Source: Bacteroidota bacterium
GTDB lineage: Bacteria; Bacteroidota; Bacteroidia; B-17B0; Aurantibacillaceae
DNA: 39,994 nt
Assembly: GCA_013816615.1 (NCBI GenBank)
Contig: JACDED010000007.1
Span: 25,661 to 65,654 of the forward strand
Direction of reading: 5' to 3'
Positions 1 to 39,994 of the stretch are shown piece by piece (position 1 is the first letter of the stretch; every line of letters begins with the position of its first letter). Below the pieces are notes generated by a model, which was not told the origin of the DNA, did no database searches, and was given only the letters and a program-made list of their open reading frames with translations. The position numbers and the translations under genes are program-made.

Positions 1-1131
1 GCTTGTAAGCCTCATACTTCCAAAACCCGGAAACATCTGGATAAATTTAAATAATGAATGATTGGATTCTGTTCGTGAAAAAATTAAAATAAAACATAAA
101 CAAGAAATAAATAAAAAGGCAGTTAAAAAATTTAATTTTTGTTTTTTAATGAGTGCATATATAACATGAATAAAACTAAACAATAAACCTAAATAACAAA
201 ATATTCCCGGAAAAAGTTCGTGTAGATACCATATAGGATATTGTTTTGCGGGAGTTTCTTTTAGAAAATCCCAGGTAATAGAGCTATCACCTGGTAAAAA
301 ATAACTAAACACAGCAGGCATGCTGGATACGATACTGTCAAATTTATGGCGCCCCAAAGCCCTGGCCATTGAATGGTAGGGCAAAGCAAGTAACAAAAGT
401 AATATTAAGCCAATTACAGTTATCATACTTAAACGAATGATAAATTTTTTGTTTAGATGCGATATAAAAAGCAGCCTGTTATTTTTGAATGCTAAATATA
501 ATGCAGCAAAGAAAAACATAAACATTATTAAAAATATGGCTATGTAGGCGCTGCAGTAAAACTGGAGAACAGTGAACAAAACAATTAAAATAAAATATTT
601 TTGTCTTGGCTCTTTAAGAAAAGAATAAAATAAAGCTATCGTTATTGGTACAAAAAATTTACAATTAAATTGGAGGTGTACAAATTGATTAAAATTGTTT
701 ATACCAAAGGCAAAAGCATAAGCACCAATTGCAGATAAAAAAGGGTTAAAACCAATTTTTTTGAAAGCAAAAAAACATAGCCAAAAATTTAAAATACAGC
801 AACTGAGCCACCACAATTGGTAAGAAGGCTCAACATCAAAACCTATAAAACGAAATAATGCATAAATTGGTAATGAGCCGGCCATTGAATCAGAGATGGC
901 AATATTATCCTTTAAGGGATACATAAAATTGGCGCGCCAAAAATCAGGTTCAATACCTTTCAGCCATTTATAGCCATGCTCTAATACATAATTAATAAAT
1001 CGGGAGTCGCCAAAATCGCCGGGTGTGTAAGAAAGGTCAAAGCCTAATACCCGAAAGCAATAATAGTATAAGCCAAAAAAGAAAAGTAGTATAGCAAAAA
1101 GATATTCTATTTTTTTTTGATGTTTTTGCAT
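1..1131 (-). CDS. Multi-spanning membrane protein, GT-C glycosyltransferase-like (3' end outside window)
   Basis: Reading the minus strand from the ATG at 1131 gives 377 codons without a stop up to the window edge, so the C-terminus is missing. An N-terminal hydrophobic segment (about residues 9-24) is followed by a loop with PGDFGDSRF and later by many hydrophobic helices separated by short basic turns (for example near residues 95-125, 165-215 and 235-255). An acidic first loop after TM1 followed by repeated helices is the usual layout of GT-C enzymes that use polyprenyl-phosphate sugars, so an envelope glycosyltransferase is plausible, but I see no family-specific signature. The gene follows purQ on the same strand, separated by a strong terminator, so it is probably a separate transcription unit. 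Existence of the gene is well supported; the function is inference. Confidence 0.75.
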   Translation of the reverse strand, partial: MQKHQKKIEYLFAILLFFFGLYYYCFRVLGFDLSYTPGDFGDSRFINYVLEHGYKWLKGIEPDFWRANFMYPLKDNIAISDSMAGSLPIYALFRFIGFDVEPSYQLWWLSCCILNFWLCFFAFKKIGFNPFLSAIGAYAFAFGINNFNQFVHLQFNCKFFVPITIALFYSFLKEPRQKYFILIVLFTVLQFYCSAYIAIFLIMFMFFFAALYLAFKNNRLLFISHLNKKFIIRLSMITVIGLILLLLLALPYHSMARALGRHKFDSIVSSMPAVFSYFLPGDSSITWDFLKETPAKQYPIWYLHELFPGIFCYLGLLFSFIHVIYALIKKQKLNFLTAFLFISCLCFILIFSRTESNHSLFKFIQMFPGFGSMRLTS

Positions 1132-1224
1132 ACGCTCTGATTGTCAAATATAAGTAGAATACATCAATTTGCCTTATAAATATAGCTTTAACGTATGGAA
1201 ATTGTAAATAGTATCCTGCTAAAC

Positions 1225-1256
1225 AAAAAAGGTTGGATCTTATGATCCAACCTTTT
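1225..1256 (-). terminator. Intrinsic terminator after purQ
   Basis: A perfect 13-bp inverted repeat (arms 1227-1239 and 1244-1256, core GGTTGGATC, loop TTAT) lies just downstream of the purQ stop. On the minus strand it ends in a U-run (the A-run at 1225-1230). It separates purQ from the membrane-protein gene that follows. Confidence 0.85.
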
Positions 1257-1277
1257 AAAATAGTAATTAAAAAATAT

Positions 1278-1970
1278 CTAAGCCTCAACAAGGTTTAAGA
1301 TGCTTTCAAATAAAAATTTCCCATCTTCGTTTCCAAGCTCTGCATCGGCAGCTCTTTCAGGATGTGGCATCATACCAAAAACATTTCTTTTTTCGTTACA
1401 TACACCTGCAATATTATCTGTTGCGCCATTTGGGTTTGCAGCATCGGTAATATTTCCATCTTCATCGCAATACCTGAATAAGATCTGGCCATTTGCATTT
1501 AATTTTTTGATCGTATCAGCATCGGCAAAATATTTTCCTTCACCATGAGCAATAGGAATTTTTAAAGCTTTATTTGCAGGAACCTGTGAAGTGATTAATG
1601 AATTAGTTGTTTGCGCTTTAATATGTACATTTTTGCAGATGAATTTTCGTGTATTGTTATGTAATAAAGCGCCAGGTAATAAACCGCTTTCGCATAATAT
1701 TTGAAAACCATTACAAACACCAAATAAAAAACCACCGTTATTAGCATGTTTAATAATGCTATCCATAATTGGAGAAAATCTTGCAATAGCGCCACTTCTT
1801 AAATAATCACCATACGAAAAGCCACCCGGTAAAATTATATGAGTGCAACCTTCAAGATCGGTATTTTTGTGCCAAAGCTTTACTGTTTCTTGTTTTAAAA
1901 TATTTTTTAAAACATAAACCATGTCTTCATCACAATTAGAACCCGGAAATACAACAACGCCAAATTTCAT
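1278..1970 (-). CDS. purQ: Phosphoribosylformylglycinamidine synthase subunit PurQ (glutaminase)
   Basis: This 230-residue protein is the glutamine amidotransferase subunit of FGAM synthase (purine biosynthesis step 4). It supplies ammonia to PurL, which works with PurS. It is a class I (triad) amidotransferase: the nucleophile is C86 in the elbow GVCNGFQ, and the His/Glu pair is H203/E205 in MPHPERA. The N-terminus MKFGVVVFPGSNCDED is characteristic of PurQ. Length matches stand-alone PurQ; many Bacteroidota instead use a single long PurL with a fused amidotransferase domain, so a separate PurQ implies a small PurL plus PurS elsewhere. The stop codon is TAG, showing that UAG is a normal stop in this genome. 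A strong terminator follows; the DUF853 gene lies 81 bp upstream on the same strand. Confidence 0.95.
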   Translation of the reverse strand: MKFGVVVFPGSNCDEDMVYVLKNILKQETVKLWHKNTDLEGCTHIILPGGFSYGDYLRSGAIARFSPIMDSIIKHANNGGFLFGVCNGFQILCESGLLPGALLHNNTRKFICKNVHIKAQTTNSLITSQVPANKALKIPIAHGEGKYFADADTIKKLNANGQILFRYCDEDGNITDAANPNGATDNIAGVCNEKRNVFGMMPHPERAADAELGNEDGKFLFESILNLVEA

Positions 1971-2051
1971 TTTATTATTATTTTAGATCATAAAATTACC
2001 AAATACTTTAAACTTAAAAAACAAGGGTTTTTAACATACTGTTAATACATG

Positions 2052-3602
2052 TTAGAACCAGCCTTTTTTCTTTTTACTTCCCCCACCAATACCAAGAACG
2101 CCAAGTAAACCACGGGCAACTTCTTTCATCACCGTACGGCCAATTTGCCTTACCATTGTGTTTTCCGAGGCTTTTTCTATTACCGATTTTTCTTCTTTTT
2201 GCTTTGCTTTAGGTTTTTCTTTTTTCTCAACTTCTTTTTCGTCCTCGGCTTCGGTTATTTTCGCGGTTAAAATTTCGTAAGCGCTTTCCCTGTCAATTAC
2301 CTCATTATATTTTGCTGCGATTTTACTGGCCGCAATATTTTCAGCAATTTCTTCCGGAGATAAAACACCTATTCTGCTTGAAGGTGCCTTTAAATGAACC
2401 GCTGCCAGTGGAGTAGGGATGCCTTTTTCGTTTAACGCACTAACAAGTGCCTGGCCAATTCCCAGGCTGGTTAATAGCTCATCGGTTTTATAAAATTCAG
2501 ATATCGGATAATTCTCTGCTGTTTTTTTGATCGCTTTTCTATCTTTTTCAGTAAAAGCCCTTAAAGCATGTTGTACTTTTAAACCTAATTGTGAAAGCAC
2601 TGCATCTGGCACATCGTAAGGGTTTTGTGTAATAAAAAAAATGCCAACGCCTTTTGATCGGATCAGTTTTATAATTGATTCTAATTGATCTAACAAAGCT
2701 TTTGAAGCTTCATTAAATATTAAATGTGCTTCATCAATAAAGATGCAAAGTTTTGGTTTTTCAAGATCGCCCGCTTCAGGAAAAGAGGCATAAACTTCTG
2801 CCAATAAGCTAAGCATAAATGTTGAAAACAGCTTTGGTTTATCCTGTATATCTGTTAAACGAATAACAGATGCAATTCCTTTACCATTATTATCTGTTCT
2901 TACAAGATCCGCTACTTCAAAGCTCTTTTCTCCAAAAAATAATTCCGCTCCCTGGCTTTCCAGTTCAATTATTTTTCTGAGAATGGTTGATGTGCTTGTG
3001 CTGGTAATATTACCGTATTCTTTTTTAATTTCTTCTTTGCCTTGGGCAGTTGCATATTGAAGTAATTGTTTAAAATCCTTCAGATCAAGAAGCGGTAATT
3101 TTTTATCATCAGCGTATTTAAAAAGTATGGCAACAATTCCACTTTGCGTATCATTAAGATCTAATATTTTTGAGAACAATACCGGCCCAAATTCAGAAAC
3201 GGTTGCGCGCAATCTAACACCTTGTTCTTTTGATAAAGTAAAAAACTCGGTTGTATTTGCGCAGGCTTTAAAATCAATACCAATTAATTTGTGACGTTCT
3301 TCAATTTTTGGATTAAGTGTTGCTTCTTTTGCAATGCCGCTCAGATCTCCTTTAAGATCCATTAATAACACGGGAATCCCTGCCTGGCACATGCTTTCGG
3401 CAATGATCTGTAATGTTACTGTTTTTCCGGTTCCGGTTGCTCCGGCAATAAGGCCATGCCTGTTAAGTGTTTTTAATGGAAGCTTTATTGCTACATCTTT
3501 TTGTACTAAACCATCAAAAAGTCCGGCACCAAGGGTTATGGATTCTCCGGTTGTAGTATATCCTGTATTTAGTTGTTGTTTAAACGCATCAATTTTTTCC
3601 AT
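2052..3602 (-). CDS. HerA-like ATPase, DUF853 family (YjgR type)
   Basis: The 516-residue protein is a P-loop ATPase of the HerA/FtsK superfamily. Walker A is GATGTGKT at residues 54-61 and Walker B is LCIFIDEAHL around residues 285-294 (D290, E291). The N-terminus LNTGYTTTGESITLGAGLFDG is typical of the DUF853 family. A conserved ITQNP motif follows Walker B, and a lysine/glutamate-rich linker (about residues 440-475) leads to a basic tail ending GGGSKKKKGWF. Members are often annotated as helicases, but their role is not settled; E. coli YjgR is the best known name. An unusual point is that the start codon directly abuts the U-tract of the terminator belonging to the upstream gene (see findings). 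purQ follows after 81 bp. Confidence 0.9.
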   Translation of the reverse strand: MEKIDAFKQQLNTGYTTTGESITLGAGLFDGLVQKDVAIKLPLKTLNRHGLIAGATGTGKTVTLQIIAESMCQAGIPVLLMDLKGDLSGIAKEATLNPKIEERHKLIGIDFKACANTTEFFTLSKEQGVRLRATVSEFGPVLFSKILDLNDTQSGIVAILFKYADDKKLPLLDLKDFKQLLQYATAQGKEEIKKEYGNITSTSTSTILRKIIELESQGAELFFGEKSFEVADLVRTDNNGKGIASVIRLTDIQDKPKLFSTFMLSLLAEVYASFPEAGDLEKPKLCIFIDEAHLIFNEASKALLDQLESIIKLIRSKGVGIFFITQNPYDVPDAVLSQLGLKVQHALRAFTEKDRKAIKKTAENYPISEFYKTDELLTSLGIGQALVSALNEKGIPTPLAAVHLKAPSSRIGVLSPEEIAENIAASKIAAKYNEVIDRESAYEILTAKITEAEDEKEVEKKEKPKAKQKEEKSVIEKASENTMVRQIGRTVMKEVARGLLGVLGIGGGSKKKKGWF

Positions 3603-3633
3603 AAAAAAGCCTCACCATAAAGGTAAGGCTTTT
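3603..3633 (-). terminator. Intrinsic terminator touching the DUF853 start codon
   Basis: The arms AAAAGCCT (3605-3612) and AGGCTTTT (3626-3633) pair, with one mismatch, then ACC (3614-3616) with GGT (3622-3624), around the loop ATAAA. On the minus strand the hairpin ends in six U (3608-3603), and the next base (3602) is the A of the DUF853 ATG. It terminates the T9SS type B gene. Confidence 0.8.
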
Positions 3634-3653
3634 CAATATAATGTATAAAGCTT

Positions 3654-6146
3654 TTATTTCATTAAGGTAACGTGTCCCGTTTTATTATGGATCTTACCGT
3701 CCATATCTTTAAATCTTACTTTGTAAACATATACATCTTCTTTAATAGAATCGTCTCCTTTGTTATTTACCGACCCGTTCCAACCAACAGTATAATCTTT
3801 TGTATGGAACAATGAGTGACCCCAACGATCAAATACTTCCATTTCATATGTTTTAAGATCTAAACCATATGGTGAAAATTTTGGAATGAACTCATCATTT
3901 AAATCATCAAAGTTTGGCGTAAATGAACTTGGAATATAAATACCAAAATCATTTTTAACCTGTATAAGTTTACTTACAACATCTTTACAACCATGAATAG
4001 TTGTAGCAGTTAAAGTAATTTCATAATCACCGGCAACGGGGAAAATAACTTTTGGATTAATATCATTTAATTGATACAAGTTTCCTATTTGCCACTGATA
4101 AATATTAGCTCCTAAAATTGTACTTAAGTTAGTGAATTGAACTTCAGGTGTTGCTATTGTAACTTCATCAGGATTATTGCTAAAGCCTGCACGAGGCATA
4201 GCATATACTACAATTGGATTGGCGAGTACTGCTTGCGTAGCACAACCGATCTCATCTTCGTAATTAAATGTAACTGTATACGATCCCGGTATATCAAATG
4301 TATGCGTAACACTTAAACCAGGCATTGGTTCCGATCCATCTCCAAGATTCCATAAACCTGAACCTGTATTAGTGCTTGGTGTATTAAATGTAACTACAAT
4401 TGGTGAGCAACCTTTTTCAGCGTTACTAACAACCGAAACATTTGGTATTTCATTAACTGTAATACGTACAGCACTTGAATCCGGACATAAACTGGCTGTA
4501 GGCATTGAATGCGTATAGTAAGTTACGATATTATTATCGCCAACGTTAGCAGTTGCAGGAGTAAATAAGCTTCCTATAAGACCTGGTCCTGACCAAACAC
4601 CACCGGGATTTTGAACAATACTATTTAAATTGATTGGTGCGTCATTTCTGCAATACGGACCTGCATATTGCGAAAGATCGGCAGAAACAAATTTCTCAAT
4701 AGTAATTGTTGATTGACCAAAAGCTACACAAGGGCCAGCAGTTACACTATAATTAACAATGTTATCGCCAATAATAGCAAAGGCTGGGTTAAATCCACCG
4801 GATGGAGTTGTTGCACCATTGTTAGCACCACTAAATACACCACCTAAGGGAGATACCTGTAATTGTAAAGGAGGAGCTGAATTACAAAATGGCCCAACTT
4901 GCATTATGGCAGGAATAGCTAATGAATAAACATTAACGGCTGTTGTAGCTTGTGCCGGGCATAAGCCACTCGGTGATGATGCTGTGTTGTAACTTAAAAT
5001 AATATTACCAACACCTGAAGTTGCAGGATCAAAAGATGTACCGTTAATGCCTGAGCCACTCCACACACCTAAATTATTTGTTGTAAGTGGCACTAAGTTA
5101 ACCTGTGAAGATGTAACGCAAAGATCAGGTATTGTACCAGTGATAACCGCGGGTACATAAGCTTCTATCGAAATTGTTTTGGTATCAGAAACGTTACATG
5201 TGTTTGTTCCAATAACATATTGAACAACATTGTTACCAATAGCTGCAAGGCCAGGACTAAACGTTCCGGTTGAACTATTGTATACTGTTGGTGTCCATGA
5301 ACCCGTAGATGGAGAAACACCTAACTGGAAGGCAGGGGCAGTGTTACAATAAGGGCCAACCTGCGAAATTGTAGGTTGTGGTGGATTTAATACAGATACA
5401 TTTATTGTTCTTGTATCAGGACATAATGTTGTATTAGGTACAGAATTAGTATTGTAAGTTAATGTATAAACACCAGTAGGTAAATTAGGTGAGAAAATGT
5501 TTGCGGAAACACCTGTGCCACTCCAAATACCAGTTACAGTGCTTTGCACAATGGTCATAAGATTGGTTGGATTAAAAGTATTACACTGATCAGGTAAAGA
5601 ACCTGTTAAATTGGCTGTGTTAAATTGCGAAACATCAATAGATGCAGTATTTGTAGCAATACAAGAACCAATACCTACAGTATATAGAACAGTGCTTGTG
5701 CCTATTGCTGCTATAGCAGGATTAACAACACCACCCGCGGATATCGCAGGATTATTGGTCCAGATACCTCCAGCAGGATTTGCAATAATATTAACCGTAC
5801 CATTTGTATTACACAGTGGTGGAACCGGAGTAATAGTTGGAGACATTGGATTAACAACCGTTACAGTTAACGTTTGTAATGTTGGGCAGGCATAAACTGT
5901 AGGGGTTACAACAACACTGTAAACAACTGTAGCAACTGTACCGGTAATAGGTTGTGTTGTAATTTGTGTACTTGTAGCAGTTGGGGCTGCGATACCAGGG
6001 CCCGGGCTCCAGCTATAAGTAAAGTTAGATGGTAATACAGAAACACAATTTCCAAAACGTGTATTGGGCCTGTTCATTGAAAAACCCTGGCTACCAGCTG
6101 TACCACAACTTGTTTGGTTAGTTCCGAAAACACCATTCCAGATCAT
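3654..6146 (-). CDS. C-terminal part (830 codons) of a T9SS type B adhesin-like protein, downstream of an in-frame TAG
   Basis: This open frame is the continuation, in the same frame, of the secreted protein that starts at 7604; only a TAG codon at 6179-6177 and ten sense codons (VLNTPTSYNS) lie between them. The fragment contains alternating immunoglobulin-like modules of about 75 residues with recurring signatures such as GVWSGSG, SFDPAT, VGPYCN and IGDN. These are followed by a PKD-like domain (about residues 565-645, LWNLGDGS) and, at residues 732-830, a gliding-motility type C-terminal domain (IPSSFTPNFDDLNDEF, VFDRWG, GWNG, VYVYKV), the T9SS type B sorting signal. If translation began at the internal ATG it would lack a signal peptide and could not be exported. 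A terminator follows the stop codon. The likely whole is a large cell-surface or secreted adhesin. Confidence 0.8.
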   Translation of the reverse strand: MIWNGVFGTNQTSCGTAGSQGFSMNRPNTRFGNCVSVLPSNFTYSWSPGPGIAAPTATSTQITTQPITGTVATVVYSVVVTPTVYACPTLQTLTVTVVNPMSPTITPVPPLCNTNGTVNIIANPAGGIWTNNPAISAGGVVNPAIAAIGTSTVLYTVGIGSCIATNTASIDVSQFNTANLTGSLPDQCNTFNPTNLMTIVQSTVTGIWSGTGVSANIFSPNLPTGVYTLTYNTNSVPNTTLCPDTRTINVSVLNPPQPTISQVGPYCNTAPAFQLGVSPSTGSWTPTVYNSSTGTFSPGLAAIGNNVVQYVIGTNTCNVSDTKTISIEAYVPAVITGTIPDLCVTSSQVNLVPLTTNNLGVWSGSGINGTSFDPATSGVGNIILSYNTASSPSGLCPAQATTAVNVYSLAIPAIMQVGPFCNSAPPLQLQVSPLGGVFSGANNGATTPSGGFNPAFAIIGDNIVNYSVTAGPCVAFGQSTITIEKFVSADLSQYAGPYCRNDAPINLNSIVQNPGGVWSGPGLIGSLFTPATANVGDNNIVTYYTHSMPTASLCPDSSAVRITVNEIPNVSVVSNAEKGCSPIVVTFNTPSTNTGSGLWNLGDGSEPMPGLSVTHTFDIPGSYTVTFNYEDEIGCATQAVLANPIVVYAMPRAGFSNNPDEVTIATPEVQFTNLSTILGANIYQWQIGNLYQLNDINPKVIFPVAGDYEITLTATTIHGCKDVVSKLIQVKNDFGIYIPSSFTPNFDDLNDEFIPKFSPYGLDLKTYEMEVFDRWGHSLFHTKDYTVGWNGSVNNKGDDSIKEDVYVYKVRFKDMDGKIHNKTGHVTLMK

Positions 6147-6176
6147 TGAATTATAAGATGTAGGAGTATTTAAAAC

Positions 6177-6179
6177 CTA
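6177..6179 (-). other. In-frame TAG stop splitting a 1316-codon T9SS gene
   Basis: Codon 476 counted from the ATG at 7604 is TAG. Both sides are in one frame and read as continuous family sequence (PWQFISA, stop, VLNTPTSYNS). A nonsense mutation, a base-call error or read-through would each explain it. Confidence 0.85.
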
Positions 6180-7604
6180 AGCGCTAATAAATTGCCATGG
6201 TGCATTACCTCTACAGATGTCAACTAAAATGTTTGATACACCATCCCAATAATATGGAGTGGCAAATGTATGGGTGTTCCAGCCATTAACAGGGGCAAAG
6301 TTAGCCTGGGTAAAAACCTGGCTTAAACCTGCATTATCAAAAGCAGTAACTACTGTGTTAGTAGTACATTTCATTTTAATTGTGTAGTTGGTTAAAGATC
6401 CAATACCATTTGTAGCAGCAACGTTAAATGCCATACTCGTTAAATAACCTGCAGAAACACCCGACGCTAAAAGTTCTGAAGCGCGGTAAATGATCTGTAA
6501 ATGCGTGTCATAATAATATTTGTCATATACCGTAGGTGGTTGCCATGAAGGGTTAGATGTAGTGGATGATCCGACATCTTTAAGAAGCGGGCTGGCACAT
6601 GTTGGCCCAAGACCAAGTGTAGAACATGGTGTTCCGGGTAAAGTGCCTAAAATTACAGAGGGGGTTAATATACCGCCCTGGCAAACTGTTGCCGTTAGAG
6701 GTGTGAGTGTGTAAGTAGGATAATCGGTAACGGTTACTTGTACAGTTTTTGTTGCAGGGCAAGATCCGGGAGAAACAGTTACGCTATAAATACCACTCAT
6801 TGTTGCTGTAGCATTTGTAATAGTAGGACTTTGAGTATTACTTGCAAAGTTACCCGGACCAGACCATGTATAAGTTAAAGCTACAGTTGGATTTGCAGAT
6901 GTAAGAACATTTAAGCTGATTGTTTGACCCGCGCATATTGATGGGGTAGACGTAGAGGCTGTTGCAGTAATAATACCCGCAGGTGTCATATTTACATATA
7001 CATTATATTCTTCAGTTTCGCCAAAACCATAGTTGATACAAGGGTCAATTGTTGGTCCGTTTGTAAAGTAAGCACATCTAACACGCATTCTATAAGTACC
7101 TGTTGCTTGTCCCACAGGCACAGTAAAATTTGCACTGTTAAAACTTGCAGCTGCCGGAACACCCGGTATAGAACAAACACGTTCGTTAGTTAAATTATAA
7201 ACACCGTTTTGATCCCAATCAATAAAACAGGTAAAGCCTTGGCTGTATGTTTGGCCTGACTGAAAAGTACAGTTAACAACCTGCCCTGGAGTTACTACTA
7301 AATATTGTGAACAACCAAAATAGAAAAAATTACGAATACCTACTGCGGGAAAATTTTGAGCATTACACCCTGAGTTATTATTTGTAATATTTACATTAGC
7401 ACCAGTAGTACTAAAACTATTGATGAAATCATTAATGAAATTACCCGGGGAATTAGAAGGCCCTGGTTGGTTACAAGGTATTGTTGAATACAATGGAAAG
7501 CAATAAGGAGCAGGACCAACACCCGGTTGAGCAAATAAATTTGCTTGCGAGAATACGATCAAAGCAACTACTAAAACGCTAACTTTATTTAATATATTTT
7601 TCAT
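6177..7604 (-). CDS. N-terminal part (475 aa) of the interrupted T9SS type B protein; GEVED and Ig-like domains
   Basis: It begins with a clear signal peptide (MKNILNKVSVLVVALIVFSQ..LFAQ, cleavage about residue 26). A GEVED-type domain follows (about residues 55-205: CFIDWDQNG, YRMRVRCAYF, GFGETEEYNVYV), then an Ig-like SprB-type repeat (about residues 215-295, YTWSGPGNF), and a beta-sandwich segment with YYWDGVSNILVDIC that in related proteins continues past the point where the TAG occurs. It has a signal peptide but no sorting domain, so the short product would reach the periplasm but not the T9SS. The gene follows the small exported protein at 7617 by 12 bp, so the two are probably co-transcribed. 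See the linked entry at 3654-6146. Confidence 0.8.
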   Translation of the reverse strand: MKNILNKVSVLVVALIVFSQANLFAQPGVGPAPYCFPLYSTIPCNQPGPSNSPGNFINDFINSFSTTGANVNITNNNSGCNAQNFPAVGIRNFFYFGCSQYLVVTPGQVVNCTFQSGQTYSQGFTCFIDWDQNGVYNLTNERVCSIPGVPAAASFNSANFTVPVGQATGTYRMRVRCAYFTNGPTIDPCINYGFGETEEYNVYVNMTPAGIITATASTSTPSICAGQTISLNVLTSANPTVALTYTWSGPGNFASNTQSPTITNATATMSGIYSVTVSPGSCPATKTVQVTVTDYPTYTLTPLTATVCQGGILTPSVILGTLPGTPCSTLGLGPTCASPLLKDVGSSTTSNPSWQPPTVYDKYYYDTHLQIIYRASELLASGVSAGYLTSMAFNVAATNGIGSLTNYTIKMKCTTNTVVTAFDNAGLSQVFTQANFAPVNGWNTHTFATPYYWDGVSNILVDICRGNAPWQFISA

Positions 7605-7616
7605 TTAAAAAGTAGA

Positions 7617-8009
7617 TTACGGTTTGTAAATAAGTTTATTCGTAGGTAATAAAACAATGGCATCTTTAAAGCCAGGAATAACAACAATTGATTCTTCAGT
7701 TGCTTTTCTGTTGCTTTCAAAACGGCTAATATCTATAGCCGCTTCGTTCATTGTTTCGCCTGAAGTTGTATGATTACGCTTTATATAAAAGGACTCAGAA
7801 TAATACCACATCTCTTTTACATATTGAAACTTGTTATTGGTCTTCCATGTTTGGTAAACACTTCCACCACCATGACGAAATTCAACATATGGCTCAAATT
7901 GTTTTTCTTTAGCAGGATCAATCTTTATTTTACTCCAGTCTTGTGAAAAAGAAAAAAACGACATTGTAATAAAAATGCCAAGAAAAAATAGTTTAAGATT
8001 TGTTTTCAT
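7617..8009 (-). CDS. Small exported protein of unknown function
   Basis: This 130-residue protein has an N-terminal signal peptide (MKTNLKLFFLGIFITMSFFSFSQ, cleavage about residue 23). I do not recognise a family. The mature part is rich in aromatic and charged residues (FRHGGGSVYQTW, MWYYSESFYIKR) and ends in a hydrophobic strand (AIVLLPTNKLIYKP), suggesting a compact beta-rich periplasmic or surface protein. It lies 12 bp upstream of the interrupted T9SS type B gene on the same strand and is probably the first gene of that operon. A TAACTTTG box lies 22-29 bp upstream of the ATG. Confidence 0.7.
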   Translation of the reverse strand: MKTNLKLFFLGIFITMSFFSFSQDWSKIKIDPAKEKQFEPYVEFRHGGGSVYQTWKTNNKFQYVKEMWYYSESFYIKRNHTTSGETMNEAAIDISRFESNRKATEESIVVIPGFKDAIVLLPTNKLIYKP

Positions 8010-8030
8010 TTTTGAGTCTATTTATTATCA

Positions 8031-8038
8031 CAAAGTTA
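8031..8038 (-). promoter_or_regulatory. Candidate -7 box (TAnnTTTG) for the 7617-8009 gene
   Basis: The minus strand reads TAACTTTG, a match to the Bacteroidota -7 consensus, 21 bp before the ATG. I see no matching -33 TTG at the usual distance, so this is tentative. Confidence 0.35.
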
Positions 8039-8217
8039 ACCCAAATAAAAGTAAATATTTATCATTTCACTAAGTTAAACGGGTCGTTTACTCATTTAGG
8101 TAACAACAATAAATAGCAATCAGTTGGGCCTTTTTTAATAATTAACCCTGTTTTAATGAAAATGAACAGCTTGTTAACAAAAAAGAAACTCTTTAAAGGA
8201 TTGTAATTATTTGATAA

Positions 8218-8739
8218 TTAAGATATTACAGGAGGCGGTTCCATTATTGTACCACATTTTTTGCAGGTACGCAGATCCTTACTTTCATAAAAACGCTTAA
8301 ACTCAGTTTGAAATTGAGAAGTAATATCGGTTAACATAAAATAAGCAGCATGTAGGGGGTGATTGCATTTTTCGCAAAACCATAAAAGGCCATCTTTTTC
8401 ATCCGGCCTACGCTTTCTCTCCATTACCAAGCCAATTGAGTTTTCAAAACGGCGGGGGTTGTGTGGCACTTTTGCTGGTAATAAAAATATATCTCCTTCT
8501 TTTATATCTATTTCAACAGCTTTTCCATCTTCCTGTATCTGAACTTTAATATCACCTTCTAATTGATAAAAGAATTCTTCACTCTCATTATAATGATAAT
8601 CTTTTCGTGAATTTGGCCCACCAACAACCATTACAATAAATTCTGCATCCTTATAAACAACTTTGTTATTTACCGGTGGCTTTAATAAGTGACGATTTTC
8701 TTCGATCCACTTTTTGAAATTGAACGGACGTGTTACCAT
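8218..8739 (-). CDS. nbaC: 3-hydroxyanthranilate 3,4-dioxygenase
   Basis: The enzyme opens the ring of 3-hydroxyanthranilate to 2-amino-3-carboxymuconate semialdehyde, in the kynurenine route of tryptophan breakdown and quinolinate/NAD synthesis. It is a 173-residue cupin. The expected catalytic iron ligands are H49 and E55 (DYHYNESEEFFYQ) and H93 (VPHNPRR). The bacterial C-terminal rubredoxin-like iron site is present: C122 and C125 (WFCEKC), C159 and C162 (CKKC). Length and motifs agree with the Cupriavidus-type enzyme. No other kynurenine-pathway gene is in this window; the neighbours asd and cvfB are unrelated and lie upstream on the same strand with a 48-bp gap containing a simple GTTAATA triplication (about 8748-8768). 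Confidence 0.95.
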   Translation of the reverse strand: MVTRPFNFKKWIEENRHLLKPPVNNKVVYKDAEFIVMVVGGPNSRKDYHYNESEEFFYQLEGDIKVQIQEDGKAVEIDIKEGDIFLLPAKVPHNPRRFENSIGLVMERKRRPDEKDGLLWFCEKCNHPLHAAYFMLTDITSQFQTEFKRFYESKDLRTCKKCGTIMEPPPVIS

Positions 8740-8787
8740 ACTATGAAGTTAATAGTTAATAGTTAAATAGGCAAGAGTTTAAAAAAA

Positions 8788-9801
8788 TTATGCTAAAACT
8801 TTATCTGCGGTAATTATTTTAGAAGCTATTAAATGCTCAGCAATTTGCACAGCATTTGTAGCAGCTCCTTTACGAAGGTTGTCAGACACGATCCACATGT
8901 TTAAAGTTTTTGGTTGTGATTCATCTCTTCTTATTCTTCCAACAAAAACTTCATCCTTATTATGGGCATTCATTGGCATAGGATAAATTTGATTTTTTAT
9001 ATCATCCTGCAAAATAATGCCGGGCGTATTTGCCATTAGATTAAAAATATCTTTTACTTCAAATTCATTTTCAAATTCAATATTAACACTTTCGCTGTGG
9101 CCACCCATTACAGGAATACGCACGGTTGTAGCAGTTAATTTTATAGAATCATCACCCATAATTTTTTTAGTTTCGTTCACCATTTTCATTTCTTCTTTGG
9201 TATAACCGTTATCTAAAAAAACATCAATTTGTGGAATGGCGTTCATATCAATTTTATATTTATAAGCCATCTCATCGCTCTTGCCATCTTTGCGCTCATT
9301 CATTAATTGAGATACAGCCTTAACCCCTGTGCCTGTAACACTTTGATAAGTAGAAACAACAACACGTTTTATTTTATATTTTTTATGAAGTGGATTTAAC
9401 GCTACCACCATTTGTATAGTTGAACAATTTGGGTTTGCAATAATTTTATCATCTGCTGTTAATACATTTGCATTTACTTCAGGCACAATTAATTTTTTTG
9501 TAACATCCATTCTCCATGCTGATGAATTATCTATCACTGTAATGCCTGCCTCTGCAAATTTCGGAGCCCATTCTTTAGAAGTATCGCCACCGGCGGAAAA
9601 TAAAGCTATGTGCGGCTTTGCATCAATAGCCTGTTGCATAGAGTGAATCTTATACTTCTTCCCCTTAAATGTAATTTCTTTTCCAACCGATCTTTCTGAT
9701 GCAACGGGAATTAATTCACTAACAGGAAAGTTTCTTTCTGCTAAAACTTCCAACATTTTTGTGCCTACCAAACCCGTAGCGCCAACAACTGCAATTTTCA
9801 T
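8788..9801 (-). CDS. asd: Aspartate-semialdehyde dehydrogenase
   Basis: It reduces L-aspartyl-4-phosphate to L-aspartate-4-semialdehyde with NADPH, the branch point to lysine/diaminopimelate, threonine and methionine. The 337-residue length is normal. The NADP-binding GATGLVG is at residues 7-13, the catalytic cysteine is C126 in NPNCSTIQM, and the acid/base histidine is H235 in GGHSESV. The ATG gives the typical N-terminus MKIAVVGATG. It lies between cvfB (57 bp upstream) and the dioxygenase gene (48 bp downstream), all on the minus strand, so a shared transcript is possible, but I see no functional link. Confidence 0.95.
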   Translation of the reverse strand: MKIAVVGATGLVGTKMLEVLAERNFPVSELIPVASERSVGKEITFKGKKYKIHSMQQAIDAKPHIALFSAGGDTSKEWAPKFAEAGITVIDNSSAWRMDVTKKLIVPEVNANVLTADDKIIANPNCSTIQMVVALNPLHKKYKIKRVVVSTYQSVTGTGVKAVSQLMNERKDGKSDEMAYKYKIDMNAIPQIDVFLDNGYTKEEMKMVNETKKIMGDDSIKLTATTVRIPVMGGHSESVNIEFENEFEVKDIFNLMANTPGIILQDDIKNQIYPMPMNAHNKDEVFVGRIRRDESQPKTLNMWIVSDNLRKGAATNAVQIAEHLIASKIITADKVLA

Positions 9802-9858
9802 TTTAATAATTTTTATAAAAATAATAAATTCTAATATCCAAATTCCTTTTGTTGAGAT

Positions 9859-10731
9859 CTAACTTTCAACATCTTTTTCTTCTACTGTTTTATCTTCTTC
9901 CTTCGCAATATAAATTCCTTCAGGCTTAATTAAGATCCGGCGATGACGGTATAAAATACCAATAGCTTTTTTGAAAGTTGCTTTGCTCATGCTTAAGCGA
10001 ATTGAAATTTCTTCGGGTGTACTTTTATCATGAAGATCTACAAAGCCATTATTTTTTTCAAGATATTCCATTACCACTTCGGTAGAATCCAAAACATTTT
10101 TAAAACCGCTTTTCTGAAAACTAATATCGATAAGTTTGTCTTCACGAATTGTTTTTACAAAGCCTTTCATTTCATCACCAATTTCTACTTCCTTGTAAAT
10201 ATCGTTATGATAGATCAAACCTTTGTGTTGCCCGTTAATAATGCAACTAAAACCAAGTGGTGATTCTTCATAAACAATAAGATCTACTTCTTCTGTCTCT
10301 TTTAAGTCTAAATTATCATTATTAATAAACTTGTCAATTTTAGTAGAAGCAACAATTCTGTTGGTTACTTCATCCAAATAAACAAAAACTACATAAAAAT
10401 TATCTTCACTTAATTTATGTTTTTGTTCATTGAAAGGAACTAAAAGATCTTTTTCAATTCCCCAATCTAAAAAAGCGCCAATATCATTTACCGAAACAAC
10501 ACGTAAATAAGCAAATTCGTTAATACCTATATAAGGTTTTGAAGTTGTTGCAATAGCTTTTCCATCCGCATCAGGATAAACAAATACCTCCAGTTCTTGT
10601 CCGACTTTATATTTTTCTTTTACATAAGAAATAGGCAGCAAAACGTCATTTTTGTCTTCATCTCCTAAGTATAAACCCACTTCGGTTTCTCTTAAAACTT
10701 TTAGCGAATTTATTTTTCCAATATCTATCAT
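9859..10731 (-). CDS. cvfB: CvfB-type S1 RNA-binding protein (YitL family)
   Basis: This 290-residue cytosolic protein has the CvfB layout: several S1-like OB-fold domains (about residues 1-65, 70-135 and 140-215; note GAFLDWGIEKDLLVPF, a classic S1 strand pattern) and a C-terminal winged-helix segment (about residues 220-280, TPEEISIRLSMSKATFKKAIGILYRHRRI). In Staphylococcus the family binds RNA and affects virulence regulation; in Bacteroidota the role is not defined. The C-terminus is acidic (EEDKTVEEKDVE). A TATCTTTG -7-like box lies 14-22 bp upstream of the ATG. asd follows after 57 bp. Confidence 0.88.
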   Translation of the reverse strand: MIDIGKINSLKVLRETEVGLYLGDEDKNDVLLPISYVKEKYKVGQELEVFVYPDADGKAIATTSKPYIGINEFAYLRVVSVNDIGAFLDWGIEKDLLVPFNEQKHKLSEDNFYVVFVYLDEVTNRIVASTKIDKFINNDNLDLKETEEVDLIVYEESPLGFSCIINGQHKGLIYHNDIYKEVEIGDEMKGFVKTIREDKLIDISFQKSGFKNVLDSTEVVMEYLEKNNGFVDLHDKSTPEEISIRLSMSKATFKKAIGILYRHRRILIKPEGIYIAKEEDKTVEEKDVES

Positions 10732-10745
10732 TCTGTAATTTTTTA

Positions 10746-10753
10746 CAAAGATA
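10746..10753 (-). promoter_or_regulatory. Candidate -7 box (TATCTTTG) for cvfB
   Basis: The minus strand matches TAnnTTTG exactly, 14 bp before the cvfB ATG. A -33 TTG at the expected distance is not obvious. Confidence 0.4.
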
Positions 10754-10873
10754 CTCTTTAATTAAAGGTTTAGAAAGTTTAAAGTTTGAAAGATTTAACT
10801 TGGATGAAAATATTTTAAAATAGAATAGTCACAAAATCATACCTCCATGTTACTTCTTAGTATATAAGACAAC

Positions 10874-11014
10874 ATGAACCTATTTTCAAAAGGAGTAAAA
10901 GAAAAAATTGATAATTCTAAAAAGGAATTAAACCGCCGGATCCGAAAAATGAAAACCTTCAAAAACAGCGGATCAAAAATCAGAATAATTAGGTTTAGAA
11001 ACATCAGGATTTAA
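10874..11014 (+). CDS. Possible small basic peptide (46 aa), doubtful
   Basis: An ATG at 10874 opens 46 codons ending in TAA just before the EamA gene. The product is very basic (NRRIRKMKTFKNSGSKIRIIRFR) with an amphipathic N-terminal half (MNLFSKGVKEKIDNSKKEL). No homologue is known to me, there is no clear ribosome-binding sequence, and open frames of this length occur by chance in AT-rich DNA. It is the only candidate in the stretch 10732-11030 other than the cvfB promoter region. Treat as unproven. Confidence 0.2.
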   Translation: MNLFSKGVKEKIDNSKKELNRRIRKMKTFKNSGSKIRIIRFRNIRI

Positions 11015-11030
11015 ACCCTAAATTCGCGCC

Positions 11031-11903
11031 ATGCAAAACAAAAAGCTTGCCTGGACATTGCTCATCATCTTATCGTTGGTGTGGGGCAGTTCGTTCATTT
11101 TAATGAAGCGTGGCTTGGATGCCTTTAGCAGCAGCGAAGTGGCGGCTTTACGAATTTCGATAGCTTTTTTATTTTTGGCGCCTTTATTGATCAAATATTA
11201 TAAGATAGATCTTAAAAAGTATTTACCCGGTTTACTATTAATGGGTGTTTTTGGAAATTTATTGCCTGCCTTTTTATTTACAAAAGCCGAAACCCAGATC
11301 AGTAGTAGCTTAACAGGAATGTTGAATGCGATAACACCCTTATTTACAGTTTTAGTTGGTTTGTTTTGGTTAAAAGTAAAGCCAAAGGCCATGCAAATTA
11401 TTGGCATTATTGTTGGCTTCATAGGAGCGGCCTGCCTTATGATCTTTGACGCGGGAAATGACAGTTCTAAAAATGTTATTTATAGTTTATTGGTAGTTTT
11501 AGCCACCTTTTTTTATGCCATTAGTGTGTGTGGTATTAAAAAATACCTCAGCGATATTAATTCCATTACTGCTACGGTTTGGGCTTTTTGTATTACAGGA
11601 CCAATTTCCCTTATTTATCTATTTGGTTTCTCTGATTTTACCACGCATCTGGCCACTTCCCCTTTGGCCGTTTCTTCATTAGGCTATATCAGTATTTTGG
11701 CCATTGTTGGCTCGGCTTTATCGGTTATTGCTTATAATATTCTTATTAAAAATTCGGGGACGGTATTTGCCTCCAGCTGTACTTATTTAATACCCGTTGT
11801 GGCCATGGGCTGGGGTGTTTTTGATGGCGAAACCGTTAATTTTTACCAGGTTTTTAGCATAATTGTCATAATTTTAAGCGTTTATTTAATTAACCGCGAT
11901 TAA
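11031..11903 (+). CDS. EamA/DMT-family transporter
   Basis: This 290-residue inner-membrane protein has about ten hydrophobic helices arranged as two EamA repeats (about residues 8-137 and 150-288). The first helix contains VWGSSFILMKRGL, the usual DMT signature, and the second repeat carries the matching LIPVVAMGWGVFDGE segment. Members export or exchange amino acids, nucleotides or other small metabolites; the substrate cannot be read from sequence. It stands alone, followed by a well-formed promoter for rplU starting 5 bp after its stop, so it is not part of the ribosomal operon. Confidence 0.9.
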   Translation: MQNKKLAWTLLIILSLVWGSSFILMKRGLDAFSSSEVAALRISIAFLFLAPLLIKYYKIDLKKYLPGLLLMGVFGNLLPAFLFTKAETQISSSLTGMLNAITPLFTVLVGLFWLKVKPKAMQIIGIIVGFIGAACLMIFDAGNDSSKNVIYSLLVVLATFFYAISVCGIKKYLSDINSITATVWAFCITGPISLIYLFGFSDFTTHLATSPLAVSSLGYISILAIVGSALSVIAYNILIKNSGTVFASSCTYLIPVVAMGWGVFDGETVNFYQVFSIIVIILSVYLINRD

Positions 11904-11907
11904 TTTT

Positions 11908-11937
11908 TTGCCGGTTAATAAGAATTGATTATATTTG
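11908..11937 (+). promoter_or_regulatory. Bacteroidota-type promoter for rplU-rpmA
   Basis: TTG (11908-11910, within a TTTTTTG run), a 19-bp spacer, then TATATTTG (11930-11937) match the -33/-7 consensus for the major sigma factor of this phylum. The rplU ATG is 45 bp downstream of the -7 box. Confidence 0.8.
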
Positions 11938-11982
11938 CGTCCCCTTTTTAAGGGTATTATTAACAATTTAAAACCAATTTAA

Positions 11983-12483
11983 ATGTACGCAATTGTAGAA
12001 ATAGCCGGGCAACAGTTTAAAGTGGAACGTGGAAACAAAGTTTACGTTCACCGCCTAGAGGCTAACGAGGGTGCAAAAATTGAATTTGACAAAGTTTTCT
12101 TATTAGATAACGGAGGCAAAATCTCAATTGGAAACCCAACCGTAGAAGGCGCTGTAGTGGCTGCCACAGTTATCTCCCACTTAAAAGGAGACAAAGTGAT
12201 CATTTTCAAAAAGAAACGCCGTAAAGGTTATCAAAAATGGAACAATCACCGTCAATCTTTAACTCAGATCCTTATTCAGGGTGTTTTAGCTAAAGGTGAT
12301 AAATTAGAATCAGAATTAACAGCAGAACGTAAAGTTCGTACGCAAGGTCCGGTTAAAAAAGCTGAGGTTACAAGCGAAACTGCCGTTGAGAAAAAAGCAC
12401 CTGCAAAAAAGGCAGCAGCTAAAAAAGCAGCACCTGCAAAAAAAGCAGCAGCTAAAAAAGTAACAAAGAAAAAAGAAGATTAA
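11983..12483 (+). CDS. rplU: 50S ribosomal protein L21 with Lys/Ala-rich C-terminal extension
   Basis: The first ~105 residues are standard L21 (MYAIVEIAGQQFKVERG; KKRRKGYQKWNNHRQ; LTQILIQGV), a 23S rRNA-binding protein of the large subunit. The protein is 166 residues long because of an extra tail of about 60 residues made of KAPAKKAAAKKAA-type repeats, resembling the C-terminal domain of histone H1. Such tails occur on L21 in some Bacteroidota but are absent in E. coli L21 (103 aa). It starts the rplU-rpmA pair behind a clear promoter, and rpmA follows after 71 bp. A similar tail appears at the N-terminus of the VOC protein at 29684. Confidence 0.95.
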   Translation: MYAIVEIAGQQFKVERGNKVYVHRLEANEGAKIEFDKVFLLDNGGKISIGNPTVEGAVVAATVISHLKGDKVIIFKKKRRKGYQKWNNHRQSLTQILIQGVLAKGDKLESELTAERKVRTQGPVKKAEVTSETAVEKKAPAKKAAAKKAAPAKKAAAKKVTKKKED

Positions 12484-12554
12484 TCAATTTAAGAAATGAG
12501 ATTTAAGATGTAAAAAATCTTAGATCTGAAATCATAAATCTAAAATAAAAGAAA

Positions 12555-12815
12555 ATGGCACACAAGAAAGGCGCGGGTTCATCAGATAATGGTCGCGATT
12601 CGCATAGTAAACGTTTAGGCGTTAAAATTTTTGGTGGACAAGTTTGCATCGCTGGAAACATTATTGTTCGTCAGCGTGGTACTAAACACAATCCATCTGT
12701 TGGCGTAGGTATGGGAAAAGATCATACTTTATATGCTTTAATTGATGGTAAAGTAGTATTCAAAAAGAAAAGAGACGATCGTTCGTATGTATCGGTTGTT
12801 CCTTTTGAGGGGTAA
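12555..12815 (+). CDS. rpmA: 50S ribosomal protein L27
   Basis: This 86-residue protein has the invariant N-terminus [20 protein letters not shown], which reaches toward the peptidyl-transferase centre, followed by GVKIFGGQ and [21 protein letters not shown]. It begins directly with MAHKKG, without the cleaved leader seen in Firmicutes. The 71-bp gap after rplU has no promoter but a small hairpin (TAAGAT 12504-12509 with ATCTTA 12517-12522). A terminator follows. Confidence 0.97.
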
Positions 12816-12835
12816 TAAATACTTTATATAGAAAT

Positions 12836-12866
12836 AAAGCCCTCCATTAATTTTGGTGGGCTTTTT
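12836..12866 (+). terminator. Intrinsic terminator of the rplU-rpmA operon
   Basis: AAAGCCC (12836-12842) pairs with GGGCTTT (12858-12864) plus CC/GG across one T-T mismatch; the loop is ATTAATTTT and a U-run follows. Confidence 0.85.
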
Positions 12867-12937
12867 CTGTTTAAACACATATCGCTCCTACATCATTTAA
12901 AAAATTAAATTTGTATTAAAATAAAAAAAGAACTTTT

Positions 12938-14212
12938 ATGTTGCAGTTAAATTATATCAGAGAAAATAAAGATGACGTTTTAAAACGTTTGGCTATTAAG
13001 AATTTTAAAGATGCCGAAAGCATTATTAGTTCTGTTTTGATAAAAGATACGCAACGCAGATCGTTTCAACAGGAAGGCGATGCCATTAAAGCAGAATCTA
13101 ACCAAATTGCAAAACAAATTGGTGAGTTAATGAAAAGTGGTAAAAAAGAAGAAGCTGAAAAAGTAAAATTAAGAACCGCAGAATTAAAACAAAAAGAAAA
13201 AGAACTCGATGAACAATTAAAAACTGTTGAAGATGAAATTCACCAGTTATTGGTTCTTGTTCCAAACACGCCAAATTTAACCGTGCCTTTAGGAAAAACA
13301 CCTGAAGATAACGCTGTTGTTTTTGAGCACGGTGAAAAACCAAAATTAGCTCCGGGCTTTGTTCCGCATTGGGACTTAACATCAAAATATAATTTAATTG
13401 ATTTTGAATTAGGTGTAAAAATCGCAGGCGCAGGTTTTCCTGTTTATAAAGGTAAATGTGCCCGCTTACAACGCGCTTTAATTAATTTCTTTTTAGATCG
13501 CGCTACTGCAAAAGGATATTTGGAAATTCAACCACCAATTGTTGTGAACGAAGACAGTGGTTATGGTACAGGTCAACTTCCTGATAAAGAAGGACAGATG
13601 TATCACTGCACAGTTGATAATTTATATTTAATTCCAACTGCTGAGGTGCCGGTTACAAATATTTACCGTGATGTTATTTTAAAAGAAGCAGATCTTCCTG
13701 TAAAGAACACAGCTTATACTCCTTGTTTTAGAAGGGAAGCTGGAAGTTATGGAAAAGATGTGCGCGGTTTAAATCGTTTACATCAATTTGATAAAGTGGA
13801 GATCGTACAGATCACACATCCTGATAAAAGCTACGAAACATTAGAAGAAATGCGTGAGTATGTTGCAGGCCTTTTAAAAGAATTAGAATTGCCATTTCGC
13901 ACTTTAAAATTATGTGGCGGCGACATGAGCTTTGCAAGCGCATTAACCTATGATATGGAAGTGTGGAGCGCAGCGCAGGAGCGTTGGTTAGAGGTAAGTA
14001 GTGTAAGTAATTTTGAAACATTTCAAACCAACCGTTTAAAATGCCGCTTTAAAGATGCTAACGGCAAAACACAATTAGCGCACAGCTTAAATGGAAGTGC
14101 ATTAGCATTACCACGTATTGTTGCTGCATTGTTAGAAAATAACCAAACGCCTGAAGGAATAAAAATTCCAAAAGTATTAGTACCGTATTGTGGTTTTGAA
14201 ATGATCAACTAA
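12938..14212 (+). CDS. serS: Seryl-tRNA synthetase
   Basis: This 424-residue class II aminoacyl-tRNA synthetase charges tRNA-Ser (and tRNA-Sec where present). The N-terminal ~110 residues form the long antiparallel coiled coil that grips the variable arm of tRNA-Ser (charged heptad-like stretch around residues 35-105). The catalytic core has the TAEVPVTN motif, motif 2 (FRREAGSYGKDVRGLNRLHQF) and motif 3 (NGSALALPRIVAALLENNQ). Length and start are normal. A TAAATTTG box at 12906-12913 may be its -7 element. The lipoprotein gene starts 1 bp after its stop, so serS leads a four-gene unit. Confidence 0.97.
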   Translation: MLQLNYIRENKDDVLKRLAIKNFKDAESIISSVLIKDTQRRSFQQEGDAIKAESNQIAKQIGELMKSGKKEEAEKVKLRTAELKQKEKELDEQLKTVEDEIHQLLVLVPNTPNLTVPLGKTPEDNAVVFEHGEKPKLAPGFVPHWDLTSKYNLIDFELGVKIAGAGFPVYKGKCARLQRALINFFLDRATAKGYLEIQPPIVVNEDSGYGTGQLPDKEGQMYHCTVDNLYLIPTAEVPVTNIYRDVILKEADLPVKNTAYTPCFRREAGSYGKDVRGLNRLHQFDKVEIVQITHPDKSYETLEEMREYVAGLLKELELPFRTLKLCGGDMSFASALTYDMEVWSAAQERWLEVSSVSNFETFQTNRLKCRFKDANGKTQLAHSLNGSALALPRIVAALLENNQTPEGIKIPKVLVPYCGFEMIN

Positions 14213-14213
14213 A

Positions 14214-14804
14214 ATGATAAGGGCTGCTAAAAATAGTTTGGTAATTTTATTTTTTGCAGGATCATTTTTTCAATCGTGTAAACAAAATGATGTTTACGCC
14301 GCAAATGTAAAAGCGCTTGATAGCCTAAGTGGCGCGGTTAATTCACTTATTAAAGAAGATGCAAAAACCGATACTGTTATTTTAGCAAAAGCAATTTCAC
14401 GCTTTAATCAATACAAACAGTTTGTTCAGCAAAATGTAAAAGATACACTTACTAAAACCGAAGCTGATTTTTTACAGCAATTTTATGCCAGCGGAAATAG
14501 TTTACAAAATTTTGAGCTTAACCGTAAATCTGTTAAAGCGCGAATTAATTTAATTAACTCGCAGATAGATAAATTAAAACAAGACGCGAAGAATAATTCA
14601 ATTTCTGAAGAAAAATTAATTGAGTTTACAAACACAGAAAAAAAAGAAGCTACAAATTTAATTGACGCTGGCCATAAACAGCAACAGCTTTTTTATACCG
14701 ACCTGCAGGAATTTAAAACAGCTTTAAAAGCTGTTGAAGAACTTATAAAAGCCAGGAATAACGGGCAATTGCCAACTGTAATTAAAGATACTCTATCGTT
14801 ATAA
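14214..14804 (+). CDS. Predicted lipoprotein with coiled-coil, unknown function
   Basis: The 196-residue product starts with a hydrophobic signal and a plausible lipobox (FFAGSFFQSC, acylated Cys about residue 22). The rest is helical and highly charged, without aromatic core motifs (for example RINLINSQIDKLKQDAKNNS and NTEKKEATNLIDAG), consistent with an extended coiled coil in the periplasm. No family is recognised. It begins 1 bp after the serS stop and ends 1 bp before ybeY, which suggests translational coupling in a serS-lipoprotein-ybeY-DUF3592 operon. Confidence 0.75.
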   Translation: MIRAAKNSLVILFFAGSFFQSCKQNDVYAANVKALDSLSGAVNSLIKEDAKTDTVILAKAISRFNQYKQFVQQNVKDTLTKTEADFLQQFYASGNSLQNFELNRKSVKARINLINSQIDKLKQDAKNNSISEEKLIEFTNTEKKEATNLIDAGHKQQQLFYTDLQEFKTALKAVEELIKARNNGQLPTVIKDTLSL

Positions 14805-14805
14805 T

Positions 14806-15222
14806 ATGGCTATTTCTTTTCAAACACAACAAATTCAATTTAAATTATCTGATAAGGTAAAAATAAGATCCTGGATAAAAACCATAATTGAATCTGAGAA
14901 AAAAAAGCCGGGAGAACTTAATTTTGTTTTTACAAGCGATGAAGAGGTTTTAAAAACAAACATTCAATTCTTAAAACACAACACCTATACCGATATTATC
15001 ACTTTTGATTATTGTGAAGGAAAAACAATTAACGGAGATATTATAATAAGCATTGAACGGGTAGAAGAGAATGCCGGTAAATTTAAAGTTGACTTTGAAA
15101 CGGAATTAAAACGCGTGATCATTCATGGCGTGCTGCATTTGTGCGGTTATAAGGATAAATCTGAAAAAGATTCTTCGCTTATGAGAAGCAAAGAAAATTC
15201 TGCCTTAAAGAAATTTATTTAA
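14806..15222 (+). CDS. ybeY: rRNA maturation endoribonuclease YbeY
   Basis: This 138-residue zinc-dependent RNase takes part in 16S rRNA 3'-end maturation and ribosome quality control. The metal site motif is HGVLHLCGYKD at residues 107-117: H107 and H111 are present, and the third position holds D117 in place of the usual histidine. To my knowledge this substitution is common in Bacteroidota, so I do not take it as inactivation. The central DIITFDY strand also matches the family. It lies between the lipoprotein gene (1-bp gap) and the DUF3592 gene (8-bp gap). Confidence 0.9.
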   Translation: MAISFQTQQIQFKLSDKVKIRSWIKTIIESEKKKPGELNFVFTSDEEVLKTNIQFLKHNTYTDIITFDYCEGKTINGDIIISIERVEENAGKFKVDFETELKRVIIHGVLHLCGYKDKSEKDSSLMRSKENSALKKFI

Positions 15223-15230
15223 AAAGAATT

Positions 15231-15674
15231 ATGGGCGTTTTTACTTTAATTTTTGCATTGCTGATAAGTGGTGTTTGCTTTTGGGTAAGTATTAAAATGA
15301 TACATCTTTATTTTAAAGTAAATTCCTGGAAAAAAACACCAGCAACTGTTATTTCCAAAAAAATAGAATTGCATAAAAGGGTTTCAACAAGACGATCGCC
15401 CTATGGTATTAAAGTAGATTATAAATACATATATAATAACCATGAGTATTTTAATAATAAAGTTTACATGGTTGAATTAATTAACGGACAAGTAAACCAC
15501 ATGGAGCCTGCGGCTCAAAAAAAACTAAATGAAATTAATGATCTGATAACAATCCTGGTTAATCCAAAAGATCCTGCAGAGTCTGTGATCTTTAGTTCGG
15601 GCATTGGCCTTTCCATAGTGATCTTTTTTATGGGGGCATTAAGTTTATTAATCGGTATTGCCAACTATAACTAA
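15231..15674 (+). CDS. DUF3592-type membrane protein
   Basis: This 147-residue protein has a TM helix near the N-terminus (residues 3-27) and another at the C-terminus (about residues 121-144). Between them is a soluble beta-rich segment with WKKTPATVISKKI, VDYKYIYNNHEYFNNKV and ITILVNPKDPAESVI, the pattern of DUF3592. The function is unknown; such proteins sit in the cytoplasmic membrane with the middle domain outside. It is last in the serS operon and its stop lies only 4 bp from the stop of the convergent TonB-domain gene, leaving no room for separate terminators. Confidence 0.8.
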   Translation: MGVFTLIFALLISGVCFWVSIKMIHLYFKVNSWKKTPATVISKKIELHKRVSTRRSPYGIKVDYKYIYNNHEYFNNKVYMVELINGQVNHMEPAAQKKLNEINDLITILVNPKDPAESVIFSSGIGLSIVIFFMGALSLLIGIANYN

Positions 15675-15678
15675 AAAA

Positions 15679-16473
15679 CTATTGACCAAACTGGTTACTA
15701 CTCGAATTATCTTTAGTAATATTTCGCAAGCTGAAAGTAAAAGGATAAGTAGTTCTATATCTTACGAATTTGCCATTTAATATTGCCGGCTGCCATTTTG
15801 TAAGCTTAATAATCCTTAACGCTTCTTCTGTACACCCTGCGCCAACAGGCTGTTTAACAGTAACGCCTGTTATATAGCCATTGGTTTCTACAACAAATTC
15901 AACAACCACAGTACCTTCAACCGATTTTTCTATTGCCAATTTGGGATATTCAATGGTCGTTAAAATAAATTCAGTCAACCCTTCATCGCCATTTTTGTAA
16001 AACTCGGGCGATTTATCTGCCTTTGTATAAATAATAAAACTGCTATCCGCAGGCAAAGGTTTTTTTAAATTGAATTTATTTTTTTGTTTAAAGTACTTGT
16101 TATATTTATCGGTAGATAATTTAAACATTAAAAAATAGGGCCTGCTTTCATCGGGTAAACGAAGTGTGTGATTGAATTTTATAAATCCAAAAACGCGTTT
16201 TATTTCATTACGCAAAACATTATTTGTTCCACCATCTACTTTTATGTTTACTGCTTTGCCTGCGCTGTCAATATCAAAAAAAGTAGTGAGTTCGGTATCA
16301 AAATTACCGGTTAACAAGGTTTTTGGTAAAGTTAACTGGGTTTGCAAAACCTGGTCTATTTGTTCTTTTCCGCCAATGGCTTTGGCTTCAAATTCGGGGC
16401 TGGTTGCCGATGTTTGGGCTGATATTGAAGTTACCCAAAGTGTTGTTAAAATGTATATATACTTTTTAAGCAT
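15679..16473 (-). CDS. Periplasmic protein with TonB C-terminal domain
   Basis: The start is placed at 16473, giving 264 residues with a normal signal peptide (MLKKYIYILTTLWVTSISAQ); an in-frame ATG at 16521 would add a non-signal-like extension and lies inside the upstream terminator hairpin. The C-terminal ~90 residues form a TonB_C domain (GTVVVEFVVETNGYITGV, EEALRIIKLTKWQPA, TYPFTFSL). The family normally contacts outer-membrane receptors, but here there is no N-terminal TM anchor or proline-rich stretch and no ExbB/ExbD nearby, so it is a soluble, exported TonB-domain protein of unknown role. An internal region (about residues 55-120) looks like a second, degenerate copy of the domain. 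Confidence 0.85.
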   Translation of the reverse strand: MLKKYIYILTTLWVTSISAQTSATSPEFEAKAIGGKEQIDQVLQTQLTLPKTLLTGNFDTELTTFFDIDSAGKAVNIKVDGGTNNVLRNEIKRVFGFIKFNHTLRLPDESRPYFLMFKLSTDKYNKYFKQKNKFNLKKPLPADSSFIIYTKADKSPEFYKNGDEGLTEFILTTIEYPKLAIEKSVEGTVVVEFVVETNGYITGVTVKQPVGAGCTEEALRIIKLTKWQPAILNGKFVRYRTTYPFTFSLRNITKDNSSSNQFGQ

Positions 16474-16503
16474 ATATAAAGATAACCCAAATAAATAATA
16501 TTT

Positions 16504-16550
16504 AAAAAAAATCACCGTCAAACTTTATAACTGGTAAAGTTTGACGGTGA
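16504..16550 (-). terminator. Strong intrinsic terminator after the PKD/T9SS gene
   Basis: A perfect 15-bp inverted repeat (arms 16512-16526 and 16536-16550, TCACCGTCAAACTTT) with a 9-nt loop is followed on the minus strand by a U-run (A-run 16504-16511). Confidence 0.9.
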
Positions 16551-16580
16551 AATGTTAAAAGAAATTATAGCTAAAGTATC

Positions 16581-17975
16581 TTAATCTTTAATGATCTTAA
16601 CTGTTTTGCTAAAATCTGTACCTGAAATTTTTACGAAATAAATTCCACTGTTTAAATTTTGTACGTTAACGTTGCTGGAGCGTACTCCGCTATAAACCAC
16701 TTTACCGTAAATATCAGTGATGATAACATTAAAATCGGCTGCATCGCTTTCAATTGTTAAAACATCTTTTACAGGGTTAGGATACAAACGGATCGCAGCA
16801 GCTGATACGTTGTTTTTAGCAATGCCCGTTGGTGAAGCAGAAAGTACATTTACCATTGCCATTTGCATTGAATTATTTGTTTTGAAAATATTTTGGTTGA
16901 TGCAGGTTGTTGTAGATGAACCGCATGATACACTTACAGTTAAACAGATATTATAAAAACCTGTTGCAGAATAAGTGTGTGACGGGTATAAACCTGTACT
17001 TGAAGAGTTATCGCCCCAATTCCAAACCACACTGCTTACATTTGAAGGATAAAATGGATATGCGTTCCAAACAATTGAAGGCATCATAGATGTATCTTTT
17101 GCCATATAAAAATTTGCTGTTGCAATACATGGCGCATTTGTAATATTAAATGTATGTGTTATGGAACTGCTGCAGTTTGTAGTAATTGAATCATTAATGT
17201 ATAAAGTTACAGAATAACTCCCGTTTGCATTATATGATTGTGTTGGTGGATTTGCACCAAAAAAAGTATTCGAATTTCCAAAATTCCAATATTGAAATGC
17301 AGTTGGAGATACACCTGTTGATGTATTACTGAAGTTTACTGTACCATTATTTACGGTATATGTAAAACCTGCTGTAAGTGTGCATGGCTGAACTGTTACA
17401 TTTATATTGGCCGTGTAAGATGCAAAACAAGTTACGGAATTATTAAATGCTGTAAGGGTTGCAGTGTAGTTACCTGAATTGGCATAACTATGGCTGATAG
17501 TATTAAAACTATTATTTGGAAAGTTGCTTGATGAATTGTCTCCATATTGTAAATAATACATTGTTTGAGGAATAGTTCCGGTTGATGCATTTACAAAAGT
17601 TACTAAACCACTTGGATTAACTGTAAAATTAAATCCAGCAACAACGTTACAGGCAACATTAGTAACTGTAATTACAGTACTATACGTAGCATTACAAGAT
17701 TGCAAACTATCAGATCTTTGTAATATCACAAGATAAGAGCCACTGGCAGCATACACGTGTGTTGGATTAGTTTGTGTTGAGAATTGATTATCGCCAAAGT
17801 TCCACGAATAATTAATACTTGTGCTTGTGTTAGGCTGAGAGTTGTTTGTAAAGGCTACACTTCCATTAGCGCCTACGGTGTAGCTAAAACTAGCCATACA
17901 CTGGCTTTTTGCATTACCAAATAAAAAGCAGGCAAATAGCACCGCAATGATTTTAAAACTTGTAATTTTTTTCAT
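16581..17975 (-). CDS. Secreted PKD-repeat protein with T9SS type A sorting domain
   Basis: The 464-residue protein has a signal peptide (MKKITSFKIIAVLFACFLFGNAKSQ). At least four PKD-like domains follow, each with a (Y)W-N/F-G-D/N-N core: SWNFGDNQF (about residue 52), YLQYGDNSSS (145), YWNFGNSN (230) and WNWGDNSS (318). The C-terminal ~75 residues are a typical type A sorting domain (LYPNPVKDVLTIES, ITDIYGKVVYSG, LNSGIYFVKISG, KTVKIIKD). The product should be exported by Sec, then moved across the outer membrane by the T9SS and attached or released. PKD domains suggest binding to proteins or polysaccharides; no enzyme domain is present. Confidence 0.9.
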   Translation of the reverse strand: MKKITSFKIIAVLFACFLFGNAKSQCMASFSYTVGANGSVAFTNNSQPNTSTSINYSWNFGDNQFSTQTNPTHVYAASGSYLVILQRSDSLQSCNATYSTVITVTNVACNVVAGFNFTVNPSGLVTFVNASTGTIPQTMYYLQYGDNSSSNFPNNSFNTISHSYANSGNYTATLTAFNNSVTCFASYTANINVTVQPCTLTAGFTYTVNNGTVNFSNTSTGVSPTAFQYWNFGNSNTFFGANPPTQSYNANGSYSVTLYINDSITTNCSSSITHTFNITNAPCIATANFYMAKDTSMMPSIVWNAYPFYPSNVSSVVWNWGDNSSSTGLYPSHTYSATGFYNICLTVSVSCGSSTTTCINQNIFKTNNSMQMAMVNVLSASPTGIAKNNVSAAAIRLYPNPVKDVLTIESDAADFNVIITDIYGKVVYSGVRSSNVNVQNLNSGIYFVKISGTDFSKTVKIIKD

Positions 17976-18061
17976 GATTCTTATTTTTTGAATTTATATT
18001 TTTTCTCCTATCTCACTATTACAAGAATAGATCTTTAAAGGTTGGGCGGAAAAATAATAAA

Positions 18062-20536
18062 TTAAAGACGGGTATTAATTCCTATTGTAAATCCGCTATT
18101 TACCCTATTATCAATACCATAGCCTAAAACATAATCAAATCTTAAAACGTTAAATATATTCTCAATGCCAAAATTTATCTCATAATACTGTTTTAGTTTA
18201 TTACTCATTAATAAATGTCCGCCAACAACTTCCTGTACTTTTAATTTTTTTAATACCGGTATCTTATTAATGATAAAACCATTAAAATGATGTTCGGCAT
18301 GTGCCTCGGCAAACCATTTATCGGCACTAAAAGTATAATAAGGTAGCAATCTAAAACTGCTTAAATAATCGTTGGTATTAAATAAAGTTTGATTGCCTAA
18401 AAAATATTTAAAGTCCATAAAATATAGTTTTTTTGTATTCACAAATCCGCCCCCTTTTAATCTAAATCCTAAACGGCCCAACAAGCCTAAATTTACTTCG
18501 TCATAGATCATGGCACTGGCAAGATCATAATCTGCCGTTGTATTTAAAACAGGAAAAGCTTTTTTATAACTTACACTTAAGCGGGGATATTTACTGCCTG
18601 TAACAATTTTTTGATTTGGAAGCGTATAATATTTTTGTTTAAAGCGGAAAGAGAATGTTATTTCTGCTGTAAGTGAATTATTGGTATTAAATAAAGAATC
18701 GTGTGTGCTGCCATTCCGTGGATCGTTGCTGGTAAATAATTTGCTTCTATCGTCAATAATTAAACGATCACTTGTATTTTTTAAAGGATCGCGCTCAACG
18801 TATCTCGCAATCGAAGAAAAATAAACCCCGTTAGTTAGCTCTGTAAAATAATTTGTTTCAACCCCTGTTTCTTTAAACATCTTCATATAATTCTCATTCA
18901 GGTAAAGCGAATAAAGCGAATTTACCAAAGGCGAAATAGGATCCATTTGGTTGTATTGTTCGGTAATTGATTTAAATTTAACACCAACCCGCGAGAATTT
19001 TTTTGGATTATAAAAATAATTGTAGCCAACCTCGCCCCCCCATAAATAATTACTAAAACCATAACGCACTCGTCCGTTCACACGGTGCGCCTTTAAATTC
19101 TCATATTCTTTATTTATCGAAAAATCGTAACTGATATTCACACCTTCTACGGTATTGTATTGAATACCTGCTGTTATAAGTCCCGGTGTTACAACGCTTA
19201 TCCTGTTCTTTGTTTTGCAATAAGTATAACCTAAAAAAATATTGACAGGGCGCAAACGGTTAGTTCTTCTATCCATCGAATCTTTGTAACGATCGGTATC
19301 CTGTATTTTTTCTGAGCTGTCTTTTTTTCTGTAATCTTTGTTTTCTTCTGACGTAAGCAGCACGGGCCGATTAATATTCCAATAATTCGAATCTTTTTTA
19401 TTTGCGCCATCTTCTACAACAAAAACTTCATTGCTAAAAAAATTATCTGCAAGTTTTGGCACAAGATTATAATTTTTAACGATAGCATTAAAATAACCAT
19501 CACCCGAAATGCCCAGAAAATTAAACGTAAAACTAAAATTGTGGTTCACCGGCATCCAAATGCTATCGCCGGCAACAGGGGCAAATAATTGTTTAATTGA
19601 AAGTGTATCTACAAATTTTATTTTATTTTCTTTATTTAATTTAAGATCAATGCCGGTTAAACGCCACGAATTTTCCTGTATATAAATGATACCCGAAAAG
19701 CAGGGATCTGTTTTACGTTTAGGAATAACAGCAATTTTATTAAATGTTTTTCCATCTTCAATAATAGTTCCAAGCAATCTGAATTTGTAATAGATAAAGG
19801 CGTTCTTGTTTAATGGTGAAACCAATGGCCTGTCGCTCAAACCTCGTATCGGTACAAGATTCTCGTAAAAATTAAATTTTATCTGGCTTAGCTGATTAAA
19901 GCTAAAACTTTTGCTTTCGCCGCTCACGCGACTACTAAACATGATCTCTTTTTGTTTATTGGGCTTTTTAAAATAATAATTGCTTTCGCTTTCACTCAAA
20001 TAAATAACACCATATAATGTGGAGTCTATTTTTTCTCCGCTCATCATTTTTACTAATTTTTTAAATTTTTCGGGAATGTTGGTAAGGCGTTGCAATCCTT
20101 TTATGTAAGATTGACAAGAATATTCATTTACTTCGTTCGAAAATTGTTTTCGTTTTTTAATGGCCTTTCGCATGATAGGATAGGCGGGATCTTCACCAGC
20201 CTTTACAACAATTTCCTCTAAAGCAATACCATCAGATTTTAAATTGATATTAAGCGTTTTATTTTCTTTAAGATCAATTTCTTTTTCCTGTTTTGAATAA
20301 CCTACATATTGAAATACAATAATATGTTTTCCGGGATCTAATTTTAAGGAATAGCTTCCTTCATCATTACTGTTAACACCTTTGGTTGTGCCTTTTAAAT
20401 AAATGGTTGCAAAAGGCAGACTTTCACCATTGCCGGTAATTTTTCCGGAAAGAATAAATTGTTGCGAAAAAAAATGCTGAACAAAAAAAGATAAAATAAA
20501 TGTGAAGAGTAATTTATGACCTTTTGATCTGAACAT
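18062..20536 (-). CDS. DUF5686 outer-membrane protein with carboxypeptidase-regulatory-like N-terminal domain
   Basis: This 824-residue protein has a signal peptide (about residues 1-25). A CarboxypepD_reg-like domain (about residues 26-115) contains LSGKITGNGESLPFATIYLKGTTKG, NDEGSYSLKL and IVFQYVGYSKQE; then EIVVKAGEDPAYPIMRKAIKKRK leads into the DUF5686 region. The second half has alternating amphipathic strands (YNTVEGVNISYDFS, RVRYGFSNYLWGGEVGYNY) and ends in GFTIGINTRL with a terminal hydrophobic strand, as in outer-membrane beta-barrels. It resembles the transported-substrate end of TonB-dependent systems but is not a SusC. The DUF4159 gene ends 3 bp upstream, so the two form an operon. 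The role is unknown. Confidence 0.88.
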   Translation of the reverse strand: MFRSKGHKLLFTFILSFFVQHFFSQQFILSGKITGNGESLPFATIYLKGTTKGVNSNDEGSYSLKLDPGKHIIVFQYVGYSKQEKEIDLKENKTLNINLKSDGIALEEIVVKAGEDPAYPIMRKAIKKRKQFSNEVNEYSCQSYIKGLQRLTNIPEKFKKLVKMMSGEKIDSTLYGVIYLSESESNYYFKKPNKQKEIMFSSRVSGESKSFSFNQLSQIKFNFYENLVPIRGLSDRPLVSPLNKNAFIYYKFRLLGTIIEDGKTFNKIAVIPKRKTDPCFSGIIYIQENSWRLTGIDLKLNKENKIKFVDTLSIKQLFAPVAGDSIWMPVNHNFSFTFNFLGISGDGYFNAIVKNYNLVPKLADNFFSNEVFVVEDGANKKDSNYWNINRPVLLTSEENKDYRKKDSSEKIQDTDRYKDSMDRRTNRLRPVNIFLGYTYCKTKNRISVVTPGLITAGIQYNTVEGVNISYDFSINKEYENLKAHRVNGRVRYGFSNYLWGGEVGYNYFYNPKKFSRVGVKFKSITEQYNQMDPISPLVNSLYSLYLNENYMKMFKETGVETNYFTELTNGVYFSSIARYVERDPLKNTSDRLIIDDRSKLFTSNDPRNGSTHDSLFNTNNSLTAEITFSFRFKQKYYTLPNQKIVTGSKYPRLSVSYKKAFPVLNTTADYDLASAMIYDEVNLGLLGRLGFRLKGGGFVNTKKLYFMDFKYFLGNQTLFNTNDYLSSFRLLPYYTFSADKWFAEAHAEHHFNGFIINKIPVLKKLKVQEVVGGHLLMSNKLKQYYEINFGIENIFNVLRFDYVLGYGIDNRVNSGFTIGINTRL

Positions 20537-20539
20537 GAA

Positions 20540-21247
20540 TTATTTTTTGTCAAAACCCATAAAGGCGTATGAGATCAAATTGGCGCCCATCTTTAAAGCT
20601 TTTGTTCTTGCTTCTTCGCTGTCTTTGTGTATTTCAGGGCTTTCCCAGCCATCACCAAGATCACATTCAAAATCATAAAAACAAACCAATCTGCCTTTAT
20701 AAATTAAACCGTACCCTTTTGGTGAACCGTTATCATGTTCATGAATTTTTGGAAGGCCTGTTGCGAAATCAAATTTTTGATGATACACCGGATGATCAAA
20801 AGGTAATTCAATAAGATCCAGTTCAGGAAAAACTTTTTTTAATTGTGTCCTTATAAATTTATCCATGCCATAATTATCGCTCACGTGTAAAAAGCCGCCA
20901 GCAATTAAATAGTTCCTTAAATTTTCTGCTTCCTGGTTAGAGAAAATAACATTGCCATGACCTGTCATGTGTATAAAAGGATAATTATACATCTCAACAC
21001 TGCCCGCATCTACTGTGGCTTGTTCAGGATTAATGCTTGTTTTAATATTATCATTACAAAATTTAATAAGATTAGGTAATGATGTTTCAAGATTGGCATA
21101 CCAGTCGCCACCACCATTATATTTTAAAACCGCAATTTGAAAGCTATAAGGTGGAATTGTATAATAGTCACCATATTTTAAGGCAGCTCGCCCTTCAATA
21201 AAAAAGAAAAGACTACTAAGAACAATTATTTTTTTTAAAAAGTGCAT
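20540..21247 (-). CDS. DUF4159 domain protein, exported
   Basis: The 235-residue product has an N-terminal signal (MHFLKKIIVLSSLFFFIEGRA). The remainder fits DUF4159: AVLKYNGGGDWYANLETSLPNL, YPFIHMTGHGNVIFSNQE, LRNYLIAGGFLHVSDN and YDFECDLGDGWE. The domain has a glutamine-amidotransferase-like fold (flavodoxin-like, Rossmannoid) without the catalytic residues and is common in Bacteroidota and Myxococcota; the function is not established. It is translated just before the DUF5686 protein (3-bp gap), which suggests that both act at the envelope together. Confidence 0.88.
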   Translation of the reverse strand: MHFLKKIIVLSSLFFFIEGRAALKYGDYYTIPPYSFQIAVLKYNGGGDWYANLETSLPNLIKFCNDNIKTSINPEQATVDAGSVEMYNYPFIHMTGHGNVIFSNQEAENLRNYLIAGGFLHVSDNYGMDKFIRTQLKKVFPELDLIELPFDHPVYHQKFDFATGLPKIHEHDNGSPKGYGLIYKGRLVCFYDFECDLGDGWESPEIHKDSEEARTKALKMGANLISYAFMGFDKK

Positions 21248-21617
21248 TTAAAATTGTAGAATTTAAGAGAACAAATTAGCAAAAATTAGTGGATTATGTT
21301 TAATAAAATATCTTAAAAAAAATCACAAAGTATCATAGTTTTATTTTTAGGGCGTGCCCCGAAAGTTTCCAAAAAATATAAATTATTTGGGCGTGTCCCT
21401 GCGGCCGGGCTTTTCACTTCAAGTCCTCGTTTCGCTAGCGTTTCACTGTGGGCTTTCCGTTACAATCCCTAACGCACATTACGTATGCGTGAGGGATAGA
21501 GCCATTGTTTGAGCTCTTTTTTGAAAAAAAAGCGAGTGGCCCTTCGTTAAGCTCAGGATAAACTTCAGCCCGACCCGAAGGGACACGCCCAAAATATTAT
21601 TAAAATGTTTTATGAGA
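21248..21617. other. Non-coding stretch carrying a repeat element
   Basis: No credible gene lies here. The right 60% is the 208-bp element with terminal inverted repeats described separately. Just left of it, 21350-21371 holds a second GGGCGTGCCCC motif, a partial relative of the element's end. Confidence 0.6.
21386..21593. repeat. 208-bp GGGCGTG element with perfect terminal inverted repeats
   Basis: The ends are TTTGGGCGTGTCCCT (21386-21400) and its exact complement (21579-21593). The inside is more GC-rich than its surroundings, codes for nothing long, and has an internal hairpin around 21465-21496 (CCCTAACGC with GCGTGAGGG). It looks like a non-autonomous dispersed repeat (MITE-like). 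I recall similar GGGCGTG repeats in other Bacteroidota, but cannot verify copy number here. Confidence 0.6.
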
Positions 21618-22445
21618 TTAAGTACCTACGTTTTTATAAAACTCTACCAATTCTATTGCCTGCTTAGCTTCTGTAACATCGTGTACCCTTAGCATTGAAG
21701 CGCCATTTAATAAGGCAATCGTATTTAAAACGGTAGTGCCGTTTAAGGAAGTAACGGGATTGGTGCCAATTACTTTATTGATCATACCCTTGCGCGACAT
21801 ACCAGCAAGCACGGGCAGGCCAGTAAATTCGCGCAGATCTTTTAATAAAGTGTAATTGTGTTCGGTTGTTTTTCCAAAACCAAAACCGGGATCTAAAATT
21901 ATTTTTTTAAAATTTAAACTGTTTAATTTTTCTACTTTTTTAAAAAAATCTTCTTTCACTTCCTTTACTACGTCTGTATAGAATGGGTTTTGCTGCATGG
22001 TTTGCGGTGTGCCTTGTATATGCATTAAAACATATGGAAGATCTAAATTTGCAATGGTTTCAAACATAGCAGCATCAAGGTTTCCGCCACTAATATCATT
22101 AATGATATCTGCGCCTTCTAAGGCACTTTTTTTGGCGATAGAGGCGTAAAATGTATCTACACTAATAAAAACAGTTGGAAATTTTTTGCGGATCTGGGGC
22201 AGGTATTGTTCTAAACGTTCCCATTCTTCTTTCTCGCCAATGTCTTTAGCATTAGGCCTTGATGAGGCTGCGCCAATATCAATAATATCAGCTCCCTGGC
22301 TTATTTTCTCTTCTATATCACGTAAAACATCATTTTCATTGCTGTATTTTCCGCCGTCGTAAAAGCTATCGGGCGTTATATTCACAATAGCCATTATTAA
22401 TGGTTTAATAAATGTTAATGTTTTGCCGTTACAGGTGTATTCCAT
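21618..22445 (-). CDS. folP: Dihydropteroate synthase
   Basis: It joins p-aminobenzoate to the pterin pyrophosphate to make dihydropteroate (folate synthesis; sulfonamide target). The 275-residue TIM-barrel carries the two family signatures: IMAIVNITPDSFYDGGKY (loop 1) and DIIDIGAASSRPNA (loop 2). Further in come DIINDISGG, VLMHIQGTPQTMQ, KIILDPGFGFGKTTEHN, and MSRKGMI with the catalytic lysine and serine. The divergent DUF1599 gene starts 37 bp away; the folP/DUF1599/BT_3928 arrangement is common in this phylum. Confidence 0.96.
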   Translation of the reverse strand: MEYTCNGKTLTFIKPLIMAIVNITPDSFYDGGKYSNENDVLRDIEEKISQGADIIDIGAASSRPNAKDIGEKEEWERLEQYLPQIRKKFPTVFISVDTFYASIAKKSALEGADIINDISGGNLDAAMFETIANLDLPYVLMHIQGTPQTMQQNPFYTDVVKEVKEDFFKKVEKLNSLNFKKIILDPGFGFGKTTEHNYTLLKDLREFTGLPVLAGMSRKGMINKVIGTNPVTSLNGTTVLNTIALLNGASMLRVHDVTEAKQAIELVEFYKNVGT

Positions 22446-22482
22446 TGGGTAAATTTCGTTATTTTTAGTCCTCGTTACAAAT

Positions 22483-23022
22483 ATGCAAACTACATCTCAA
22501 CAATACGACGCGGCCATTTCTCAATGCAAAGATATCTTTTTAAAGAAGATGAAAGATTATGGTACTGCCTGGCGTAATTTAAGACCAACTTCTTTAACCG
22601 ACCAGATCTTTATTAAGGCCCAACGCATAAAAAGTATTGAAGAAAAAGGCACTCAAAAAATAATGGATGATATTAAAGGCGAATATATTGGCATTATTAA
22701 TTATTGCATCATTGCCCTTATTCAGCTTGAGCTAATAAATGATGATCGTGTAGATCTTCCTTATGATGAAGTAGCTAATCTTTATATTAAATACGCCGAT
22801 CAAACCAAACAATTAATGGAAGATAAGAACCATGATTATGGTGAGGCGTGGCGCGATATGCGTTTAAGTTCATTAACTGATCTTATTTTAATGAAAGTTT
22901 TCAGGGTAAAACAAATTGAGGATAATAAAGGCAAAACTATTATTAGCGAAGGTGTAGATGCCAATTATATGGATATGATCAATTATTCGGTTTTCTCGCT
23001 TATTAAGATGACAAAACAATAG
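22483..23022 (+). CDS. DUF1599 protein (two tandem copies of the domain)
   Basis: This 179-residue cytosolic protein consists of two tandem repeats of the same unit. The first contains KDYGTAWRNLRPTSLTDQI and the second DYGEAWRDMRLSSLTDLIL, each followed by an R-IKSIEE/VKQIED helix and an INY helix. DUF1599 has been described as a nucleotide-modification-associated domain (Nmad1); this conserved stand-alone form in Bacteroidota has no proven activity. It is divergent from folP and is followed by the BT_3928-type gene after 69 bp. Confidence 0.88.
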   Translation: MQTTSQQYDAAISQCKDIFLKKMKDYGTAWRNLRPTSLTDQIFIKAQRIKSIEEKGTQKIMDDIKGEYIGIINYCIIALIQLELINDDRVDLPYDEVANLYIKYADQTKQLMEDKNHDYGEAWRDMRLSSLTDLILMKVFRVKQIEDNKGKTIISEGVDANYMDMINYSVFSLIKMTKQ

Positions 23023-23091
23023 TTAATTTTTTTTAATTTAACCTTTAATGACCATATTACTAATTAACTTTAAAGAATAAGATCTTAAAAC

Positions 23092-24411
23092 ATGAAAAAA
23101 TTTTTAGCCTCTAATGCGTTTCGTTTTATTTGGTCGGTTGGCCTTGCGGCGCTTATTTATATTATTATACCACCATGTTTTAGTAAAACTACGGTTGCAA
23201 TTTTATTAGCAATTGAATTGATACTTATTAATGGTGCTTCATTTATTGCAAAAATTCCGATGATAACGCATATTGCGCGCGTGCTGGTTGGAGGTTTGTT
23301 TATTTTTTCAGGCTTTATTAAAGCAAATGATCCTTTAGGATTTTCATATAAGCTAAAGGAATATTTTGAAGTATTTCAAAACGATACAGGTTTATCTTTA
23401 TTTGAAGGCTTTGCACACATTGCATTACCATTAGCAATTATTATTTGTGCCAGCGAAATTATTTTAGGCGTAATGTTATTGATTGGTTATAGAACAAAAT
23501 TAACTTTATGGTTATTATTTGCGCAAATAGCTTTTTTCACTTTCTTAACTTTTTATTCTGCCTGTTATAATAAAGTTACACATTGCGGTTGCTTTGGTGA
23601 TTTCTTAAAACTAAAACCATGGGAAAGTTTCTGGAAAGACATTGCATTATTGATCCTCATCACCGTTTTATTTGCGGGCAAAGATAATATCCGCGAACTA
23701 TTTTCGCCAATGATCTTAAGCACCGTCGTTTTATTAGGTGTAGTTTTCTCAATTGGTTTTCCTATTTATGCTTACCGTAATTTACCGCCGTTGGATTTCA
23801 GGGCTTATGCTCCGGGAATGAACATTAAAGATAATATGAAAGCAGGAGCGGATTATCAACCCGCCAAGTATGAAACCCGGTTTAAATATGAAAATTTAAA
23901 AGATCATACAGTAAAAGAATTCGATCTTAAAAGTTATCCCTGGCAGGATACTGTTACCTGGAAATGGGTTTCTACTGATAATGCAGAGGTTCAGGCTGCT
24001 ATTAATCCGCCAAAAATAACTGATTTTACAGTTAATAATTTAGATGGTGTACCAATTACAGATTCTGTTTTAAATAATAAGAATTATAGTTTCTGGTTAA
24101 TTGTTTACGATCTGAAGGAAACTGAGAACGATCCAACTTTAATGGCCAAGATCAATGATTTTTATAAATTATCCATGTTGGATAAACATAATTTTATTGC
24201 TTTCACAGCCAGTGGTCTGGCAGATATTGATAAATTTAAACACGAACACAATGCATTATACGATTTTGCAATGGTAGATGGCATCGTTTTAAAAACAATG
24301 ATCCGTAGTAACCCCGGTTTAATGTTGGTAAAAGATGGAACAGTTATTATGAACTGGCATCACAATAACTTCCCGGGATATAGCGATGTGAAACAAAAAT
24401 TTATGAAATAG
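23092..24411 (+). CDS. BT_3928-type membrane protein (DoxX-like plus thioredoxin-like)
   Basis: The 439-residue protein starts with a DoxX/MauE-like membrane part (about residues 1-225, seven or so helices). This holds the family segment RVLVGGLFIFSGFIKANDPLGFSYKLKEYFE and the motif THCGCFGDFLKL. The part after the last helix (about residues 235-439) is soluble and thioredoxin-like in its C-terminal third (NKNYSFWLIVYDLKETENDP, NPGLMLVKDGTVIMNWHHNNFP), but without a CXXC pair. The CGCFGD motif in the membrane part is shared with methylamine-utilisation MauE and may carry redox cysteines. The context after DUF1599 is conserved in Bacteroidota. A terminator follows. Confidence 0.9.
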   Translation: MKKFLASNAFRFIWSVGLAALIYIIIPPCFSKTTVAILLAIELILINGASFIAKIPMITHIARVLVGGLFIFSGFIKANDPLGFSYKLKEYFEVFQNDTGLSLFEGFAHIALPLAIIICASEIILGVMLLIGYRTKLTLWLLFAQIAFFTFLTFYSACYNKVTHCGCFGDFLKLKPWESFWKDIALLILITVLFAGKDNIRELFSPMILSTVVLLGVVFSIGFPIYAYRNLPPLDFRAYAPGMNIKDNMKAGADYQPAKYETRFKYENLKDHTVKEFDLKSYPWQDTVTWKWVSTDNAEVQAAINPPKITDFTVNNLDGVPITDSVLNNKNYSFWLIVYDLKETENDPTLMAKINDFYKLSMLDKHNFIAFTASGLADIDKFKHEHNALYDFAMVDGIVLKTMIRSNPGLMLVKDGTVIMNWHHNNFPGYSDVKQKFMK

Positions 24412-24456
24412 GCTAAGAGTTAAAAGTTTGAAAGTTTAGAAAGAATGAATTTATTG

Positions 24457-24490
24457 AAAACCCTTTCATATTTTACTGGAAGGGTTTTTT
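24457..24490 (+). terminator. Intrinsic terminator, 7 bp before the next start codon
   Basis: AAAACCCTT (24457-24465) pairs with AAGGGTTTT (24480-24488) around a 14-nt loop, followed by a U-run to 24490. The next gene's ATG is at 24498. Confidence 0.8.
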
Positions 24491-24497
24491 ATTAAAA

Positions 24498-24977
24498 ATG
24501 AAAGCGGCGGGCATAAGCGATATTAAAAAAGAACTGGAACATCTTTCAGCAAAAGATCTGATGGATCTATGTATCTCTCTTGCCAAATATAAAAAAGATA
24601 ATAAAGAGTATTTAGGCTATCTGCTTTTTGAAGCGCATAATAAAACTCAATTTATTAAAGAAGTAAAAGAAGAACTGGATACACATTTTGAAGCGCTTAA
24701 ATCACAATCTAATTTATATTACGTTAAAAAAAGCCTGCGTAAGATCTTACGCATAATTTCAAAGTATGCCAAATACACCGATGATAAAGGGCTTAATGCA
24801 GAATTATATATCTATTTTTGTTTGAAGCTTAAAAACTCCGGTATTCCTTATCATAAAAGCCAGATGATCGTTAATATTATGGAGGGAACAGTAAAAAAGA
24901 TCAATACATTAATTTCTACTTTACATCCCGATCTTCAAAATGATTTTTTAATTGATCTTGAAAAAATAGTCCATTAA
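24498..24977 (+). CDS. Conserved-looking helical protein, unknown
   Basis: This 159-residue cytosolic protein is predicted almost entirely helical and rich in Lys/Glu/Leu. I do not recognise a domain; the central segment KKSLRKILRIISKYAKYTDDKG with ELYIYFCLKLK is reminiscent of a hypothetical protein I associate with Bacteroidota. It is directly fused in expression to the DUF3820 gene, whose ATG begins at the base after its TAA. Its start lies just after a terminator hairpin (see findings), so its transcript source is unclear. Confidence 0.75.
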   Translation: MKAAGISDIKKELEHLSAKDLMDLCISLAKYKKDNKEYLGYLLFEAHNKTQFIKEVKEELDTHFEALKSQSNLYYVKKSLRKILRIISKYAKYTDDKGLNAELYIYFCLKLKNSGIPYHKSQMIVNIMEGTVKKINTLISTLHPDLQNDFLIDLEKIVH

Positions 24978-25214
24978 ATGTTAGATCAACCCAACCCGCA
25001 ACTATTAATAGACCTGATTAAAATGCCTATGCCTTATGGCCGTTACAAAGGTGTTATACTTTATAAATTGCCTGTGTCGTACTTGGAATGGTTTAACCGC
25101 AAGGGTTTTCCTGAAGGTAAGTTAGGCATGTTATTGCAAACACTTTACGAGATCAAGCTGAACGGTTTAGAGTTTTTGTTTGAGAGAATAAAAAAAGAAG
25201 CAGGATTATATTAA
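24978..25214 (+). CDS. DUF3820 family small protein
   Basis: This 78-residue protein carries the DUF3820 signature MPFG-type core MPMPYGRYKG followed by ILYKLPVSYLEWFNRKGFP. The domain is small, cytosolic and sometimes described as a putative quorum-sensing-regulated virulence factor; a nuclease-associated role has been suggested because it also occurs in exonuclease-linked proteins. The function is not known here. The ATG follows the upstream stop codon immediately (0 bp), so translational coupling is likely. Confidence 0.85.
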   Translation: MLDQPNPQLLIDLIKMPMPYGRYKGVILYKLPVSYLEWFNRKGFPEGKLGMLLQTLYEIKLNGLEFLFERIKKEAGLY

Positions 25215-25289
25215 GTGAAATTATTTTTAACTTAGTGTTTCTTTCCCGATAAACTTTTGCTAATTATCTACCATAAATTTATATTTTGA

Positions 25290-25757
25290 ATGCAAAAAAC
25301 TATGAAAAACATCTTAATTCTTTTTTCAGCAATATTATTTGCCAAACAAATTCAGGCACAATCGGGCAAACCTGTTTACGATTCTGTATTAGCCAAAAAA
25401 TTAGGCGGCGATGATTACGGTATGAAAAGTTATGTAATGGTTTTATTAAAAACCGGAACATATAAAGCAAAGACCAATGGCGAGTCTGATTCTCTTTTCA
25501 GAGGGCATATGGATAATATTATTAAACTTGCAAACGAAGGTAAGCTGGCCCTTGCAGGACCATTTGGTAAAAATGACCTGTACCGCGGTGTATTTATATT
25601 TAATGTAAAAACCATTGAAGAAGCCAAAGAATTAACCTCTAAAGACCCCGCGATTAAAATTAATTTATTTGCCGTTGATTATTTACCATGGTATGGCTCT
25701 GCAGCAGTAACAGAGATCAACAGCATTCATAAAACGATTGAGAAGAAAACGCATTAG
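25290..25757 (+). CDS. Exported YciI-like protein
   Basis: The 155-residue product has a signal peptide (from Met5: MKNILILFSAILFAKQIQAQ; the first ATG at 25290 adds four residues). The mature part is a YciI/YCII-related ferredoxin-like domain: YVMVLLKTG, HMDNIIKLANEGKLALAGPFG, YRGVFIFNVKTIEEAKELTSKDPAIK and FAVDYLPWYG. Most YciI proteins are cytosolic, so the secreted form is a Bacteroidota variant. No enzyme activity can be assigned. A terminator with a GNRA tetraloop follows. Confidence 0.88.
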   Translation: MQKTMKNILILFSAILFAKQIQAQSGKPVYDSVLAKKLGGDDYGMKSYVMVLLKTGTYKAKTNGESDSLFRGHMDNIIKLANEGKLALAGPFGKNDLYRGVFIFNVKTIEEAKELTSKDPAIKINLFAVDYLPWYGSAAVTEINSIHKTIEKKTH

Positions 25758-25784
25758 TTTCTTTTAGTATTATTTCCGTTTTAC

Positions 25785-25819
25785 AAGGCCTTTATTTTGC
25801 AAAAAATAAGGGCTTTTTT
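25785..25819 (+). terminator. Intrinsic terminator with GCAA tetraloop
   Basis: A 14-bp stem with two G-U pairs (25785-25798 with 25803-25816) closes a GCAA loop, followed by a U-run to 25819. Confidence 0.8.
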
Positions 25820-25989
25820 CATGGTTTTGCAAAAAATGCAAATTAATCAGGTTTAAAAATCATAAAACACCATATTCTATAAAATTCGAAAAGTAAGTAA
25901 AATCCCTTTTGTTAGTCCGTAAGTTTTCGTGCGTGTGTTGCACCACCTTTGTCGTATAAATTATAAAATAACCTAAAAACAAACACAAG

Positions 25990-27156
25990 ATGAAAACAAA
26001 ATTATTTACACTCATTTTTTTACTTTCAGTAACATTAATGAAAGCTCAAAATTGGATCTCTTATAACGAATCAAACGGTCTGGCCAATAATAATGTACAG
26101 TCAATTGCCATTGATGCGTCAGGAAATAAATGGTTTGGAACTTATGGTGGCGGTATTTCTAAATTTGATGGTACTAACTGGACAACCTACACAGTTAATG
26201 ATGGTTTGATCTGTGACTTTGTACGCGCAGTTAAAATAGACGTACATGGAAATATCTGGGTTGGGACTGATGGTGGCGTATCTAAATTTAATGGCAGTAG
26301 TTGGATAAATTATACAACCTTTGAAGGTTTATCAAATAATCTTGTGTATGCAATAGAGATCGATGCAGATGGCAATAAATGGTTTGCAACTAATATGGGT
26401 GTTTCAAAATTTGACGGAACAAACTGGAACGTTTACACAAATGCAAATGGTCTTGCAAATAATATTGTAACATCAACAACGATCGATAATAACAATACGC
26501 TTTGGTTTGGAACCTGGGGTGGTGGTGTTTCTGAATTTAATGGCACTACATGGACAACCCATTCTGAGGCAAATTATGTTCATGCAATAAAATCTGATAT
26601 TGATGGAAATATTTGGTTTGGTACGGCAATAGGATTAAAAAAGTTTGATGGTATTAGCTGGAACAATTATAGTACAACAAATGGATTGTCTGCAAATAAT
26701 GTGTATGCTATAGCAATTGACGGATCAAATAACAAATGGTTTGGAAACTCAGCAGGTGTTTCAAAATATAATGGTAATTGCTTTACTACTTATAATACTA
26801 ACAATGGCTTAATTGGCGACGTTGTAAATACATCTGTTACAGATAATAATGGTAATGTATGGATCGGCACAATGGACGGCATTTCACTTTATGTGAATAC
26901 ACCAAATGGAATAAAAGAAAATAAGGGTGACGATCTGTTTACGGTATTCCCAAATCCTACACAAGAACTAATTAAAATTAATTCGCTCAAAGATATTTCA
27001 GGAACAGAATTTACAATTACCAATGAAAGCGGAAAAGTAGTATTAAGCGGAGTTCTGAATTCAAATGAAATAAGTATTAAAGAACTGAATGCAGGAATTT
27101 ATGTATTAAATCTTGAAGGAATAAATGCTTATAAAAAGATCATTAAAATTAATTAA
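25990..27156 (+). CDS. Secreted beta-propeller (two-component regulator propeller repeats) with T9SS type A domain
   Basis: The 388-residue protein has a signal peptide (MKTKLFTLIFLLSVTLMKAQ). About seven tandem repeats of ~42 residues (about residues 21-315) follow the pattern G-L-NN-V-(Y/S)-I-x-ID-x-G-N-WFGT-GGG-(I/V)-S-F-(D/N)-G-W-Y-T, that is Reg_prop repeats forming a propeller blade set. The C-terminal ~70 residues are a type A sorting domain (FTVFPNPTQELIKINS, ITNESGKVVLSG, LNAGIYVLNLEG, KKIIKIN). In regulators these propellers sense ligands; here there is no kinase, so the protein is an extracellular propeller, probably a binding protein. Confidence 0.9.
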   Translation: MKTKLFTLIFLLSVTLMKAQNWISYNESNGLANNNVQSIAIDASGNKWFGTYGGGISKFDGTNWTTYTVNDGLICDFVRAVKIDVHGNIWVGTDGGVSKFNGSSWINYTTFEGLSNNLVYAIEIDADGNKWFATNMGVSKFDGTNWNVYTNANGLANNIVTSTTIDNNNTLWFGTWGGGVSEFNGTTWTTHSEANYVHAIKSDIDGNIWFGTAIGLKKFDGISWNNYSTTNGLSANNVYAIAIDGSNNKWFGNSAGVSKYNGNCFTTYNTNNGLIGDVVNTSVTDNNGNVWIGTMDGISLYVNTPNGIKENKGDDLFTVFPNPTQELIKINSLKDISGTEFTITNESGKVVLSGVLNSNEISIKELNAGIYVLNLEGINAYKKIIKIN

Positions 27157-27192
27157 TCTTCCTCAGTCGCTTCGTGCCACTCCAGATAAAGC

Positions 27193-27217
27193 TCCGTAGG
27201 ATTTGCAATCCTGCGGA
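27193..27217 (+). repeat. REP palindrome 1 (left of transposase)
   Basis: TCCGTAGGATT pairs with AATCCTGCGGA (one G-U wobble) around the loop TGC. Same family as 27862-27886 and 27927-27951. Confidence 0.75.
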
Positions 27218-27261
27218 ATAAAAACAAAACAAATAAATTTGCAATTCATAAAATTAAAATT

Positions 27262-27830
27262 GTGAGATCTTCAGTAAAACAAACTATAAAAACAGATAAA
27301 GCTTATTTTATGACATCAACAGTTGTTGGATGGATTGATGTATTTACCCGAAAAGAGTATAGAGACATCTTAATAAAATCTTTAGAATATTGTAAACGTA
27401 AAAAAGGTTTAGTTGTGTTGCTTATGTTATTATGAGTAATCATATACATCTTATTGCAAATACCGAAGAGCCTTTTTTGCTAAAAGATGTTATGCGTGAT
27501 TTCAAAAAATTTACATCCAAAGAAATTATTTCACTGATTGAAAATGATTCTGAAAGCAGGCGAGAATGGATGTTATCCATATTTGCAAACGGAGCTGCAA
27601 ATAGCAGTAAACATAAAAACTATAAATTTTGGCAGGAAGGTAATCACGCAATTGAATTGTATAGTGAGAAATTTGTTTGGGATAAAATAAATTATATTCA
27701 TGAAAACCCTGTTAATTCAGGTTATGTAAAAAAGGCTGAGGATTGGTTATATTCTTCGGCAAGAAATTATTATGGATTGGATACTATTTTTGAAGTAGAG
27801 TGTATTCAGCAAAAATTAATTACATATTAA
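27262..27830 (+). pseudogene. REP-associated tyrosine transposase (RAYT, IS200-like), frameshifted
   Basis: From GTG at 27262 (or ATG at 27310) the frame reads TDKAYFMTSTVVGWIDVFTRKEY and then KKGLVV. It shifts at about 27417-27421, so the stop TGA is reached at 27433. The +1 frame continues MSNHIHLIANTEE to YIHENPVNSGYVKKAEDWLYSSARNYYG and ends at 27830. A one-base loss in a ...VVYAYVIMSNHIH-type stretch would explain it. The HxH metal pair (HIH) and the C-terminal ENPV/SSARNYY motif are those of Y1 HUH transposases that mobilise REP sequences. Flanking REP palindromes lie 45 bp to the left and 32 bp to the right. As it stands the intact reading frame is lost. Confidence 0.85.
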
Positions 27831-27861
27831 TGGATTGCAAATCCATGTGTATTCAGTCTTT

Positions 27862-27886
27862 TCCGCAGGATTACAAATCCTGCGGA
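27862..27886 (-). repeat. REP palindrome 2
   Basis: Perfect 11-bp stem TCCGCAGGATT / AATCCTGCGGA around the loop ACA, followed by GCG. The loop is the complement of the TGT loop of palindrome 3, so the two are in inverted orientation. Confidence 0.8.
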
Positions 27887-27926
27887 GCGCAGCATTGAAA
27901 ACAATCCCATAAAAAGCAAATATAGC

Positions 27927-27951
27927 TCCGCAGGATTTGTAATCCTACGGA
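27927..27951 (+). repeat. REP palindrome 3
   Basis: TCCGCAGGATT with AATCCTACGGA around the loop TGT, one C-A mismatch at the fifth pair. Together with palindrome 2 it forms a pair 40 bp apart in opposite orientation (BIME-like). Confidence 0.75.
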
Positions 27952-28100
27952 ATGCATTCGCAAGTTATAATCGGGTGGGACTTGCCCAATTTTAGGCCAG
28001 GAAAGTCTGGTGTAAAATAATTCTATGCAGCTTTGTAGTAGATCAAGGGCGTTTAGCGTTTTTTTTTATTTGGATCACGTAATTCTAAATAAGAGATCAA

Positions 28101-28577
28101 TTAATTTTTCGCTGCTGTTTTCTGAATAAACTCATAAATAAAAAGGTTGGCTTTTTCTCTTATTTCAAGAGGGGTTCCGCGAAATAACTTCCTTTCTTTA
28201 AATAATTTGTTCTTATACTTTATGCAAAAAAATATGGTGCCAACGGGTTTGTCTTTTGTTTCTGTCCCCCCGGCAGATGCAAGCCCGGTAATAGCAACAT
28301 GAATATCGGCTTTAATAAGTTTTGGAAGATTTTTTGCAAGCGCCGTTGTTACCTGCATGGATTCGCAGGTGTATTTATTTATTAATGTTTTACTCCCGTT
28401 TAAAAGATCGCACTTTACTTCTGGTGTATAACAAACAATACCACCTGCCAATACTTCTGAAAGGCCAATGCAGGTTGATAATTTTTCTACTGCCATGCCA
28501 CAGGTCACGCTTTCTGCAAAAGCAACGGTTAAACCTACTTTTTTCAATGATTTTATAAGTAAATTAGCTTTGGTCAT
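28101..28577 (-). CDS. CinA C-terminal domain protein / PncC-like nicotinamide-nucleotide amidase
   Basis: The 158-residue protein consists only of the CinA C-terminal domain, which in PncC converts nicotinamide mononucleotide to nicotinate mononucleotide (NAD salvage). The family residues are seen in degenerate form: VAFAESVTCGMAVEKLS where most members have AESCTGG, and ITGLASAGGTETKDKPVGT where most have TGIAGPGGGTEEKPVGT. The serine of AES is kept. The two changed glycine motifs may alter activity; similar variants may exist in Bacteroidota. It is divergent from the exported protein at 28653, with an imperfect ATGCC..GGCAT inverted repeat in between (28575-28630). Confidence 0.8.
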   Translation of the reverse strand: MTKANLLIKSLKKVGLTVAFAESVTCGMAVEKLSTCIGLSEVLAGGIVCYTPEVKCDLLNGSKTLINKYTCESMQVTTALAKNLPKLIKADIHVAITGLASAGGTETKDKPVGTIFFCIKYKNKLFKERKLFRGTPLEIREKANLFIYEFIQKTAAKN

Positions 28578-28652
28578 GAAAAATGCCTTTCAAACCATAT
28601 ACCAAAAGACAATGGCATGATTTTCTCATGATTTAAGTAAAAACTAATACCT

Positions 28653-29147
28653 ATGAAAAAGATATTTTTATTATTGGCGATCGTATTTTCTATTACTGCT
28701 TTAAACGCTCAAACCAATACCCCTGTGGGTATGCAAACCACACCAGCCGGTGTTGATGTACCGTCGATAGTGGTAAATAATTTTACACTAAATGAACCAA
28801 ATACTACAGCCGTTTGGCGAATGGATGAGGAGAATTATGCCGCTGATTACAAAGATAAGATCACTGGCCAGGGAAGAACAGTTGTTTATGACAGGGATGG
28901 AAATTTAATGAGACGTGATTACGAAGTGGAATACACGGTTTTCCCTGCCTCTGTTGGGCAATATTACTCAGAAAATTTTCCTAAAGAAAAATATATAGTG
29001 TGGTCTAGCGAAGATTCGGGAGGTAATTTGTTATATTATTATTCTTATCACGATTATGGAAAAATGGTTTGGTTTGATAAGGACGGAAAATACAGCCCTA
29101 ATAAGCCTATCAAGGGCGTTCCTGTTAAAAATAAAACCACTAAATAA
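28653..29147 (+). CDS. Exported protein of unknown function (possibly PepSY/BLIP-like)
   Basis: This 164-residue protein has a signal peptide (MKKIFLLLAIVFSITALNAQ). The mature part has the order: a bounded N-terminal linker, then WRMDEENYAADYKD, TVVYDRDGNLMRRDYE and VGQYYSENFPKEKYIVWSSEDSGG. That alternation resembles the periplasmic PepSY-like/BLIP fold found across Bacteroidota (input residues, DRDGN turn, helix, strand). No assignment beyond this is safe. It is divergent from the PncC-like gene. Confidence 0.7.
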   Translation: MKKIFLLLAIVFSITALNAQTNTPVGMQTTPAGVDVPSIVVNNFTLNEPNTTAVWRMDEENYAADYKDKITGQGRTVVYDRDGNLMRRDYEVEYTVFPASVGQYYSENFPKEKYIVWSSEDSGGNLLYYYSYHDYGKMVWFDKDGKYSPNKPIKGVPVKNKTTK

Positions 29148-29259
29148 CTTTTTTCTGATTGGCTTTTAGAGCTTAATGCAAAGCCTATAAAATTAATAGG
29201 TGTTTATTATAGCTTTAGCGAAATTTTTGTAGAATAGCTTTAAATAAGTGTAGAAAATA

Positions 29260-29574
29260 TTGACTTCGCCTTTGTATTGTATTAATTTTATAATGCAATT
29301 CGAAGTAATGGAAACTACTACAAAAAAAATAGTTATTTCAAAAGTAAACGAGATCAAACATATTGATTCGTTATCGGGTTTGCAAAAAGAACTAAAACCT
29401 TTATTGGATACTATTTCAAGAACCGAATGTGCAGAGGAGCATAAACAGCTTCAGTCGATCGTTAACGAGATAGAAACCATTTTAAACAACACTACGAAGG
29501 CCGATCCTGATAAAGTACTTCACAAGACCAAAAAGGAGATCTCAGATGTGTTATGCGATCTCTTATGTTTTTAA
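29260..29574 (+). CDS. Small helical protein, unknown
   Basis: The frame from 29260 gives 104 residues; the ATG at 29308 (residue 17, METTTKKIVISK) is a better start because the first 16 residues (MTSPLYCINFIMQFEV) do not look like the rest. The rest is helical and charged (NEIKHIDSLSGLQKELKPLLD, NEIETILNNTTKADPDKVLHKTKKEI) with a CDLLCF end. I do not recognise the family. It has no signal peptide and stands alone before the VOC gene (109 bp). Confidence 0.6.
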   Translation: MTSPLYCINFIMQFEVMETTTKKIVISKVNEIKHIDSLSGLQKELKPLLDTISRTECAEEHKQLQSIVNEIETILNNTTKADPDKVLHKTKKEISDVLCDLLCF

Positions 29575-29683
29575 TACCCCATTCTATTTCCTTTTTTGCA
29601 ATATTTACGGGGTTTAGCATTGCAAACTTGTACTTGCATGCTCTGCAAAAAAACATAACTTAGTACTTCAAAAATCATTTATT

Positions 29684-30247
29684 ATGGCAAAGAAAAAAGC
29701 AAAAAAAATTATAAAAAAAGCAGTTAAGAAAACAGTAAAAAAAGCTGCAAAAAAAACGGCACCGCGTAAAGCTGCTAAAAAAGCACCGGCAAAAAAGGCA
29801 TCGGTTAAAGCCGAACCAAAAGTGAATACAATTTGTCCGTACTTAACGTTTAAAGACAATTGCGAAGAAGCATTTAATTTTTACAGATCAGTATTTGGCG
29901 GCAAGTTCGATTATGTAGGAAGGTTTAGCGAGATGCCACCGGCAGATGGACAAACTGTTCCGGCTGAAGAGGGCAATAAGATCATGCACATTTCTTTACC
30001 AATTAGTAAGGAAACTACTTTAATGGGCAGCGATAGTTCTGAAGCATTTGGACACGCATCTATAATTGGAAATAATTTTTCTATATCTATTAGTGCTAAA
30101 AGTGAGAAGGAAGCAAACAGGCTATACAGTGGTCTTGCAGCGGGTGGTAAAAGTACTATGCCTATGCAAAAAACATTTTGGGGCTCGTATTACGGCATGC
30201 TTACAGATAAGTATGGCGTACAGTGGATGGTAAGCGCCGGACAATAA
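29684..30247 (+). CDS. VOC/PhnB-type protein with histone-like N-terminal extension
   Basis: Residues 1-47 are almost only Lys and Ala (MAKKKAKKIIKKAVKKTV, then KAAKKAPAKKA), as in histone H1-like tails. Residues ~48-187 form a glyoxalase/bleomycin-resistance-fold (VOC) domain of the PhnB/DUF1338-like kind: CPYLTFKDNCEEAFNFYRSVFGGKF, SEMPPADG, IMHISLPISKETTLMGSD and WGSYYGMLTDKYGVQWMV. The fold usually carries a metal site, but without a structure I cannot say which residues bind. The tail is very basic and likely binds nucleic acid or is a solubility device. It resembles the tail of L21 in this window. A terminator follows. It is an unusual fusion. Confidence 0.85.
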   Translation: MAKKKAKKIIKKAVKKTVKKAAKKTAPRKAAKKAPAKKASVKAEPKVNTICPYLTFKDNCEEAFNFYRSVFGGKFDYVGRFSEMPPADGQTVPAEEGNKIMHISLPISKETTLMGSDSSEAFGHASIIGNNFSISISAKSEKEANRLYSGLAAGGKSTMPMQKTFWGSYYGMLTDKYGVQWMVSAGQ

Positions 30248-30260
30248 TTCTTTAAAAATT

Positions 30261-30292
30261 AAAGCCTCTTGGAAATTTCCAAGAGCTTTTTA
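30261..30292 (+). terminator. Intrinsic terminator after the VOC gene
   Basis: The perfect 20-nt palindrome CTCTTGGAAATTTCCAAGAG (30266-30285), extended by AAAG/CTTT with one bulge, is followed by a U-run. Confidence 0.85.
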
Positions 30293-30421
30293 TTAATGTT
30301 ATCTGTGATCTCTTATGAAATAAGTTTCTAAAACTTTATTCCTATCAAACACCATTCCTTTGACGGGGTTTACATTGAGCGAGGTTGAAATACTCAGGAT
30401 AAAACTGACTCGTTTGCGTTT

Positions 30422-32509
30422 TTACATTTTTATTCCAATTATGCAAACATCATCAACTTGTTCTAATTCGCCTCTCCAGTTTTTAAAAGTAGAATTTAAA
30501 ATAGTGTGTTGTTCTTTTAAAGAAGTATTCACATTTGCTAAAAGCAAATCATTAAGCTGTTTGTATTTGAATTTTTTTCCTTTTGGTCCGCCAAACTGAT
30601 CTGCATATCCGTCAGTATACAAATACAGTGTATCGCCGGCTTTAATGTCAATGTTATATAATTTAAACTCTTCTTGTCTTTCGCCAACACCCACAGGCAT
30701 ACGATCAGATTCCAATTCGCTAATAGTATTATTAGCAAAAACAACGGGTGAGTTATTTGCGGCGCTATAACTCAAAGTTTTTGCTTTTTGATCGTAACAA
30801 ATAAGTATGCCGTCAAAACCATCGCGTTGCCCGTCTTTACTTATTGTGCTTATTAATCGTTTACGTACAAAATTAAAGATCTCGTTAGGTTTTTCAAGCC
30901 CTTTTTCATTAACCGCTTCAGCAAGAAAACCTATATTAAGCAAACTCATAAATGCTCCCGGAACACCGTGACCCGTACTATCGCAAACAGCCAGGTAAAA
31001 TTTATCTGTTTTTTTTGCGGCCCAGTAAAAATCACCGCTAACAATATCTTTGGGCTGAAACAATACAAAATTCTGCGGTAAATTCTCATCAATAAAATTG
31101 TGATTGGCTAATAACGTATTTTGAATACGTTTGGCGTAATGAATGCTGTCTAATATTTCTTTACGGTGTTCTTCAACCAACTCTTTTTGAGTTTCAATGA
31201 TCGACTTTTGTTTTTCAACTTCTGTTTTTTGTTTGGTAATTATTTCGTTGGCCTTTTGTTTTTGTTTAAATGCCCTGAAAATAAAAATAGCAACAGAAAG
31301 TACGAACAAGCCTAAAAAACCGAGTATAAAAATATACTTACGTTTCTTTTCTGCTTCCAGGTTTTGTTTTTGTATCAGTATCTCATTCTTATTTAATTTT
31401 TCATCGCGTTTTAAAAGCTCAAGATCTTTAAAATTACTTTCATACTTTGCATTTAATTCGTTTACCTGATGTAATATTTTTTCTGAAACAATAGAGTCTT
31501 TTATATTGTGATAAATATTGTTGTATTTTAAAGCGTTTTTATAATCGCCGGTTTGCTTATAAATGCGGCTAAGCATATGCGAAGTTTTTTCAATATTCTC
31601 TAAAAAGCCAAGCTTTGTGCTTAATTCATATCCTTCTGAAGCATACTTAAGTGCCTCATAATCTTTGCCCATGCGACTATAAGTTGTGCCCAAATTAGCA
31701 AGTGTATAAGCAAGGCCACTTAAATTATTTTCTTTTCTAAGCAAGGCAACTGCTTTTTGAAGATAGAGCTTTCCTTTTTCTGTTTCGCCTTTTAAAGTAT
31801 AATTAAGTCCAAGATTACTTATGGTTTGCGAATAAGCCATATGACCTGGAGTAATGCCTTTTAAAGCTTTTAGCAGATACTCTTCGGCCATATCGTATTC
31901 GTTAGCCTCAACATACATCATCCCAATGTTTTGATAGGATGCTGCTGCCATTGCTGAATCTTTGGTTGACATAAAATAATCTATTGCCTCCAGGTAAGAG
32001 TTTAATGCTTTATCTTTTAGCCCAAGCTTAGTGTAGATCTGTCCAACATTATTTAAAACAAACCCTTTGCCCTCCGGTTTATAATCAAGACATTTTAAGT
32101 AATGATAGAGAGCATCATTCAATGAGCCTTTAACATAATAACACACACCTAACTGATTATGAAAAACGGAGATGCGAAACAGATTTTTTTCTTTTTCGTA
32201 ATAGGATAGCGCCTGCTTGTAAAAATAAATAGCTGAATCAGGATTGTTTTGCTGATAATAATATCCCAGGTTATCGCAGGCAAGTGCAATGCCTTTTTTA
32301 TTGTTGTTTAATTTGCTGAAATTGTAAAATTCGCTGGCAATGCTTAAGAGTGTTTTACCTTCGCTGTTTTCGCATACCTGGTAATACAGATCTACTTTTT
32401 TATTAAGATCGTTTTCTTTTGAAAGGACTTTTTTTAATGAATCAACATTCACCGCAGGTAAATAAAAAGACATCAGTAGAACTGAAATATAAAACAAAAG
32501 CGAACGCAT
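30422..32509 (-). CDS. TPR-SpoIIE (PP2C-type) serine phosphatase
   Basis: The 695-residue protein has a signal-like hydrophobic N-terminus and TPR repeats over roughly residues 45-340 (for example NLGYYYQQNNPDSAIYFYKQAL, NVGQIYTKLGLKDKALNSYLEAI). A transmembrane helix (about residues 392-412, YIFILGFLGLFVLSVAIFIF) is followed by a coiled coil (415-450) and a SpoIIE-like PP2C phosphatase domain (about residues 460-695). The metal-binding motifs are present: DIVSGDFYW (489-497), VCDSTGHGVPGAFMS (508-522), DTLYLYTDGYADQ, and VDDVCIIGIK at the end. The sensor TPRs are periplasmic and the phosphatase cytosolic. Such proteins probably set the phosphorylation of an anti-sigma or STAS partner, but no partner is nearby. 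The start ATG at 32509 fits the signal. Confidence 0.9.
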   Translation of the reverse strand: MRSLLFYISVLLMSFYLPAVNVDSLKKVLSKENDLNKKVDLYYQVCENSEGKTLLSIASEFYNFSKLNNNKKGIALACDNLGYYYQQNNPDSAIYFYKQALSYYEKEKNLFRISVFHNQLGVCYYVKGSLNDALYHYLKCLDYKPEGKGFVLNNVGQIYTKLGLKDKALNSYLEAIDYFMSTKDSAMAAASYQNIGMMYVEANEYDMAEEYLLKALKGITPGHMAYSQTISNLGLNYTLKGETEKGKLYLQKAVALLRKENNLSGLAYTLANLGTTYSRMGKDYEALKYASEGYELSTKLGFLENIEKTSHMLSRIYKQTGDYKNALKYNNIYHNIKDSIVSEKILHQVNELNAKYESNFKDLELLKRDEKLNKNEILIQKQNLEAEKKRKYIFILGFLGLFVLSVAIFIFRAFKQKQKANEIITKQKTEVEKQKSIIETQKELVEEHRKEILDSIHYAKRIQNTLLANHNFIDENLPQNFVLFQPKDIVSGDFYWAAKKTDKFYLAVCDSTGHGVPGAFMSLLNIGFLAEAVNEKGLEKPNEIFNFVRKRLISTISKDGQRDGFDGILICYDQKAKTLSYSAANNSPVVFANNTISELESDRMPVGVGERQEEFKLYNIDIKAGDTLYLYTDGYADQFGGPKGKKFKYKQLNDLLLANVNTSLKEQHTILNSTFKNWRGELEQVDDVCIIGIKM

Positions 32510-32589
32510 GAAATGTTTGATTTGTATAAATATACATGGAAATAGCTGAAATAAAAAGGCCTTTTTTATGAAATTATGCGGAAAGACAA

Positions 32590-33810
32590 CTAAAGACCTT
32601 TGATCTTATTTTGAATGGTTTTCTTGTCGGGTTGCGTCTTTGCAAGCTTTAGGGCCTGTAGAAAATTCTCTTTTGATTTTCCTATATTTATATCTTTGTA
32701 AAGTTCGCCAAGCAAAGTGTAGTAAAAATGATTGGTATCCAGATCCAATTTCTCAGCTTCAATAATTGCTTTTGCATTGCCGTAAATTTTCGAAAAAGCA
32801 TAAGTTCTGTTTAACGCAGCAATGGACGAGTATTCTAATTGCAATAAATGATCAAAAAGCTGTAAAATATTTTTCCATTTTTCTTTTGTATCTTCTTTTA
32901 TTGTATGCCAATAGGCAATGCCTGCTTCTAAATGATATTTTGAAAGCGTGTCTCCATGCGACGCTTTATGTATATAATAAGCACCTTTTGAAATAAGCTT
33001 CTGATCCCATAATGTTTCGTCCTGCGCGTGGTACAAAATTAATTCACCATTTTTATTTTTACGTGCCTCAAATCTTGACGATTGAAAACACATTAAAGCA
33101 TATAACGCGTTTGTTTGCGGTGTGTCTGTACTTTCGTTATCTAATAATAATTGCAGTAAGCGTAGGGCTTCCATACAAAGATCTTCGCGCAAAATAATAT
33201 TCTTGCTTTCGGAATAATACCCTTCATTAAAAAGTAAATACAAAGTTGTAAGTACGTTTTCCAGACGGTTTTGAATTTCTTTTTCTTCCGGAAATTTAAT
33301 TTTTACTTTTTCCGTTCTTAATTTTTCTTTTGCCCTTAGCAAACGTTTGTTTATGGTTTCTTTTTGCGATAACAAAGCACTTGCAATTTCATCAATACCA
33401 AAACCGCACAATACACGTAATGCCAAACTTATTTGCGACTCAGGCGAAAGGATAGGGTCACAAACCGCAAACAACATTTGTAGTTGACTATCACTTATGT
33501 TTTTTTCGGAAAGATCTATCTCCGGAACTTCAGAAGATGTTTGATCTATTTGAGGAGCGATCTTTTCTTTAAATAACCGTTCACGCTGAATATAATTTTT
33601 AGCTTTATTTTTGGCAACAAAATATAACCAGGCTTTGGGATTTTCAGGTAGGCCTTTATACGTCCATGTTTCAAAGGCGGATAAAAAAGTATCACTTACA
33701 ATATCTTCAGCAATTTCGATATGCTTAAAACCAAAATAATTGCAAAGTACAGCAATAATTTTACTGAACTCCATTCTGAATAAGTGTGGTATTAGTTCCC
33801 GTTGTTCCAT
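32590..33810 (-). CDS. ECF sigma factor, ECF42-like (DUF6596) with long C-terminal extension
   Basis: The 406-residue protein has sigma-70 region 2 (about residues 10-75: AEDIVSDTFLSAFETW, NPKAWLYFVAKNKAKNYIQRE), region 4 (about residues 110-160, LALRVLCGFGIDEIASALLSQKETINKRLLRAKEKLR), the DUF6596 domain (about residues 175-275, NEGYYSES, LCMEALRLLQLLL) and TPR-like helices to the C-terminus. This is the layout of ECF42 factors, which lack an anti-sigma gene and sit next to a YCII/DGPF-domain gene; that gene is directly upstream here. The 80-bp gap to the SpoIIE gene suggests a separate unit. The start ATG lies 4 bp from the U-tract of the upstream terminator. Confidence 0.92.
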   Translation of the reverse strand: MEQRELIPHLFRMEFSKIIAVLCNYFGFKHIEIAEDIVSDTFLSAFETWTYKGLPENPKAWLYFVAKNKAKNYIQRERLFKEKIAPQIDQTSSEVPEIDLSEKNISDSQLQMLFAVCDPILSPESQISLALRVLCGFGIDEIASALLSQKETINKRLLRAKEKLRTEKVKIKFPEEKEIQNRLENVLTTLYLLFNEGYYSESKNIILREDLCMEALRLLQLLLDNESTDTPQTNALYALMCFQSSRFEARKNKNGELILYHAQDETLWDQKLISKGAYYIHKASHGDTLSKYHLEAGIAYWHTIKEDTKEKWKNILQLFDHLLQLEYSSIAALNRTYAFSKIYGNAKAIIEAEKLDLDTNHFYYTLLGELYKDINIGKSKENFLQALKLAKTQPDKKTIQNKIKGL

Positions 33811-33814
33811 AATT

Positions 33815-33847
33815 AAAAAAGGTCCCTGTTAATTTACAGGAACCTTT
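33815..33847 (-). terminator. Terminator-like hairpin between the YciI and sigma genes
   Basis: AAAGGT-C-CCTGT (33818-33829) pairs with ACAGG-A-ACCTTT (33836-33847), one mismatch, loop TAATTT. On the minus strand the 3' side runs into six U (33820-33815), 4 bp before the sigma-factor ATG at 33810. Confidence 0.75.
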
Positions 33848-33853
33848 AAAAAA

Positions 33854-34207
33854 TCAATGTGTACCATCATTCTTAGCAACCTTACGAACTTCAATCGTAT
33901 TGCCTTCTCCCTGCAAAACGGGGCTTCCTTTCGCAAAGTCCGCAGCATCATCTATAGACCTGGCTTCGATAATAATTATACCGCCAAGGGTTTCTTTAAT
34001 GTCGCCAAAAGGGCCATTTGTTACTACTTTTTTTGAGCTCACCACTTTTGCATCTGTAAAAGGTAAACCAATGCCTTTTACAAATTTGTTTGGGGCTTTA
34101 ATACTGCCTATCCAATCCATGGTTTGTTTCATCCATTCCTGCATTTGCTCCGGTGAGGCCACCTTTGTGCCATCTTCGTGTCTCATAATTAATGCGAATT
34201 CATCCAT
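33854..34207 (-). CDS. YCII-related (DGPF-type) protein, partner of the ECF42 sigma factor
   Basis: The 117-residue protein is a dimeric ferredoxin-like YciI domain: FALIMRHEDGTKVASPEQMQEWMKQTMDWIGSI, GIGLPF, VTNGPFGDIKETLGGIIIIEARSIDDAADFAKGSPVLQGEGN. The TNGPFGD motif corresponds to the DGPF/DGPYA signature of the family. Genes of this type accompany ECF42 sigma factors. The sigma gene begins 44 bp downstream. The upstream region has an inverted repeat at 34227-34254. Confidence 0.92.
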   Translation of the reverse strand: MDEFALIMRHEDGTKVASPEQMQEWMKQTMDWIGSIKAPNKFVKGIGLPFTDAKVVSSKKVVTNGPFGDIKETLGGIIIIEARSIDDAADFAKGSPVLQGEGNTIEVRKVAKNDGTH

Positions 34208-34226
34208 TGTTTTATTTTTTAATTGT

Positions 34227-34254
34227 GATAAAGCGATCTTTGATCTGCTTTATC
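34227..34254 (-). promoter_or_regulatory. Inverted repeat upstream of the YciI-sigma pair (candidate operator)
   Basis: GATAAAGC (34227-34234) and GCTTTATC (34247-34254), 12 bp apart, with a GATC at each inner edge. It lies 20-47 bp upstream of the YciI ATG, where a promoter or 5'-leader would be. No regulator can be assigned. Confidence 0.4.
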
Positions 34255-34363
34255 GGGTTATTAAATATATTAATTAACTCTAGAACAAACGAGATTTACC
34301 TAATAGGACATGCTTTAACATTTTTTTAGAATTCATGTATCTTTTTGTTACTTTAGTGATTAT

Positions 34364-35590
34364 ATGGCCTGGAATATGGTTAAAAACAGACTTACACTTT
34401 TAACAGGAATTTTAATGTGCATTGTAAAAATCAGCAATGCGCAATTAAGTATTGATACAACACTTTCTGCCGAAGAAATGGTGAAAACTGTTTTTGCTAC
34501 TAAAGAGAACGACTCTAAAATTGAGAACGTAAAATTTAAAGGCTATAAAAAATCGCTTGGCGTTTTTAATTGTTCAATGGTTTATAATAAGATCATTCCT
34601 AAAGGCATTATTTTATCTACCGGTAATGTATTTGATGCTATTGGACCAAATAACACGCCTGATAAAAGCTCGAAAGCACTTAACAATACCGATGTTTCGT
34701 TAAGTGCCATTGCTAAAGGGCCCACATTTGACGCAGCCATTTTAGAATTTGATTTTGTGCCTTCGGATGATAGTATTGCTTTTAATTTTTTCTTTGGGTC
34801 GGAAGAGTATCCTGAATATGTAAGTAAGAACGTGAATGACATCTTTGGTTTTTTTCTGAGCAGTGAAGAGCCAAAAATGAGAAGAAATTTAGCCATAGTA
34901 GATGGACGTATACCTGTTACGGTAGATAATATAAATTCAATCGTAAATAAAAAATATTTTATCCGGAATTATTTATGGGACCCTGAAAATCTTGCGAAAT
35001 GGGAAACCAATAAACAAGGTGGAGAGATGGCTTCTACTTTTCAGTTTGATGGTTTTACAGTGGTGTTGCATGCCGGGGCAAAAGTTGTACCCGGAAAAAA
35101 GTATCACATTAAAATTGCTATTGCCGATGTTGGCGACAGGCTTTACGATTCAGCTATATTTTTAGAAGCAGGCTCCTTTAAAAGTATGTCATCGAAAACC
35201 ATTGCGTTTGAAAAATTTGCGAAAGATGAATTTGGCGAAAAAGTATTGAAGGATCTTGGTAATTCACTTTCGGTTAACTTAAATATTAATTTTGAAACAG
35301 GCTCTTTTAAAATTTCAGAAGCAGAATCGTTTACCTTATTAAATAAAGTTTTAAATCTTTTAAAGAAGGATGTAAAAATGCATTTAGAAATAAACGGGCA
35401 TACAGATAATAACGGCAGCAAAGAACAAAACAAAACTCTTTCGCTTGATCGCGCAAAAACAGTAGCAGATTATTTAATATCAAAAGGAGTAAAGGCAGAT
35501 AGAATAACGTATAATGGTTTTGGTGATTCAAAACCGATCAGTGATAACAAAGCGCTAAATAGAAGAGTAGAGTTTGTGTTTTTGAAGTAA
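34364..35590 (+). CDS. Outer-membrane protein: choice-of-anchor L domain fused to OmpA peptidoglycan-binding domain
   Basis: This 408-residue protein has a signal peptide (from Met5 at 34376 or Met1, cleaved after NAQ, about residue 27). A choice-of-anchor L-like domain (about residues 30-275) shows GIILSTGNVFDAIGPNNTPD, AAILEFDFVPSDDSIAFNFFFGSEEYPEYV, DIFGFFLS and KIAIADVGDRLYDSAIFLEAGSF. A C-terminal OmpA domain (about residues 300-408) has LNINFETGSFKI, LEINGHTDNNGSKEQNKTLSLDRAKTVADYLISKGV, RITYNGFGDSKPI and NRRVEFVF. OmpA domains bind peptidoglycan; the anchor-L part is extracellular in most proteins, so a periplasmic or surface tether is implied. The family usually pairs the anchor-L domain with a T9SS tail, so this fusion is uncommon. 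Confidence 0.9.
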   Translation: MAWNMVKNRLTLLTGILMCIVKISNAQLSIDTTLSAEEMVKTVFATKENDSKIENVKFKGYKKSLGVFNCSMVYNKIIPKGIILSTGNVFDAIGPNNTPDKSSKALNNTDVSLSAIAKGPTFDAAILEFDFVPSDDSIAFNFFFGSEEYPEYVSKNVNDIFGFFLSSEEPKMRRNLAIVDGRIPVTVDNINSIVNKKYFIRNYLWDPENLAKWETNKQGGEMASTFQFDGFTVVLHAGAKVVPGKKYHIKIAIADVGDRLYDSAIFLEAGSFKSMSSKTIAFEKFAKDEFGEKVLKDLGNSLSVNLNINFETGSFKISEAESFTLLNKVLNLLKKDVKMHLEINGHTDNNGSKEQNKTLSLDRAKTVADYLISKGVKADRITYNGFGDSKPISDNKALNRRVEFVFLK

Positions 35591-36101
35591 AACGTTAGTG
35601 AATAAAATTTTTATTCAAATCACCAATAAAAATATTTTTCTTCTTTTAGAAGAATAACTCTTTTATGAAATTTCTTAAAATAGATTAACCGTTTAGCTGC
35701 ATTGAATAGGCTTTTTAATAATCAGGTTTTTAATATTGAAGAGTTTTTCCCGCTTCGATAATTTAGAGAAAATAAATATAATAGGGTTTTCTTGCAGGTT
35801 TAATAATAACGTTTATGATTTTAGATTTTTGACGTAGGTAATATTACCTATGCTTTAGTAGGTAATATTACCTATACTTTAGTAGGTAATATTACCTATA
35901 TCTATAAATAACTAATTTTTTTTATGATGCTGTTTAAAACTCTTTAACAGCTGGCCTACGCAGAGTCTTAAATGTTTTAGAGAACCTCTTTTAGTTGAAT
36001 TTATGAACAAATGAATTTTATAACAGCAATCACATTATCAAATATATTAAAATTGTAATAACATATGATCTCAGATTTATATTAACCAAAAAACTAAAAA
36101 A
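35591..36101. other. Non-coding stretch with a palindrome array
   Basis: No credible gene. It holds an AT-rich 19-nt inverted repeat at 35599-35617 (TGAATAAAA..TTTTATTCA) and the three-copy palindrome array at 35835-35898. The rest is AT-rich with no clear -33/-7 promoter before 36102. Confidence 0.6.
35835..35898. repeat. Three palindromes TAGGTAATATTACCTA at exact 24-bp period
   Basis: The perfect 16-bp palindrome occurs at 35835-35850, 35859-35874 and 35883-35898. The 8-bp spacers are TGCTTTAG and TACTTTAG. Exact spacing of about two and a quarter helical turns suggests co-operative protein binding (an operator or iteron array). The array ends 203 bp before the ATG at 36102. Confidence 0.85.
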
Positions 36102-36875
36102 ATGAAAAAAATGAAAACATGTTTCAAGCAACGTTTGGTAATTACGTTTTTTATTTTAAGTGTTCCGTTTGCTATTTTAGCCCAACCAGAATGGAATACA
36201 CAAGGTAATAGCGTAAACACCGCCGCTTCACCTTTTATTGGTACAACCAATAATTATCCTTTGGTTTTTAAAACCAATGCAATAGCCCGAATGAATTTAG
36301 ATCAGAGTAGTCTTTCGATAACTAACAATAATTTTCTTTTCAATTCTATTAATGCTAATATATATTGGGGCGGAGCAACAGGTGGAGATTTGCAATTTTA
36401 TCGTTTACCAATACAAGGCAATATTCAAACTTTGCTGTATCCGATCATGACCCTTAAAGGAAATGGAAAAGTAGGAATAGGAACAATAAACCCGGTTGCA
36501 TCTTTACATGTTGCGGGAACTGCGGTAATTGGTCCTTTATCTATTACAAGCGGCCCTCATGCAAATTTTCGATTAAGTGTTGACGGAAAATTATTAACTA
36601 AAGAAATTTATGTGACCATGCAAAATTGGGCTGATTACGTTTTTGAAAAGAATTACGAATTAAAGAGTTTACCGGATATAGAAAAATACATTGAGATAAA
36701 TAAACATTTACCGGGAGTGCCTTCAGCAAAAGAGATAGCCGAGTCGGGCAACAATATGGCTGATACAGATAGAATTTTATTGGAAAAAATTGAGGAACTT
36801 ACTCTATATATGATAGAGCAAAACAAACAAATAAAATCATTGCAAAGCGAGCTTGAACATTTAAAAAATAAATAG
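36102..36875 (+). CDS. Exported tail-fibre-like (TMF-type) protein with coiled-coil C-terminus
   Basis: This 257-residue protein has a signal peptide (start at 36102 or 36111; MKTCFKQRLVITFFILSVPFAILAQ). The middle contains GNGKVGIGTINPVASLHVAGTAVIG (about residues 122-146), the repeat found in phage-tail-like trimeric heads. The C-terminus has WADYVFEKNYELKSLPDIEKYI and NKHLPGVPSAKEIAE, then a coiled coil (LLEKIEELTLYMIEQNKQI, residues ~225-257). This C-terminal module is shared by many Bacteroidota surface proteins (tail-fibre-domain proteins), where it is a probable trimerisation and attachment unit. The T9SS gene follows after 2 bp, so the two form an operon. Confidence 0.85.
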   Translation: MKKMKTCFKQRLVITFFILSVPFAILAQPEWNTQGNSVNTAASPFIGTTNNYPLVFKTNAIARMNLDQSSLSITNNNFLFNSINANIYWGGATGGDLQFYRLPIQGNIQTLLYPIMTLKGNGKVGIGTINPVASLHVAGTAVIGPLSITSGPHANFRLSVDGKLLTKEIYVTMQNWADYVFEKNYELKSLPDIEKYIEINKHLPGVPSAKEIAESGNNMADTDRILLEKIEELTLYMIEQNKQIKSLQSELEHLKNK

Positions 36876-36877
36876 TC

Positions 36878-39721
36878 ATGAAAAAGCTAATATATATATT
36901 TGTAACATTTTGTTATAGCTTTGTTTATTGTCAAGATCAGGATACTATTTTTGACATAAATTCTTTTGACAAAGAAAACATAGTTTCATTCAAAACTATT
37001 AAAGATAGTGTTTTTGGTAAGTTAGATACAAACATTATGGAAACTAAAATATTGTTTTCCGTAGTAGATGGTCCTTCTAAAACAAAATATTTTAAGGGGG
37101 GTATAAATGATATTGCAGCTTCTTATGAAGATTTTTACATTGCATACAATCAGATTAACCTGGCCCATTTAGGAAATAGCCCCTTAAAAAAATGGTTTTT
37201 ACAAGATAGTATTTCAATTATTAAATATGCAAGTGACAGAACAATTCCTTTGTCTGTTTTATTTTTCAAATACGATATATTAAAGGAAGATGCGATACAG
37301 TCAAATTTGATATTTGTAGAAAATAACTATTCTTTAGCCGATAATCCAAATCGAACAAGTTCTCCTTATGAAACATCTACTTTGTTTATTTCGAGACCAC
37401 ATCTGGAATATATAAATGGCTTAAAATTTAAATTTTTATGCGATCCTGGTTTTATCTTTACGAATTATGATTTAGATGATCTTGCTATACAAGTTGATTA
37501 TGATGATGGTTTAGGGTATAGAACAATGAATATGAACCAGACTGATGATGTTCAATACAGCAGTTATGGCACCAAAATAATAAAAACAAAAATAACAATT
37601 GGAGAAGAAAATTATTATAGTTATTCTACTTTTAAATTGGTTTCAGATAATACAAAGTCTTTATTAGACGATCACATAACTGATTATATGCCGGATTTTG
37701 TGAATGGAATTTCGTCTAATGGAGAGTATGGTACCGTAGTGGGATCATACGGTATTTGGTACGGTTGTGGTAATAACAAGTCATTAAGAAAGCCGGTAAT
37801 TATTTCTTCAGGTTTTGATCCGTTTAATTCAAAAACATTAATATACTCAATACGTGGAGCCCCGTTATACGATACATATAATGGGGTAGATCATAGTAAT
37901 AATAATAATGGCAACAATCTTCTTGAAAAATTGAGAGGAGAGGGATATGATATTATTATTCTTGATTATCTTAATGGTGTTGATTACATAGAGCGGAATG
38001 CACAGCTATTAACTAAATTGATCAAACTAATAAATACCCAGCTTGCTACAAGTGGAAGTAAGCATGAATGTATTGTTATGGGTTTTAGTGCGGGAGCTTT
38101 GAACGCCAGATTTTCATTAACCGATATGGAAAAACTTCATAATTTAAATAGTTCGAATCCGCATCATCATTCATGGAAATATGTTTCAATGGATGGTGAA
38201 CATCAAGGTGCGAATATTCCCTATGGTACACAACGTTTTATTCAAGATCTTATATATTTTGGACCACCTAGTATATTTCAGCCCATTGCACCATTAGCCG
38301 CATCTCTTGCATGGCCCGCGTTGAATAATGCTACAGCGTTTGAAAGTTCGATCTATCATATATTTGGATCATCAAATACTACACCTGCTTCTCATTCTTT
38401 AAAAGATAATTTTTTCAATACTCTTTATAATTTAAATCCAAGTTCAGGTGGTTATCCAGTAAATACAAGAAACGTTGGTGTTACACAAGGAAGTTCCAAT
38501 GGCACACAAGTGCCCGGAATACCAGTTGGTTCACAACTTCTTCATTTAAAAACGCAGACACTAGCCAGCATTTTGGGATTAAAGTTTAGATCTTTAACAG
38601 AATATTATGCAAATGGCAATAACGCATTAATATATACCAGGAATTCGCAGGTCAGGTATTCGTGGTGGGGATCTTGGAATACAACTTTTGTAAATAATAT
38701 TTATTCTTATGGTGCGGAAGCTTTAGATAATTGTCAGGGAAGTCAAACCGATTTTCACCATAGCATTGTAAAACCACCTATATTATTTAATGTACCTTAT
38801 TTTGTTAATGTAAATTATATTCCTTCAAACGAATCATTTAATGCTTCGATTGGAGCGGTAGATGTTAGGAACGGCAGCATTAATCTATCCACTGTTGGTA
38901 AACATGTTGTACCTTTAAATTATAATATCGCTTCAAATCTTCTTCTTGATCAGGTAAATACTCCTAACATCACACAACATTTTGGATACCCCCATTTAAA
39001 TACTACATTTTCTGATCCGAAATTATATACACCATTTGATGCTTTGTATTCTACTGTTTCGAATGAGTTTCATATAATTAATCCTCCACATGGTATCGGC
39101 GATTTTTTGACCTATAAAGAACTTGCCCCATTCAATCTGAAATTGCAAAATAGAACAATTGGAAATACTGAGCCATATAAAGCTGCATTTGAAGCGAGAA
39201 AAACTGTAAATGCTGGTGAATTTGTAACGCTGGAAACACCAAACAATAAATATATAGTTGACCAGTATGGAGATGTTACTGTTACCGCAGGAGAAGAAGT
39301 AGGATTACAAGATGGTTTTGAAGCAAAACTCGGTTGTAAATTTGAAGCGTATATAAAACCTTATCTATGTACCACTTTTCCGGGAGGAGGATGGAAACTG
39401 GCAAGCGTGCCGCCTCGCAGTGTAGCAAATTCGAATAGCGAAATATCTGAGTTGCAAAAAAATAAAAATTCAGATAACCGGTTTTTTATATTCCCTAATC
39501 CATCAAATGGAATTATCAGTATAAAAAACAATTCTAACGTGAAAAATTTCTGCGATATAAAAATACTTACCGCAGATGGAAAAACTGTTCGAACCTTTAA
39601 TGAGATTACAATATTAAATCAAACTGAGATAGACTTGCAAGATTTAAAAAGTGGCATTTATTTTATACAAATCCTAAGTAAAGAGATCCCGTATTTTTCT
39701 AAAATAATTATAACAGATTAA
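36878..39721 (+). CDS. Large secreted alpha/beta-hydrolase-like protein with coathanger and T9SS type A domains
   Basis: This 947-residue protein has a signal peptide (MKKLIYIFVTFCYSFVYC). Its middle has an alpha/beta-hydrolase nucleophile elbow at residues 402-406 (G-F-S-A-G, Ser404), after a strand KPVIISSGFDPFN and a cap region YNGVDHSNNNNGNNLLEKLRGEGYDIIILDY; GEHQGANIP follows on the next strand, as in lipases. Further on comes a 3-coathanger-stack domain (about residues 765-850: YKAAFEARKTVNAG, GEEVGLQDGFEAKLG). It ends with a T9SS type A domain (FFIFPNPSNGIISIKN, ILTADGKTV, LKSGIYFIQIL, KIIITD). It is likely a secreted lipase or esterase. Catalytic acid and histidine are not certain. 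It is co-transcribed with the tail-fibre-like protein. Confidence 0.85.
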   Translation: MKKLIYIFVTFCYSFVYCQDQDTIFDINSFDKENIVSFKTIKDSVFGKLDTNIMETKILFSVVDGPSKTKYFKGGINDIAASYEDFYIAYNQINLAHLGNSPLKKWFLQDSISIIKYASDRTIPLSVLFFKYDILKEDAIQSNLIFVENNYSLADNPNRTSSPYETSTLFISRPHLEYINGLKFKFLCDPGFIFTNYDLDDLAIQVDYDDGLGYRTMNMNQTDDVQYSSYGTKIIKTKITIGEENYYSYSTFKLVSDNTKSLLDDHITDYMPDFVNGISSNGEYGTVVGSYGIWYGCGNNKSLRKPVIISSGFDPFNSKTLIYSIRGAPLYDTYNGVDHSNNNNGNNLLEKLRGEGYDIIILDYLNGVDYIERNAQLLTKLIKLINTQLATSGSKHECIVMGFSAGALNARFSLTDMEKLHNLNSSNPHHHSWKYVSMDGEHQGANIPYGTQRFIQDLIYFGPPSIFQPIAPLAASLAWPALNNATAFESSIYHIFGSSNTTPASHSLKDNFFNTLYNLNPSSGGYPVNTRNVGVTQGSSNGTQVPGIPVGSQLLHLKTQTLASILGLKFRSLTEYYANGNNALIYTRNSQVRYSWWGSWNTTFVNNIYSYGAEALDNCQGSQTDFHHSIVKPPILFNVPYFVNVNYIPSNESFNASIGAVDVRNGSINLSTVGKHVVPLNYNIASNLLLDQVNTPNITQHFGYPHLNTTFSDPKLYTPFDALYSTVSNEFHIINPPHGIGDFLTYKELAPFNLKLQNRTIGNTEPYKAAFEARKTVNAGEFVTLETPNNKYIVDQYGDVTVTAGEEVGLQDGFEAKLGCKFEAYIKPYLCTTFPGGGWKLASVPPRSVANSNSEISELQKNKNSDNRFFIFPNPSNGIISIKNNSNVKNFCDIKILTADGKTVRTFNEITILNQTEIDLQDLKSGIYFIQILSKEIPYFSKIIITD

Positions 39722-39776
39722 TTGATTGTGTCTTGAGTGATTTTTTGTTTTTTATTCTGAAGGAGTAGGACTTATT

Positions 39777-39812
39777 AATCGCTCTGGTGGATGTAAATCC
39801 TGCAGAGCGATT
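39777..39812. repeat. REP-like palindrome 4 (compensated variant)
   Basis: AATCGCTCTG (39777-39786) pairs with CAGAGCGATT (39803-39812), with an inner GGAT/ATCC stem and a GTAA loop. The right arm AAATCCTGCAGAGCG resembles AAATCCTGCGGAGCG of REP palindrome 2, and the base change there is matched by one in the left arm. Confidence 0.65.
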
Positions 39813-39949
39813 ACAAATCATTACTTAATAAAATTATCTATAAGCAAAAGAATAGGATTCTTTCTTCAAGAAGATCGCCTGTGTGCCCAACGTAATATTT
39901 ATTTTTTGTTGGCGAGAAGAGTATGTAAATATGAAACATTATAAAATAA

Positions 39950-39977
39950 AAAAAACCCGCAAATGCGAGGTTTTTTT
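39950..39977 (+). terminator. Intrinsic terminator (possibly bidirectional) near the window end
   Basis: AAAAACC-CGCA (39951-39961) pairs with TGCG-A-GGTTTTT (39964-39975) around a short AA loop, followed by a U-run. An A-run on the other side would also serve the opposite strand. Confidence 0.7.
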
Positions 39978-39994
39978 GGTGGGAACTACTGGGT

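Follow-up and report, generated by a model that had tools for sequence, protein, structure and literature searches.

The window analysed here comprises 39,994 nucleotides from the draft genome of a Bacteroidota bacterium (contig JACDED010000007.1 of assembly GCA_013816615.1), and its reverse strand carries, from position 7604 to 3654, an interrupted gene for a type B surface protein of the type IX secretion system (T9SS), recognised by translation and by alignment with orthologues. The full frame has 1317 codons: 1315 sense codons, the terminal TAA (3656-3654) and, at codon 476, a single internal stop, TAG (6179-6177). In the list of open reading frames (ORFs) the gene appears as two reverse-strand entries, an N-terminal part of 475 residues (6177-7604) and a C-terminal part of 830 residues (3654-6146), the latter starting at the first ATG past the stop. 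The initial annotation had described the TAG as the sole break in this frame and had read ten codons, VLNTPTSYNS, between it and the next ATG (6146), and translation confirmed both statements; no second stop or frameshift was found in the 3.95 kb of the gene. Twelve bases upstream, on the same strand, the ORF list places a small protein with a signal-peptide-like start (7617-8009), which has a colinear orthologue in the nearest relative, genome G007, and the downstream neighbour, also on the reverse strand (2052-3602), is a HerA-like helicase (Pfam PF05872) found in the same order in G007, the one genome for which gene order was compared in detail. The locus as a whole is colinear with that of G007. 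Since these flanking genes are colinear and the orthologues align end to end over 1316 positions, the open frame is more than a product of chance.

In the T9SS type B (CHU_C / TIGR04131) surface proteins of Bacteroidota, a signal peptide precedes GEVED, Ig-like and PKD domains, and the type B sorting domain comes last, at the C terminus. The protein encoded here follows this plan, differing in that its frame is interrupted. All of its elements lie on the reverse strand. A signal peptide (residues 1-25; 7530-7604), identified by inspection of the sequence, is followed by a GEVED domain (PF20009, residues 125-202; 6999-7232; Pfam E 1.3e-16), by an Ig-like domain (residues 216-292; 6729-6959), which is a weak match under the Pfam cut-off, and by a predicted jelly-roll domain (about residues 336-525; 6030-6599), delimited by a structure model and structural comparison, which the TAG cuts where a late strand begins. 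The C-terminal part carries PKD domains (PF18911, best stretch at 4233-4403, E 7.8e-15) and ends in the type B sorting domain (TIGR04131 / PF13585 CHU_C; 3660-3938), for which the TIGR04131 profile gave 43.4 bits against a curated cut-off of 35, and 48.0 bits in another search. The signal peptide and the sorting domain were thus seen where the initial annotation had placed them, in the N-terminal and C-terminal parts, respectively. Profile searches detected no sorting domain in the N-terminal part, and inspection of the C-terminal ORF revealed no signal peptide, so that the TAG parts two elements that are joined in the orthologues. The label "adhesin", inferred from this domain make-up, is a fair guess.

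The genome is well provided with proteins of this kind. Forty-eight matches to the type B sorting domain lie above the cut-off in the assembly, the gene in the window among them, and the T9SS protein SprA (TIGR04189) is encoded, in two pieces at contig ends. Among the short type B ORFs read elsewhere in the genome, some run into contig ends or have their own signal-peptide-like start. One fragment of 191 residues carries the sorting domain with no gene body upstream (L124:1027-1599, on contig G000:C69), and it looks like a remnant or a misassembly. Within the window, a frame resembling a REP-associated transposase (27290-27830, forward strand; named by eye) is frameshifted, its start lying in one frame (27157) and its remainder in another (27156).

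Sixty relatives were searched for orthologues. End-to-end orthologues without stops were found in G007 (87% identical), G019, G021, G022, G003 and G029, and longer relatives in G012, G034 and others; the public contigs with matches include JAEUTP010000017.1 and DDPF01000007.1 of UBA2475. Nine orthologues of the same genus, 58-87% identical, have an open frame through the site of the stop, and a codon alignment of these with the window gene showed a sense codon at position 476 in all nine, serine in eight of them. The stretch of 210 residues around the stop could be matched 77 times in 40 genomes of the genus; the window's copy is the only one interrupted (none of the other 76 is), and in none of the nine orthologues is a stop kept at the same place. 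Homologues therefore neither begin nor finish at this point, which had been the alternative envisaged when an alignment was first proposed. Sporadic stops do occur in other genes of the family: a paralogue of 1726 residues in G012, another species of the genus, contains one in-frame TGA (L056, around 5859, on G012:C32), and single matches of the wider family in G033 and G003 contain a TAA. Such events are thus not peculiar to this locus.

The domain that is cut was modelled on the G007 sequence (gene positions 325-534, with 18 sequences), giving a pLDDT of 88.6, a pTM of 0.86 and a fold in which beta strands predominate. The known structures closest to this model are carbohydrate esterases whose N-terminal domain resembles a binding module (7tog, Z 10.8, rmsd 3.6 over 160 residues), along with the lectin-like domain of Cwp84 (Z 9.4, rmsd 4.2 over 150). 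Foldseek alone returned no match below E 0.001 with this model, and a search of solved structures for sequence relatives of the domain gave nothing significant. As modelled, the domain is likely a jelly roll; that it might bind sugar is only a guess. The TAG corresponds to domain residue 152, and in the model the strands from this residue on are lost, together with the invariant cysteines at domain residues 176 and 196, which are missing from the N-terminal part. The claim that the halves are useless apart gains weight from this: either is unlikely to work alone as type IX cargo, one being deprived of the sorting domain, the other of the signal peptide, and the folded domain being cut.

Comparison with G007 over the whole gene gave dS 1.01, dN 0.089 and a dN/dS of 0.088, these ratios being rough because dS is near 1. 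On the two sides of the stop, where the initial annotation had proposed that the ratio be measured, dN/dS was similarly low (0.097 for the N-terminal and 0.077 for the C-terminal part), and the neighbouring genes ranged from 0.03 to 0.19. When codon changes were polarised with G019 and G021, 23 non-synonymous and 91 synonymous changes fell on the branch leading to the window gene, as compared with 29 and 117 on the G007 branch, with no relaxation of constraint seen on the former. Given these low ratios, the lack of relaxation and the values of the neighbours, the gene was ordinarily constrained along almost the whole of its branch. Averaged over an entire branch, constraint does not distinguish a stop of very recent origin from one that is tolerated. 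A bound on the age of the stop comes from the lesions that should have followed it. For each substitution per site, about 117-153 nonsense changes would be expected (frameshift rates, from indels, being assumed), and, provided that the gene has evolved neutrally from the stop onwards, the finding of no second lesion limits the elapsed time to roughly 0.006-0.013 substitutions per site, a few percent of the branch.

Taken together, the observations are best explained by a real nonsense mutation that struck, very recently, a vertically inherited and otherwise intact type IX (type B) surface-protein gene, a reading to which we assign a probability of about 0.7. Two other origins of the break were considered and rejected: a compensating pair of frameshifts around the TAG, since the frame aligns with the orthologues without any shift, and gene conversion from a near-identical paralogue, as none was found in the genome with the N-terminal part as query and the best other match to the full domain reaches 38%. 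Of the three possibilities named in the initial annotation, recent decay fits best, a leaky, functional stop gained no positive support, and a base error is a possibility of some weight.

Under this last explanation, the TAG would have arisen as a base or consensus error, and the organism itself would have an intact gene. The species is represented by one draft genome of 246 contigs, the TAG being known from that assembly alone, and a lone change in a gene otherwise normally constrained is precisely how an error is expected to look. However, of the other ORFs of the window, 24 have a match in the colinear region of G007, and none of these is broken within the aligned stretch, indicating that errors are not frequent here. 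In short-read consensus sequences substitution errors are rarer than indel errors, and this would also count against an error if the window was obtained in that way. A precedent does exist in Mycobacterium smegmatis, in which 28 of 73 interrupted genes proved on resequencing to be sequencing errors (PMC1852416). On balance, an error is improbable, though far from negligible.

The remaining explanations depend on how the TAG is decoded. Release factor 1 (prfA) is present in the assembly, TAG ends eight other ORFs of the window, and ARAGORN read no CUA anticodon at the loci covering the 52 tRNA matches of the assembly, which is 97% complete, so that a tRNA may have been missed. One anticodon could not be read, that of a tRNA in an array on contig C243. 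Roughly 22 tRNA genes are arrayed on this contig (L093; G000:C243:14000-30000), adjoining NAMPT-, PRPP synthase-, NUDIX regulator-, macro domain- and exonuclease-like genes, an arrangement that, judged from its sequence, resembles a phage-type module for NAD+ salvage and tRNAs. Since release factor 1 is present, no CUA anticodon was read and other genes end in TAG, this codon is a normal stop; general recoding, already dismissed in the initial annotation, is ruled out for practical purposes and on firmer grounds, and suppression of the TAG would have no visible agent. A leaky or regulated stop, whose readthrough would supply low levels of full-length protein and keep the gene functional, is compatible with the low dN/dS of both halves, and a published survey reports that in-frame stops are widespread in bacterial genes that evolve under purifying selection, and interprets them as readthrough (PMC7918605). 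That work, however, relied on stops common to two or more species, whereas the present one occurs in no relative, and this, with the failure to read a CUA anticodon, renders a leaky stop quite unlikely. Slightly less likely still is an expression switch, in which a leaky or polymorphic TAG kept in the population would throttle the display of this surface protein. That the halves are separate functional genes is hardly credible: both ORFs are open and an ATG lies 11 codons past the stop, but the stop falls inside one predicted domain, the C-terminal part shows no signal peptide on inspection and each orthologue is one gene. None of the observations favours recoding, programmed readthrough or a functional split.

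Under the preferred reading of a recent nonsense mutation, a single substitution would have interrupted the gene, and release factor 1 would end translation at codon 476. The resulting fragment of 475 residues could be exported to the periplasm, would have no sorting domain and would end within a folded domain, and the remainder, if translated from a restart, would lack a signal peptide. The sampled strain would most likely no longer display the protein on its surface, a loss that may be tolerable, as about 47 other genes of the genome carry a type B sorting domain. The interrupted genes of M. smegmatis (PMC1852416) and the in-frame stops of PMC7918605 likewise combine one stop, purifying selection and intact relatives; the stop described here differs in being found in one draft genome only, with no sharing between species. 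For interrupted T9SS adhesins the literature offered general parallels only. The observation is real and, as biology, ordinary. For annotation, the two ORFs should be entered together as a single interrupted gene; to list a secreted protein and, next to it, an independent sorting-domain protein would be incorrect. A real stop would add one example to the turnover of redundant type IX surface proteins.
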